A DNA stretch of 64,000 nucleotides from Fragilaria crotonensis. Lineage: Eukaryota; Bacillariophyta; Fragilariophyceae; Fragilariales; Fragilariaceae. The stretch is from the NCBI GenBank assembly GCA_022925895.1, contig JAKSYS010000268.1, positions 1 through 64,000 of the forward strand. The letters are read 5' to 3'. Position numbers and translations under genes: made by a program. Shown here piece after piece: positions 1 through 64,000 of this stretch; within the stretch, counting starts at the first letter, position 1, and the number at the start of each line of letters is the position of its first letter. The notes under the pieces are model-generated. The model worked only from the letters and a program-made list of their open reading frames with translations. It had not been told where the DNA came from and did no database searches.

Positions 1-28
1 CCCTTTCCATCTAGCAAGAGCAACTTTG

Positions 29-648
29 ATGATGATGATGCGTGGTCTCCTTTGCTTAATCAGCTTACTCCTTGTCAATGTCAGTGCTCTGTCACTTTCC
101 TCTCGACGAGCGTTTATTTCGACTGGTGTAGCGTCGACGGCGTTTGTGGCATCGGGTTCGTCTCTTCCTGCCTTGGCGAGCACACTTCCCGAAACGGGTA
201 CCGAGCCCCTGACTTCGATCTTCCCAACAGCCGCGGAGAAGGAACTACGTCATTGAATAGTTTGACCAAAACGGGCAAGTGGACGGTGTTGTACTTTTAC
301 CCCGGAGCCTTTACGTCAGGGTGCACCCTCGAGGCTCGTGGATTTCAAGCCGATTACGACAAATACAAGAATTTGAACACGCAAGTGGTGGGAGTTTCGA
401 TCGATCCGGTGGAAAAGAATGCCCAGTTTTGCTCCGCTGAGAAGCTTGATTTTTACATGCTCTCCGATCAGGGCGGCAAGGTGAGCAAGGCGTACGGGTC
501 AGCCCTTTCGATTCCGGGGTTCGGAACCTTCAGCAATCGTCAGACATACATCATTGACCCAGAAGGTAGCTTGCGTTGGGTTTTCACCGATGTCGAGTCG
601 CATATTCTGAGGCACTCAGCGGAAGTCTTGGAAAACTCGCTGAATTGA
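29..648 (+). CDS. Peroxiredoxin Q-like, thylakoid lumen-type presequence
   Basis: Thiol peroxidase of the BCP/PrxQ family, which reduces peroxides through a peroxidatic cysteine. The mature part reads APDFDLP, then YFYPGAFTSGCTLEARGF with the peroxidatic Cys, then RQTYIIDPEG, all family landmarks. The N-terminus starts with four Met and has a hydrophobic signal segment, then SRRAF followed by a hydrophobic stretch ending LPALA. That twin-Arg plus AxA pattern is what Tat-imported thylakoid lumen proteins carry, and plant PrxQ is a thylakoid protein. The start is the first true ATG; a TTG precedes it. Presequence and enzyme are in different frames, meeting near 195-205 (ETG to YRAPDF), which looks like one wrong base in a GGG run rather than an intron. 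The resolving Cys that PrxQ has five residues after the peroxidatic one is Arg here. Confidence 0.85.
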
Positions 649-886
649 CTGCGTAAGTCTGTCTGTGTGAGCGTGGAGATGGCAGTAGAGTTTAGGTGCA
701 CTGCCGGTGAATGGAACACGAAAGCTATAGTGACTGTATTCATCTCAACTCGTAGTCTATAAATCGATCGCGATAATGTCATATCTTACTGGTCTGTCTG
801 GGAGAAAGTACGCATTGGCTCTGCAAGAAACATGCTCCCAGAATCAGATATGAATGGTTTCCGGTGAACATTATCATTCATCACCT

Positions 887-1456
887 CTACCCTTGTGTTC
901 CAGTTCCTTCAGCAAAGAAATCGTCAAAGTCGTCCTTTTCCTGCGCGATAGGCTTTTTTGAGCCACCCTCGGCCGACATTTTTCTGTCGCTACCTTCCTT
1001 CAAATCCAGTAGGTCTCTGGCCGGAGGTGGCGACGTGTTCTGATCGTCATCCAACAACAAATCATTAAAAGAATCCTCAACAGACTGCTTCGGTGCTGAG
1101 GCAGTCGTGGTTGAAGCTGGTGTTTCGGTAAAGGCGTACGTATCAATGTCTGACAAGAGCTTCAAAAGTCGGTCGTTGACACTGAGACATTCCATCAAGA
1201 CTTCCTCGGACAAGGCCCCCTGCGCAGCAGCCTCGACTAATTCCACCATGCGAGGTCCGCATGCCTCGAGAAATCCAATAACTGAGAGCAAGGCTTCGTT
1301 ATTTTTGAGGGAGGGAGTGGGGCTTCCATCACCAGGTCGAAGCATGTTCTCGCAAAGATCCATCTTCTCTTTGACCGTCTCAAGATCGGCCAGGATTTTG
1401 GCATCGACAGAGACTTCAGCAGTTTCCTGCACTACCTCTGATGTTTCTGTTGACAT
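887..1456 (-). CDS. GAT-domain protein, TOM1-like, lacking a VHS domain
   Basis: A 189-residue protein. Residues about 15-110 form a helical bundle whose spacing resembles the GAT domain of TOM1/TOL/GGA endosomal sorting proteins (LETVKEKMDLCENML, then a helix ending GALSEEVLMECL, then NDRLLKLLSDID). The tail carries SFNDLLLDDD and a clathrin-box-like LLDLK and ends in an acidic-phenylalanine stretch (DDFDDFF). Known relatives bind ubiquitinated cargo, ARF or Tollip and clathrin. There is no VHS domain, so this is either a stand-alone GAT adaptor or a shortened TOL protein. The start is the ATG just before STETSEVV; the longer upstream reading is low-quality leader. It is transcribed away from the kinesin at 2081. 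Family assignment is from pattern only. Confidence 0.55.
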   Translation of the reverse strand: MSTETSEVVQETAEVSVDAKILADLETVKEKMDLCENMLRPGDGSPTPSLKNNEALLSVIGFLEACGPRMVELVEAAAQGALSEEVLMECLSVNDRLLKLLSDIDTYAFTETPASTTTASAPKQSVEDSFNDLLLDDDQNTSPPPARDLLDLKEGSDRKMSAEGGSKKPIAQEKDDFDDFFAEGTGTQG

Positions 1457-2080
1457 TGTTGTTTGATAGAAGGGATCTGAAGGGGAGCTTCGGGTTGACG
1501 CTGTTCGCAAGTTCTGCGTTTGTGTGCAAGTCTCAGGCGTAGTATCTATGTGTGTGTATCCTGGGTGTGGTCCACTTTTCGTTTGGGGTCGTGGAGGAGA
1601 GAAACGAGAAACTGATCCTTCGGAGCGGCTTGCGATTTCCCTGCACAACGTGAAAGTAGCGTAGTAGTTCTCAAGTACGAGCACTGTCCTACCAAATATG
1701 ATATGGCACATACTGTAGTAGCAACAATGTACACAATGTACAAGTATGCAAGGCACAGTACCAGCTACTCTACTACTACCAGTACATATGATAGCAACAT
1801 GTTGCTGAGGTCCCCTTTCGTATGTCGTATCTCTATGCATAGCCCGATAGCCCTATGCATATATACAAAGCCCTCATGGGAACCATTCCGATTGGCAGAT
1901 CTCCCTTGCACGGTGGGTATACCATGTAACTGTACATGAGGATAATACATCGACGTCAACATTTCAAACAATTTTCGTTTGCAGATCCCGGCCGTTTTGT
2001 CTCCTCACTTTTTTCATTGGAGAAGGTCAACGTCGCAAACTCGCACGAGCTGGTTTCTGAACATCAAAGGAGCTTCGACG
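1457..2080. promoter_or_regulatory. Divergent intergenic region
   Basis: A 624-bp gap between two genes reading outward, so it should hold both promoters. It contains short GTAC/TACTAC-rich words near 1680-1800 typical of the window's intergenic DNA. I see no conserved promoter motif that I can name. Confidence 0.4.
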
Positions 2081-4655
2081 ATGGACGGCATATTAACCAC
2101 CGAGCAGGAGAATTTCTTTGAGCCCTTGCCTCCTTCGTCGTCTGCGAGCGGGTGAAAGGTCGTGCAAAGAAGTTGTTACTCGGATTCGTCCCCTATTACA
2201 ACAAGAGAAAAGTCGACGCTCCAGCTTGACAGCCATGGAGATTGAAGAGGGCACATCTGAAATATTTTCAACACCCTTGAAGACTTTGTCTTCGCCGACC
2301 AGTCTCGAGGAGACACCTCTGATTAAAAACAAAGCACGAAACGGAGAGGGAACACTGAAGTCGAAACCTAGTCGTCCAAACGAGCCCTTTTCCTTCGAAA
2401 ACACTGCTACCGCAAAACGAATTACCGTCTCGAAGGATAAGATCCAACGCGATTTTGTCTTTGATGCTGTCTTTGGTCCCAATTCGTCGCAAAAGGAGAT
2501 ATATGAAAAGTCAGTGGGAGATGCTGTTGGCGAAAACATTTTTCAAGGCTACAACACCACAATTCTTGCCTACGGTCAGAGTGGTTCTGGCAAGACATTT
2601 ACCATGTTCGGGAAGAAGGAGGCTGAGAAGATGGCCCCATCTCCAGATGGATCCACTTCTGCTCAGTCATTCAACTTTGACAAGTCCTCCGATCTCGGAG
2701 TTATGTCAGTGCAGAAGAAGGAATCATTCCGCGCGCTATAATGATCTCTTCTCAGCCAAACAACGTCATGAAAAGTTAGGAAAGGTCACAATAAGATTGA
2801 ACTTCTTGGAACTCTACAACGACGAGCTTCGAGACTTGATGGTCGATGGAGGATCAGACTTGAAAATTCGTGATTCTGGCGATGATGGATTCTTCGCGGA
2901 GGGGCTCACATCGATCGCTGTCGAATCTGCAGAACACGCGCGGGATTTGATAGACACTGCATGTACTCGCAGACGCACAGCCTCCACCAAACTTAACATG
3001 CGGTCAAGTCGTTCCCATGCTATTTGCACCCTCACGGTATCAACAGAATTAGTTTCAGCCAAGCTGACCATGGTGGACTTGGCTGGGTCGGAGAGGATCA
3101 AGCAAACTGGGGTCAGCAAAATGGCACAAAAGGAAAGCATCAACATCAATAAGGATCTGTTCGTTTTGGCAAAAGTCATTTCTGCCCTTGCTGACAAGGC
3201 AAACCAAAAAAGGAATGTTCATGTCCCATACAGGGACAGCAAACTAACTAGCTTGTTGCGAGATTCTCTCGGAGGTGAGCAAACATTGCCTAACTACATG
3301 TATCGTAACTTGATCATCCCGTGCCTCACCTGATATCTGTTAGGCAACTGCTGTACTGTTGTCGTCTCGTGTGTTTCACCTGCAGATACGTGCTTTGAAG
3401 AATCCATGAACACTTTGCGATACGCTGAGCGGACGAAAACAATTACCAACAGTATCAAACAGAATGTCCTCCCAACCGTCTTATCCGCAGCAGATTGCGC
3501 TTCATTACGTGCTGAAAATAGACTGCTGAAGGCGACGATGCTTAATTTGAGGAAGCGCATTAGTTTACTAGAGGTTGATGGCCATGATGGATCCCTCTAC
3601 AGTACTGATTCCTTCAGCTTTACAGGCGCTAAAGGATGATCTGTACATGTCAATGAGTGGCGAAACAGCGGCGTCTACCTTTCTAGCATCACTCGCGTCT
3701 CGAGGAAAATCAACATTCCGATGAATCGGTCGGAAGTTTTGAATCTCTGGAAAGGTTGAACCGTACCTTGTCAGAATCGGCGAGTATAGTTCTCAGAAAC
3801 AAAGGGTCATTGATCGACAAAATGTCTTCTGTGGATCGAATTGCATATGAACCAAAAAGTGATGACATCATCAGAGGAGAGCAACGCATAGCGAAGGCCC
3901 TGAAAGCTGAGAATGACAAGCTGCGAAAAGACAACAAAGATCTTATGGATTCCAATTTCGCGATGGAGACCCAGGCGAAGAATTTAGGACAGGTGATAGT
4001 TAGCGTTCGAGATGAAATCAAGGAAGCAGAGGTCAAACTCGACTCTCTTCGATACGATGTTGCGCTCATGGAGCAACACATGCAAGGTTCGCAGCCCGAA
4101 GTGTCCACCTTTCGTCACCGTCTTAACGCACATGCAGCGCCAGCCCGGGATATCGAGATGTCTATTATCGCCAGGAAACCAGAAACGAAAGCCCTGCCAA
4201 CAAACGATGAAGACCTGCGTTCGAGTTTGGATCAGGCTAGACTTGAGTTAAGACAGAGTCAGCGCTTGCTTGAATCAAGAAGTGAACGCGTTGATGAACT
4301 TGAAAAAGAGAGCTGAGTTCTCGTGAAGAGATTAGTACTTTCAATACCAACTCACAAACGAGCGTACGCTTCGCCAACAATGCGAAACGCATCTCCAGGC
4401 AGTGACGACAGAATCTGAAAGGCTTCAAAAGTTTGCGACGAGCTTCGGATGAGCGCGGCTGTACAACAGGATGAGAAGGAGAACATGCTTGGCAGTCTCC
4501 AAGCCAAAGAGGCACTAATTGAGGAGATGAGAGAGGAGCTCCGCAAGAGCCAGGCCATTGCTGCAGAACTTGATGTTGCACATGAAAGGTGTGGTTTAGT
4601 TGGGGAAGAAGCGAATGAGTCCTTCTCCGATTCGATAGCCGGGATTCGTCATTGA
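2081..4655 (+). CDS. Kinesin-like motor protein, reading frame broken in this sequence
   Basis: N-terminal kinesin motor followed by coiled coil. Landmarks in order are VVTRIRPL (first strand), AYGQSGSGKTFTMFG (P-loop, about 2570-2620), NMRSSRSHAICTL (switch I), LTMVDLAGSERIKQTG (switch II), YRDSKLTSLLRDSLGG, and NTLRYAERTKTI closing the motor. A 69-bp intron at 3275-3343 (GTGAGC..TTAG) joins DSLGG to NCCTVVVSCVSPADTC exactly where kinesins expect it. After the motor come charged heptad-like stretches to about 4640. The frame changes near 2140, 2730, 3600, 3710 and 4315-4450; for example IPRA then NDLFSA is split over frames at 2730. This is either an active gene seen through sequencing indels or a decaying copy; the motor is too well conserved for an old pseudogene. 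The start is the ATG at 2081. The next ORF at 4678 may be its C-terminus. Confidence 0.75.
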
Positions 4656-4677
4656 CGTCTCCACTTTACGAATTTTA

Positions 4678-5487
4678 ATGAATCCAAATCAACCGCTCAG
4701 TTCGACGCACATTGACATTCGTGCTCACGCCGCAAAATGCTACAGTTTGCTAATAGAGCAATTGAGAAGGGTCGCACTAATCGAAGTGCTGTCAGTTCCG
4801 TTGTTTCGAGGTACTGAGTTCCAGCCAGTCACTACGAAAGAACTTATGTCTGAAGTGAAGTCTGTCAAAGTTCCGAGGGCCGTGGCTCGTTTGGGCAAGC
4901 CTCCTTTACCCAGTCGCCCAAACCCTGGCACGAACGATGATCAACAGGTGGTTATCTCCAACATGGAAAAAGTTGAAAAACTCCTCTTCTGCATATGCCA
5001 AGACTCTCTTTTCTCTGGCAATGGCGAGCACGTTGAGTTTTATCTTCCAAAACTCGGAATGGCGTGTACGTGCGGAAATCACAAGAAGGAAACGTCGACT
5101 CTGGATGGACCTGATCCCACAGCTCTTTCAAATATTCTAAGACCTTGGCAAGTGGAATTCCTATCAACCTTGAATCTTCGGAATGGCGTTGATCTAGTTC
5201 ACGCCTTCAATCAGCGAGGAGGGGAGATGGCTAAAGCAATGCGAAAATGGCGCAAGGACAAGAAGATGCCATCGGTGAAGACAAAGTCGTGCGGCATAGC
5301 CTTGCACATTTGGTCTACGACGTGCAAAGCCGTTGTCAAATCTGTCCGTAAACAAAAGTCTAAAGGAGCCAAAGTCTTTTCAAGGCCTGATTTCTTGGAG
5401 GTGACCAACAATGCCGATGGGCGAACAGTATCAACGCTTGGCTGCGGATCAATTATTGACTTGAATGCCGAGTTTCTTGAACTCTAG
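4678..5487 (+). CDS. CxCG-domain protein A (related to C-terminus of the gene at 6650-9000)
   Basis: An unrecognised 269-residue protein. Residues about 95-250 are clearly homologous to the C-terminal part of the minus-strand gene at 6650-9000: both have a hydrophobic FYLPKLGMACTCG or FFLPQLGMACTCG start, then ILRPWQ.EFL, then MAKAMRKWRK or LAKAMKKWRK, then K.SCGIALHIWS or V.SCGLALHIWS and a basic stretch. The two nearby Cys in a CTCG motif and the later SCG suggest a metal or structural site (inference). It starts only 23 bp after the last kinesin frame, on the same strand, with no WR repeats of its own, so it could be the kinesin tail rather than a separate gene. No function can be assigned. 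Confidence 0.6.
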   Translation: MNPNQPLSSTHIDIRAHAAKCYSLLIEQLRRVALIEVLSVPLFRGTEFQPVTTKELMSEVKSVKVPRAVARLGKPPLPSRPNPGTNDDQQVVISNMEKVEKLLFCICQDSLFSGNGEHVEFYLPKLGMACTCGNHKKETSTLDGPDPTALSNILRPWQVEFLSTLNLRNGVDLVHAFNQRGGEMAKAMRKWRKDKKMPSVKTKSCGIALHIWSTTCKAVVKSVRKQKSKGAKVFSRPDFLEVTNNADGRTVSTLGCGSIIDLNAEFLEL

Positions 5488-5935
5488 CTTTCTATTCGAG
5501 TTTATTCATCACTTGTAATACGAATTGCAAGATTCGTTATGACTTGAAAGAACGGTGATTGATGTGTAGGTGTGCCTACTATGACATAGCTTTTAATTGA
5601 TGCAATTAGTCCATTAGTCTAATCCAACACTCCAAGTACAGTAGCACTATTATGTTGAGTTACGTACTGGAGGTAGTATGAGAGTTGGTACTGTCGTACG
5701 GAGTTCTACATAATTTCTACGAACAGTACCGTATGAATACAGAATACAGAACAAGTATGTTCAAGTACAAGTAGGAAGTAGGGAGTTTTTGCGTTGAAGT
5801 TTTGTATTTGATGTGCGCGGGACGTACAGCTGTATGTACCATACTCGCACAACATAATTACCAACTACATTTGGGGTTCAGTGGTATCACACATCGCACA
5901 ATCCTGTTACCCCCACATCCTCAAGAGCGTACAAC
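5488..5935. other. Intergenic region, GTAC-rich
   Basis: 448 bp between two plus-strand genes. Holds several short GTAC-type words (TACTGGAG, GTACTGTCGTAC, ACAGTACCGTA) around 5640-5770 and a probable promoter for the gene at 5936. No ORF or RNA gene is seen. Confidence 0.4.
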
Positions 5936-6504
5936 ATGAGGTCATCTATCCTACTGCTCTCCCTGGTGGGGACCACTTTGGCTTTCACGTCCGTCACCTT
6001 GACCCGGCCATCTGCGACGAAACTCTCGGATGCCACTGGAGGTGCGTGTGCAGAACCGACCCGTCCGTGGCGTCGTTCGTGTTTTATAATCACTCACGCG
6101 CAGAACCTCCGATCACTCTTGTCACGTGAGCAGGATGGGGTTCCACTAACAGTCGCGAAATGAGCGACCTTGAAAAGAAGGGTGGGAAGAGACGGTCTTT
6201 TGATAAGTATGAATCCCAGGAATCCGGCGAATTCTTACGCCAGGTTCAAAAAGACCGAAAAGCCATGATGGAGTTGGAACGAAAGGAACTCTTGAGCGTG
6301 GCAGAATTCGCTGGTATTGATTTTAAGGATCCTGCTACTGATAAATATGCGGTAGATTTATTCATGGACGACGACGATGATATTGATCTTTCAGTACAGT
6401 TTGAAGAAGGTGAGGACGGAGAGATTTACTTGAGCGATAAACCCGACGACGATGTCAGTATTACGAGATTGGATGAAGATACCGGAGCTCCTGGAGTGTG
6501 GTGA
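5936..6504 (+). CDS. Small acidic protein with plastid-type signal, one intron
   Basis: Two exons are joined by a 92-bp intron at 6042-6133 (GTGCGT..GAGCAG), which puts the signal-bearing first exon in frame with the second. The product is about 158 residues. It begins with a hydrophobic signal peptide ending LAFTSV, close to the AF junction of diatom plastid-targeted proteins. The body is charged (KKGGKRRSFDKYESQES), followed by a helix ELERKELLSVAEFAGIDF and a very acidic end with DDDDD and EEGEDGE. I do not recognise the family. The unspliced alternative starts at the internal ATG at 6160 and would lose the signal. The spliced model is preferred because both splice sites are canonical and the phase fits. 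Confidence 0.6.
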
Positions 6505-6649
6505 AGAGGAGGCCCCAGTGTGCGAAGCGCGTGTCGCAACGATGAACATATGAGTTCTCTAAAGCGTAGCTGAACATAGTTAACTTGTTGTCATCCTAAC
6601 ATACTGATACTAATTGTATACACCAAGCCGTAAACTACATCGCAAATTC
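6505..6649. terminator. Convergent 3-prime gap
   Basis: 145 bp between two genes reading toward each other, so it should contain both polyadenylation regions. No specific signal is identified beyond AT-rich sequence. Confidence 0.3.
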
Positions 6650-9000
6650 CTATATTTCGACTTCGGAATCGACCTCAATCACGTCTGGGAGATTAGGCTT
6701 TCGTCCTGAATGAGGTACCGACACGCGTCGATCACCCTGGCTCAAGAGCTGCGATAGGACTGTCATGGCGGTGGGCGGTCTTATCACGTCGACACCTGAG
6801 GCAATCTGACGTCGAATGGATCTAACGTATATCTTACACACCTTTGACCAAATATGAAGTGCAAGCCCGCAAGACACAGTTCGTGCTCGCACCATGTTGT
6901 GCTTCTTGCGCCACTTCTTCATGGCTTTCGCAAGGATACCGGCCGATCGATGATATGCTTTGACTAGCTGGTCCCCGCGATGAATACCAAAGGACTTGAG
7001 AAACTCGCACTGCCACGGTCTTAGAATCCTGTCAATAGAAGTAGGATCATTGACCTCTGGATCGGGGAATATTTCAGGATCCTTGCCACAAGTGCAAGCC
7101 ATTCCAAGCTGAGGCAGGAAGAACTCGACCAATTTGTCGGTGCCTGAAAAAATTGGAATCTGCACAAGCGCAGCTTCTCAAGTGTCCATTGGGGGCGACA
7201 ATTGGATCTTCGCCCTCTGGAATAACATCGGAAGCAACTTCGACATCATCGAAGAGTGATTCTGTTTCCTCCAACTCATCTTTAGACGAGACTGACCCCA
7301 GCATAGGTGCATGTCCAGCTGATAACGCCGCAATGAAATCTTTGATCGGGGTCATTCTTGGCACGCTTCTTGACTGATGCTGAGCATACGGCGATTCAAA
7401 CTCCAGGGATGAGTAATTCTTGTCACTCCACTTTTCCATGAGGTCGCGGATCGCCACACTCGCGTTCGAGGCAAATTCCTGCGCACGGCGCTTACCAGCC
7501 GACTCACTCAACTTGTCCCGAGGCACATCCTGCCCGCTCGAGTCACTGCTCCAAGCAGTCCTCAGGTTGTTGAAATCAACATTGGCGTCGTGTGCCAACT
7601 CAGCAGCGCGTAGTTTTCCAATCGATTCATTTGGACCCCTTTCCGCTAGCCCGTCCTTTTTGTTTTGAGTCTCGTATAGGGACCAATTTGTTTTCAATGC
7701 CTCGAAATTGCTCCTTGCTTCGCCAGTAGACTGCGTTTCTGCTGACGCGTTGTTTGGAACTTCATCGTCACTAGCATTCGATTCGGGGACGTCCGATGTC
7801 GGGCTGGTGTAAAGCCCAGCGTCGACGGCTGGTAGTGCCGCCGTTCTCATCTCAACTGATGCATCCGTCCTATTCTTGATTAGTCCTTCAAAGTATTTCG
7901 CTGCAATACGTTCTCTCGTCTCACAGGGAGTATAAGGTGCGCTATCTTCATCACTCGGAACCTCGTCTGAAAATAGCTTTATGTCAGTGACGACGTCTTT
8001 ATCCCATGCAACGGAACGCTCGCTGATGTACGGGCTTTCTCCATTGTTCCATCGTTGTTCGAGGTCATCTTCATAGCGATTCACTTTGGACTTCCAATAA
8101 GTGAGGAGCTCATCGTCGTTTTCGGGAAACGTAGCCTCCCCTTGACAAGATGGGTACAACGCGGCTTGATCACAATCGCCGCCTGCATGGTTTTCTTTGT
8201 TGGTCGTCAGGGCGTTCTCGCTCATTGTATCAGGAGGATTCAAGCATGATCCGGCAAAACGGTGAATAGACACAGCGCTGCTTTCGCCTAGGGTCGCATC
8301 GACGGGTTCTAGTTCGTCATTGACGAGGTTCATGCCGCAATCGTCTACTAGTTGGCGCTCTTTCGTATTCCTGGTAGTGCTCTTGCACACGCCGATTCCG
8401 ATGTCGCTGTGAGAGCCTTCAAGATTAGAAGGACGAGACTTCCACGTTGAAATTAGATGGCTGAATTTCCTGTCGAGTGTCTCGAACACTCTTGAGCACG
8501 TTTCTTTCCGTCGGAATTGCCACAACGTGGAGTGCTTTGGGGTTCCCGCCAATTTGAAACGAGCTGCATGAAGTTACCACTTGAATCGCGAGCAAATTCT
8601 CGGCTCGTTGCTTCCTGTATGCACACTTGATTCGGTGTTGTCCATGTCTGGGCGAAGATTCCACTGTCTTGTTTGTTCTCCTGTTTGTCAACTGGGTTTG
8701 GCAGTCAGATTCTTCCCTTTCGCTAACGGTTTCAATATCGACAAGGATGCAAGGTCTATGTGTCGAAAGCGATTCAGCCTCCGGGGTATTTCGGGTCTGA
8801 TGCGCCTGTAACTGCATCTCCACATTCGGATTTTTGCCAGAGTTGTGACGAGCGAAATCAGGTCCATCCTCACGCCATCGACGCAATACCTGCTGCATTG
8901 CTGATCTCTGCCGAAGCCTAGCCTCTTTATCTTGACCATCGATAATATTTGTATGCACTGCCGTTTTGATTTTGTGGAGACATTCAAGCGATAATGGCAT
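6650..9000 (-). CDS. WR-repeat protein B with C-terminal CxCG domain
   Basis: An unrecognised protein of roughly 780 residues. The N-terminal two thirds hold spaced motifs of the form xRAxEFA....Fxx(L/I)xxxW(R/S/K): QQVLRRWRED, NFMQLVSNWREP, FSHLISTWKS, FEALKTNWS, FNNLRTAWS and IRDLMEKWS. Each is preceded by an A-E-F/L-A helix. The C-terminus (about 6650-7150) is the same CxCG domain as the gene at 4678. Three frame changes interrupt it: near 8610 (RKQRA to EFARDSSGNF), near 8475 (HSTGN to FSHLISTWK, one T short) and near 7170 (LEKLRLC to IPIFSG). In each case the repeat or domain resumes at once in the new frame, so these look like single-base errors rather than introns. The start is the ATG at 9000. 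It lies head to tail with gene C. Confidence 0.65.
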
Positions 9001-9044
9001 CACTGCAAGATCAAGGGCTTCGAGTCTGAGAGAGTGTATGTGTA

Positions 9045-11650
9045 TTACTGAGCCTTCTTTGTGAACGGGGTAAACTTAAAACGAACGTGCTTTCTCTTGA
9101 GTTCCTCGACCAAGACATGCTGTGAGTTTCCGTATGATCTCTGAAGGTGAGCAAGATCTAGGGCTCTCAATCCCTTTGACGAAAAGTAATACCCACAGCC
9201 ACATTCAGTCATTGAGTGAGATTGGAACGGGCACCTCATACTCGTTTGCATGTGGAAACCCGAGTTGTTTAGTATACATGACCGCCATCGCGACGCGGTA
9301 CCATCGAATTCTACATCAGAACTCTGCTCCTCATGTTTGTGTCCAAACTGCTTCGTGAGGTGCTGAAAAGCTGACTTTGACGATACGTGCTGTTGAACCC
9401 AATCTTCGACGCTGTACGCTTCCGACGCATTCCATAGAGCCCTAATCTGTGCGATTTTTCATTTGTTCCGTCTGACAGACCCCGACCACTGGTTGTCTGC
9501 TGATCAGACGCCATGACTGAGCTGATATCACGCCACTTTTTCAATAGCATATGAAAATCTTCGCTGGAACAAGTATTTTGACGTGCCCACTTGCGGAACT
9601 TCGGACCTTCTGCAGCACGCCATTGCGAAAGCAAAATGTCAAAATCCCGATTGACAACACGATTGTCCTCCTGTTTACCGCACGTCTCTTTTCCCGCTGC
9701 TTTCCATTGTTGGACAAGAAAATCGAACGCATCGGAGGAAGCAGAATTCATTTTAGCCCATTCCTCAAAATCGTACGTTTCAGATTGACGCCACATTGCC
9801 AAAGCGCTTTCAAAGCTTTCGCATGCAGATGATGGCGGCAACACTTCTCTCCTTTGCCCGACGTAGGGGTTTCCGTCACGCCACTTTCGAAGAAGGGATT
9901 GGAACTCCGATTGACAACATGATTGCTGTCGAGCCCATTCGTGAAACGAACTAGCTTCCGCCACGCGCCATCTCGATAGGAGGCGATCAAATTTTTCAAT
10001 CGCGATACCTGAAAGTTTTTCAGTGCAAATAATCTTATCACGCGACTCCTCCTTGCTAGTTTTCACGTGTTCTTGAAACTCGATAGGAGAACTGACACGA
10101 GGTGTGGATGATTCCAGAACTTCCTGTTCTTTTGAATCATGCCAGAACTTCTTCGATTTCCTGCTTGTACTTGATTCCAAGTCTTGGGAGCTGTGTACCT
10201 CTCGAAGAGCATGAGCAGAAGTTGATATCGCTCCTTGCAGCATAACATCCTGCTCGTCTCGAGTCGATGATTCATAGCCAGGCAAGGCTTCACGCCAGTG
10301 CCGCAGCAACTCCTGAAACTCGTCGGATGTATGCGATTGCTCGCGTGCCCAGTCTTCGAACTCGGTCTGATGTGACTCTCGCCATTGTTCCATAACCTCG
10401 TCAATGCTGCCGAGTGACTCTTTGCGTTCACTTTCAGCATCTCCAGGTCGTTTATCCACTCTTGCCTCTCTCCACTTCGACAATAATTCCTGAAACTCGT
10501 CCGCAGATCTTGCATGCGCTTGAGCCCAATGCTCAAACTCAGCTGCTTGCGAATCATGCCAGATCTTCAATATGCCTTGAAGATTAGTTTTGGCTTCGGA
10601 GGCGTAAGTCATAGCTCGTTGTTGGCCACTCGCTGCCTGTTCCTGTCTCGCCTCTCTCCACTTCCGCAACAATTCTTGAAATTCGTCAGGCTTTCGTAGG
10701 CGTGCAAAGTCTGGGGTGTGAGTCCTAGAAGGTGTGTCCTCCATGTGTCCCTTCCTCCAGGTGGAAAGGACATTTTGAAAGTTCCCAGTCGATTCCCTCG
10801 CGAATTCTTTGGCTCGGTCCGCGCCCTTTGTAGCACTGCTCTTTCGTTTGTCGAGCAAAAAAGCGGCTAGTGGCGAGAGATCCCATTCCGAGGTATCTGC
10901 CACTTGAAACGACGATATCGGAGTAGAATCGGTCACATCGATCTCGAGCTTGCGATAGGGTGTCTCGCCAGTCCTTCCCATTAATCCGTGTGCTCTCCAG
11001 ACGGCGTATGCCCATTCGTATGGGTCATTTGCTTTGACAGGAGATTCAACCCTGATACTACTCGGACTGAGCTGATGATCCTTCTGAATTTCCGGATGAT
11101 CGAGACTTTTATCCGGACGAGAGTCGCCTTTAAGAGAAATATGCTTATACCGGAATGTCGGAGCAGGCGTTGTTACCAATGTGGGGCTGGGCTCGAAGTT
11201 GAACGAAAACCGGCTCCTTCTGGTACCTGATATGTTTCCACCTTGCTCTCTAGAAGCTAATGGTGTACGACGGTGAGATGGCGTCTTTGACACAATAGCA
11301 GGCGTCAAAGGAGATAGAATCGCGTCCTGGTAAACTCCTGTATTTTGCTGCAGCGCAGGATTCCCCATGCCTTCGTTCTCCTTGTCTTGAAGTGCGACCA
11401 GAAAGTTTGTTGTGATGCCATACAAATCCAGTGCGCTTACATCGCTATCATCGTCCGAATCATCGTTGTAGTCTTTTATTGCATTTGCAATCTCTTGCTG
11501 AACGCGTTCAGCGTCTGCATCAAGTTTTTCAATGAAGTCCTTTAGCTTGTTCAGCGCATCGAGAGCATGCTCGGCGTCGTTGTTGTGAAGGAGGAAATCT
11601 TCATCTTTCATTGAGTCCTCCTCCTCGTCAATGTGACTGGACGCGATCAT
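9045..11650 (-). CDS. WR-repeat protein C, two exons
   Basis: An unrecognised protein of about 844 residues. Residues 25-60 are a likely coiled coil; an EWAYAVWRAHGLMG motif sits near 215; from about 330 on there are five full copies and one variant copy of a module of about 45 residues: FxxhLxxWRxxEaxxFxxWAxxxxxSxxxFxxLLxKWR. A predicted 71-bp intron at 9447-9517 (GTCATG..GCACAG, phase 0) joins KKWRDISS to IRALWNASEAYSVEDW. That restores the sixth module and continues to a new C-terminus (exon 2, 9045-9446) containing a CGCGY motif and a basic helix that weakly recalls the CxCG domain of genes A and B. Without the splice the ORF stops at 9311. The function is unknown; the repeat pattern suggests a helical scaffold or partner-binding array. 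Confidence 0.65.
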
Positions 11651-11980
11651 GGCGGCGACGCAGGGATCGAATACGCATAGAGAGAAGCTCTATGTTGATG
11701 GGCCGTTGTTTCTTCAAGTGGAATGTATGCATATGCAGAATGCCTTTATCGCCGGTCCAAAATGTGACGGTTGGAAAAACCGTTGCAGGGTTGTGTTTCA
11801 GTTTAGATGGATTCTCAGGTAAAAATGAATGAATGCGATGTGAAAAATTCTATATGCATGTAACGGTACAGCTGGTATGATACAATCGTACAACTCCGAG
11901 CACATGCGTTGTGTGCATACTGTATGACATGCTTGAGTACCTGGTACTATACGACGTAGGACTGTAGGGGAGCCCGTGCA

Positions 11981-12181
11981 TGTCCCCTAATCGAGCCGGC
12001 CATTACCTGAAGGAGTGTACGGTAGTACTGAGTTCTACTTACTACTGTTACAATATACGGTATTCTGTCCTCAGAGGAGCAGTCTGAGATTTGTAGGTAA
12101 AGTTGATGTGTAACTTAATTTGCAATATAATTTATGGAGTCGATTTTTTTAGAAAAGCTCGATCGGCTCGATTAGGGGACA
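11981..12181. mobile_element. MITE-like element, 201 bp, 18-bp perfect terminal inverted repeats
   Basis: TGTCCCCTAATCGAGCCG at 11981-11998 is repeated perfectly in reverse complement at 12164-12181, and similarity reaches a few bases further out. The interior is AT-rich and non-coding. Size and ends fit a non-autonomous DNA element. I could not find a clear target duplication, so the family is open. Confidence 0.55.
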
Positions 12182-12341
12182 CACACGTCCTCCCGTCCTG
12201 AGTTCTGAGGCCTGAGGCCTGAGTACTTGTACGGTGCACTGTGCATAGTGAATATACGCACTTGGCACTGGGCTCTCGCCATTCGCCACGAGAGCAACTG
12301 AATCTCCAGTGCGAATATGAATATACGTTACGAGTACCTAA

Positions 12342-12381
12342 TAGGGGATTTAAGCAAACTCAAAAATCTCTGCGCGCGCAC
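12342..12381 (+). repeat. Dispersed repeat, copy 1 (TAGGGGATTTAAGCAAA end)
   Basis: TAGGGGATTTAAGCAAA followed closely by TCTGCGCGCGCAC. The same two blocks occur in reverse complement at 13653-13694, with unrelated spacer length. The two copies flank the hypothetical gene at 12852-13396 in inverted orientation. The GGGGA end resembles the terminal repeat of the MITE-like element just upstream. Confidence 0.55.
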
Positions 12382-12851
12382 GTTTTTTGCCCTCCTTCTG
12401 CCTCTCGGAGAAAACCCGATGTCACACCTGATGTCTCCGGTATTCAGATTCCAACTTGAAGCTGAGCTAAGGCTAAAGTTGTGCGCAGAACCAAAAAACA
12501 TGGCCAACTCAACCTTAAAATGCCATTTTAAAGTTGCGTTGACAGGCAACCTCTATCTCCGCGCGCACCAGGATCTCCTTTGGCCGCGCCAGGAATTTCC
12601 TCATTGAGATACCAGATGTACCGTAGACCTCTGCGACTGAGTATCGTCCGCTCATTTGTGAGTGCTTTCAATCGACCATACTACAATGACCTCGTTCGTT
12701 TGTGTTACTCAGCATTGCAGTACAAGTACTGTACAAAGTACGAAGGAAATGTACCATATAGAATATAGACTGAAATTTACGAATTAACCGTCGAAATCTT
12801 CTAGTTGAATTATTCTGTACAAAGTACAAAGTATCATTACATGCCTTCATT

Positions 12852-13396
12852 TCAGTAAAGGCGGATCGAACTGCCTCCCCAATCGCAGAGTTCTTCTCCC
12901 GCAACAAGTTCTTGTGCCAGCTCTTCGAGCTGTCTCATATCGAGATTGATTTCCGCGGGCGGAAATGGCAAACTGGGAGGCACAGTTTTGTGCGTGTATC
13001 CCGTCGCCGTCATGAGAATCGTGTCGACACAAGCCTTGACAGCAGTCACCTTCTCTTCCTCGGTCGGTCCTGCACCCAACCACTTGTGCACAAAGGGACC
13101 GTAGTGTGACACGAGATTCGATGTTCTGTCCGACAAGATGACCTGTCGAAGTGCGTGCTTGTGTCGTTCGCGCATTTCTTCCGGAGTGGGCGTCTCTGGC
13201 GTTGTTGGTTGAGTACGATCGTTGTTGCGATTGGCAGTGTTGGCATTGGCGTCGCCTATTGTGGATCCTGTATCCGATTTTCTACGTTTGGCCTGAGGTA
13301 GATTCTCGGCTGCACGTACATGCCCTTGTTCAAGGTCATGTGGACGAAACTTCGTTAGGTCGACAGGACCTGCCAATCATTCCAACCTGTCGCCAT
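12852..13396 (-). CDS. Hypothetical protein, conserved-looking C-terminus
   Basis: About 180 residues, not recognised. It has a low-complexity N-terminal third with KRRKSD (possible nuclear localisation signal) and Asn/Thr-rich sequence. From about residue 70 follows a predicted helical part: EEMRERHKHALRQVIL, then VSHYGPFVHKWLGAGPTEEEK and VKACVDTILMTATGY. The C-terminus ends GGSSIRLY. The long frame has no ATG before a stop at its left end; an ATG at 13396 starting MATGWNDW runs into it if one base is wrong near 13375. A later internal ATG (MRERH) would cut off the N-terminal third. It is flanked by inverted copies of a dispersed repeat. Confidence 0.5.
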
Positions 13397-14067
13397 CGTC
13401 AAAGCTTGTTTGACATATACTCAGTGTAGTAGCAATACTCCAGTTCCACCGGTTTTTGGATTTCTACTGTAGTAGTACTGTAAAATGACTGTAGTACTAC
13501 TAGGTACTTTCACTTTTGCAACAGTAGCCTTTTTTGGTGCGCGCGCGACGAAACGTTTTTGCTTACCTGCATTTTGCGAGCATCCTGACTTGTCGGAAGC
13601 AAACTCCCGAGTGCCGGAGCGCACAATGCGGTACTCGACGAATGCCAAAGTTGTGCGCGCGCAGACCTTTTCCAAACTTTGCTTAAATCCCCTAATAATT
13701 CATTACTGCCTCATACCTTCATTTGAGCCCATACTCGCGGCACGCAGCACTATCATACATCATTAAGAACGAAATCCCCCCTATACTGTAGTATATACAG
13801 TATACAGTATACAAGAAATAATGTCCGGAGTGCGGAGGATCCTACATCAGTATGACCGCGAGCCTGTGAGAACCGAGAACCATCAGTACAAGTACAAGTA
13901 CCTGGTACCACTACTAGATGAGTACAAGTAGCCAACCAGCCAACCACCCACCCACCAGCCACCAGCCACCCACATTCCCTGACAATCTTTATCTAACATC
14001 CCGACTCCCTCAGTAGTCAAGTGCATCATTTACTTGGCAGAGCCTTGGGACTGCGACCCTTCGATAA
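13397..14067. promoter_or_regulatory. Divergent intergenic region with repeat copy and GTAC palindromes
   Basis: 671 bp between outward-reading genes. It holds the second dispersed repeat copy (13653-13694) and a nested palindrome-rich stretch at about 13785-13815 (TATACTGTAGTATATACAGTA). A run of CCAACCACCCACC-type sequence lies at 13930-13975. It should contain the DPH1 promoter. Confidence 0.4.
13653..13694 (-). repeat. Dispersed repeat, copy 2 (inverted)
   Basis: GTGCGCGCGCAGA and TTTGCTTAAATCCCCTA are the reverse complements of the two blocks at 12342-12381. Divergence between the blocks suggests an old repeat family rather than a recent duplication. Confidence 0.5.
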
Positions 14068-15351
14068 ATGACGATCGAAGTCGCTCCTGCGGATGTGACC
14101 GAAGGATTGCAAAAAGAAACGAACATGATTCGTCGTCGCATCATTCGACGCCGTCGAGTTGAAGAAACGCCTTCTGTCGACACGGTTTTTCTCGAGAAGA
14201 TCTGCAAGGAATCATCCCTGCCTGCGGCTTATAACTTTGAACTCTCAAAATCTCTCGATCGCATCTATAAGGATCAGGCTAGTCATGTTGCTCTCCAAAT
14301 GCCGGAAGGATTGCTGATGTACGCCACGATACTTGCGGACATTTTGAAACGATGCGCTCCGTTCCTGTCCCAAATCAGCATACTCGGCGATGTCACCTAC
14401 GGTGCTTGTTGCGTCGGAGATTTAGACGCCAAGGCGTTGGGAGCTTCGCTGCTGATCCACTATGGCCATTCGTGCCTCGTACCGATTCAGCACACGGTCG
14501 TACCCTGCCTGTATGTCTTTGTGGAACTGCAAATAGATGTCCATCATATGGTGGACTGCGTCTGCGCAACACTCCCTCATCCACAACCTTTGGCTTTGCT
14601 CGGAACTGTTCAATTTCGCCAGGGCCTAGTTCAGGCTCGTCAGCTCTTGGAGAATCGTGGGTATAAGAGCAAGCTGCCCCAAGTGAAGCCTTTGTCACCT
14701 GGGGAAGTTCTTGGATGTACATCTCCAAAGAATATTGAGGAAGAGATTGTGGTCTTTTGTGCCGATGGACGATTCCATTTGGAAGCTTGCATGATTGCCA
14801 ATCCACAAGTTAAGCAATTTCTGCGTTATGATCCATATGCCAAAGTCCTGTCACATGAAGTTTACGACAACAGCATGATGCACGAAATGAGGCGAAGTGC
14901 GATTCAGAAAGCCGTTCATGGATCTAGATTTGGTATCATACTAGGCACTCTTGGTCGGCAGGGGAATCCGGCCATTTTGCAAGGAATCCGTCAGTTACTC
15001 ATCAAACATAAGAAACAGTCGATTGTCATGCTCCTGTCAGAGATATCCCCTCAGAAATTGTCCTTGTTACCACAGCTTGACGCATGGGTGCAAATTGCCT
15101 GTCCACGGCTCTCTGTTGACTGGGGTCATCACTTTGCCGTACCGGTCTTGTCCCCCTACGAGTTGCATGTTGCCCTGGAGGAGAGTGATTTCATGTCAAC
15201 CTATCCCATGGATTTCTACTCTACAGAAGGAGGGCCTTGGAGTAACTATCACAAGGATACAAAAGATCGAAGTTGCGATTGCGGCGAAAAAGGCAGTTGC
15301 CAACAAGGTGAGCTCCATGACCGCGAAAGAACGATCAATCGGTGTGCGTAA
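14068..15351 (+). CDS. DPH1: Diphthamide biosynthesis protein 1 (DPH1)
   Basis: Subunit of the radical 2-(3-amino-3-carboxypropyl)histidine synthase, which starts diphthamide modification of elongation factor 2 in the cytosol together with DPH2. The 427-residue frame carries the family signatures: LQMPEGLLMYA, ILGDVTYGACCVGD (first Fe-S cysteine), LLIHYGHSCLVP, VLGCTSP (second), and ACPRLSVDWG (third), ending near YPMDFYSTEGGPWSNYH. The three cysteines that hold the unusual [4Fe-4S] cluster are all present. An N-terminal basic run (RRRIIRRRR) precedes the fold. The start is the ATG at 14068, the only one giving the full N-terminus. The last 30 residues are Cys/Lys-rich and lineage-specific. 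No frame break is seen. Confidence 0.93.
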   Translation: MTIEVAPADVTEGLQKETNMIRRRIIRRRRVEETPSVDTVFLEKICKESSLPAAYNFELSKSLDRIYKDQASHVALQMPEGLLMYATILADILKRCAPFLSQISILGDVTYGACCVGDLDAKALGASLLIHYGHSCLVPIQHTVVPCLYVFVELQIDVHHMVDCVCATLPHPQPLALLGTVQFRQGLVQARQLLENRGYKSKLPQVKPLSPGEVLGCTSPKNIEEEIVVFCADGRFHLEACMIANPQVKQFLRYDPYAKVLSHEVYDNSMMHEMRRSAIQKAVHGSRFGIILGTLGRQGNPAILQGIRQLLIKHKKQSIVMLLSEISPQKLSLLPQLDAWVQIACPRLSVDWGHHFAVPVLSPYELHVALEESDFMSTYPMDFYSTEGGPWSNYHKDTKDRSCDCGEKGSCQQGELHDRERTINRCA

Positions 15352-15635
15352 TATTTCATTTGGCACGTTGCTCAAATGTTCACGAGCCTTGCCTTCCATG
15401 ATTGCGCAACAACAACTTTCCGGTGGCGCACTTTCTCCGAACTTGAGAGTCCCAGCGGACTACTTCACCTAACTCGGATCAAGAAAGCAGTGGAGTTATT
15501 CCATTGATTTGTGCTTATGACATTTTTTCTGATACATCCTATTCTTGCTCCTTGCAGACTAACTTGTGATTCAAAATGGCGAAATCCCTTACTGTTCTAT
15601 TTTATGACACATATTGTTAACGTTCATTCACAAAT

Positions 15636-18165
15636 TCAACACTCACTACAGCAAGGGCAGTCGACTTCATCGCAATCTGCGGCAATGTAAATAGCATCTG
15701 CCTGCGAACAGAGTTCGTCTGGCATGGTGCCCGACAAGGAGTTGTCACTGACCGTGAGGTTCGCCAAACGCGGCAACCCTCCCAACTCTGTTGGTATCGT
15801 TCCCTTCAAACTATTGCCGAATAAGTCGACCAATTCGAGGCTGGTCATGCTGCCGAATTCAGTTGGAATATTGCCGGAAAAATTGTTCTCATCCAGTCGT
15901 AACCTGGCGAGAAGCGTCAATGCCGCGTACTGTGTCGGAATTTCACCTTCCAATGCGTTGCCACTTAGGCCGATGGTCTCTGGAGTAGTAGTGTGAGAAT
16001 AAGAACGTAAGGCCATTGCACATGTGATTGGAGACAGTTCCACCACCAACGTACCTAGGTTTGTAACTCTAGCCAATTCTGTCGGCAATGTTCCAGTTAA
16101 GTCATTCCTGGCAAATTGCAGGTACGCAAGTGACTTGAATTCGCCAAACTCCCTCGGAATTTGCCCGTAAAGACTATTGTCCTTCAAATTTAGTTTTTCC
16201 AGCGATTCGAGCCACGATAGTTCCACTGGCAGTGTCCCCAATAGAGAGTTTTCACGCAAATCGACTTGAAGCAAGTTCCCACTCCCATCGCACAACTCAG
16301 TGTAGCTGAACCACGTACATTCGTTAATGTCAGATATCCAACCATCCGAATTGACCCAATCAGGGCCGTCAGTGCTGTAAAACAAGGTGGCCAGGACGAA
16401 ACGCTGCACCTTTTGTTCGTCGGAATAGGAATCAAGCGACGGATCCTGTGCTAGCCAATGCAGGGCATCATTCTGCGGTGTCGAAGACGATTTGAGGGCA
16501 GCTCCATCGTCGTGGGTAGACAGATCAACAAACAGGCTAACCAGGGTTGGGTCGATCCCAGAGGTAGCATCCCCAGCCTCGGAGGGGGCTGGCGTAGATA
16601 GTGGCATTTCGGAAGGAAAATCAGTTGGCGATGGAGTCTCGTGTATCACAGGGGCAACGGATGGGCTCAGGGTTTTAACTGTTTCTCGTTGCGATGGCGA
16701 CGGAGACTCAAGTTTCATAGGGGCCTCGGAGGGCTCGGGGTTAAAACGGTGTCTTCTTGCGATGGGGCGGAGTGTCGAATGTCATAGGGGCCTGGGAGGG
16801 ACTCGGAGTAATAACTGTGTCTCGTTGCGTTGGAGACGGGTGCCGAACGCCTCTGGGCCCAGGGATGCGCTCGGAGCTGTGACTGTTTCTTGTTGCGATG
16901 GCAACGGTGTCTGTAAACCCACTGTATCGTCGGTGAGCGCTACTGGGGCCGAAGGTGTAGTTGTTGTTGGCGAAGTGGTTTCACTTGGTGAAGCATTGAA
17001 AGGCATGTCGGTTGGGGGCGACGATGGTGGCATCACCGTGTTGTTCGTCACTGTTGGCGAGGTGGTTTCGTTTGGTGTAGCAATGAAAGGCATGTCGGTT
17101 GAGGGCGACGATGATGGCACCGAGGTGTCGTCCTTCGCAGTTGGCGAGGCGCTTTTCGGCAAAGATGGAGCTGCGGTTGTGTTGTTCGGTGTTGGAGTCG
17201 GATCTGGCGTCGGCGTTGCAGGTTGCACTGTTGGCTCTTCCGTAGGAGACTCGGACGGCCCTTTGCTTTTCACTGCGGAAGGTTGCCAGGAAGCAACAAT
17301 TGACGGAGATTCGGATGGCAGAACAGCCGGAATTGACGGAGATTCGGGTGGCAGAACGGCCGGAATTGACGGAGATTCGGATGGCAGAACGGCCGGAATT
17401 GACGGAGATTCGGATGGCAGAACGGCCGGAATTGACGAGGGGCTCTCAGATCCCGACGCGACACTTGCAGAAATACTACTAGTGGGATCGACAGCTTGTT
17501 GCTGGGATCCCTTCGATGGAAGCTGCTTGGCGAGGATCATGGCAACAAGTGACAATTCCAAGAGTTCCGACAATGAGTAACATGATGATAAGGTTTCTCT
17601 TGCTGCGGCAAACCGGTTGCAGCCGAGGGTTTGAAAATGTCGAGGCAGCATCACCGTTTGGAATTATTTTCTGGGCTGAATTCTCCACGTAAATGACGGA
17701 AGGAATATCAGCTTGTCGGACCCGAAGGAGTCCATCTGGCTCACCATTGTTGGTGTCAATTGCAAGCGGAAATGGATCGGTCTTCAGCTGTTCGGCGTCT
17801 TTCCGTGTTTGACGGTGATACGATGATCCTGTGGCTGGATCTGCAGGAGCTGGTGTTGGGTGGGCAGATGACGCATCCAGAGGTGTGGCATTGTCGATTA
17901 GCAGCGGAGGTGCGAATACAGCCTGCCCTAAGTTCCCAGAATTTGCTCCCTCCGACGAGTTCCGCTCATGTTTGTTCATGATGTACTCGAAGTAGTGCTT
18001 GTTGGGGTCGTCGCCCCATAAGAGCTCGTCTTCGTACAAAAGACCGTTGGTTGGTTCTTCCAATGATAAGTTAATGCTGCCTGCTCCTGAAGATGGTGCT
18101 CGCCATTTTCTTCGGCTCATATCGGCTGAGCCTCCTTGTTCTGAAATCGTCCCGTCTTCAGACAT
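15636..18165 (-). CDS. LRR membrane protein with Ser/Pro-rich stalk
   Basis: A single-pass membrane protein of the diatom LRR type. The N-terminal about 190 residues are polar and presumably cytosolic, with a WGDDPNKHYFEYI motif. A transmembrane helix follows (NLIIMLLIVGTLGIV..LVAMILA, about 17510-17580), then a long Ser/Pro/Thr stalk with 36-bp tandem repeats. Next is a cap (LFYSTDGPDWVNSDGW, ECTWF) and about six LRRs of the NxLxGxIPxE type, ending in a Cys-rich tail. A 75-bp intron at 15980-16054 (GTACGT..CTCCAG) joins VTNL to ETIGLSGN and restores LRR spacing. The frame shifts within the helix (near 17535) and in the stalk (16720-16860), probably single-base errors. The role is likely cell-surface recognition or adhesion (inference). 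The paralogue at 19745 shares the N-terminal motif. Confidence 0.75.
17299..17437 (-). repeat. 36-bp in-frame tandem repeat in the LRR protein stalk
   Basis: Nearly identical 36-bp units encode PSESPSIPAVLP about four times. The length is a multiple of three, so copy number can vary without breaking the frame. This is a typical length-polymorphic stalk of a surface protein. Confidence 0.8.
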
Positions 18166-19744
18166 GGTACAACCCTTCTTATCTTTTAATTTGCGCTTTA
18201 GGTCAGATTTCGTTCTCCTCTTCGGAGCGCTGTGCTGGAGGGCTGGAGTACGGAGTGCTTGTACGATGTATGAATCTAATCTCTGGTTCTCTGCAAATAT
18301 GTGAGGTATGATACAGTATGAGGAACACGAAAACGATATACTCGAATGGGCTGCAGAATAGCATGCAAATGTACTCTGATTGCCAAAAAAAGCTCTTCAC
18401 AGTATTACTGTTTATAGTGCCTCAGGGCACCGCACTCAGCATTGAACACCGTAGATTTTGCTTGTTGCCTGCTTTCAACTTGTCACGCAGTGGGAGGTGG
18501 GGTGGGTTGGCAGCTAAATCTCTGGATGGCAAGCGTGAAACATCGCTGTAAATCTTGTTAAGCACGGATCAACACCCGTTTCACGGTAGGTCGTGGGGGC
18601 GGCACATAGAGGGATTTATTTGAAATCCCGCAGATCCTTTCGAATCCCTGCAACCAACGTAACTGCTGGCCAGCGCCGCTGCAGAAATAGATATGATCTA
18701 CATTCTACATCCGAACAGATTCCGAAAAGATACCTTTTTGAATCTATTTACAAGATACTCCAAAATAGCGTTATATTCACGTTTCGAACGTCTAACCACA
18801 CGCGAGCGGTCGTCGTCTGCTGAAAGTGCGCCTGTGTGTTTAAACTTGAAACTTCGCGAAACCCGAAAACCCGTAAAGGAGTCGTACTGTACTTGCGTAC
18901 TGGTACCACATTCGGATACTTGGAATTCGGAATTGAATTTTCCGGCACCATCCTGTAGCATGAATACCCGTATCGTAGAAGCGTAGAAGGTGAGGCGAGA
19001 GAGAAATTTAGCTGGTTACTGTCGATTCTGCAGCAAACCTTCTACAGCGGACCTTCCAGTACCGAGAACGCGTTCTACAAGACGGTTGTATGACACTGTA
19101 CACAGTATTTATTGGAATTTGGCGTGACTGATGCCTATGATACGACACCCACATTTCACTTGGCATTTGGCACATAACATTAAGTGGCATAGGGGAGAGA
19201 TGGGAGGCGTAGAGAGACTTGATGTCGTCTGCCTTACATGAATGAATCGAAACCTGCATAGAGGGCCGGTATAGTGTGAGGCCTACCAGGGTTGGAGTAC
19301 TTGCACCTCTTGCTGAAGTGAAGTCCGCCTCCACCAGTGTTGCGAGAAAGTCCCAAGTCATGGGGTGGAGGACAAAAAAAAACCCATGAACATCGCTCTT
19401 CATATCAAGAATCAAGAGCCCGAGTAGCACATGAAGCGATTTGCGGCAACATTCCTCCGTATCCATATCATACAAGCATACAACCTTCTTAAAACACAGA
19501 AAGGAAACATGCTGTACTGATTGTGAGATTTATCCATAGGTGCCTGGTGCTACCCAATACGTACACTGCATGTGCAATAAGCGTAAAACACTTCTCCAGC
19601 TGCATTTTCACTAGATGTGAATAATCCCCGGGTCAACGGTTGATTCACATGCGTCCACCACACAAAGCTAACAGCAAATTTTGCGTTGTTTACATTATCA
19701 ATAGACGAGTCCAGATTTCCTCACTGGCGTTCCTGGATACGTTT
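18166..19744. other. Intergenic region
   Basis: 1.6 kb between two related minus-strand genes. It holds the promoter of the LRR protein (near 18166-18400). Open frames here are short, overlap on both strands and show no domain. No RNA gene or repeat is recognised. Confidence 0.35.
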
Positions 19745-20404
19745 TCATTCCTGCTCTTGTGCTCGAAGGAATACAACCACCCCTACAGCAATACCCATCA
19801 GACAGAAAACAAGAATCACGAGCAGTATCATTACCGTGTATTGGCTATACCGCCGAGGAACCCAAGTGTCTCTGTCTTGTTGGAAACTGAAGCGTCGGGC
19901 TCTGAGTCCTCGGATTGGACGCGCACTGTTAGAGGCGAATCCCCAACGTAGATGAAGGAGGTACTTCGGGTTGATGGCTTCCAGATCCATTGGCATCACC
20001 CGGGATGGGAGGAGAACGAACCGGTGGCGTCTTTGGGGTGGAGTAGACAGCCTTGGAGATGATACAGGCGCCAGCTCTGGATCGACGTCCGTTTGCCTCG
20101 GAGGATACAGACGTCTCTGATGGCACAGTTGACTGAACGCTCCCGGCAATCAAGCCAGACTCGACGAGTTGTGATACCTGGCCAATGCCTTCCGAGGACC
20201 TGCAAGAATTTCCTCCAGTGTACTACCATCGTCTACTTTACCCGTCAAGTTGCGTCGGTTCTCAATGAAATAAGCAAAGTAGTGGTGATTGGGGTTGCTG
20301 CCCCAGATGACTTCATGCTCATGACGCTCTTCTGCCTTTCCATCTCGTGGGAAGCCTGCTCGGTTTGGGGCCACCGGCGTGCAATTGCCATATTCGCCCT
20401 TCAT
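19745..20404 (-). pseudogene. Truncated paralogue of the LRR membrane protein (no LRRs)
   Basis: The N-terminal part carries VIWGSNPNHHYFAYFIENRR, matching the WGDDPNKHYFEYI motif of the LRR protein at 15636-18165. A Ser/Pro-rich segment follows, then a transmembrane helix (VMILLVILVFCLMGIAVGVV) and a stop seven residues later. The parts lie in three frames, with changes near 20155 and 19930, and nothing resembling a stalk or LRRs follows the helix. It is therefore either a decayed tandem duplicate or a short membrane protein whose frame is disturbed by sequencing errors. Start taken at the ATG at 20404 (MKGEYGN); an upstream reading from 20530 is possible. Confidence 0.5.
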
Positions 20405-22048
20405 AGTGCTGTGAACAAGTATGGTGCTTCGAATGGCTTGCTTCCGAGCTTGCTTCTCTTTTGTGTTGTTGCTTTCGTTTATTCGTGATCTCTTGCGGTC
20501 GTAGCTGTCGTATGAAATGTGAGTGATCACTTGCTTGCCTTACGAATGAATGAAACAGGACTGGATTGATCAGTACGAGTGTGGGACGAGCAAATTCAAA
20601 TATGATTATTTGATTAGTATACGTAGTTGTTAACATATATTGTGGTAAAGATACCCTTCGAACCACTAACAAAAGAACATGATGGGTTATTTTATCGTTT
20701 TTACCTTCGCCCTGTTTACCTTTATGATTTACATTTCTTAACAATATAGCTCTTGGAAACATTTATGAATATCATACACATAGACTTCAGTCTTACACAA
20801 GCAATTCCCGAGTACGATACCTGGTACTGTGCGATACATACAAGGTATGTCATACGAGGCATGCAGACGGAAACACATTTTCAGGCATGATGTTGGACAA
20901 TCAGGTCACGTCTCCAAGCAGTTCACAGTTCACAGACATATGATAATACATGATACATAGTCCCGGGTTCAGAAGTATCAACATGGCATCGAGAATTGTT
21001 CCTTTGTCTAGATTATGTGGTAGCGACAGACACGAGTAAAGTTCTTCATGACCTAACCGAGACAGCCCATAGGAGCATTGGGATTTGCTGTCAGAACTGT
21101 CCTTGACCTATCACGAACCACTGTTGCGCCAACCCTCCGCAACGGTAATATATGGTATTTGCATTGTGTTTCATGCTGATGTAATGCAAGGTCAGTGGGA
21201 AGGTGACTATTATGACATGCATACAAAGTCTTTGTTTCACGACCAATCTTTGCCATGCCAGATGAACTTCTCATATCCTGCCTACATTGCTGACTGCCCT
21301 GCTTGGATAGTACTAGGTGGAGTACATCCTATATTGAAAGATGAATAACTACAGTAAGTATTCAGCTCGAACCAATCTTCCCTCCAATGTACTGATGGCT
21401 TTCACGCTGTACATGACTTCATGCGCTTCCCAGAACAACGCTCCACAATAAAAATGTCGCGACAGATTGCCTTATAAAGAATTATTGCAGCCGTTGTCTC
21501 GCAGGCCAGTGTATCCTGTTATAACTGCATTTCATTATTATGTTGTGTTCCACTCCTCTATAGTTGTGTTGATTCTTCATCTTGAACCAAGCGAACATAG
21601 GCCTTGTCTATCTTTAACAAGGGTTAAGTCGCGCCGTCATCCTTATCTTGCCCCGGTTGCATTTCATGGTCGTTCTCGTCTTTTCGTAGTACGACTACCG
21701 CTACTAGGAGTTGAAGTACTGTACTGGAGTGCTCGAATGCTACAGTATACAGTAGACGCAATACAATGCTGCCATGTCTTCACTGCTCGTCAGCGTTCCG
21801 CCTGGTACGTGTATGCATACAAGTGTATGCTAGAAAGTACCGGTAGAATGTGCGTTAGTTTTTGCTATTGCTGTACTGTCGTTGTCGGCCGTCGGCCCTC
21901 CAATCTTCGTTCTTGCGTCCCTCCAGCTGCCACTGCCAGGCGGCGATTCATTGGTGATGGCCAGATGTGATTGGCGCCCCCACGAAGACCTGATCGCATT
22001 GTACATATGACATATCATATATCATATATTCCGTAGAACATTGAACTG
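20405..22048. other. Intergenic region
   Basis: 1.6 kb between outward-reading loci. There is an AT-rich stretch at 20560-20760 and GTAC-type words near 20810-20850 and 21715-21750. A TATCATATATCATATATT run lies about 25 bp before the ATG at 22049. ORFs here are short and lack domains. Confidence 0.35.
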
Positions 22049-23005
22049 ATGAATCTTGTCGTCACGTCTTGTCATCGATCCGTCGCGCTAATGAAGTATA
22101 GCAATTTAGTCAAGACAACGTTTACGACAATGGTCGCCTCTAGCTACGCCACACCCGATCGAAGCGAGTGTTTGCCTCCCGAGACGAAGCAATCGTATCG
22201 AGTATTGGAACGAAGATCCGTGAGTCCAGACAGTTGCGTCCTCAAGTTCGCACTCCCTCCGGGACGAGCCTATTTGGGATGGGAGGCCAACATTCCCACT
22301 TGCATTTCTGTAAACTACGATGGTACAGATGATAATGGCGAACCCAAAACGCTGTCCAAGTCCTACTCTCCCATTTCTCATCCAGCAACTCCAGAAACCT
22401 TTGACTTGTTGGTGAAAGGATACGAACCACGCCCTGGCGGAGGCGTCGGGGCGTATTTATGTGGATTACAAGCGGGAGACGAAATAATAGGTAAGGTGAA
22501 GAAACAACGCATTATGCATGGAAGTCCTGTTGTGGCCAGGAGATGGAAACATGTGGGCCTTGTCGCTGGAGGAACTGGCATTGCTCCCCTATTCCAGATT
22601 GTCAAGATTCTTTTGGACGACCCAGAGGATATTGCCATGATTTATCTGTTGAGCATCAACCGCTATGAGCACGATATACTAATGAAGGAGGAACTAGATC
22701 AAATGGCCAAAACATACCCCGATCGCATTCGAGTCACATACAGTTTGACGGGGAACGACGCCGAGGAGGGGTATCTTAATGGTCGAAGCGGCGTCGATTT
22801 GGCGATCAAGGCTCTGCCTCCTCCCTCTTCACCAGACACAATGATTTTTGTGTGTGGCAAAGATGGGTTTGTGTCCTTCTGGGGCGGTCCCGTTGGTCGG
22901 GCACCCCGTGCGCCAGATGGGTCCAAGGGACCCAAAATTCAAGGACCTCTGCTGGGAATACTGAAGGAGGCCGGCTATGATGAATCGCAGGTGTTTAAGT
23001 ACTAA
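22049..23005 (+). CDS. NADH-cytochrome b5 reductase-like flavoprotein
   Basis: FAD/NAD(P)H oxidoreductase that passes electrons to cytochrome b5 or a similar one-electron acceptor. The 318-residue frame has the FAD-binding segment KSYSPIS (Lys in place of the usual Arg of RxYTPxS), the GGGVGAYLCGLQAGD loop, the NAD-binding GGTGIAPLFQIVK motif and a late FVCGKDGF with the conserved Cys-Gly. The order and length fit cytochrome b5 reductases. The first 25 residues before MVASS are hydrophobic/basic and may be a membrane or mitochondrial anchor, or MVASS could be the true start. A segment PVGRAPRAPDGSKGPKIQGP near the C-terminus is longer than in animal enzymes. No frame break is seen. Confidence 0.88.
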   Translation: MNLVVTSCHRSVALMKYSNLVKTTFTTMVASSYATPDRSECLPPETKQSYRVLERRSVSPDSCVLKFALPPGRAYLGWEANIPTCISVNYDGTDDNGEPKTLSKSYSPISHPATPETFDLLVKGYEPRPGGGVGAYLCGLQAGDEIIGKVKKQRIMHGSPVVARRWKHVGLVAGGTGIAPLFQIVKILLDDPEDIAMIYLLSINRYEHDILMKEELDQMAKTYPDRIRVTYSLTGNDAEEGYLNGRSGVDLAIKALPPPSSPDTMIFVCGKDGFVSFWGGPVGRAPRAPDGSKGPKIQGPLLGILKEAGYDESQVFKY

Positions 23006-23151
23006 CAGTTAAGTTAACGCCGTACGAAACTATTTCATTGTTGCCATGGGTAGAGCTTGAACAAAATGTCGGCCTGCACGTAGTATCTGTCAATTGCCAT
23101 AGAATCGTCAGACGTTCACAAAAAACAACATAGCATCCGCTTTCCCCAGTC

Positions 23152-23509
23152 TTATGATATCGGCACTTCTGCCGCTGCCGCTGTAATACGTTCCAAACCT
23201 TCAAATTTGATGATTGAGTTGCCACGAATGACAATCGTTCCCAAAAAAGTGCCGTCATGCTCCGCTTCTTCCAGGACGACATTGAGGAAGGCATCGTATC
23301 CTCGCAGAGTCCCCACAATTTGACGATTCCCATTCATGCTGAACTTTAGCTTCTTGTCCTGAAAACCGGGGGAGAGAGAAATCACGTATGAACATATTAG
23401 AGATGGAACGATCAGCCATTGTATCGAAAGATCGGTCACTTGGAGTCTCACAAGGCCAACGTACCATGAATCGTTTGAGATCTGGTCCTTTCTGAAACTT
23501 TGGTGCCAT
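23152..23509 (-). CDS. SNRPG: Small nuclear ribonucleoprotein G (SmG), one intron
   Basis: Core spliceosomal Sm protein of 83 residues, part of the heptameric ring on U1, U2, U4 and U5 snRNAs. Exon 1 encodes MAPKFQKGPDLKRFM. A 106-bp intron at 23359-23464 (GTACGT..TTTCAG) follows, and exon 2 opens with DKKLKFSMNGNRQIVGTLRGYD and reaches IVIRGNSIIKFEGLERI. KRFMDKKL, the Sm1 G-x-LRGYD motif and the Sm2 VIRGNSI motif are diagnostic for SmG. The unspliced reading of exon 1 runs into nonsense, so the intron is required. Confidence 0.93.
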
Positions 23510-24250
23510 GATGTGATGCAGACTGGGTGAGAGGGGGTGATCCAGTTGAGAGAGAAGATGACCTTATCGAAGGAAACGTCTTGAAGAAAGAGGAACGACA
23601 GAATAGGATGGACCTTGTTTATCGATCATGAACAGGGATGATGGTGATGGCTTGATATCCCACTGTGAGGCGGAGGTGCAAGACTGGCATTCTGGTACTT
23701 GTACTCTAGCTACCGTAGTACTACTACATGTAGGTCTACACATACTTGCGGAAGTGTACTTTCGACTTTCACAGTACCTGGTAGCTGGTAATCCGAGCAA
23801 CGTACGGAGTACTGTTCCTGCCACTACTGTAGTAATATCACTACAGTAGATGCGCCCTCTCTCAACAAACAGAACGTTCACAAACGGAGCTCCTCAACAT
23901 GCTATCACCGACGTATTTCAAGTGCGTTGCGTCACGTTGCAGTCACTCATGTGCTGCCCATTACAGATGATGCCAAATCGCGGACAGCGTGAATCCGTGA
24001 ACATTTCTCCAACACTAGCCAGTTTCGAACCGTCAAGTTGTAGTACACGCTGACTGAGCGTCTGTCAAGAACGAACGATCCGTTTCCAAATGAAAATTCG
24101 AAACGGCAAACGAAATCGTGTGATTGCGATGTTGATTTCCGAACAGTCACGTTGCCTGAAATTCTGGTGAACCATTGTCAGAGGATAAATCGGCTCACAA
24201 TTTCGATTCAATAGTAACAGTTTAAAGAAACAAGCAACGAACAAGAAAAC
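23510..24250. other. Intergenic region between divergent genes, GTAC-rich
   Basis: 741 bp. It contains a cluster of short palindromes between about 23690 and 23845 (GTACTACTACATGTAGG, ACAGTACCTGGTA, GTACGGAGTAC). It should hold the SmG promoter at its left end and the promoter of the gene at 24251 at its right end. Confidence 0.35.
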
Positions 24251-24601
24251 ATGGCGCCATCCAACCGAGTTTCATCACCTGGAAAGATTGTCCCGCGGGC
24301 CCGTGGCTCTGACAATAAAGTTGTCCCGTTCTCGGGTACCGAAACCAAGGCTGATTCCCATGCGAAGAAAGACAATCTGAATGCTTTTGCCAAGCACGAG
24401 AAGGACGAAGCACCCATCACGATTAATGGCAAGAAGTATTCCATTACGGATACAGAATGGAAGACGCTGGCCCCAATTGACGGCAAAGCAGTTATCAAGC
24501 ACGGCAACAATACTTGGCGCTGGTGTGTTCCTTGCAATAAGTGGATGTTTCACGATGTGACCAAGCACGATTTCTGGGCGGTGAGAAACTCGACCAAGTA
24601 G
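24251..24601 (+). CDS. Small protein with gag-type zinc-knuckle-like end
   Basis: 116 residues. The C-terminal half reads GKKYSITDTEWKTLAP, then WRWCVPCNKWMFHDVTKHDFW. The WxWC-x2-C-x2-W-x2-H-x4-H spacing resembles the zinc finger near the end of Gag in Ty1/copia elements of diatoms and plants, and is similar to WCAICQRWFFGHRAHLTDEH in the element at 41546-48732. No LTRs or pol sequences are visible beside it. It is therefore a solitary gag-derived fragment or a host gene that captured such a domain (inference). The N-terminus is basic and low complexity. An unrelated small zinc-binding protein is the alternative. Confidence 0.55.
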   Translation: MAPSNRVSSPGKIVPRARGSDNKVVPFSGTETKADSHAKKDNLNAFAKHEKDEAPITINGKKYSITDTEWKTLAPIDGKAVIKHGNNTWRWCVPCNKWMFHDVTKHDFWAVRNSTK

Positions 24602-25129
24602 TTTGGAAATATTCAGGTTAGAAACTGGAGTTTATCGTTGTTGCGTATCATAAGACTACGTCCTTTGCCAATAGAACAACAGACTGTAGTAAATAGTAAA
24701 GACCGTTGTTCTGATTTGAGTTGACTTGCATGTTGCGGCGGGCGATTGGGAATCGGCGGTGTGACATTCTTGCCGACCACCATCAACGTAAGGATTCCAT
24801 TCCGCACGCAGTTTCCCAACCAAAGCTTGGTATGCATAATTGGATGATGGAATACTTCAATAATAGCAGGTCTCTCTACTTTTGTGTTAGTATGAACCTC
24901 GATCCTGGCTTGCTTCGATCTTGGATTAGGTTGTCTTGACTATATTTATCTGGTCCGTCCGTCAACTGTCAGTACTTACCAAATGCGATAGTGACGCACG
25001 TTCGGTGTCGCAGACCGTACATGTACAAGTTGATGTCCGTGATGGCATGAACTCGTCTTGAGCTTCGGCTGCGGTTATCACGACACATTCCACTGTTTTC
25101 CGAGAATCGGCACCGGGAAACACACGACG
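24602..25129. other. Intergenic region
   Basis: 528 bp between two plus-strand genes. I see no ORF with a domain and no repeat. It should include the promoter of the SET gene. Confidence 0.35.
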
Positions 25130-26386
25130 ATGGTGTCGTTAGTGCAGCTGCCGCGTGTTGCCATCTATTTGATCATGTTTGTATGCCACGGGGAAGCTTT
25201 TGTGCATCATTCCTTGCAAAGGATTCGGCACGTGATTGCCACCGTCGACGGTGCTGCCCTGTATGCGAAGTCGACAAAACCAAAGAAAAAGAGCGCTGCC
25301 TCGATTGCAGGCGTCAAGGGCTTTGGTGGAATGTCAACGCCTTCTAGTGGGAAGGATGTTAACATGGATCGCTCAAAGGATGCTCTCGCCTTTTATGACT
25401 TTCTGGAAAAGAATGGGGCAGGTGACAACCTGAAGCGAGCAGCTCTCGGATACTTCCCTTTGCCAGATGGCACGCAGTTGCGAGGTGTCGTCGCTTTGAG
25501 AGATATGAAGAAGGGTGATGTTATGATCCGGATTCCATATGAAATCGCCATTAATCTGGGGCTGGAAGGGGAAGATCCCACAATGCCAGGTCTCAGCTTA
25601 CTCAAGCAGTATTGCAATGCCATGAATGGTGTTGACGAACCAAACGGCGTCGACCATACTCCATATTATCGTATGCTTCCAGAATATAAGGGATCCGATT
25701 GTCTCGGTAGTACAGACTTCTTTAGTGATGAAGCCCTTGAGGCACTACAAGCTCCAATGGTCGTTACTGAAACGCTGAAACGAAGAGAGCGTACCAAGAA
25801 GGGATTTGAAAGTATTGAGGGCCCAGCCACGACATGGATAGACGGAGAACCAATGACTGAACAGCATCTGAGATGGGCTGTTTGGCTCATAACTTCCCGT
25901 GTTTTAACAGTAGCTGGTCCTGAGGAGGAGAATCGGTCGTACAGACTTATGATTCCCTTTTTAGACATGTGCAATCACGATCGCTCAAGTCCGCACGTTC
26001 TCACCGGCCGCGCAGTGCCTGGTGGAGAACTCAAGGTCGTGGCCGGCGCACCGGTCCAGGCGGGAGAGCAGATCAATATTTGTTACGGTGGAGGTGTCGC
26101 TGGAAATGATCGATTCCTTCAAGATTATGGATTTTTGGATTCGGATGTAGCGTTCAATATTGTCGCGCAGCAGTTACTCGGGAAAAAAAGAATATTGGAA
26201 GGGGCCAATGCTGGCCGAACAATATCTAGTGTCGATCGAGATGTTGCGATCGAAAGGCTTCGGATGACTTCCATGCTGCAAGATCAGGATCTGCTTGAGA
26301 AGGAAACTGACCCGGCGGTAAAGTCAGCAATCCTGTACAGACTTGGAGTGAAGAAGGCTCTATCAAAGGTAATAGAAATAGAGTAG
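25130..26386 (+). CDS. Plastid-type SET-domain lysine methyltransferase (Rubisco LSMT/SETD3-like)
   Basis: A 418-residue protein of the split-SET family that methylates lysine (or histidine) in non-histone proteins such as Rubisco, aldolase or actin. It has an N-terminal signal peptide and a junction GEAFVHH that fits diatom plastid import. The SET part shows LRGVVALRDMKKGDVMIRIP, PYYRMLP, the cofactor-site motif MIPFLDMCNHD and the closing QINICYGGGVAGNDRFLQDYGF (the usual YGxxxNxxLLxxYGF). A helical C-terminal part resembles the Rubisco LSMT substrate-binding domain. The start was chosen at MVSLVQ because it begins the signal peptide; an in-frame ATG at 25058 would add 24 residues. The substrate cannot be told from sequence. 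Confidence 0.85.
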   Translation: MVSLVQLPRVAIYLIMFVCHGEAFVHHSLQRIRHVIATVDGAALYAKSTKPKKKSAASIAGVKGFGGMSTPSSGKDVNMDRSKDALAFYDFLEKNGAGDNLKRAALGYFPLPDGTQLRGVVALRDMKKGDVMIRIPYEIAINLGLEGEDPTMPGLSLLKQYCNAMNGVDEPNGVDHTPYYRMLPEYKGSDCLGSTDFFSDEALEALQAPMVVTETLKRRERTKKGFESIEGPATTWIDGEPMTEQHLRWAVWLITSRVLTVAGPEEENRSYRLMIPFLDMCNHDRSSPHVLTGRAVPGGELKVVAGAPVQAGEQINICYGGGVAGNDRFLQDYGFLDSDVAFNIVAQQLLGKKRILEGANAGRTISSVDRDVAIERLRMTSMLQDQDLLEKETDPAVKSAILYRLGVKKALSKVIEIE

Positions 26387-26795
26387 GATTTCATCATGGA
26401 TCGATGGTCGTGCAATCTATTCTATCGAACGTGTCTGTCAAAGATGCTCTTTTGGAAGTTCGACCTTGGTTTACATCAGTACTCCGTGCCCATGAATCTT
26501 TTCGTATGCCCTTTATGGTAGAACTGTCCAGGTGCCTGAGGGAATCGTGATGGTAACAATATTGGAGTACGCCATGTTCCACAACATGGTGTTAATTCTA
26601 AAGTATAGGAAACGAATTGAAATAAAAGATCACATATCTCTGAGCAAAGAGTATTCTATACCAGTAGTTCTTTTGAATAAACGTCCGGTCAAATGTAGTC
26701 GTGGAGAAGTTGAAACCTTCAGTACTACTTCACTTCTTTTGCCTGTGTACATGCAAGCACCAACCTTGAGTATGCCGTGTATTCTAGCTTCCTCA
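26387..26795. terminator. Convergent intergenic region
   Basis: 409 bp between the 3-prime ends of the SET and RNase H genes. No ORF or repeat is recognised. Confidence 0.3.
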
Positions 26796-27832
26796 TTACA
26801 TCTCCATTCCATTGAATACGATATCGGTTTTCCAGTATTTGTGGTGCGCGTACATTTCAGGCAGTTCGTCAGGATGGAACTGAACCAGCTTGGTGGCATT
26901 TTCTGTAGCTTCTGTGTTCATGGGGAAAGCATCATTCTTCCATGATACATGAACGGGCACAGGAAGGTCTTGAACAACGATAAAACTAATGCAGCCTTCC
27001 GTATCGGGACCACACAGCGGTTTTAGGTGCAAAGGCGTCCCAATACATCGTACTCCACAATGCAGTTGTATGGTCCCAATGACGGTCATGTTAACCTTGC
27101 TCTGAATCACGCTTAGTGGATATGGGTCTTTCAGGTTTCTCAGTAGAGCATTTCCCCGGGGATAGATTTGAGGAAAAGTGCATCGATCATGAACGATGGA
27201 TCCTTTCCTTGGCATCCATATCGTGACTAGCCAAAGTTCGACATCCTTCAATCCATACATCCACAAAGCCAGTGAGACTTGGGTAGTAGACGGCAATTGA
27301 TGGCCTGGAAAATGCTTCCCTGCCTTGGCGAGCCAAATTGTGTGCTTGTGTGTTTTCGTGTCGGCCAATTTTAATGAAGTTCACTAATTTGAATTCTCGT
27401 TGAAGAGATTTCACAATGTTGGAGAACATGCGTACGAGTGGATCCTTTGCCTTGTACTGGCCCAACATTTGATCGACGACCATATCGCTATCTGAAAAAC
27501 AGTTAGGTTCGAGTACTCGTGTCTCCACCCTTGCGACTGAAGAGTTCGAATAACCTCGCATACACCCAACAAGACCCATGAACTCGGCAACTCCTCTTGT
27601 TGTATGTCCTATCCGCCCAGTGATTAAAAACACATGTCCATTTATATTCGCAACCCCACCGTACCCGCCAGAGCCAGACGGCGAGGCAGCAGACCCATCA
27701 AACCAGAGTTATGTCTGCTGTCTCGCCCCGATCAAACACTGGAGCCTGCATTGCATGCGCAGCTATTCGGTTCTTTTTCTTGGAGGCGATTCGACCCAAC
27801 GACGTTCGGACTTCTGGTCTTGATATCATCAT
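26796..27832 (-). CDS. RNase H-fold protein (RVT_3/RNase HI type) with unknown C-terminal domain
   Basis: Starts MMISRPEVRTSLGR with a basic stretch. An RNase H fold follows: LWFDGSA with the first Asp, GGYGGVANINGHVFL, the Glu helix VAEFMGLVGCMRGYS, the Asp strand CFSDSDMVVDQMLGQY, and NTQAHNLAR where the fourth acidic residue is usually found but is His here. This is the plant-type clade that acts on RNA-DNA hybrids or serves as a binding module. A further 130 residues (PRGNALLRNLKDPYP to the end) form an unrecognised domain with paired Cys. The frame changes near 27705 (before WFDG) and near 27190 (IHRS to VHDRCTF), likely single-base errors. The start is the ATG at 27832, preceded by an in-frame stop. 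Confidence 0.65.
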
Positions 27833-30118
27833 GACTGGCTCCGAACCCGCTCTCTCGAAGCGATATCAAACGAAAGCAGTCCCCGTGTTAACCGCGATCA
27901 CCGAGATGAGTCAAACGAATGATGTTCAGATGTCAATGAGAACCGAGGAGTGTCGCTAGTTGCTTTTGGCGAGTATTCATTGATTGTGATAGATGTGAGC
28001 GAAAATGAGTCGTGTTTGCTAGTAATCCAGGTCCAGTACCACTGTACTTTGCAGGACTGGACATCCTCTACTGTAAGAGTCCTCCTAAATCCGGTACCTT
28101 GTACTGTATATAACATGGTAACATGGTACCTGGTACGTATGATACTCCTGGTAGATCTGGAAAGTGGAAATGCTATGCACTCTATATTCGTTCAGAACGT
28201 GCACCGCACTCCAGTAAGTTGTGCTCGATGATCGATGAGACGCTGAGGAACGAGTGTGATAGATTTTCAATCGTCTTGCGAGCTCAGTCGGCTAGTTGTT
28301 GCCATCTCTACTCCTTCCATCTTCTTGAGTCCCCTGATCCAGGCGTTCTAATTAAATGCGGTGATTATGTTGGACGTGCCACAGTCACTCCAGCCAGGGC
28401 AACATGAGCCCGAAACCGGAGACGATTAGTTACAGTAAGGTATCTTGTGAAAGCGTCGGTGATCAAGTCAATTCCGACATGATGTTTGATCGCTGCGTCA
28501 GGTATGCACACTTAGAGGCTGGATGCTGTGCACACCAGGCTGGAAATCATCGAGAAGGTCGAAATTTCTGTTGTGGCATCAAAGAATCACATCTTGTTGG
28601 GTTTTCTGGGTACTCTTGGATGTCACGTGTAACAAGGGTCCATGGTCCTGGAGATCGTTGAAGCCATGATCATCTGACGGATGCGAACAGGAATATAGAC
28701 TGGAACTGCGATGTGCCTTTCAAGATAGGAGTCACCTGAACCTATCCAGCTAGCTTTAACACAGTACTGGAGTACTCGAGTGCGCTACTGCGACGAAGAG
28801 AACACGATCAGAGAATTACGTATACTCCGACACCTAAGGAAACACGAGAGAAATCAATCATGTTTCGCCTTGTCCTTGAGCAAGATAAATGCTGTTAAGA
28901 TGAAGTAAGGTAAGCTCAAGTGATTTTATGACAATGGTAGACGCAAAGCTCCTTCTGCATGCGTCCGAAAAATCCATAGGTCCTCCGTCACGAATTGTCG
29001 GATGTCTCTATCTACTACAATAATGATGGCAATAACTCGTCATCGCACACGTGATGTCCGTAGTCCCCAAAACAACCTCATCTTACCTGTTGGCTCTTGC
29101 TTCTGAGTAAGCCAATTGATACCCCAGCAAGTAATTGAAACCGAACCCTGGAAGGATGCCATGATTTGCGAGGTGGTCCAGCTTGTCTGGACAACGTATT
29201 ACATCGATCGTGAGTGGTGATGTGGGGCGAGGTGGGAGCGAAGTTGAGGGTTGAGGGCATTGTACAAGTACTCTACTCAAGAGAGAGGGCCTGAAGCCTA
29301 CTTGTACTAGTACCCCATCAGTGCCACGGAATATTTGGTACCAGGTACTGGAGTACCAGTACTTGTACAGTATTTGAACCTTTGATAGTACTGTACCCGA
29401 TACAGCATCAGATACCGGGTATGATCTTGTAGTTCCGGTGGTCGTTCGGGCAGAGCCGTCTTCACGCACGGTTGTATACACTATGCATACGACTGGTACA
29501 TGTTACTGGAGTATTAGTACTGGGTACGACTACAGACAGGGTCTTTACTCGGAGTGGTACAGTACTAGCTAGTGCGGCGTACGTGCGTTTTGTGTATTGC
29601 TGGACGAGATGCGTGGTGTGCAGCTGGACCGTGTGGGAGATGACGTGATGCCACACGACAGGTGACACGTGACACATGACACTCCGATATCTTGGATTTC
29701 TCTGTTTGTGTTCTCATCAGCGGAATAGTAGCAGGGTGCACTGCAGTATGGCATAGCCGTTCACAACCTTTGGCACGATCGATGGTAACACGAGTGAAAT
29801 CCCGATTCCTCTCGGCTCTCGGCTCTCGGGTCTACGGCGCAGGCTGCAGTTCGGTACGGTCACTACCGGTACCAGGTGTATATACTGTAGTTCGAGTCCC
29901 CCTACAATTGCTGAATTGCTACCACGTAACGGCCTACCCACGGTGCCGGAAATGAAGACAGTGTCGTCCACTGTCCTGATCTGAGGCGCAGTGGCTGACT
30001 GTTGCAATCCCGTTAAGCAGTCTTTCGAATAGCTCGTGTTTGCTGTTTCTTTAGGTCACAAATTCATAATTCGCCATTCCTCTATTAGTACCCCTGAACA
30101 CCGTCCCTGTTTCAGATC
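27833..30118. other. Long intergenic region, GTAC-palindrome-rich
   Basis: 2.3 kb, the largest gene-free stretch outside the mobile elements. It has dense GTAC words at 28030-28145, 28760-28780, 29265-29400 and 29480-29580, including long near-palindromes such as GGTACTGGAGTACCAGTAC near 29342. ORFs are short and overlap on both strands. It could hide a non-coding RNA, but I see no structure that supports one. Confidence 0.4.
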
Positions 30119-31161
30119 ATGTCGAGAGTTCACATTGTCGATGGTCCCGATCCAGCAAAGATCGATTTAGGCACAAGTCCCTTAGCAACTGACGACAGCA
30201 GCCATGGGTCGAACAGCGTATCACCGGATGCCGTGGACCGCAGTCCTGGACCTGAGAAAAGATCGTGCAACGTTGGCCGATGGGTGGTGAGGTGTGGATT
30301 CTTTGCATTACTACTTGTTGGTGTGTTGGCTGGATTCTCGCTCGCGCTCCGAGGCTCGGCCAATCCATTTGAATTATTTGGACGCCCGACACTACCGAGC
30401 GTGAATGAAACTCAACGCTGGCAAACGTCTGGGTTTAGTGGCCTGAACCTGATGATAGAGAACGCACTTGAGGACAAGTGGACTCCATACTTTACTGAAT
30501 ATGTCTCAGAGTGGGATAATGGAACCCCTGACGCCCTTACCTTGACGACGTCCCGAGTTGCGGTAGATTCGTCTTGTGAACCTGCTTTGGGAGTGCTCAA
30601 GGTTTGCAATGGAAACTATGGCAACACTGATTGGAATGGAATAAATCTTAGTCTTACGCAGGTAGACGGGTACATCGTCAGTTCTGTAAGCAAAATGAAC
30701 GATTATTTCCTTGACGGCCTGAGTGAAAATGACAAGATGTATACAATGTAAGTCGGAAGTCAACGATGTAATCCCAGTCACCCCACACCTATCTTAATTT
30801 CGCTGTCTGTTCCCATAGGTGTCACGAAATCGGCCATGGATTTGGTCTTCAGCATACAGACGAAAACTACAGCAACGCTAATCTGGGCAATTGTTTGGAC
30901 TATGCCTTCAATGTCGCAGGAAACCTTTCTCCTGGAAGTTTCAACTATGATCTTCTGGCAAAGGTGTATGGAACTGTCCCTCCCAGTCGAAGATTGCGTG
31001 GGGGGCAAGAGGTGCCACAAGCTGTCATCGACAAGTATCACGAGAAGGCAGACGAGATTTCTTCTTCACGTCGCCCTGATTGCGCCCGTGGAAGATGTGT
31101 TGAAGACATTGGACACGGCTATCAGCTGGTGGTGCATAAACTGTTACATGAAAAGGCGTAG
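30119..31161 (+). CDS. Membrane-anchored zincin metalloprotease, one intron
   Basis: A 323-residue product. It has a polar N-terminus, one transmembrane signal-anchor helix (VVRCGFFALLLVGVLAGFSLAL, residues about 60-80), then an extracellular or lumenal domain. The catalytic motif CHEIGHGFGLQHTDE contains HExxHxxxxxH, the zinc site of metzincin-type peptidases. It is created by splicing a 71-bp intron at 30748-30818 (GTAAGT..CCATAG) that lies directly before it. Paired Cys follow (GNCLDYA, RPDCARGRCVED). The polypeptide continues to HGYQLVVHKLLHEKA. Topology and motif suggest a cell-surface or secretory-pathway protease; the substrate is unknown. The ATG at 30119 is the first in frame. Confidence 0.78.
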
Positions 31162-32120
31162 GCTACGCCTTTAAATATGTGTTGCGATTACATGGCGGAA
31201 CATCATGTCAAAAGTAGAAGAAGTAATGTTTCCGAATTGAAAGAATTGAAAGTTTTGTTGCGTATCGTTCTTGAGTTAAAAATCGTACTACCGGTAGAGT
31301 GGCTTTTGTCCCGCGCTTTCCACGATTCATGGCTCTAGGTGATCCAACCACTACTTCCGCCGGCGATCGGGAGACTTGTTGCTGTCCTCTAGGAGCCACA
31401 TGCTCGCCGACTGACAAGATCAGCTCCACCTGTGCCTTGCGCTCATGTTCATTTGTGTGTATCTGCATACTGACCTTCGGGAATCAGCCAAGAGCGAAAC
31501 ACGACGATGGTGGGCATAGATTTCTTAAGACAAATAGTGCACGGTCAAGAATATTCAGTACACCAGTACCTATTGTGCAGTACAAAATGTGACAGCGCGA
31601 CTGTCAAGAGTCTAAAGATACCCGGATTCATATATCCGCTGTCATCGGGCTCAGCACCTTCCAGTGTCAAGCAGTGGCGAAGGGGTGCTGTGCGTCGCAG
31701 GCGAGCATCTCGTTGCCGTCTTCGTGTCCACTATTCGTTGCCCAACGTTTCACCCCACTCCCTTGTTTCATGTAAGTTATAACCTCGTCCATGGCGATTG
31801 ACGTCTGAGGTGAAGCATTTCGGAGGAATAATCATGGGAATGCCAATGGGTGGCGATTGTCGGATTGTTGAAAAAGGGCTGAAAACGCTGATTTATCCAG
31901 AATTCAGAACGATTTAAAACCCTTTTTGAGGAAACTGTCCCATCCGCAAGTCTGTCGCTGCTTTTGACCGCATTTCCTGCATTCTAACTTGTGTTGTTGT
32001 ACGAAACGAAGTCACTTCTGAGCCATTAAGTATACCACAAAGTTGATTATCATCCCAAGGGACTGACGGAGCATCTGATTACTAAGGACCAGCGTCCACC
32101 ACTGCATCTTCAGGACTACA
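31162..32120. other. Intergenic region
   Basis: 959 bp between two plus-strand genes. It includes the 3-prime region of the metalloprotease and the CK2 beta promoter. No coding or repeat structure is recognised. Confidence 0.35.
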
Positions 32121-33191
32121 ATGGCGTTTAATGAGGACTCTTCGGCATCGGGGCACGACGAGCCCTGGATTCAATGGTTCTGTGGTCTCAAAGGCCATGA
32201 AATGTTCTGCGAAGTTGAAAGATCCTACATTGAGGATGGTTTTAATTTGTACGGATTAAGAACGTGCGTTTCCAACTTTTCGGATTGTTTGGATCTGATA
32301 TTGGACAGGATCGGACCCGATGATTCTGACGACAGCCACTTGACGCAAAATGCATGCACTCTATATGGTCTTATACACGCAAGATATATTATTACCGCGC
32401 ATGGCCTGGACTCAATGTACAATAAGGTGAGGATTGTCTTGAACCCAACATGGTTTACCTCCCCGACTGCGACTGACAACTTGCTATTCCTAAACAGTAT
32501 GCTGCCAAGGAGTTTGGAACTTGTCCGCTGGTTCAGTGTGCTGGACAGCCTGTGCTCCCAGTGGGCATCAAGGATGAGGTTGGGGCTCACACTGTCAAAA
32601 TCTTCTGCCCCAAATGCCAATGTGTTTACCACCCCCCTCCGGTTCGATCTCGGGGCAACCACCACGGAAATATCGGATCCGGTGGCGGTGCCGGGGTCGA
32701 TGGTGCTTCATTCGGCACGACCTTTCCGCATCTCTTCCTCATGACCTTCAGTAACTTGGTGCCCGATCCCCTTCCCGTCGACTCGGCATACATCCCCCGC
32801 GTGTTTGGCTTTCGAGTCCATCAAAGTGCACGACAAGCTCCTTTGCCTGCGGCGACGTCGCCCACGCAAATGATTGTTGTCAATCGAAGAAGTGAGTCAG
32901 ATAGAAAAGGAGGGGCGGTCGAGAAACATTGACGTTGACGGCGACGACTCGAAGAATTTACCGTCTGCCTTTACAACTTCCAAACCGAATGACGCCGACG
33001 ATGCCACTCGATCCTCCAAGGGTAGTAGTAGTAAGCGATCAAGTCGTCATGGACCTGAGGACGCAGCTAATGGTAACGAGGAAGACGATAAGAAACGAAA
33101 AATTGATGACAGAAAAGGGGATAAAGGCGAAAATGGGGTCACCGAGATCTCGTCAACGAAGAGGCGGAAGCGGACAGAAAAAGAAACATAG
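32121..33191 (+). CDS. Casein kinase II regulatory subunit beta, one intron
   Basis: Regulatory subunit of protein kinase CK2, which dimerises through a zinc ribbon and binds two catalytic alpha subunits. It begins near WIQWFCGLKGHEMFCEVE and FNLYGL, then LYGLIHARYI. A 71-bp intron at 32427-32497 (GTGAGG..AAACAG) joins MYNK to YAAKEFGTCPLVQC, and the zinc site continues as IFCPKCQCVYHPP. The conserved core ends at PRVFGFRVHQSA. The family core is about 215 residues; this protein adds an acidic/basic tail with KKRKIDDRKGDKG and KRRKR, probably nuclear. The tail is in another frame, changing in the GGGG run near 32915, likely one base wrong. The unshifted frame would stop at 32932. Confidence 0.92.
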
Positions 33192-33410
33192 GCGTACAAG
33201 CGGCAACGTTTCAGTACGTCAACAGTGGAGGATAGTGATTTAAGTCTCTAATGATGTATTGAAGCAAGGGCGAACCTTGGTATCGCATCGGTTCTTAAAA
33301 GGCATCAGAATAGGTTTTCCTGACTTGCATAAAGCGTCATCAATTTGCAGACGGATTCAATAGAACTAAAGGTTATGCACGGCCATGATAACTATTACTC
33401 CTGTTTCTAC

Positions 33411-34943
33411 TCACTCCTTGAGTGGTCCGATCATATCTTCTGGAACAATCCATTCGTCGAATTGCTCTGCCGTCAAGTAACCACTGGCAATAGCACTCTC
33501 TTTGAGAGTGCATCCTTTCTTGTGCGCATTCTTTGCGATCTCCGACGCCTTGTCGTATCCAATATGAGGGTTAAGTGCTGTCACGAGCATTAATGACCCG
33601 TGCAACAAATCATGAATGCGCTCACGATTGGCCACTATCCCATCAACGCATCGTTCGGCGAAGGATGCAGCCGCATCTCCCACCAATCGTGCAGATTGCA
33701 ACAAGTTTGCCACCATGACGGGCTTGAATACGTTGAGTTCAAAGTGTCCTTGCGCCCCACCAATGGTAATGGTCACGTGATTGCCCATGACTTGAGCACA
33801 AACCATGGTCATGGCTTCGCATTGTGTAGGATTGACCTTGCCCGGCATGATGGAGCTGCCCGGTTCATTCTCGGGTAAACTGATTTCTCCCAGACCACAG
33901 CGAGGTCCGGAGCCGAGGAGTCGAATGTCATTTGCAATTTTGTTGAGCGAAGTGGCGACAGTGTTGAGTGCTCCCGACGCTTCAACTATGGAATCGTGTG
34001 CGGCCAGCGATTCAAACTTATTGGGTGCTGTGACAAAGGGGAGCCCAGTTTCTTGGGCAATGGCAGCGGCAATGGCAACGTCGTATCCAGATGCCGCGTT
34101 AAGACCCGTGCCTACCGCCGTCCCTCCCAGAGCTAATCGATAGAGGCATGGCAAGACAGCTTCGATGCGTTGAATTGCATACCGGACTTGCATGGCGTAT
34201 CCACTAAACTCTTGTCCCAAGGTGAGGGGCGTCGCATCTTGACAATGCGTGCGTCCAATTTTGATGATGGACTCGAATTCTGTCACTTTTCGTTCCAGCG
34301 ACACCAGCAATGTCTTGAGCCCAGGAATCGTACATTCCACCAAAACCTTGGTGGAGGCAATATGCATTGCAGTCGGGAATGAATCGTTGCTGGACTGCCC
34401 TTTGTTGACGTGATCATTTGGATGGACCAGTCCCTTGCTTCCCAAAATTCCTCCGAGTATCATAATGGCGCGATTTGCAAGTACTTCGTTGACATTCATA
34501 TTTGTTTGCGTTCCTGAACCAGTCTGAAACGTTACCAGCGGGAAGTGAGCATCGTGCAGTCCGTCCAAAACTTCAGTCGCGGCCTGGGCGATGGCAGTCG
34601 CAATCGCTGAATCCATCTGACCAATTTGTGCGTGATACAAAGCGCAGGCCTTTTTAACGAGGGCCATCCCGTAGACTACGGGGAGAGGCATTTTCGATTC
34701 TGGACCGCCAATGGGGAAATTTTCCAGCGATCGCTGCGTTTGTGCTCCCCACAAACATCCTGGAGCAATAGTTAACTTGCCAAACGAGTCGGATTCGAGG
34801 CGGGACGGAAGAGCGGCGATGGCAGCAGCAATATCAGAAGGCGACGACATGGAACGTATTGTATGCCATGAAAGGTGGGAAACAGGTCGAGTTACAGAGA
34901 GCATCCTGATTGGTGCGGCGGAGAGCATCCTGATTGACGTCAT
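33411..34943 (-). CDS. Fumarate hydratase, class II, mitochondrial
   Basis: Interconverts fumarate and malate in the TCA cycle. The uninterrupted 510-residue frame contains GALWG-type [58 protein letters not shown], the catalytic loop [13 protein letters not shown] and the C-terminal [13 protein letters not shown], all class II signatures. The N-terminal 35 residues are rich in Arg, Ser and hydrophobic residues ([15 protein letters not shown]) without acidic residues, as in a mitochondrial targeting peptide. The start is the ATG at 34943; its codons overlap a TGACGTCA word. No intron. Confidence 0.95.
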
Positions 34944-36026
34944 TTCACCGCAGATCCTGTAATTTCCTATTTCTAAAATCTGATATTGTTACTCCGCTTG
35001 TACTACCGAACCCCTCGCAAGCTCGCAAGTGCGAAGTGTGAGTCTGTTTGCATATTTGCAGTTGCATGGGTGCATTCCGAGAATTGCGCATGTACTCCAG
35101 TACCACAGTACGCCAGTATTCCAGTGTCGAAGGTCGTTTTCGTCTGTACCTGGTACATATCATTGACGAAATTCAATCCCATGGTGCGGCTTCGGCGTTC
35201 CCTGCGCTTCTCGCGTGCTCGTGCTTCCGAAGACCCAAATGCCCATATGCTTAGAATGCAGTGAAATGACGTCATGACGTACCAATCAGCATGCTCTCCG
35301 TATGGTACTGTCGTACTGGAGTAGTGTATCACCGTAGGAAGAACATGCAGGCCTCAGTATAGTGACGTCATAGTTGACGTCATTTCACTGCATTCTAATG
35401 GAATCCCATACTCCCATATTCTCTATACCAGTACTATGAATACTGGTACATGTATTAGTATTAGTGTATTAGTAGTTAGTACTAGTACAAGTACAAGTAC
35501 CGTAGAGTAGAGAGTGTAGAAATCCGAGCATGATACACGTCACACTCACGATTCGTGTCGTCAAGTGCAATGATACACGAGAAGATATGTATTGTGACCA
35601 TTTTACCACGTATCAGGTGTATGCATACGATGTACAAGTACTGTACCATTGTATCAATCGACCAACACGCAGTTACAGTATGAACTAAATTACTCCAGTC
35701 CTCAAGTACGACATTATTAGTTGCATATCAGGTATGATACCACTACTACCGGTACCGTAGTAGGAAATCTGCTACTCGCAATATCTCCCAGTCTCTTTGA
35801 TGCATACCGCAGTACCGCAGTGCCACGGTACATGTACTCCGATTACTTGGCAACATCACGGTGATGTGATTTGTGTTCCAACAACACGAACGGTTCACAG
35901 TTCACAAATAACGACGCTCATGTACCAGGTACACACGGTACATCCACAATTGTGCTTCCGTATTTCCGCATTTCAACAGGTTCATCATTTGAACGATCGA
36001 CCATTTATTTTCCACTTTGTCTTAAG
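34944..36026. promoter_or_regulatory. Divergent intergenic region with inverted repeat and CRE-like sites
   Basis: 1.1 kb between the starts of fumarase and ornithine aminotransferase. It has one of the densest concentrations of GTAC words in the window (35290-35330, 35420-35520, 35625-35660, 35740-35950) and holds the 148-bp element at 35251-35398. It should carry both mitochondrial-enzyme promoters. Confidence 0.45.
35251..35398. repeat. 148-bp inverted-repeat element with TGACGTCA sites
   Basis: The 24 bp at 35251-35274 (begins TTAGAATGCAGTG, ends TGACGTCA) recur perfectly in reverse complement at 35375-35398, with a 100-bp loop. Three TGACGTCA octamers, the cAMP/CO2-responsive bZIP-type core, lie in or beside the arms. 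It could be a MITE or a regulatory palindrome; a target duplication is not evident. Confidence 0.6.
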
Positions 36027-37608
36027 ATGAGTCTCTTTCTCGCCAAGTCAGTATCGAAGTCGTCATCGGTAGTGTCAGTGGCTGCTCGGCGTTCGCTTTC
36101 AACTGCTGTCGCTGCATCCAGCGAGGCCTCAGACCAAGCGGCCAAATGTATTGATTTGGAAGATCGTTATGGCGCCCATAACTACCATCCTCTCCCGGTT
36201 GTGTTGGCTAGCGGAAAAGGTAAGTAACTTGGAACGGAGGGGGGTGGGGGGCTGCTACGAGACATTCAACTGCTACGAGTACATAGTACTTGATGCCGTC
36301 AATTCAATACAATTGTAATCCAGTACATTGAGGTATCATCACTCTAGGCTTACCCTTTCCTCGCCCTATTGTGTAGGAATACACCTTACTGACGTTCATG
36401 GCAACACGTACTTCGATTTTCTTTCTGCCTATTCTGCTGTCAACCAGGGTCACTGTCATCCAAAAATTATTGGAGCATTGATCGAGCAGGCTCAGAAGTT
36501 AACTTTGACATCTCGCGCCTTCCACAACGACGCGTTGGGTCCTTACTCAGAATTCATCACCAACTACTTTGGATACGACCGCGTCTTACCCATGAACACG
36601 GGTGTTGAGGGTGGCGAGACGGCTGTCAAATTGGCCCGCCGATGGGGATATGAAGTCAAGGGCATCCCCAGCAACCAAGCCAAGGTTTGTTCGCAAATCA
36701 CAATTTCTGGGGACGCACGTTGGCGGCCATTTCCTCGTCCAATGACCCGACTGCCTTTCGCGGATTCGGACCCTTTATGCCCGGATTTGCGCATGTGCCG
36801 TTTAATGATTTGGGTAGTCTGGAAATGGCCTTCGAACTAGACGGTCCGAACATTTGTGCGTTCATGGTTGAACCGATTCAAGGCGAAGCAGGTGTTGTGG
36901 TGCCTACGGATGGGTATCTGGCTAAGGTGAAGGAATTGTGCGTTAAACACAATGTGCTGATGATTGCAGATGAAGTCCAAACTGGTCTGGGAAGAACTGG
37001 CTATGAACTTGCTGTTCAACATGATGACTGTAAACCAGATATCGTTGTTCTTGGAAAGGTACGACAGTGAACGAGGTTGTTTGCAGTTTCAAGTGTCAAA
37101 TGCCTGTTTTGTCGAATACTCACGCGTCAATCGTCAACTGTCAAGGCTCTTTCGGGCGGTGTCTTGCCTGTATCCGCGGTCTTGGCCTCGGACGAGGTCA
37201 TGATGACGCTTAACCCAGGCGAGCACGGATCTACGTATGGTGGAACCGTTGGCCTGCAAGGTCGCCATGGCTGCCCTTCAGGTGTTGAGGGATGAAAACT
37301 TGAGTGCCAACGCTGTGAAACGTGGAGAGCAGTTGCGCGCTGGCCTTACTCGTTTGATGGATAATTCTGTCATTGAGAAGGTCCGCGGACGCGGTCTCTT
37401 GAATGCAATTGTTATTAATGAACCAAAGGGAGGATATGGCGACGCGGGTAAGGCTATGGAACTTTGCATTAAAATGATGGAAAATGGATTGTTGGCCAAG
37501 CCGACTCATGGGAACATTATTCGATTTGCGCCACCCCTGACAATTACTGAGAGTGCAATCGATGAGTGCCTTGGAATCATCGAGAAAAGCTTGAAACAAC
37601 TCGAATAG
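36027..37608 (+). CDS. Ornithine aminotransferase, mitochondrial, two introns
   Basis: PLP enzyme converting ornithine plus 2-oxoglutarate to glutamate semialdehyde and glutamate. The N-terminus is Ser/Arg-rich (mitochondrial type). Core motifs are [89 protein letters not shown] and [10 protein letters not shown]. Intron 1 is 36220-36375 (156 bp) and intron 2 is 37059-37145 (87 bp); intron 2 falls right after LGK, whose Lys should bind PLP, and the next exon opens [12 protein letters not shown]. Two frame changes, near 36693 (AKV to FANHNF) and near 37243 (TYGG to NPLACK, plainly one base short), look like sequencing deletions. Arginine/proline metabolism. Confidence 0.93.
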
Positions 37609-38427
37609 GCTAGTACTTTCCGTCAGGAGCATTACTTTTGACAATGGAACTGATTTGCAGAAGCATACATGTTGCATCTGAATGGTCTGGAAAACGACGG
37701 TTAATTCTCGGCATTCGGGTGATTCTAGGTTAACACTTTATCCATGCATGACACAAGTCGTTCACAACGTCTAACTGTACGCTCTGAGAAATCTGATCCT
37801 CTACTACTCCAGCTTTGTTTGACATTCTGTGTATTACCTAGCAGTACGAGTCGTACTCCAAAAGTGTTAACATCACAACTGTAGGTTTCAACTAGTCACA
37901 CAACTGCAGTCAAAGAAGCAGACACCTTAATACATGCATTCAAGGCGGATACACGTGCATGCGAAGGATGAATCTTGAACCGAAGTATGAGGTACAAGGA
38001 ATGGGAAACAAACATTAGGTACCGGTGGCTTAGTTCAAGGGGCACTGGCGCAGGTTTGTTGTTTGTACTTGAGTATGTTTTTTTTGTTTTTATGTTTGTA
38101 TGCAAACTGTCTATGCTTTGTGTTGCTTTCCACGGTACTTGCACTTGTACCGTAGTTTTGCGCAGGAAGTCTGGGCAAATGACGGTTTTAAACAAAAAGA
38201 TTGTTTCTACCGCCCGTCTGAGGTGCGTCTGAAATAACGTGAAACTGTTAAGTTGTACGACTACAATGTACCACGAACAATGCATGTTTTACATGTACCA
38301 TGTGTTTGCATGTCCCCAAGAGTCCCCAACTGTTCTGTGACTTACTTGATCCGTATTCGCTAATTGTAATCAGTTCAAAAACACCCTTGCCACTCACTTG
38401 AATAGTCTTCACTGAGTAAATGTGACC
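37609..38427. other. Intergenic region
   Basis: 819 bp between two plus-strand genes. It contains a T-rich run near 38075-38095 and a few GTAC words. No coding or RNA feature is recognised. Confidence 0.35.
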
Positions 38428-39558
38428 ATGCCCAGAAGGCCACATGCTCCAGACAATGATGAGCGGCAAGACCTGCTGAACTGCTGCAAGGTGCTAGTAA
38501 TCGCACTGTTTGGTTGGTTTGCAATTCGTGTAGCGTTGCTACCGTTCGAGCAAGGCGCATTTACACCATCAAACCCTGCCTTACTATTGAGTGGTAACGC
38601 ATCGAGTGTTTTCGATGTTGACGAATCCAAGCAACGAATCGTTCTTGTTTTGGGGCAGCATGACGCACTCCAACGAAATCTATTGGAATGGTCCCGATCT
38701 CCCGCGGTGCTGCCAAATTGGGCGTTCCCGATCCCGACTCGAGAGGAACTGAAAGCAATTAATTTCAACGCGCCGCCTCGCTATTTTAGCTTTGATCCTC
38801 TCTTTTCAACTCTTAATGATGACGCTTCCTACTACGAATTCGACAAAGTCAATGGCAGGGCCCAATTGGCCATCCTCGAGCTGTATCGGAACAAGACTCA
38901 AAAGTCGTGGTCTGCGGGCAAAAGCATTGTCATCGCCTCCAAGGATGCAACTCATTTGCAAGACCCTCGAGTTATGAGCCTGTGGCTGAAAACCTTGCCA
39001 CGCGGTGCCAAAGTGGAAGATGTGCAAGTCGTTATAACTTACCCAACACCGCGTTTTCACCAGTTGATTCGCGTGTGGTCGTCAGAACTGGATCCCACGA
39101 AGACAACATTGACTGACTTTATCAGAACGAAGCTTGACCAAGAGCTCGCGCGTTTGAACCCCTTGGGAGTTGCGGTATCCTTGGTGAAGAAGGGCATGCA
39201 GACCATCATTATTGACGAAAAGGGCCTGGAGAGGGCGAGGGTGGACATTAGCACAGCCGTTGGCTGCACGGTTCTCAAGATGCGATGCAATGTCATGGGT
39301 ATGGCGGGCATCGGCGATTATCATCACGATGAACAACTGATCATTCCGGCATCTGTCGACCTTTCAGAGAGTAAACTGAACCGCATTGAAAAGGTGCTGC
39401 AAGACTTTGATTGTGGGTTCTTCGACGCCCTCTCAAAACCTTCCAACGTTCACTTTCTTCATCGTCAAGCGCTGTTTCAATCCTGTTCATCGCGTACTCG
39501 AGAGTATACTGCCAGTGGTGTTGTCAAGAAGATTCAATCAATTTCAAGAGGTCCTTGA
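38428..39558 (+). CDS. Single-pass membrane protein of unknown function
   Basis: 376 residues, not recognised. A short polar N-terminus (MPRRPHAPDNDERQD) is followed by a hydrophobic helix (LLNCCKVLVIALFGWFAIRVALLPF, about residues 16-40), giving a type II, Golgi-enzyme-like layout. The next segment KQRIVLVLGQHDALQRNLLEWSR has a strand-loop-helix pattern seen in P-loop sulfotransferases, but without a clear PAPS-binding GxxRSGTT-type loop, so I do not assign that. The remainder alternates strands and helices, with VQVVITYPTPRFHQLIRVWSSE and a C-terminal Cys pair. Start is the ATG at 38428; the GTG two codons earlier is ignored. No frame break is evident. Confidence 0.6.
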   Translation: MPRRPHAPDNDERQDLLNCCKVLVIALFGWFAIRVALLPFEQGAFTPSNPALLLSGNASSVFDVDESKQRIVLVLGQHDALQRNLLEWSRSPAVLPNWAFPIPTREELKAINFNAPPRYFSFDPLFSTLNDDASYYEFDKVNGRAQLAILELYRNKTQKSWSAGKSIVIASKDATHLQDPRVMSLWLKTLPRGAKVEDVQVVITYPTPRFHQLIRVWSSELDPTKTTLTDFIRTKLDQELARLNPLGVAVSLVKKGMQTIIIDEKGLERARVDISTAVGCTVLKMRCNVMGMAGIGDYHHDEQLIIPASVDLSESKLNRIEKVLQDFDCGFFDALSKPSNVHFLHRQALFQSCSSRTREYTASGVVKKIQSISRGP

Positions 39559-39631
39559 TCGTTCAGAATTTTCCCAATTCGATGTAGCAATTAACATTAT
39601 AATTTACAATAGACTGGAGTACGATTTATCT

Positions 39632-40546
39632 CTATACGGAACTATCGTTGAGAGCCACACACGTCACTGCCAGGGGATGTCCGTTGTATTGAAGCACGAC
39701 TTCACCCGTCCTGAGATTCCAGAGACGCGCTGTGCGATCCGAGCTGGCCGTTATTAGATAACTCGAGTCGGCACAAAATGCCGCGTCCCACACCCATTTC
39801 GTATGTGCCCTCAGGCACGACTTTAATTCCCATGTGGTCGTGTCCCATAGTTTCGCACTCTTGTCCGACGAGGTAGTGACAAGGCTGCGAGAATCGGGAG
39901 AGAATTTTGCATGCAAACAGTAGGATCCCACTGGGTGTGCTCGAAATTTCGCAACGGGGCGCAAATCGGTCGCAATTTTGGGATCCCAAACGTATACCAT
40001 GGCATGGTTGGAAGCCGCAATGAGTGTACTTTCATCTTCTGAGATATCAACTGCTTGAATACATGTATCTGGTTTGACTTCGTTGATGCATTTGCCGCTC
40101 GTCAAGTCCCAAATCTTGACGTAGCCATTCTGGTCGCCAGAAATGATTTGATCGTTCTCCGATCGCAACGCTACCGAATTCACTGGCCCTTTGCAATCGA
40201 ATGAACGAGAATAGTTTCGTGACCGCAAGTCCCACAACTTGACAGTGCCATCTTCACTCCCAGAGTACATGTAACGGCCGTCGCGTTGAAATCCGATTGA
40301 TGTGACAGACGCAGTATGCCCCTCCAAGCTCAAGACTGGATTCTCCATTGTTGGGTCAGGATTGTGAATTTCATAGAGACGAATGTGAGGATTACCTGCT
40401 GCGGCAAGGAATTGCCGATCAGGAGTGATGTGTAAGCGCGTGACTTGGGAATCGGCAAAGCGCAGTGTTCTGGAACAGACCCCAGAGGGTGCGTCCCAAA
40501 AGCGAATCTTGTGGTCGTATCCGCCGGTTGCAAGAATTACTGACAT
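39632..40546 (-). CDS. LST8: LST8-type WD40 protein (TOR complex subunit)
   Basis: A 304-residue protein made of seven WD40 blades forming one propeller. The opening [17 protein letters not shown], the [21 protein letters not shown] blade, [37 protein letters not shown]-type blade and [26 protein letters not shown] are characteristic of LST8/GbetaL, which binds the kinase domain in TORC1 and TORC2. The length matches the family. Start at MSVILAT (ATG at 40546); the preceding TTG is not used. It is convergent with the gene at 38428, 73 bp away. Confidence 0.92.
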
Positions 40547-41172
40547 GATCAATTGTAAGTTCCTTCCTTAGCGCTGGGATAATTGGCGACAAGTATCAAA
40601 CAAAACAGATTCCGTGAAATGAAACTACAAGGTGGCAGGAGCAGCCGCAAATGAAAGTAAGGATATAATGCTAACTCGACTTCCCACACACGTAAATGAA
40701 CAATGGCACCTGGAGCTCCCAACGATCGGTACAGTACCTGGTACTCACTACTGTACTGGAGTACGATAAACATGAAATCAGCAGCAGAACCCCGCCGACG
40801 ATTTTCGTCTCTTGAAAATGGCAAATGGTATCCTGGTGAATGCTTATGACTTTAAGACACGATAGATTAGTAAATAGGAGTAGTAAAACACTTCCCGGAT
40901 CTGTTAATAAATGCAAGGCTACATTACATTACAACATCCCACTCAAAATGGTTTCGTAATAATTCAAATTCACATGGTGCAGATGCCCCGAATTCGATAC
41001 TCGTGCCAGGTTGTATCTTGACCATAGCATTAGTAGAACAAAAAGCTTAACAGACCAGAACGGCTGAGAATCAAGTTTGCCTATCAGGCTTTTGTATGAG
41101 TCGTACAGAGATGGAACTGGAAGGCAAGAAATCATAGCGAATTGATGGCATCCATGATATCCATGAGATCCT
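40547..41172. other. Intergenic region
   Basis: 626 bp between the LST8 start and the 3-prime end of the Lys-rich gene. It contains GTAC words near 40730-40765 and AT-rich sequence. Nothing else is recognised. Confidence 0.35.
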
Positions 41173-41532
41173 TCACACAGACGAGTTCATAAATCGCAAG
41201 AATTCTTTTCGTGCTTTATCTTGGGCCAGATCGTCATCTGTTTTGTCAATGTGCATTTGAATTTTCTTTCCAGAAATAACACTCCGACGAACGCCGACTT
41301 CGTCACTGCTGCTGTCATCCTCGCGTTTTTTATCTTTCCGCCTTTTCCTCTTCTTTTCTTTCTTCTTGTCCTTCTTCCGCCTCTTCTTGATCCTCCTATC
41401 CTCCTCGTCCGTATCAGCACTGTCACTTGCGCTGCTATGATCATGCTTCCGTTTCTTCTTTCGTTTCCGTCGCTTCACTCGCTCATTGCGACTTTCGTCA
41501 TCACTCGAGCCTTCTTTTTGCTTGCTCCCCAT
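41173..41532 (-). CDS. Lys/Arg-rich low-complexity protein, probably nuclear
   Basis: 119 residues. Most of the middle is alternating basic runs (KRRKRKKKRKHD, RRIKKRRKKDKKKEKKR) with Ser/Asp patches, a pattern of splicing-associated or nucleolar proteins. The C-terminal 40 residues are more ordered: SVISGKKIQMHIDKTDDDLAQDKARKEFLRFMNSSV, a likely conserved helix. I do not recognise the family. The ATG at 41532 lies 14 bp from the left end of the Ty1/copia element, so the native promoter has been pushed 7.2 kb away; expression may now depend on the LTR region. Confidence 0.55.
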   Translation of the reverse strand: MGSKQKEGSSDDESRNERVKRRKRKKKRKHDHSSASDSADTDEEDRRIKKRRKKDKKKEKKRKRRKDKKREDDSSSDEVGVRRSVISGKKIQMHIDKTDDDLAQDKARKEFLRFMNSSV

Positions 41533-41545
41533 TTTACCTTCTTCC

Positions 41546-41966
41546 TGTGGAAATACAAAATGACTGTATGCATGTGGTCACGTCATCCACAACACATGCT
41601 ACATATCCGACGTATTCATCCTATGTTTTCTACGGTCCTTCTCTCTAGAGCATACATGTATATGTTGGTCGATAAACTCATGACTCATCGGTCATCGGGT
41701 CATCGGCATTCTCCCACTTCCCTCTTATCTGTCCTTTCATAGCTCACAACTAATAATCCCATGTTTATCTCAACCTTAAGTTTACCTCACATACGTCAAC
41801 TCTGCACAATCTCGTCAACGACCATGATGAAACTCACTTAAGAACAAGCGCCGTAATCACCGTATTTTCCTAATCGTCTCCATTCATACGCACTCCGAAA
41901 ACCCCTCACTACTCTACGACGGTTCAGGACTACGCTAAGTATCCCCGCAAGTCTTACGTTTTCACA
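41546..41966 (+). repeat. 5-prime LTR of the Ty1/copia element
   Basis: 421 bp with TG..CA ends (TGTGGAAATAC to TTTTCACA). Nearly identical to 48312-48732, with one difference seen. Confidence 0.95.
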
Positions 41967-41981
41967 GGTTATGAGCCCAAG
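41967..41981 (+). other. Primer-binding site, initiator Met tRNA type
   Basis: GGTTATGAGCCCAAG begins directly after the LTR. It resembles the internal part of initiator tRNA-Met used as primer by many copia elements, including diatom ones. Confidence 0.6.
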
Positions 41982-42332
41982 TGTCTCGCTCTCCTCTCAT
42001 TTCGCGAGAACAAAATTTATGATCTAAAAGGACATATGTCTAATATCTCCAATCACATATCTTTTCTCTCATTCACATTTCGGTTCTCCATATGACTACC
42101 ACTATCATCTGATACCTCTATCACACTTCAACCCTTCCATATCCTTCCATCCTTTTCCATGCTACATCCTCATACCATCTCTACATCTCTGCATCTCTAC
42201 GATAAATTACTACCGATTCCTATGTATAATGAGAAGTGCATCACCTCATCTCTACATCGCCATCCCTCACAAAAATCCGCTTTTTCGGTCATCTCTACAT
42301 TCCTCTATCTCTCATCATCTTCATTCGCCATC

Positions 42333-43830
42333 ATGTCTTCCCTCGAAGCGATCGATCTCTCCGTCCTCATTGACCTCCCCGAGGGTGTCGTCCAAGCTAT
42401 CACCGATGCTCGTCTCGAGTTCGCCACCATTGCTGCTGACAGGGAGACCGAAGCCACTACTCTCGCCATCGAAAGGGAAACCGAGCGGATCACCCTCGCA
42501 ACTCAATTCGAGACCGAAAGGGCCAACAACAACAGGCGCATTCGTGGTCTTGAAGACGCCCTCGGTGCCCTCTCTACCAGACCAGACGAGCACCCCTCCG
42601 CTTTCACGGATCTCCCACCTGCAACGGGTACCTACAATGACCTCGTCGGAGACTTCCTTCTTGCCGAACGCACTGATATCGAGCTTGAAACCTCCATTAT
42701 GCAGATTGTCTCCAAGGCAGAACGTCTTCGCCTCTCGGCCACGGATAAGGGTAAGCTCTATACCGCCTTCGTGAAAGGTTCTACATCCAAGTTCAAAGCA
42801 ACTTCCACCATTGTCGGTCTCGACGAGATCTCTACAATCGAGAACATCTCCTCCTTCGAAGAACTCCGCATTGAACTCCAGAAACACATCACCAGCATTT
42901 CGGTCCATCCTGTCTTCCTCATCCTCAAGTTCGATCCCGATGGAAACCTCATCGACCCTGACTCTGAGGCTGGTGCCCCCATCAATCTTCTGTCAGTAAA
43001 CATTCTTCCTCCCCTGGCAGAGATCGAAAGGTCCATGAATTTCTACCATCGTCGCGGGTCCACCTTCAATCGAGAGAATCTTGCCTGGTCTCTCGAAGCC
43101 GTTCGCAACTCGTGCGATAAGGAGCTTCAAGTCATTCTCGATGCAAAGATGCTCCGATACAAGGCATCTGAACGTTTCGGACCACTATACTACTACGAGC
43201 TGGTCCGCCAAATGACAGACGTCGACAGCAAGGCGATCCGCGGCATCACTCAAGAATTGACGGCACTTAAGGTGACCGACCAGGAAGGCCAATCCATCGC
43301 CAAGACCGCCAGTATCATTCGTTCCACCCTCATCTGGTTGGAGATGGTAAAGATGGTGCCCCCTGACATCGATGCTATCGTTCTCGACATTTTGGAGACC
43401 TGCACGGTCCCTGACTTTGCGCTCTACTTGAAGACGCTCTCGACCAACGCCTCTCTCAATGGGGTGATACTCACATACGTTGAGCTTTTGGAAAGGACCG
43501 AGAACCACTACCGAACACTCGTCATCACCAAGAAATGGGACGCAGTCGGCCACCAAGGATCCAGCTTCCAAGCGCAACGTGTCCCTACTTCCAGTCGCAC
43601 AAACGAAAATCCCCGTCCGCGTGTTAACATGCCAAGCTGGAGTCGAACTCCTCCACCCACGGATACCGAACCACACGAGCGGACATTCGAAACGACGCTA
43701 TTTAAATGGTGCGCCATCTGTCAACGCTGGTTCTTCGGTCATCGAGCCCATTTGACCGACGAACATACCCCAGGACATCCATCCCGTGGACGTCGCCCAA
43801 CAACATCTAGCACACCTGTCGCGAACACCC
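42333..43830 (+). other. gag region of the Ty1/copia element (fossil part)
   Basis: Encodes a helical capsid-type region starting near MSSLEAIDLSVLIDLPEG, followed by a zinc-knuckle-like segment (WCAICQRWFF, then His residues) and a Pro/Ser/Ala tail. Identified by position after the primer-binding site and by the terminal finger. Part of a broken element. Confidence 0.75.
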
Positions 43831-44399
43831 CATCCTCATCTGCTCATCTCGCAGCAGCAGCGCCAACCGCTGACCCTCCACTACCTGATGTTCCCACTCC
43901 TTCTGGGCTCTCTCGTACCTACTTTACAGGGGGCCTCTGAAAAGCCGGTCGGATGCTCCAAGTCCTTGTCTCAAGAGCTTTCATTGGCCACACTTCCACA
44001 GACATTGCTCCACCATCGACTGACTCCCTCTATCAGCCGGTCGAACGTCACATTTTTGGCGCCACTTCGAACTATCACTCTCGACGAAAGCAAACCGAAC
44101 TCTTCCGTCTCATCGCCCACCATCTCTTCTCTCCTTCATCTCTCGGCGTCATCCTTCGCAAAACGCTCTACCACTTCATCCTCTCCCGTTTTGCGATCGC
44201 CCTTCACTACCTTCTTTCTTTCCCTCTCACCATCCTTCGTCACTTACTACCATTTGAAGGCTACCATCCCATTTCCTACGTTCATCCTCTCGTCATACAC
44301 ACTTCTCCCATGCCTTCAATCTCCAAATTCAATCCCTCACCGTTTGACTTCCACTTTTGTCTCGCCTCCGACTCCGTCACTCTACCCGTCGCTCTCAAC

Positions 44400-47300
44400 G
44401 CACATGCCACCCGTGCGGACTTCGATCCCGACTTCGTTGCTACACTCCTCTCTCGACAACCCGGTCACGATATCGTCGACGTCATCCTCGACACCGGCTG
44501 CACCTTCTCCATCACGCCAGATCGCCGCGACTTCGTCTCCTATGTTGAAGGGGGGTTTCGCTGGCCAGGTGCAGACCGTTAACGGACCCACCGCTGTCGC
44601 TGGGACTGGTATCGTCCGCTGGACTCTTATCAGCGAGGACGGCGCCCAAATGGATCTCCTCATCCCCTGTCATCATGTCCCCGCCTCCACCGTTCGCCTT
44701 CTTTCTCCACAAGACTTCTGTCAATCCCAAGGCTTCGATCACTCCAAAGACCAGTTCGGTGGGAATTCCAACTACTTTTGGATGCACGCCGACCATCATC
44801 ACTCGCGTTTCCAATGTCCCATCGACCCACGCTCGAACCTTCCGGTCGCTCTGGCCAAAACTCCTTGTAATCCGGGGGGCTGTCTACCTACTGACTTTGG
44901 CGACGGCGTCGCGTCCAACATTCCATGTTCCTCCTGCAACCGCCACAAGAACATCGTCGGCCTCTCAGTGCTCGAAGAGACCAACCAGAATATCACGGCC
45001 GCGCAGAAAGACTTACTCCTATGGCATTTCAGGCTCGGACACCTCGGGTTCGCACACCTCCAACATCTGATGCGTCCTCGCACGGTTGAAGATCTCCGCT
45101 CCACAACGAAGACAGAGAAGCCTACCGTCATTGAGCCGTGCATCGTCCCCTAAAAATCCAGCCACGCGCACCTGCAAACCACCGCTATGTGCCTCATGCC
45201 AAATCGCCCGAGCAAAACGTCGACCCACCGATGTCGCAACGACCACCGTGCATCAAGAGGCCCTACTCAAGGTGTCAGACCTACGACCAGGTGACAGAGT
45301 TTCGGTTGATCAATACGAATCGTCCGTACGTGGAAGACTAGCAACGACCAGAGGAAGAGAGAGTTTTGGTCACAAGTACGCTGGTGGAACCATCTTCTGC
45401 GATCATGCTAGCGGCTTCATCCATTGCTCTCATCAGGTGTCCCTGCGCGCCACCGATACGGTAGTCTCAAAACGAGCCTTCGAGCGCGCCGCTAAATCTT
45501 GTGGCGTCAAAGTCCAAAAATATCATGGCGACAACGGCGTCTTCAAGTCCAAGGAATTCACCGATTCTCTCTCCAACAATCCTGAGCCAGATCAGGAATT
45601 CAAATTCTCGGGCGTCGGAGCACACCACCAAAACGGCGTCGCGGAACGCAACATTCGCACTGTGACGGAAAAGGCCCGCACAATGATGCAGCACGCCTAC
45701 ATGCATTGGCCCGATGAATTCCAAGTGCAGCTCTGGCCCTTCGCCCTTGACTACGCATGCTGGCTGCACAATCACACTCCGAGTAACTCACACGGATGGT
45801 CCCCACTAGAACTCTTCTGTGGGACACAAGTCGACTGTCAACACCTACAACGCGCTCGCGTTTGGGGATGTCCCTCATACGTTCTCAGTCCCACTCTTCA
45901 AGACGGAAAGAAAATCCCGAAATGGGCTCCCAGGGCACGTCGCGGTCAATTCCTCGGTTTCAGCAAACACCACTCATCCATGATCGGTATCGTAAGAAAC
46001 ATTCAAACCGGCTCCGTAACACCACAGTTCCACGTCGTATTCGATGAGCTGTTTTCCACCGTTCACAGCCTCGATGAAGACGACCCCACTTGGGTCGAAC
46101 TCTTCGTTTCAGAACGCGATTACTATGGACCTGACGAAGAAGAAGAGGATGCGGACACTCTCGCCTTCCCTGATCTAGAATCATCCTGGTTACCAGACTC
46201 GGAGATCAAAACTACGCCCGCAGCTCGGTCATCTCCCGCCCCTATCGATCCCAAACCTACCACTACCTCTCATGACTCTCCTTCCAAACAAGACACACAC
46301 GAAGATGACGGAGAGGACGATATCATTCCAGCTGATGACTCATCAAGTAATCCCGACGAACGAGATCAGGTCCCACTCGAGAGTCCTCCCATACGCTCTA
46401 TGCGTGTCCGTCGTCCCAACCAGAGAGTCTTCGGGGACGAATGGACGAATCACACCGTCCAACTCACGCCATCTTCGCGTACACTACTAGGTCACATCAT
46501 TCCGACCCTCAACCATGACGATCTCTTTCTCCACTCCCTGGACTGGGATGCCCCCTTCTCTCAGGACTACGAATCCTTCCACAGTCTCAATCTACTCCAC
46601 ATCGATCCACATACCAACGAGATCGACTGGATTCATCCTTTCACCCTTTCCGCCAAAGCTTCCAGCGCAGACACACCGACTCTCCGAGAAATTCAACAAA
46701 TGCCGCCTGACGAAATTGAACGGTGGTACGACGCCATGGATGTCGAACTTCAAGCACTACGCGACAAAAAGACAATGACAGAAATCAATCGTTGCGACGT
46801 ACCGAGAGGACGGCAGATCGTCAAATCTACATGGGCATTCAAGCGCAAACGACGTCCGAACGGTGAGATCTATAAACTCAAAGCACGCTTCGTGGTTCGC
46901 GGGGACTTACAACGATTGGATGACACTGACAGCACCTTTTCTCCGGTCGTCGACTGGAGCACAGTTCGTCTCCTTTTTATCTTGACCGTTGCACAACGTT
47001 TGAAAAGTACCACCATTGACTTCAACGCCGCCTTCGTTCAAAGTGATCTCCCTGAACCGATCTACCTCGAATTACCTCCCGGATATGCCGTCCCGAACGA
47101 AGACAAAGTCTACAAGGTCGATAAATCCCTGTACGGAGACGTGCGAGCAGCACGCCTCTGGTATAAACACCTCAGCTCTGCACTCGTTTCCAAGATGAAC
47201 TTCACGAAAAGCACGATCGACTCCTGCCTCTATCTCCGTGATGGGCTCGTGTTCGTGTTCTATGTTGATGATGGTATCATTGTCAGCCCGGACGACGAGA

Positions 47301-48262
47301 AAATTCAAAGCTTTATCTCCGAACTTCGTCAATGGAAATTCGACCTGGATATCGAAGCTGACTACGCAGGATATTTGGGCGTCGATATCATCGCACAACC
47401 CGATGGCACTTTGCTCATGTCACAGACGGGGCTAATCGGACGCATCTTGGTCGACCTCGGCCTCACTAACTCAACATCTACCAAAGCCACTCCGGCAGCA
47501 GAGATCCTGGGACCTTTCAAGGCAAGTCCCCCTTTTGAAGAGTGTTTCAACTACCGGTCGGTAATCGGAAAGATCCTGTACGTATCCTCCAACACTCGAT
47601 GCGAAGTTACTCTCGCCAACCACCAATGCGCACGATTCTCGATTGATCCACGCGCTCCACATGGCATCGCAGTCAAGCGCATCGGACGCTACCTTCTCGG
47701 CTCTCGCGACAAGGGCATGATCATCAAGCCGACAAAGGACATCACACTCGACTGCTACGCGGACGCCGACTTTGCCGGTCTTTTCTCAACCTCTGATCCC
47801 GACGATCCCAAATCCGTCAAGTCGAGATCGGGATACATCATAACTTTGGGACAGATCCCAGTTTCCTGGGGCAGCAAACTGCAGTCGGAAACAGCCTTAT
47901 CAACGATGGAGGCCGAATACATCTCCTTATCTCAGGCCCTTCGCGTCCTTCTTCCTCTCCGTATCGTACTCGACGAAGTGTCCATCTATCTCCATCTCAA
48001 GCACGATCCCCAGTCTCTCATCAAATCCACCATCTTCGAGGACAACCAAGCCTGTCTTGCCCTTGCCAACTCCGATCCACCCAGGCTGACACCCCGTTCC
48101 AAAAGTATCGCCGTCAAGTACCACTGGTTTCGCGAGCATCTCAAACCAGGTGTCATCGAAGTTCGTCCCATCGCGTCTGTCGACCAGTTGGCCGATATCT
48201 TTACGAAGCCACTGTCGCCGGCAACCTTTCAAAAGTTACGTAAGCGGCTGCTTGGTTGGTGA
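44400..48262 (+). other. pol region of the Ty1/copia element (fossil part)
   Basis: Protease around 44480-44540 (ILDTGCTFSIT); integrase around 45000-45950 with an HHCC-type LLLWHFRLGHLG and a DDE-type core (FCDHASGF, HGDNGVFKS, HQNGVAERNIRT); reverse transcriptase around 46740-47450 with STWAFKRKRRPNGEIYKLKA, DFNAAFVQSDL and the active-site FYVDDGIIV; RNase H around 47740-48200 with CYADADFAGL and TMEAEYISLS. The order is typical copia. Part of a broken element. Confidence 0.9.
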
Positions 48263-48300
48263 GCCGGCCCTCATTCATTCCCTTTTATCTTCACCTCGAA

Positions 48301-48311
48301 AACAGGGGGAG
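48301..48311 (+). other. Polypurine tract
   Basis: AACAGGGGGAG directly before the 3-prime LTR, the usual plus-strand primer site. Confidence 0.8.
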
Positions 48312-48732
48312 TGTGGAAATACAAAATGACTGTATGCATGTGGTCACGTCATCCACAACACATGCTACATATCCGACGTATTCATCCTATGTTTTCTACG
48401 GTCCTTCTCTCTAGAGCATACATGTATATGTTGGTCGATAAACTCATGACTCATCGGTCATCGGGTCATCGGCATTCTCCCACTTCCCTCTTATCTGTCC
48501 TTTCATAGCTCACAACTAATAATCCCATGTTTATCTCAACCTTAAGTTTACCTCACATACGTCAACTCTGCACAATCTCGTCAACGACCATGATGAAACT
48601 CACTTAAGAACAAGCGCCGTAATCACCGTATTTTCCTAATCGTCTCCATTCATACGCACTCCGAAAATCCCTCACTACTCTACGACGGTTCAGGACTACG
48701 CTAAGTATCCCCGCAAGTCTTACGTTTTCACA
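48312..48732 (+). repeat. 3-prime LTR of the Ty1/copia element
   Basis: 421 bp, same ends as the 5-prime LTR, followed by the target duplication CTTCC. Confidence 0.95.
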
Positions 48733-49173
48733 CTTCCGGTTTCCTTTCTCCCGGATGATCAGACCCAAGGCTTGCCATCGTCGTATCTCGTCGCAGCTTT
48801 GATGCACTCCTCCGCCAAGGGCATGAAATGGATTTTCGAGCAGGTCTGGAGAGCAGTCCGGAAAATTGTACTAACAACACTCTAAAAGGGACTACCCGCA
48901 AAAATGAAAGGGCGAAACGAGTGCCAAGTGCCAAGTGCCGAACAACATATTAACCGCCGTCACTACGGTAGCTTGAAAACCGTCGTTTACCAGATCTTTA
49001 GGCGAAAAGATTGCATACGCAGATTCCATGGATCTACGAGGTACTGTACAATTTTAGGTAGCCCTACGTACGTTTCACAAGTCCTACATACCAACCTGAC
49101 GTACAACCGAGAATTGGACGACCTCCGAGGATGCTCATCCTGCGGGAACTACGAATCGGTATTACCAGGAACC

Positions 49174-50075
49174 ATGACGAGCTGGCCTTGGATGAAAGGC
49201 GTTGATGTCGCCATTGCTGATCCCATCCCACTCCTCAATGAGTATGATGAGCGACCTTCTGTTAAGGATCTCATCAGTGAAAACCGCAAAATTATTGATC
49301 AAATGAAGCAGGAGTTGCAGTCAGAACCACTTTACGTCGCTGACAAACACGATGATCTTTGGATCCTTCGTTTCCTTTTGAGTCATAAGAAGCATACAAA
49401 GGTCGCCCTCAAAGCAGCAAAGACGACGCTTGTTTTTCGCAAGGAGCACAAGTTAGATGAGCATGATATTCGCGGTGAACCTATGGGCAAACGCTGCAAG
49501 GACAAAAATGTTGTGGAGTACAATAAGTATCTGTCAGAAGATGCGGCAAAGTTCGTTGTACCTGATGCGAAACGCGGAGTTATCGGTTTCCTTCGATATG
49601 CTGGTATCGACCAGCATGCGCTGGTCAAGAATGTCGACGAATCTGTCTGGTTGCCTTCTTATCGTTTTATCAGCGAATGGTCATTTCAGTGGGTAGACTT
49701 CGTTACTCGAACGACCGGTCGATTGACCAAGTCTGTTCGTCTTATGGACATGGGCGGTTTTTTGTTGTCGAGCATTTCTCATGAAAATCTGAAGCGTGAC
49801 GGAGCTGCCATGGGTGTGATGGAAGATTGTTACCCGCAAATGTTGGAGGGTATATTCATATGCGATCCACCGTTGTGGATACAAATCCCTTGGCGTGTTT
49901 GTCGTCCGTTGCTACCCAAGCGCGTGGTGAACAAAATGGATTTCATTGTTCCACGCACGAGGAAAAGGAGCGGATGCGATTATTCAAGCACATCTCTGAG
50001 GAAAACCTACCCGTTCGTTTTGGAGGCAAGAATGATGTATGGCCAGTTGAATTTGATCCACCAGTGGTCGGTTGA
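49174..50075 (+). CDS. CRAL-TRIO (Sec14-like) lipid-binding protein
   Basis: About 300 residues. An N-terminal helical CRAL-TRIO_N part (DDLWILRFLLSHKKHTKVALKAAKTTLVFRKEH) is followed by the lipid-binding CRAL-TRIO fold: VGFLRYAGID-like GVIGFLRYAGIDQHAL, VDFVTRTTGRLTKSVRLMDMGGF, the gate-region YPQMLEGIFICDPPLWIQIPWRVCRPLLPKRVVNKMDFI and a closing LPVRFGG. Relatives move or present phosphoinositides and other hydrophobic ligands between membranes. The C-terminus needs a one-base frame change near 49958 (PRT to EEKERMRLFKHISEENLPVRFGG), after which the protein ends at 50075; the uncorrected frame runs to 50100 without the conserved end. Start taken at MTSWPWMKG; an in-frame ATG at 48904 gives an unconvincing extension. 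Confidence 0.82.
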
Positions 50076-51171
50076 GAAGTGGTTTGGAAAGTCTTTGTAG
50101 GTGTGTTCCTCGCATATCGTAGCAAAGATGCATGTAAGATTCCATATCAATGATGAGATTCTCCTTGAAATCTTGGTTGTATGCGGTGCGTAGCTTTTCG
50201 TCCGAGCGATAATCCACGCTACAGTGCTGCGCAAGAACTGGTAGAAGGCGTCCTTTAAGCAGTAAATTGCCCTTGCCATCAGAACTGCATTTTGATCTGG
50301 AGATATGAGCGAGATGGTCTAGTTCGGAAGACGTGTATATCATCGTCCTAGAGCAGCAATGGGTTGTGGGACACCGATCACAGAACAACCTTGAGATTGC
50401 AATGTTATCAGCGTCCGGGCCTGCAATGCGCCTAGGGTGCACCCTTGTCCAACTCTCCAGTAACGTTCACTCGGATTGCATTGCTGCCAACTAATGGCAG
50501 GAAAATGTCGTTTGGACATGGACGTTCTCTAGAATCGTACGTCAAATTATGTCATGCTGTTACAGTCTTGCACAATTGATGAGAGAACAACAAACCGCGC
50601 ATGAAGGTATCGTGTCGGACGAGTTGGATTTCATAATCCATCCCAAGATAACGATCCGCGTTCTGAACGTCAAGCTTCAGCATCCTCGCCAAGTTGCGAA
50701 TCCTCGACACGGCAAAACTAGATTGATGTCCTAAACCATGGTGATTTTATACACCACCACCGAATGGCAACGAACAGCACACTACACATGAAGGCAAAGC
50801 GCGTATTCGAGCGGCAGCGGAAGTGATCGGAGTTATAGTACCGCATTTAACGCAAAACCTTCATTTGCGGGTCGTCCGCTGTCATCTCAGCGCTTTACGT
50901 TGCTTGTTATTCTCTAACCGATATTTGCTACGATAGCTATCAGGTACTGTAGTATGCCCGATTAGGAGAGCTAAGGTTTGCGGTGCATATGCCATATCCG
51001 TATTCGACCAAAGCTACACGGTGACGGTGCATGCAATCGGAGTTCACCTACTCGCTTCTGAGCGATGGACATTAGGATCGTTTCGCCTGCTCGACGTAGC
51101 AACAGGTGCCTCATGACAGCTGATCACTAGCCTAGAATGATTAAGATTCTCAGCGCTGGAGCTTTGTCCTA
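50076..51171. terminator. Convergent intergenic region
   Basis: 1.1 kb between the 3-prime ends of the CRAL-TRIO and NUP88-like genes. Only short ORFs without domains are seen, and it has fewer GTAC words than other gaps. No RNA gene is identified. Confidence 0.35.
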
Positions 51172-53401
51172 CTATTCCCCTCCACCAGCAACGCCAGATT
51201 GCTGCCCAAGTTCACCCAGCAAATCTTGTGTTGCCCGGACTCTTTCGTTGGCTTGTGCGATCAAATCCATTTGACCTCGTAGTAGTGTCCGTATGTTTCG
51301 CGCCTGATTGGGTTCCAACTCAACATGATCGTACGCAGCCGCAGCGTCCAACGCGCGTGCATCGTGAGATAGCTGACCCACCTTGCTTTCCCATTCGTCA
51401 CACTGAGCTTTCATTCGATAAAGCGAGGCGAAGTATTGCATATCAGCCTGAGTCAAGGCTGGACGAAGGTCAATACTGTCTTGTAGGACAGACGAGCAAC
51501 GCGCGGCCAATTGGCGAATTTAGCTTCGCTCAGCACCATTCTTTCCGAATTGCATTTCGCTTCGACTTCGCCACCTTCAGGGATTCTTGAATAGCCTGTA
51601 GTTGCGCGGCCTGCAATTTCAGGACATTCTTGAGCTCTGACTTCCTAATGGCACTCATTCGTCGAAGGTACTTCAGGTGAACAATCAAGTCCTGTTCACA
51701 TCTCTGGCGCACCGACAGCGCAGATGCCAAGAGACCAGCATCCAAATCTCTGGGATGCGTTGCACTCCCGACCATTTTCGACATACCCAGTAGACCGGCT
51801 TCGATCTTGTCTACAATAAGTCCCAACTGTTCGTGAAAGGCGGGCGTAGCCTCCATGGTCTGTAACGCTTCATCCTTTTTGGGCGGATTGGTGGTTGGTG
51901 GGGATTGGAGCAAATCTTCGAATCGAATTCTTGTTTCTGTCAGGTTTATCGCTGACAAATGACCTGTGGACATGTAAACCACCAAAACATGCCCCAAATG
52001 TGCGTCACCGCTAACGACGGCGCCCTGTATGCCAACGTCATCGGTTAACTCAACGGTCATCCATCCCTTCGTCGCTTGCGGCGGTGGCACCGCTGGGTCC
52101 TCAAGCGACTCTGAAAAATGGCGAAGTGCATGACTGGTCAAAGTCGCGACGCCCCGGTCCGTGATACAATGAATTACGGTATCCAAAACTGGATCTCGAA
52201 CCAACGCAGTGCAAGCCAAATCCGGAATCTGCTCGACCACTTTTATGCATGGTGGAGCATAGTTGCGACTCTCAAGGGCAAATAGCGGCAGGAGCATGGT
52301 CGGCGCTGTGACACAGAGTTGGACTCCTCCAGCGCCTGCCATGGCGAACCCCACCAAATTGCGGGCAAGGAAGGGTTCCAACGTTGCGACGGAAGACATT
52401 TCTCCACCCTCCAGTAGTGGACCCTGCAATTGAACTGGCCAAAGCGTTGATCTATTGGGGTTTCCACTATGCAATCGCGCCACCATGTAATCATCAGCCT
52501 GTTCAACAAAAGATTCATTTAGAAAATACATCGCGGCACGGCACTGTCGCTTCTTTGCATCGTCAAGTTCAAGAGAATATTCCTCCAGCAACGAATATGC
52601 TTTCTCAAAGGAGTCAGTTGGGACCATACACCCGTCAAAGAGAATCGGCGATGCACCCCAAACTTCACCGTTCGATTTAACGAGATGAATGGACAGCGAT
52701 ACGAGGAGGGTCAGCGCGTTTGATTGACAAAAGCAAAAGTCCGTATATTCAGGTTCCCCAAATACTGCTTCTGACGCTGGAAACGTGAGTGGTTCGGACA
52801 CATCTTGCGATTTGGCATGATACAAGAGAAGGCACGCCTCCCCATCGCCATGAGACACCAAGGCTGCCAAACTTCCAGGATGTTCGAATGGAACATATCC
52901 CAGGCGCCGATGTGGTGCTGGTCGAACTCGAATGACATTGCTGGAGGGGTAGAGATATCCCTCAAAGGGTTGTTTCAGTTCCAATATCTCGCCCTCAATT
53001 TCGTCTCGCTCCGAATCAGCATCGTCGCTATAACCGATTTTCAAAAGAAAAACAGCATGCCGAGTATAAACGCAGAGTAACGGTAGAAGCAACAGCTTGG
53101 AATGACCCTCCCGAACTACTGGAAGTGGCATGGAATCTCCTTCGACGCAGACAAGTTCCACCACGCCGTCATGATCCACATAAGGAGGAAGTTTGGTCGA
53201 AATGACGGGGACTCGTGTTGCGTCTTCTGATGTTCCAGCGAGCGGCAAAGCATGCGTTTCAATGCGATTGTTGTGAAGGAGGTGGATGGAACGGCCATCA
53301 GGTGACAAACAGGTTAGCAACGGTGACGGCAACGACGAAGTTGTACCAGGGTTGTATCTTTCGACTTCCCGAGGTGACTGATCCAAACCAAAGCGTGGCA
53401 T
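51172..53401 (-). CDS. NUP88-like nucleoporin (tentative)
   Basis: About 735 residues over the locus. The N-terminal 450 residues are strand-rich, with repeated LLTCLSPDGRSIHLL, LLCVYTRHAVFLLKI, LLVSLSIHLVKS and VVYMSTGHLSAINL segments, consistent with a beta-propeller. The C-terminal part is a long coiled coil (LRRMSAIRKSELKNVLKLQAAQ onward, then ADMQYFASLYRMKAQCDEWESKV). Propeller plus C-terminal coiled coil with conserved FHEQ-type linker fits NUP88/Nup82 of the nuclear pore cytoplasmic face. The frame changes twice within about 40 bp around 51510-51535 (RKEW, then SEAKFA, then LAARCSSVLQDSID), likely base errors; the second ORF begins without an ATG. Another propeller/coiled-coil protein cannot be excluded. 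Confidence 0.5.
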
Positions 53402-53903
53402 GTTGTGTTAATGTGTTGAGTGACTTGGAAGAAGTCTGCGAAGTCGACAATTTCGAAGGGACGACGTCAAATTTCGTTGGTTTTGTGGTGAATGTCGATG
53501 GTGGATCCGAGGGGTCCAAAAAGCACGGTGGGGCCGTGATTTGACGTTTGAAAATGTACTGCATTGGAGGTGTTGTTATTTCGTTACCAGTACTCGTACT
53601 CCAGTAAAGTACAAGTACCTGGCACCAAGTTTTTTCGTTTTTATATATACGACGTATGCATATGCATATATGGAATATGGATAGATATTGCGATTTGCGA
53701 TTCCAACATTCCAACTTCAAAGCGCATGGGCAGACACCCCCAATTCGAGCTGGTTAAACGTACACGCTACGTACAAGATGCATGTACGGAAGTACATGTA
53801 CATATTTCATGCTTCGCACTTCACACAAGGTGCCGAGTGCCGACTATCGGTAGCTCAGGTTGTCCATCACATTTGCAAACGGAAAAGCGGCCTTTGGTTG
53901 ACG
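53402..53903. promoter_or_regulatory. Divergent intergenic region
   Basis: 502 bp between the starts of the NUP88-like and DUF445 genes. It has an AT-rich block with TATATATACGACGTATGCATATGCATATATGG-like palindromes around 53640-53675 and GTACATGTACATAT near 53790. Presumably a shared promoter zone. Confidence 0.4.
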
Positions 53904-55511
53904 ATGAAGCTATTGTGGGCATTCCTTGCTCTGTGGTATCTGCAACAATACCCCCTCCATGCCTTTATGACTCCTTTGCCTTCTCACGTGATCTCGCTCT
54001 CCCCAATCAACAACAAGCCGCTCCAAAAATCAATTCGAACTCACCGCGATGCTCATCCTCTGCTTTCTATCTCGAAAAACAGTGAAAGTTATCACCCGCG
54101 CAAAATGAATGTATTTACAAAAGCCGTAGCCAAGTTCAAAGCGCGTCCTGGAACCTATCTCATGATTCCGGTCGTTGCTGCGCTCGTGGGATGGATCACC
54201 AATTGGATGGCTGTGCAAATGATTTTTTACCCCATTCAATTTTGGGGTATCCCACTTTACCGAAGGCCTGAGATTCCCTTAGGCCTTTTGGGATGGCAAG
54301 GCATCGTTCCTTGCAAAACTCGCCCTATGAGCATCGTCATGGTAAATATGGTGACGAGTCAACTGTTGAGTGTCAAGGAAGTGTTTGCTCGATTGTCGCC
54401 AGCGAGAATAGCCAACTTACTCGCACCACGCGTGCCGCTTGTGGTGCAACAAGTCCTGCAGGACTTGCCATTGCCGTCGTTTGTATCCTTCTTGCCAGAA
54501 GCTGTCTATGGCGGTTTGCCTCAATCGTCGCAAGAGATACTTCAAGTGTACAATCGAGATTTCATTCAGAATTTGGTCAAGGCTATGCAGAAGAACATTG
54601 ATTCTATTTTTGACATCCAAAAGTGCGTCGTGGATCAAATGCTGACCGATCGTACTCTGTTGGGACAATTGTTTCGTAAATGTGGGCAAAAAGAATTGGA
54701 TTTTCTCACTAATTCTGGACTTTGGTTCGGATTTCTGCTAGGGTTGATTCAGATGGCTGTTGCCTTGGTTTGGGAGAATCCGTGGTCCCTGTCGATTGGC
54801 GGTGCCATCGTAGGACTAGCGACGAATTGGTTGGCGCTCAAGTGGATCTTTGAACCCGTGTATCCAACAAAATTCGGACCTTTCATTCTTCAAGGGCAGT
54901 TCCTACGTCGGCAACCGGAAGTCGCCAAGGAGTTTTCGAGCTTCTTTGCCAACAAAATTCTGAATGCGCATGAATTGTGGCAGAGCATCTTGTCGGATCC
55001 AAAGTTCGCAGCTCTCTTTGGTTCGCATTTTGGTGCCTTTATGACCAAAGTCAGCACCGGCGTCTTGAACTACACCCCTGAACCCGAAGCGATTGCTTTG
55101 GCAACAAGGGAAGCGCTCGCCAAGTTGCCTCTGCATGTTCCAGTTTTATATGAGTACATGAACAAAGCTCTCGGCTTGGAATCGTCGCTGAGGATGAAAA
55201 TGGAGCAAATGACGAGTGCGCAGTTTGAACGCGTTTTGCATCCTATTTTTGAAGAAGATGAGCTTACCTTGATATTAGCCGGTGCTGCACTCGGATTTGC
55301 GGCAGGGTTGATTCAACAGGGCTTGGAGACTGGACAAATCTCCCTGGTTCCGCTTCAACGGTTGATGCAAAGATCGATGCAGGCATGTAAGGACGTCCTC
55401 TGTACTGTGCGCCGAGTTATCTGGAGGCGCAACAAGCACCATTCGGAGTCAAGTCTCGATGAAGGAACTATTGGAGAGGCCGCCATCACGGACGAGTCAG
55501 GGGAATCATAG
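53904..55511 (+). CDS. DUF445 family membrane protein, plastid-type presequence
   Basis: 535 residues. It starts with a signal peptide (MKLLWAFLALWYLQQYPLHAF followed by MTP); the HAF junction fits diatom plastid import. The mature part shows the DUF445 (YheB-type) signature twice: AALVGWITNWMAVQMIFYP near residue 95 and GAIVGLATNWLALKWIFEPVYP near residue 305, each a membrane helix, plus a third helix (LTLILAGAALGFAAGLIQQG). Between them are long amphipathic helices. DUF445 proteins occur in bacteria, cyanobacteria and plastid-bearing eukaryotes; their function is unknown. Start taken at MKLLW because it begins the signal; an upstream in-frame ATG at 53688 would bury it. Intact frame. Confidence 0.85.
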   Translation: MKLLWAFLALWYLQQYPLHAFMTPLPSHVISLSPINNKPLQKSIRTHRDAHPLLSISKNSESYHPRKMNVFTKAVAKFKARPGTYLMIPVVAALVGWITNWMAVQMIFYPIQFWGIPLYRRPEIPLGLLGWQGIVPCKTRPMSIVMVNMVTSQLLSVKEVFARLSPARIANLLAPRVPLVVQQVLQDLPLPSFVSFLPEAVYGGLPQSSQEILQVYNRDFIQNLVKAMQKNIDSIFDIQKCVVDQMLTDRTLLGQLFRKCGQKELDFLTNSGLWFGFLLGLIQMAVALVWENPWSLSIGGAIVGLATNWLALKWIFEPVYPTKFGPFILQGQFLRRQPEVAKEFSSFFANKILNAHELWQSILSDPKFAALFGSHFGAFMTKVSTGVLNYTPEPEAIALATREALAKLPLHVPVLYEYMNKALGLESSLRMKMEQMTSAQFERVLHPIFEEDELTLILAGAALGFAAGLIQQGLETGQISLVPLQRLMQRSMQACKDVLCTVRRVIWRRNKHHSESSLDEGTIGEAAITDESGES

Positions 55512-55918
55512 CCCAACGTAAGTTAACGAGCTCCTTTGGCTTTCAAGGCTACTACATTAGCAGCAAACAACAGATTTTGCTATGTTCAGTGAATGCACAC
55601 AGCGAAGGGTCCTCCTCTCCGTGACGGGAAATGTCTGTCGGCAAGCACCACTCTGGGTTAGGGGAAGGCGACGATCGTCGGCCACCAAGGTATGATACAA
55701 CCGGTACCAACGCCATTTTGGCATGACTGTTGTATGTGCTAAACTAGAATGACGTATTTCAGTGAGATGCTATTGCTATAGTTGTATATGTCACATCCCT
55801 GAGCTCAAACGGCACCTTGTATTTGGTTGGCATTGATGCAGAAGATATCAGCATCTGCATTGATTTTCCGATTGTCGAAACCATCAACATCAAACAGGGA
55901 AGTAGCACCGTCTCAAAC
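55512..55918. terminator. Convergent intergenic region
   Basis: 407 bp between the 3-prime ends of the DUF445 and AP sigma genes. No feature is recognised. Confidence 0.3.
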
Positions 55919-56576
55919 CTATCTGGCTGGTCCTCCCTGGGTTCGGCGACCGGGCTTGCGTCCCAACTGAAACTGTTCTTGGAAAGAAAGGCCATCGTCA
56001 AGCTGGGAAGCAGTATCTTCACCCGGTTTGGTCATTTCCTCCACCAACTCTTCTGCTTCGACAATTTGCTTCAGTACTTCTCTCTTGCTGGATTCACAAA
56101 CCATGCCACCAATAAACATTTCGAATAAAATGAGGAGAGACTTATGTAGGGAAAAGACCAAGTCGAGTTCACAAACTGTCGGATTGGGGTGAGCATGGTA
56201 TTTCCGTATTTCAAAATTTAATTTTTGTATTTCACTCACCTGAATTGAAGTATCCGTCCAAGGCTTCCACAAAGAGGTGAATCTGCTCCAACACCAGCAA
56301 CTCGTTCATCTCCAGCGGAACTCCGGCAACAAAATAGAGAGAAGCATATCGTCGGTAGACAAACTTGTAGGTTCCCTTCTCAATAATATTGCACATTTTA
56401 GGAGCCCGAGGCAAGACGTCCGCGGCAATGTCACGTAGAATGCGTCGCTTCTCGCTTTCGCTGAACGACGAGAAGAATTCACTCAAACGAATCTTGCCCT
56501 GACGGCTCATGAGGACCATGAAATGCCACCCACATGCTCCCTTTTTGGTATCGTCGCTGTTGTTATTATTGTTCAT
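55919..56576 (-). CDS. Clathrin adaptor AP complex sigma subunit (AP-1 type likely), one intron
   Basis: Small subunit of a heterotetrameric clathrin adaptor, which recognises dileucine cargo signals at the TGN/endosome. Core motifs are WHFMVLMSRQGKIRLSEFF, YKFVYRRYASLYFVAGV, NELLVLEQIHLFVEALDGYF, and, after a 64-bp intron at 56176-56239 (GTGAGT..CGACAG), VCELDLVFSLHKS and GGMVCESSKREVLKQI. The intron phase regenerates the Val of VCELDLVF. VCELDL and ESSK favour AP-1 or AP-2 over AP-3/AP-4. It has an Asn-rich N-terminal extension (MNNNNNSDD) and a 35-residue acidic/Gln tail, giving 197 residues against the usual 160. Start at the ATG at 56576; another is at 56600. Confidence 0.92.
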
Positions 56577-57073
56577 TGTCGATATAGTAAAGAGAAACAA
56601 GAAAACGCAACGCTGCGCTAACAGTTATGAGGTGTCGCTGGGTGTCGGCTTGCACCACTGGGTCATTTTTATCCGAGCGGAGGTTTGCTTGAGTTGGGGA
56701 CTACCGGTACTTTTAGAACTGTATCAAGTATCAAGTACTCAGTAGTCTAGAGTGCAGTACTGGAGTTCAAGAGTAGTACTCCAGTATCGTTGGTAATGTC
56801 GGACTAAGCCGATCGCAGACATGGCTACTGTACTCCGTGTTCATGTATTCGCAACTACTCGTACCAGGTACCAGGTACCGGTACCGGTAGACCAGTGACT
56901 GCCATCTGCTATCAGGATCGCCACCAACACAAACACCTGTCCGCCGCCCGAATTCATGCTTTCCGCAGAACAATCGACAATTTGATGATGCATTGCATCA
57001 CACACACACATCGAACAACAACCGAATACGACAGTTCTTTCGGACTTACTCATAGGAAATAGAAAGTTCTATC
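56577..57073. promoter_or_regulatory. Divergent intergenic region, GTAC-rich
   Basis: 497 bp between the starts of the AP sigma and RsfS genes. It holds strong GTAC palindromes at 56700-56780 and 56855-56890 (ACCAGGTACCAGGTACCGG). Confidence 0.4.
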
Positions 57074-57757
57074 ATGTCACCTTTAAGAATCTTCCTCGCA
57101 CTGATCCTCGGGGTTGCAACTGCGTGGGTCCCATCATGCTCTTATCCAAAACGGAAGGTTATGGCATTGCACGACAAGGCGCGCCACGAGCAACAAACCG
57201 AATTCATGGAAAAGGGACCAGCTAGCGTCGTTGGCGACATGCCGGATTTGACCGACGATTTGGATCTTGTCCGAACTATCGCCAAGGCGGGCGATGGAAG
57301 AAAAGCGGAAGATATTGTTGGTCTACAAGTTGCCCAAATTTCGACTCTGACGTCCTTCATGGTATTTCTGAGCGGTAACTCTCGACCGCAAAATCAAGCC
57401 ATTGTTGCAGCAATTATGGAAGAGGTCGAAGAGAAGTTTGGCATTATTAGAAATCCGCAGGGAACCGCAGGGAACCGCAGATTCTGGATGGATGGTCCTA
57501 GACTATGGTAGCGTTATGGTGCACGTGATGACACCGAAATCAAGATTATTCTACAATGTTGAGGGACAGGTACGTTGTTTCTCGACGAGAATAAATGCTT
57601 TATGTACTATCTCATATTCTAACACATAAATTGCGCAGTGGCGAGAGAAGGGTGGCATCGAGGTCGATCTTGCGGATGTGCTTCTCCCAACACACCCGAC
57701 TTTGCTTCGGCCAATATGGAAGGGCTGTCAGAAACAGAAGATCCATTTTGGAGTTAG
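57074..57757 (+). CDS. Ribosomal silencing factor RsfS/Iojap, plastid-type, one intron
   Basis: RsfS binds ribosomal protein uL14 and blocks subunit joining; the eukaryotic versions act in plastids or mitochondria. The N-terminus is a signal-like MSPLRIFLALILGVATAWVP. The core reads RKAEDIVGLQVAQISTLTSFMVFLSGNSRPQNQAIVAAI, then WMVLDYGSVMVHVMTPKSRLFYNVEG. A 69-bp intron at 57570-57638 (GTACGT..GCGCAG) joins EGQ to WREKGG. Between IRNPQ and WMVLDYG an exact 11-bp tandem duplication (GGAACCGCAGG type, about 57460-57481) shifts the frame; one copy would give NPQGTADSGWMVLDYG. A second one-base change in the CCC run near 57685 lets the C-terminus read TPDFASANMEGLSETEDPFWS, ending at 57757. Confidence 0.85.
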
Positions 57758-58858
57758 ACGCTGCGATGCGTGGAGTATAGTCGTTTGTTCCATTATAGCT
57801 TTAAACCAAAAGAGTCAATGAAAGCAGCGTTGCATCTCTCACAAAAGATAATAGTCACTACCAACACCACTATCACCAGCACCGCTGCGTTCACTGTCGC
57901 AACATCCTCAAATTTTTACTGTTGCCGGTACTGTTGTTGAATTTTGGTTTGCCTCGATGAGGTGAAGGAATTAGCTCCGAGTATGTACATGGACGAAGCA
58001 AACACTCTTGCTGTGAGGGGACGTTCATCGTAATGGCCGGTCTACAAGTAAGTAAAACTGCGTCTTACATGCTGGGTAGTCTGGGATTTGCCTGGCTACA
58101 AAGTTGTGATGTCCTTTCTCGTAAAACTTCTTGGTCGAACTCACAGTTCGCCAGGGATGATTTCATGTTTTAGCTTTAATTGTGTATACTTGAAGATTCC
58201 AGAAATAACAAACTTGCGGAAGGAAATCCTTCGCAATGGATGAGAAGATTGCTGCTGCTGAAAAGGTATCGCACAGTACCTCTTGGGTCTCATGAAAGTA
58301 AAATATCTGCCGTAATAACTGTGTTGATTGGGATTGTGGATTGTGGCCCACTACTACAAGACCTCTAGCTAGAGTAGGGTCCAGTAGGGCCTCTAACTTT
58401 CCGACTGATCACTACCAGAATGATATTCCAATTTGGTTGCGCGTTGCCCTCATTCTCGACGTCCGTGCATCACACATTATACACCTAACATACGAAATTA
58501 CCATCCCTCTGGAGTCTGGAGTCGCTCGCCCTTCATTAGAGCACTCGGGTCTCGGTCTCGAGTCTCGAGGACTATTTGTATCTCTGTATAGGTAATGCAA
58601 GGAATAAGGAGTTTGTAGGTTATTTACTTGTGCTGTGCTCCAGTACCAGTACGATTGATCGCGGATGACGGTAAGACGGCAAAACTACTGTACTATCTGT
58701 ACCCATACAAACACAGCTGCTGTACTACTACCTATGTTCTCGTACTCAGTACTGTGATACTATGGTACGTGCTGGTACAGTACAACGTACTTGTACCTTT
58801 TATTTCATACACCAGTTGTTGAAAGCAATGCGTCAAGTAGGTCTACGGTAGAAGACTA
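57758..58858. other. Intergenic region before the Harbinger element
   Basis: 1.1 kb. Contains GTAC-rich words at 58630-58800. Short ORFs only, with no domain and no repeat I can define. Confidence 0.35.
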
Positions 58859-58861
58859 TAA

Positions 58862-58876
58862 GAGCATCTTTAAAGG
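58862..58876 (+). repeat. Left terminal inverted repeat of the Harbinger element
   Basis: GAGCATCTTTAAAGG, preceded by TAA. Exact reverse complement at 62804-62818. Confidence 0.9.
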
Positions 58877-58946
58877 TAGCCTTGAATTTTTGAGCAGATG
58901 ACGTAAATTTGATGTTCCGTAACGGTTTTGTAGTATGACGGTTTTC

Positions 58947-59065
58947 CTTTTTTGGCGGGACGACTCAAAAATTGTGTGTGCAAATGGCAACATTTAAGGC
59001 AACCCGAAGTTTTTTTCTTTTTTGGCGGGACGACTCAAACATTGCTCGTGCGAATGGCAACATTT
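58947..59065 (+). repeat. Two direct repeats, 70-bp period, in the left subterminal region
   Basis: A unit of about 49 bp (TTTTTGGCGGGACGACTCAAA ... AATGGCAACATTT) occurs at 58947-58995 and 59017-59065 with few differences. Subterminal repeats of this kind often bind the transposon's own proteins (inference). Confidence 0.75.
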
Positions 59066-59099
59066 TTTAGGCAGCAGCCGTCAGAACATTGTTGTTGTT

Positions 59100-59710
59100 T
59101 CATAAAATTGCAACTTGCAATTTGGTTCTTCAAAACATTCGACAACGCATCGCAACAAGTCAACATCTTGCTCCACTTCGTGATAAGGTACCATCCAGTA
59201 CGTATCACGAAGTGAAGTAAGATCACTGACAATAAACAACGTCGGCGTTTTGTCGTATCTTTGAATTCGGTTCTCGACGATTCACAACGCATCGCAAGTC
59301 GATATCTTGCTCCATTCTGTGATAGGGTACCATCCAGTACGTATCACAAGTGAAGTAAGATCTCTGACGACAACGACGTTGGCGTATTGTTGTTCATTTG
59401 AATTCGGTTGTTGACAAAACAGCCTGCGCATCGCAAGTCAATATTTTGCTCCATTTTGTGATAAGGTACCATCCAGTACATATCGCAAAGTGAAGCAAGA
59501 TCTCTGACGACAACGACGTTGGCGTATCGTTGTTCATTTGAATTCGGTTGTTGACAATCCACAACGCATTGCAACTCGAACGCATATCTTGTTCCATTTG
59601 TGATAGGGTACCATCCAGTACGTATCACAAATTGAAGTAAGATATCCGTCGATAGCAACGTTGCTGGCATATTGTTGTGACTTTGAATTCAGTTTTAGAC
59701 AATCCACAAC
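59100..59710. repeat. Tandem array of about 140-bp units, each with a palindrome
   Basis: Four units with anchors GGTACCATCCAGTAC at 59187, 59326, 59465 and 59607 give periods of 139, 139 and 142 bp. Each anchor is the loop region of an inverted repeat (GTGATA ... TATCAC; the first copy has CTTCGTGATA and TATCACGAAG). Units also share TTGAATTCGGTT and GACAACGACGTTGGCGTAT. The array lies inside the Harbinger element between its left end and the transposase gene. Confidence 0.85.
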
Positions 59711-59806
59711 ATAGCAACTTCTAGATTGGGTACTACCATCTTGACTTGCAGACCTGATTTTATTCTAGTTGCTCTGCCACCAGCAGCGCTTGCATTGTTT
59801 TCCAAT

Positions 59807-61272
59807 ATGTCAGGTGCATCTGAGAAGGCTACTACAATGATGGTGCTTTTGATGACGGCAGCACTCCTTCCTATTTTGGTTGAGTTCATCCTGAACTATG
59901 AGAGGCAAAGGAAAGAGGAAGAAGTGAAAAGAAGAGCCTTACTTGCAGCTGAGGTTGCCCTCGGAGTAAGACGACAACTTGACGGTCGAGACCATCCACG
60001 CGGTGGCGAGGAGACAGCCCCCAAGCGACGGCGACGTTCACAATTCCGACACCAGCGTGCACAATTGGCTGTCCAAGAAGACTACTTTTCTCCGACTCCA
60101 GTGTTTGATGACAAACAGTACGAACGTATATTCAGGGTAACCAAGCAGATGACCCAAAACATGTTGAACATCTGTGCAATCACGGACCCATTTTTCACTT
60201 CGCAACAGGATGTCAGTGGAAGGTACAACATAGATCCACTTGTAAAGGTTCTCATGGCACTTAAACTAGTTGCCTACGGTTGCTCTCCAAGTGCATTTCA
60301 AGACTACTTCCAAATGAGCGAGGCAACAGCAAGAATTTGTCTTCTGAAGTTCTGCCAAATAGTGTCTCGAGATGAATCATTGCGAAGTGTTTTTGCTCGG
60401 AAAATGACGCGAGCCGATGCAAAACGAATCTCTGCCATGCATGAGGCACAGCATGGAATGGCAGGGATGATCGGAAGTCTAGACTGTACTCACGTTTGTT
60501 GGAAAACTGTCCCGTTGCCTGGCAAGGATCTCAGACCGGAAAGAGGGAAGCCAACGATTGTGCTGGAAGCTTTGCGGACTTCAACTTGTGGTTCTGGCAC
60601 CACTCATTTGGGTGGCCGGGGTCACTAAACGATATTAACATATGGGATCGAAGCAGCCTTTTGAAGAGTTTTCTTGATGGTTCGTTTGCCGCCGATGTTG
60701 ATTTTGAGTTTGAGGTTGGAGGACGCGTTTTTAATCGGCTGTGGCTCATGGTGGATGGAATCTATCCAGAGCTTTCTAGGTTTGTGAAGACAGTTGAGGA
60801 GCCTTCTGATCGCAAAGCATCGGCGTATGCAAAGTGGCAGGAAGCTGCGAGAAAAGACATTGAGCGTGCATTTGGTGTGTTACAACGAAAGTTTCATGTC
60901 CTCGTACGCAAGATAGAGATGTGGTATGTTGGTGACATTGCATGCGTGGTGAACACATGTATAATGCTGCATAACATGATGGTTTCACATCGAATTGACA
61001 CTGATGAGGTTGAATCGGAGGTTCTCTATGTTTATGACGGGCGTTTGGAAACTGATGAACAAGATATTGCACCAGGAGCAGGTCTCGAACCAGAGCAACA
61101 ACATGTGAACAGAAGAGCGGCAGAGATGGAGTTACATCAGCAGCTATTTGAAATCAACAGACAGGATTGTCATTTGAGTTATCAGCAAAAGCAATCATTG
61201 ACTCGCTTCGATTCCAGTATGTACAGCAAAGGTGGGAGTGTTTATACAATTTGGAAGAACACCATCGATTGA
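59807..61272 (+). CDS. PIF/Harbinger DDE transposase
   Basis: About 488 residues. The N-terminal part has a hydrophobic run and a basic segment (RQRKEEEVKRRALL, PKRRRRSQFRHQR), then a helix-turn-helix-like region (YGCSPSAFQDYFQMSEATARICLLKFCQ). The catalytic DDE domain shows GMIGSLDCTHVCWK (first Asp), GSLNDINIWDRS (second Asp) and DIERAFGVLQRKFHVL (Glu). It is the plant/stramenopile transposon protein type. The frame changes once near 60575, where KPTIVLEA continues as ADFNLWFWHHSFGWPGS in the next frame, one base apart. An ATG at 59807 (MSGASEK) is taken as start; the reading from 59726 is possible. Function: cuts and joins the element at TWA targets, normally with the Myb-like partner. Confidence 0.88.
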
Positions 61273-61617
61273 AGAACGCGTGTATGGATCAGCTCCTACT
61301 GATGATGATGAACAGTAGGACAATCACGGATGTATGAGATTCCTCTCGTCATCTGGCACATCATTGCCCCTAGCACAAGACGGATTCCTGCTGGTCTGAC
61401 CTGAGCCTGTCGACTCGAAACATGCAAGCACTGTACAAAGAAGTGGTCTCAGCAGTCAATTGCGCTTTCCAAGAACAATCAAATGTGGAAGGAATTTCCG
61501 TGCCAAAAGGAGCGAATAACAACAGCTGCATCTAATTCTTCATCTCGTACTATTTCTACCACCTTGTTGCCACCTCATCTCCGACTATGTCTTCCAATAA
61601 CTTTTGTTCCTATCTTG

Positions 61618-62579
61618 TCATCCTTGCGCCTCTGCATCAATATCTGCCTCAAGTCGGCGCCGCTTTTCTCGTGTCTCAGCAATCCTCAAAGCCATCTGTT
61701 CTTTTGCGAATGCCTTCCTATCAGGAGTATCCAAACTCTGAACAAGCCTCATATCATGTTCAGCCTTCATGTTTTCCATGAAGGCACTTCCAACATTGGC
61801 GATCACATTTGAGATGTTTTGCAAGACTTCTCCCATCATACCAGCACCATTTACGTCAAGGCTGTCAATGCCACTTTCGTTACCAGCACAAGATCCTCCC
61901 TTGCTGGCATGATTCGCTGCAAACATTCCTCCACCCTCTTTCTTAATGATCACCTCTGAAATGACAGCTTTAACCAATTTGGCATCAGCCTCAACCTGAC
62001 GTGCCTTCTTCTTTCCAATTGACGCTTCCCAAGGAGTTCCTCCTCAGTTTTGGTGCGAAAGGATGAGAACTTGTTTTTATCTCGGAGGTACTCGTAGACG
62101 GCAAAGAAGTCAAACGGACGGCCATACCTTTTCTTGTAGAACTCAAGGCACGCAGTCTTGTGATCGTCAACACTCCAACCACTTGCCATGTCGGTTGTCT
62201 CATGGATTCCCATGAACTTCATGACCTCAGGTGCGATTGCACTTTTGAATCGATTGTAGATTGATTCACCGCTGCGGTCTGGATACAGGTTTCCAACTCC
62301 TTTCCTTGCATACTCATCTCGTGTTGCCTCTGAGCTTCGTTCAAGCAGAGCCTTGTCCGAATCCATCTGCTCCTTGATGAATTTGCAATAGATCTCGAAC
62401 ATGTGGGCCTTGAACACTTTGCCCTTCTGATGAGCTCCGCAGATTGCATTTTCTGATGCTGAAATAAACGATCGTGCCACAATCATATCCTCCACATTGG
62501 TGTAGCCAGGGCCTCGTTTGGATTTCTCGGCATCAGCGTTGTTGATGCCAGAAAGAGCATTTGGAGTCACAGCAGCCAT
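61618..62579 (-). CDS. Harbinger Myb/SANT-like accessory protein
   Basis: About 320 residues. Conserved blocks are KRGPGYTNVEDMIVARSFISASE and GKVFKAHMFEIYCKFI, then a trihelix-like DNA-binding part (YPDRSGESIYNRFKSAIAPEVMKFMGI, GWSVDDHKTACLEFYKKRYGRPFDF), and a C-terminal coiled coil (KEQMALRIAETREKRRRLEADI). PIF/Harbinger elements encode such a protein, which brings the transposase to the ends and into the nucleus. One frame change near 62040 links KTEEE to TPWEASIGKKKARQ, consistent with one missing base. Start taken at the ATG at 62579; the open frame continues outward to 62906 but would run through the terminal repeat. Confidence 0.75.
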
Positions 62580-62803
62580 GGCGAAGGACAGTCGATTTGC
62601 AATTGTTTTGTTTATTTGATCCCTGAGCAAATCAGGCCTGATTTGCTCTGTGATCAAAAATTGCAAAGGTCGGGCAGGCTGAAAACTTTGAGCGCGGAAT
62701 TTTAAATTTGAAATCCTAGCCTTAAATGTTGCCTTATTGCAATTTTGAGCTGGCATGCCCAAAATTTGCGCCAGCCAATCATTTGCCTGTCTTTTGTTTT
62801 CCC

Positions 62804-62818
62804 CCTTTAAAGATGCTC
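62804..62818 (+). repeat. Right terminal inverted repeat of the Harbinger element
   Basis: CCTTTAAAGATGCTC, followed by TAA (62819-62821). Confidence 0.9.
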
Positions 62819-63107
62819 TAAGTACTTGTACTGTATGCTGCACGACATGCATGTACGTGTGCCGCAAGCCCCAAGTATAACATCCCTGCTTCATTCTTGA
62901 CTTCATTCATTCACAGAGCACCGAGTGTTGACAACAACCTTGACCTGGGTTCTCATTAGTATTTACATCAATCTCGCTATCATCGTTGACAGTCCACTCG
63001 ACCCATAAAGCTTCCTATTCCATCGTCTTGAAACTCGAGACAATCGGCTATCCGTGCGACACAGACACAAGAACGACAACTTCGGTGGTTCCTCCTATAA
63101 TCATAAC

Positions 63108-63614
63108 ATGGGAGGCATCTGTTCGATATGTACCGATCCAAAAGGAGAACCCACCAAACGTGGTGCACTCACAACCACCAACCAAAATGACGTTTTGCTC
63201 GAAGGCGTGTCTATGCTGGACAACGCATACTTCAAAGACGACAATCGCTCCTTGTCAATGGTTCGTCGAGAGCAAGAACGGCTCGAAGAAGCTGCGCGCT
63301 TGGAATTGATTGTCAGCAATGCCGGCCGTGATATGGTTCCGGTTCGTTCAACCCGAGGAGCAACGTACTATCACGATCAGGGGTTTGCCGCTGCACTGTT
63401 GGCTCATTTGCAACAAACGTTGCCCCGACACACGTGGAGACCGAAATTGCCAGCCGTTGCAGCCTTTACCACGTCGGCGACTGTCGTAACGACGTTGGCC
63501 CGGCCCGTTCCAGCGCCACCGGAAGATCGACGTTGGGAGAGTTTACTGAATCAAACGTCGGGAAGTACCGAACAGATCTTTGCCAAGTGTCAAATTGTGG
63601 AAAGCCTATTGTAG
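63108..63614 (+). CDS. Hypothetical protein with probable N-myristoylation site
   Basis: 168 residues, not recognised. It begins MGGICSICTDP, a Gly-2 with nearby Cys, the pattern of N-myristoylated and palmitoylated proteins held at a membrane. A helix rich in Glu/Arg follows (MVRREQERLEEAARLELIV), then GYYHDQGFAAALLAHLQQTLPRHTW-like sequence and a Ser/Gln C-terminus. The start is the ATG at 63108 because upstream codons are low quality. It lies about 290 bp right of the Harbinger insertion, so its promoter may be affected. Convergent with the PhzF gene. Confidence 0.6.
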   Translation: MGGICSICTDPKGEPTKRGALTTTNQNDVLLEGVSMLDNAYFKDDNRSLSMVRREQERLEEAARLELIVSNAGRDMVPVRSTRGATYYHDQGFAAALLAHLQQTLPRHTWRPKLPAVAAFTTSATVVTTLARPVPAPPEDRRWESLLNQTSGSTEQIFAKCQIVESLL

Positions 63615-63690
63615 CTACGTCTAATCGTTAGTAGATTGTGGGGACGAACAGAGGTTCGCTCCAAGATTCGCATGGGAAGATAACCAAGAA

Positions 63691-64000
63691 CTAAACCTGC
63701 ATTTCTTCTTCAGAATCGATTTCGACTCTGCCTCCACATTGCAACGACACCGTATTGTTCTCCTTATCGTCATCAATATTCTGAATCGTAATAATCGATG
63801 GGCGTGCCATGGCAGTTCCCTGTCGAAACTTCCACACGCCATCGTCCGGCCTTGTGGGCGCGAGATGGTGGCGCCGTGACAAGTACACCGCCAGCGCGGC
63901 AGCGGCAATTCCTGTCGCCGGATCCTCCGGATATCCAGATTTTCGGGGGAATTGGCGACATTCGTATCTGCCCAATTCATCCACGTCGGCAGACCAATTG
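63691..64000 (-). CDS. PhzF-like isomerase, C-terminal part, runs off the window
   Basis: The last about 102 residues of a PhzF/phenazine biosynthesis-like protein. It opens at the edge as NWSADVDELGRYECRQFPRKSG and then shows the family motif YPEDPATGIAAAALAVYL, followed by WKFRQGTAMARPS and a C-terminal strand QCGGRVEID. In PhzF proteins the DPATG loop lies at the active-site cleft between two similar halves. The frame is open at 64000, so the start lies outside the window. The exact substrate of eukaryotic members is mostly unknown. Confidence 0.88.
   Translation of the reverse strand, partial: NWSADVDELGRYECRQFPRKSGYPEDPATGIAAAALAVYLSRRHHLAPTRPDDGVWKFRQGTAMARPSIITIQNIDDDKENNTVSLQCGGRVEIDSEEEMQV

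Follow-up and report, generated by a model that had tools for sequence, protein, structure and literature searches.

A candidate Sfi1-like repeat protein and a convergent kinesin with a common C-terminal domain in Fragilaria crotonensis

Centrin binding by a hydrophobic triad, including its reverse orientation (L8-L4-W1), has been published (PMC9406199), and the repeats of Sfi1 have a spacing of 33 residues (PMC5112337). A Plasmodium Sfi1-like protein was named through its motif count, without sequence homology, the criterion being an exceptional number of the minimal centrin motif [FLW]xxW[KR] (PMC10180636). The main text of PMC10454807 does not contain the terms 'Sfi1' and 'kinesin'. Here we compare with these systems a repetitive protein rich in WR motifs (the WR protein) from the diatom Fragilaria crotonensis, encoded in a window of 64,000 nucleotides (positions 1 to 64,000 of contig JAKSYS010000268.1, assembly GCA_022925895.1).

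Two convergent genes and their common tail

A preliminary description of the window had counted three neighbouring genes, A (4678-5487, thought to consist of a CxCG domain only), B and C. Another contig from this genome (C205), ~98% identical to the window locus over the main block, shows two. There B and C form a single 1670-codon ORF (L006:3346-8358), corresponding to a WR-repeat gene at 6650-11650 on the reverse strand of the window; A is the C-terminal tail, or 3′ end, of an adjacent kinesin gene (2081-5487, forward strand), as read from a C205 ORF and an intron. The single B plus C ORF and the fusion of A to the kinesin rule out a three-gene cluster. The kinesin and WR-repeat genes are convergent (tail-to-tail), and both proteins end in the same domain of ~135 amino acids.

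Both genes are frameshifted in the window copy. Relative to C205, the window lacks bases at eight of nine indels in the WR coding sequence, a count that leaves aside a tenth, past the stop codon, as a slice artefact; it also lacks them at all eight indels in the kinesin-tail ORF. A programmed frameshift at the first break was also considered and rejected; one fold of window 9400-9500 had no unusual structure (z=1.01). Because the deletions are many and this fold is unremarkable, we prefer assembly error, and to judge from the two copies the breaks, mostly small deletions, are probably of that kind. An ARAGORN tRNA-Val call at 9884-9978 falls within the coding part of the WR gene; we regard it as spurious.

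By its sequence, the neighbour gene is a kinesin. Its coding part begins at about window position 2081 and has one 69-nt intron (3275-3343); joining the exons gives a motor end that looks conserved by eye. The first exon on C205 matches the motor domain (PF00225) with E=1.9e-78, over profile positions 1-296 of 327. The motor retrieves 40 PDB sequences at E<=1e-40, KIF15 the best and then kinesin-5, an order that does not settle the class within kinesins. The spliced motor has no PDB match at a strict bound of 1e-60, which the unspliced motor exon would also miss. Coiled coil and Cys tail are joined in one C205 ORF of 581 amino acids; with it Pfam gives eight families at E<=10, none over cut-off (best RasGAP_C, 0.041), and NCBIfam gives coiled-coil-type matches far under cut-off (best SMC, E=1.4e-7). 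The gene resembles the kinesin superfamily in its motor domain and differs in a long insert near the motor start (by eye) and in its C-terminal CxC/CTCG domain.

This domain lies at 4990-5484 (forward strand) in the kinesin and at 6653-7171 (reverse strand) in the WR protein, where the upstream CxC is out of frame in the window copy. A common Cys domain in A and B had been proposed earlier and is borne out, the two tails being 46% identical over 134 amino acids (E=2e-45). The weakly similar Cys-containing end proposed for C fell away: BLASTP gives E=1.0 against both tails, and 297/500 and 312/500 shuffles score equally well against the two, so this patch was rejected as an extra copy. No further copy was found in this genome at E<=0.001. 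The kinesin tail domain hits no Pfam family at E<=10, and neither tail reaches the cut-off of any Pfam model. The predicted tail structure is of low confidence (pLDDT 48.8), with 126 matches at E<=10 and 0 at E<=0.001 in a fold search. Apparently, judging from these searches, the CxC/CTCG domain is undescribed.

Repeats of the WR protein

The WR protein has six bipartite modules, where five or six had been claimed for C, with gap-free W-11-W-18-W spacing. All are on the reverse strand. Module 1 (WH-11-WA-18-WR) is at 10460-10597; modules 2 (10283-10420), 3 (9869-10006) and 5 (9521-9658) read WR-11-WA-18-WR; module 4 (9692-9829) reads WR-11-WA-18-WK; and module 6 (9333-9469), which spans the window's first frameshift, is degenerate (WN-11-WV-18-F), with F for the last W. 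Two single motifs (W298, W331; 10622-10807) precede the modules on this strand. Six later ones (W928, W1038, W1074, W1327, W1371 and W1412 in C205 numbering) lie at approximately 7400-8940, frameshifts blurring the limits; several read RAxEFAxxSxxxFxxLxxxW, and in three of these six motifs R/K follows the W. Spacing from WR to WR is mostly 28-34, with some larger gaps.

Motif counts in the C205 protein are far beyond those of shuffled sequences. The pattern hydrophobic-x3-hydrophobic-x2-W occurs 18 times, twice within the tail domain (shuffles: mean 1.7, max 8; n=5000); K or R follows the W at 15 such sites, one in the tail domain (mean 0.24, max 4; n=5000), and [FLW]xxW[KR] has 11 matches (mean 0.59, max 4). 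Among 213 background ORFs (63,232 amino acids), a set that is not random and includes the WR gene's own window pieces, only the largest WR piece has more than one minimal centrin motif (9). A cruder test, the count of equal Trp-Trp distances, was not exceptional (best 6; shuffle maxima mean 3.6, highest 7; n=2000).

The modules have a mean hydrophobic moment at 100 degrees of 0.165, against 0.062 in shuffles (s.d. 0.013, max 0.113; n=5000); the hydrophobic stripe peaks at this alpha-helical angle, and the conserved hydrophobics of both module halves fall on it. With a pN/pS of 0.36 between the window and C205 copies over the whole WR gene, this supports the repeated helical surface under selection that had been suggested. 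Pro and Gly make up 17 of 161 linker residues and 6 of 252 residues in the 42-residue module cores.

Such modules may instead be a new helix-turn-helix or helical-bundle repeat, with the Trp faces packing on one another and a protein other than an EF-hand as partner, a reading we consider quite possible, if short of probable. The preliminary description had proposed structure prediction, and an AlphaFold model was obtained; in all five modules that this model covers, the helix is interrupted between Trp 2 and Trp 3, but its confidence is low (mean pLDDT 45, pTM 0.21). In the same interval three of the six modules have a cap-like Ser/Thr-x-x-Glu/Asp start (by eye). The variable linkers between modules and the zero matches to the full Sfi1 consensus, Ax7LLx3[FL]x2W[KR], also fit a bundle. 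The single 100-degree stripe, however, is directly explained by a straight helix, though a turn could mimic it by chance.

The WR protein matches no Pfam model at its cut-off and no NCBIfam model, and its best PDB sequence match has E 0.13, which is not convincing. PF08457 (Sfi1) is not among its Pfam matches at E<=10, and a PDB search with a profile built from 15 WR units fails to single out Sfi1 chains. Searches of the genome for PF08457 and for the SAS-6 family gave no match, but their controls were equally silent, so absence is not shown. No relatives were confirmed in viral contigs (14 pattern matches in one search) or prokaryote contigs (44 pattern matches), all of these matches failing confirmation. 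So far as tested by these sequence searches, the family is undescribed. The repeats could in principle diverge from a known family, being TssR C-terminal-like, PRESAN/PHIST-like or SLBP-like RNA-binding helices, and a 518-residue array does approach TssR_C (E=0.00028; 21.5 of 25.7 bits) and PRESAN (E=0.00041; 21.2 of 23.7 bits), both below cut-off. We regard this as very improbable: none of the six single modules matches either, and the whole 1670-residue protein gives only E=0.31 and 0.64. SLBP matches two of six modules (best E=0.026) and appears in the PDB profile search (4tux/4tuw, E=0.13), but the PDB matches span ~15 residues.

EF-hand partners and a proposed scaffold

The genome has a centrin-like EF-hand ORF (C501:4404-4820) that is 34% identical to a centrin query and matches in PDB a calmodulin fusion chain and then caltractin and centrin-2 over full length. 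Canonical centrin was not found in the genome, the best matches to this query being calmodulin-like loci (C483). The C483 locus encodes a near-canonical calmodulin, 88% identical over its second half. Calmodulin typically targets amphipathic helices that contain Trp, which counts for reading the WR helices as calmodulin-binding sites and the protein as a calmodulin scaffold, as does the presence of this calmodulin where canonical centrin was not found. Against it, the spacing agrees with a centrin triad in reversed 8-4-1 order, K/R following the W, and the modules have many acidic residues (by eye); we hold a calmodulin scaffold to be improbable.

We tentatively favour, at somewhat less than even chance, a role for the WR protein as a centrin scaffold like Sfi1 in the microtubule centre of the diatom, with a targeting or pairing tail common to a kinesin. 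The 1670-residue protein would be a scaffold of amphipathic alpha-helical modules, whose F/L-x3-L-x2-W-[KR] faces are putative docking sites for a centrin-type EF-hand protein; FxxWA, 11 residues after the first Trp, may contact the second lobe. It is predicted to act like an Sfi1-class filament. The motif excess, the WR spacing, the helical stripe and the centrin-like C501 ORF speak for this reading. Against it count the zero matches to the full Sfi1 consensus, the lack of Sfi1 profile matches, the Pro/Gly-richer linkers, the low-confidence helix breaks of the AlphaFold model and the failure to find canonical centrin; moreover, the triad could arise from any amphipathic helix with Trp. A microtubule role gains weight because the neighbour with the same tail is a kinesin. 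The common CxC/CTCG domain might bring scaffold and kinesin to the same place or pair them, most likely at the diatom microtubule centre or spindle pole. The fuller proposal, a lineage-specific diatom microtubule-centre module in which a new homotypic CxC/CTCG tail, duplicated between convergent neighbours, joins an Sfi1-like centrin scaffold to a kinesin, is rather unlikely as a whole. If true, a motor and a calcium-responsive filament would have one common address, and a candidate centrin scaffold with a domain in common with a kinesin would offer a specific entry point to diatom spindle organisation, perhaps extending to silica wall shaping.

Comparison with Sfi1 and related proteins

The WR protein differs from Sfi1 in having no full consensus match, in showing no profile similarity to the Sfi1 family, in its Cys tail domain common to a kinesin, and in its W-11-W-18-W triplets separated by Pro/Gly-richer linkers, which would sit less easily on one continuous helix. 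The preliminary description had known no named family with this layout, and this stands as regards Pfam and PDB; the modules nevertheless fit the published reversed centrin-binding triad. Like Sfi1 and the SFR proteins, including Plasmodium PfSlp and Toxoplasma TgSFI1, the protein is long and repetitive, with spacing near 30 residues, hydrophobics three and seven residues before the Trp, and K/R directly after it. It carries the reversed triad with W[KR] in many copies (15 sites) and an exceptional number of [FLW]xxW[KR] motifs (11), and by analogy with these proteins centrin would be its expected partner.

Two convergent genes in two genomic copies

The preliminary description divided this locus into three neighboring genes, A (window 4678-5487), B (6650-9000) and C (9045-11650), a division that did not hold. 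In the 881-contig, 62-Mb genome assembly, where the window is contig C190, contig alignment found the same region in inverted orientation on a second contig, C205, at 96.4-98.4% identity across the three longest aligned blocks; the 10.45-kb block holding both genes described below is 97.9% identical. We infer that C205 represents a second haplotype or homeologue of the window region. There B and C are a single unbroken ORF (L006:3346-8358, on C205) encoding a 1670-aa product, here the WR protein. The frame of A extends upstream into a coiled coil (ORF of 581 aa) lying downstream of a kinesin motor domain (PF00225, E=1.9e-78), making A the 3′ end of a kinesin gene (window 2081-5487, forward strand). 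A 69-nt intron lies between motor and neck, and the motor end looks conserved once it is removed.

The window and C205 copies of the WR gene differ by nine coding-sequence indels, eight of them missing bases in the window (six are single bases), and all eight indels in the kinesin-tail ORF are bases absent from the window copy. The kinesin frame on C205 has a break of its own, separating neck from coiled coil at a point where the window copy reads through, so neither copy is free of errors. From these comparisons we conclude that the frame breaks at the locus are probably assembly errors. The pN/pS ratios between copies, as uncorrected proportions, are 0.36 for the WR gene (27 versus 21 differences) and, for the kinesin tail, 0.32 (10 versus 9), which fits constraint on both genes. 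ARAGORN calls a tRNA-Val at window 9884-9978 (reverse strand), within the WR coding sequence, that is likely spurious.

Elsewhere in the window, inspection by eye noted large forward-strand ORFs at 42159-48262 that resemble a Copia-type retrotransposon, with strong negative GC skew around them (42001-48000); two overlapping forward-strand ORFs at 59726-61272, resembling a Harbinger-type transposase; and, at 15636-18165 on the reverse strand, Ser/Pro-rich ORFs with SPSIPAVLP-type repeats and apparently broken frames, adjoining a leucine-rich-repeat-like ORF. Silicon transporters account for 19 genome matches at E ≤ 0.001, of which 18 exceed the family cut-off (best E=4e-193), marking the genome as very probably that of a diatom; among 14 controls a single one matched, below that threshold. 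Three consecutive matches share one 1456-aa open frame (G000:C97:29749-33762).

The shared tail domain

The cysteine domain proposed as common to A and B was borne out as a C-terminal domain of both the kinesin and the WR protein, 46% identical over 134 aa (E=2e-45), with motifs in the order CxC, LGMACTCG, DPT, ILRPWQ, AMxKWRK, SCGxALHIWS, CK. Searched against the genome, the tail of A gave five matches at E ≤ 0.001, solely the kinesin and WR loci and their C205 copies; the WR tail at E ≤ 10 gave one extra weak match, on contig C383 (E=0.26). The domain matched no Pfam family at E ≤ 10, had no convincing relative in PDB (best E=0.31), and none among the viral or prokaryote contigs searched. 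The two genes are convergent, their shared ends facing each other across one small gene; an old local inverted duplication would be a natural origin. The small gene (window 5936-6504, forward strand) has by eye a signal-peptide-like start, MRSSILLLSLVGTTLAFT, and a 114-aa acidic ORF at 6160-6504, same strand, the two probably joined by an intron.

Repeat modules of the WR protein

The WR protein contains 37 Trp, and its 18 W[RK] dipeptides compare with a shuffle mean of 4.6 (maximum 13). The bipartite modules of the preliminary description are indeed present: six share a gap-free W-11-W-18-W spacing, with F for the last W in module 6, and at least eight more single motifs lie outside them. An alignment-free count of equal Trp-Trp distances is weaker (best 6; shuffles reach 7). 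The spacings of 11 and 18 residues equal about three and five helical turns, and one alpha-helix face takes hydrophobic positions -7, -4/-3, 0, +8, +11, +22, +25/+26 and +29, each kept in five or six of the six modules. At 100 degrees the mean hydrophobic moment reaches 0.165, whereas 5000 shuffles average 0.062 (s.d. 0.013, maximum 0.113). Linkers, counted from the final W of one module to the opening W of the following one, measure 30, 109, 30, 28 and 34 residues and are richer in Pro/Gly (17/161 residues) than module cores (6/252).

AlphaFold, run without an alignment on the repeat array (window 9452-10798), predicted helices of low confidence (mean pLDDT 45); a tail model from two sequences was also poor (48.8), and neither model supports a claim of fold. 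The array helix is broken between second and third Trp in all five modules covered. If real, these breaks would favor a new Trp-packing helix-turn-helix or helical-bundle repeat, whose partner would be other than an EF-hand protein.

Comparison with Sfi1 and candidate partners

Centrin targets are described as bearing a hydrophobic triad, W1-L4-L8, that can run in either direction and is reversed in Sfi1 repeats, whose consensus is Ax7LLx3[FL]x2W[KR] (PMC9406199; PMC8622359). Fifteen WR-protein sites, one in the tail domain, have hydrophobic W-3 and W-7 with K/R at W+1 (mean 0.24 and maximum 4 in 5000 shuffles). The minimal motif [FLW]xxW[KR] occurs 11 times (0.59 in shuffles, maximum 4); in a background of 213 stop-to-stop ORFs of at least 150 aa, drawn from the window plus 20 further stretches, no ORF contains it more than once except the largest piece of the WR gene itself. 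By that motif, a Plasmodium Sfi1-like protein that came down with centrin was named without sequence homology to Sfi1 (PMC10180636).

The full Sfi1 consensus has no match in the WR protein, and no Sfi1 signal came from Pfam or from searching PDB with a repeat profile; subthreshold Pfam scores over the array (TssR_C E=0.00028, PRESAN E=0.00041) recurred on none of the six single modules. We therefore do not assign the WR protein to the Sfi1 family, and only tentatively, at somewhat under even chances, suggest from its motifs that it may work like Sfi1, with centrin docking predicted. Strong divergence is offered in a review as a possible reason why Sfi1 has not been identified in many species (PMC6070874). 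Among the papers listed on diatoms with Sfi1, centrin, kinesin, spindle or microtubule organizing center, no title or abstract opening described such a diatom protein.

As for candidate partners, a clear calmodulin is encoded on C483 (88% identity over the second half), and the best genome matches to a centrin query are calmodulin-like loci; a canonical centrin was not identified in the genome, perhaps since matching works exon by exon. A centrin-like EF-hand ORF on C501 has as best PDB match the calmodulin fusion chain 4il1, followed by caltractin and centrin-2 at full length. A second candidate, C545, scores 74.2 bits with the centrin query against 51.0 with calmodulin, and has calmodulins throughout the best 60 of its 175 PDB matches.

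Compared with Sfi1 repeats, the WR protein is unlike in its consensus and like in its reversed triad and W[KR].
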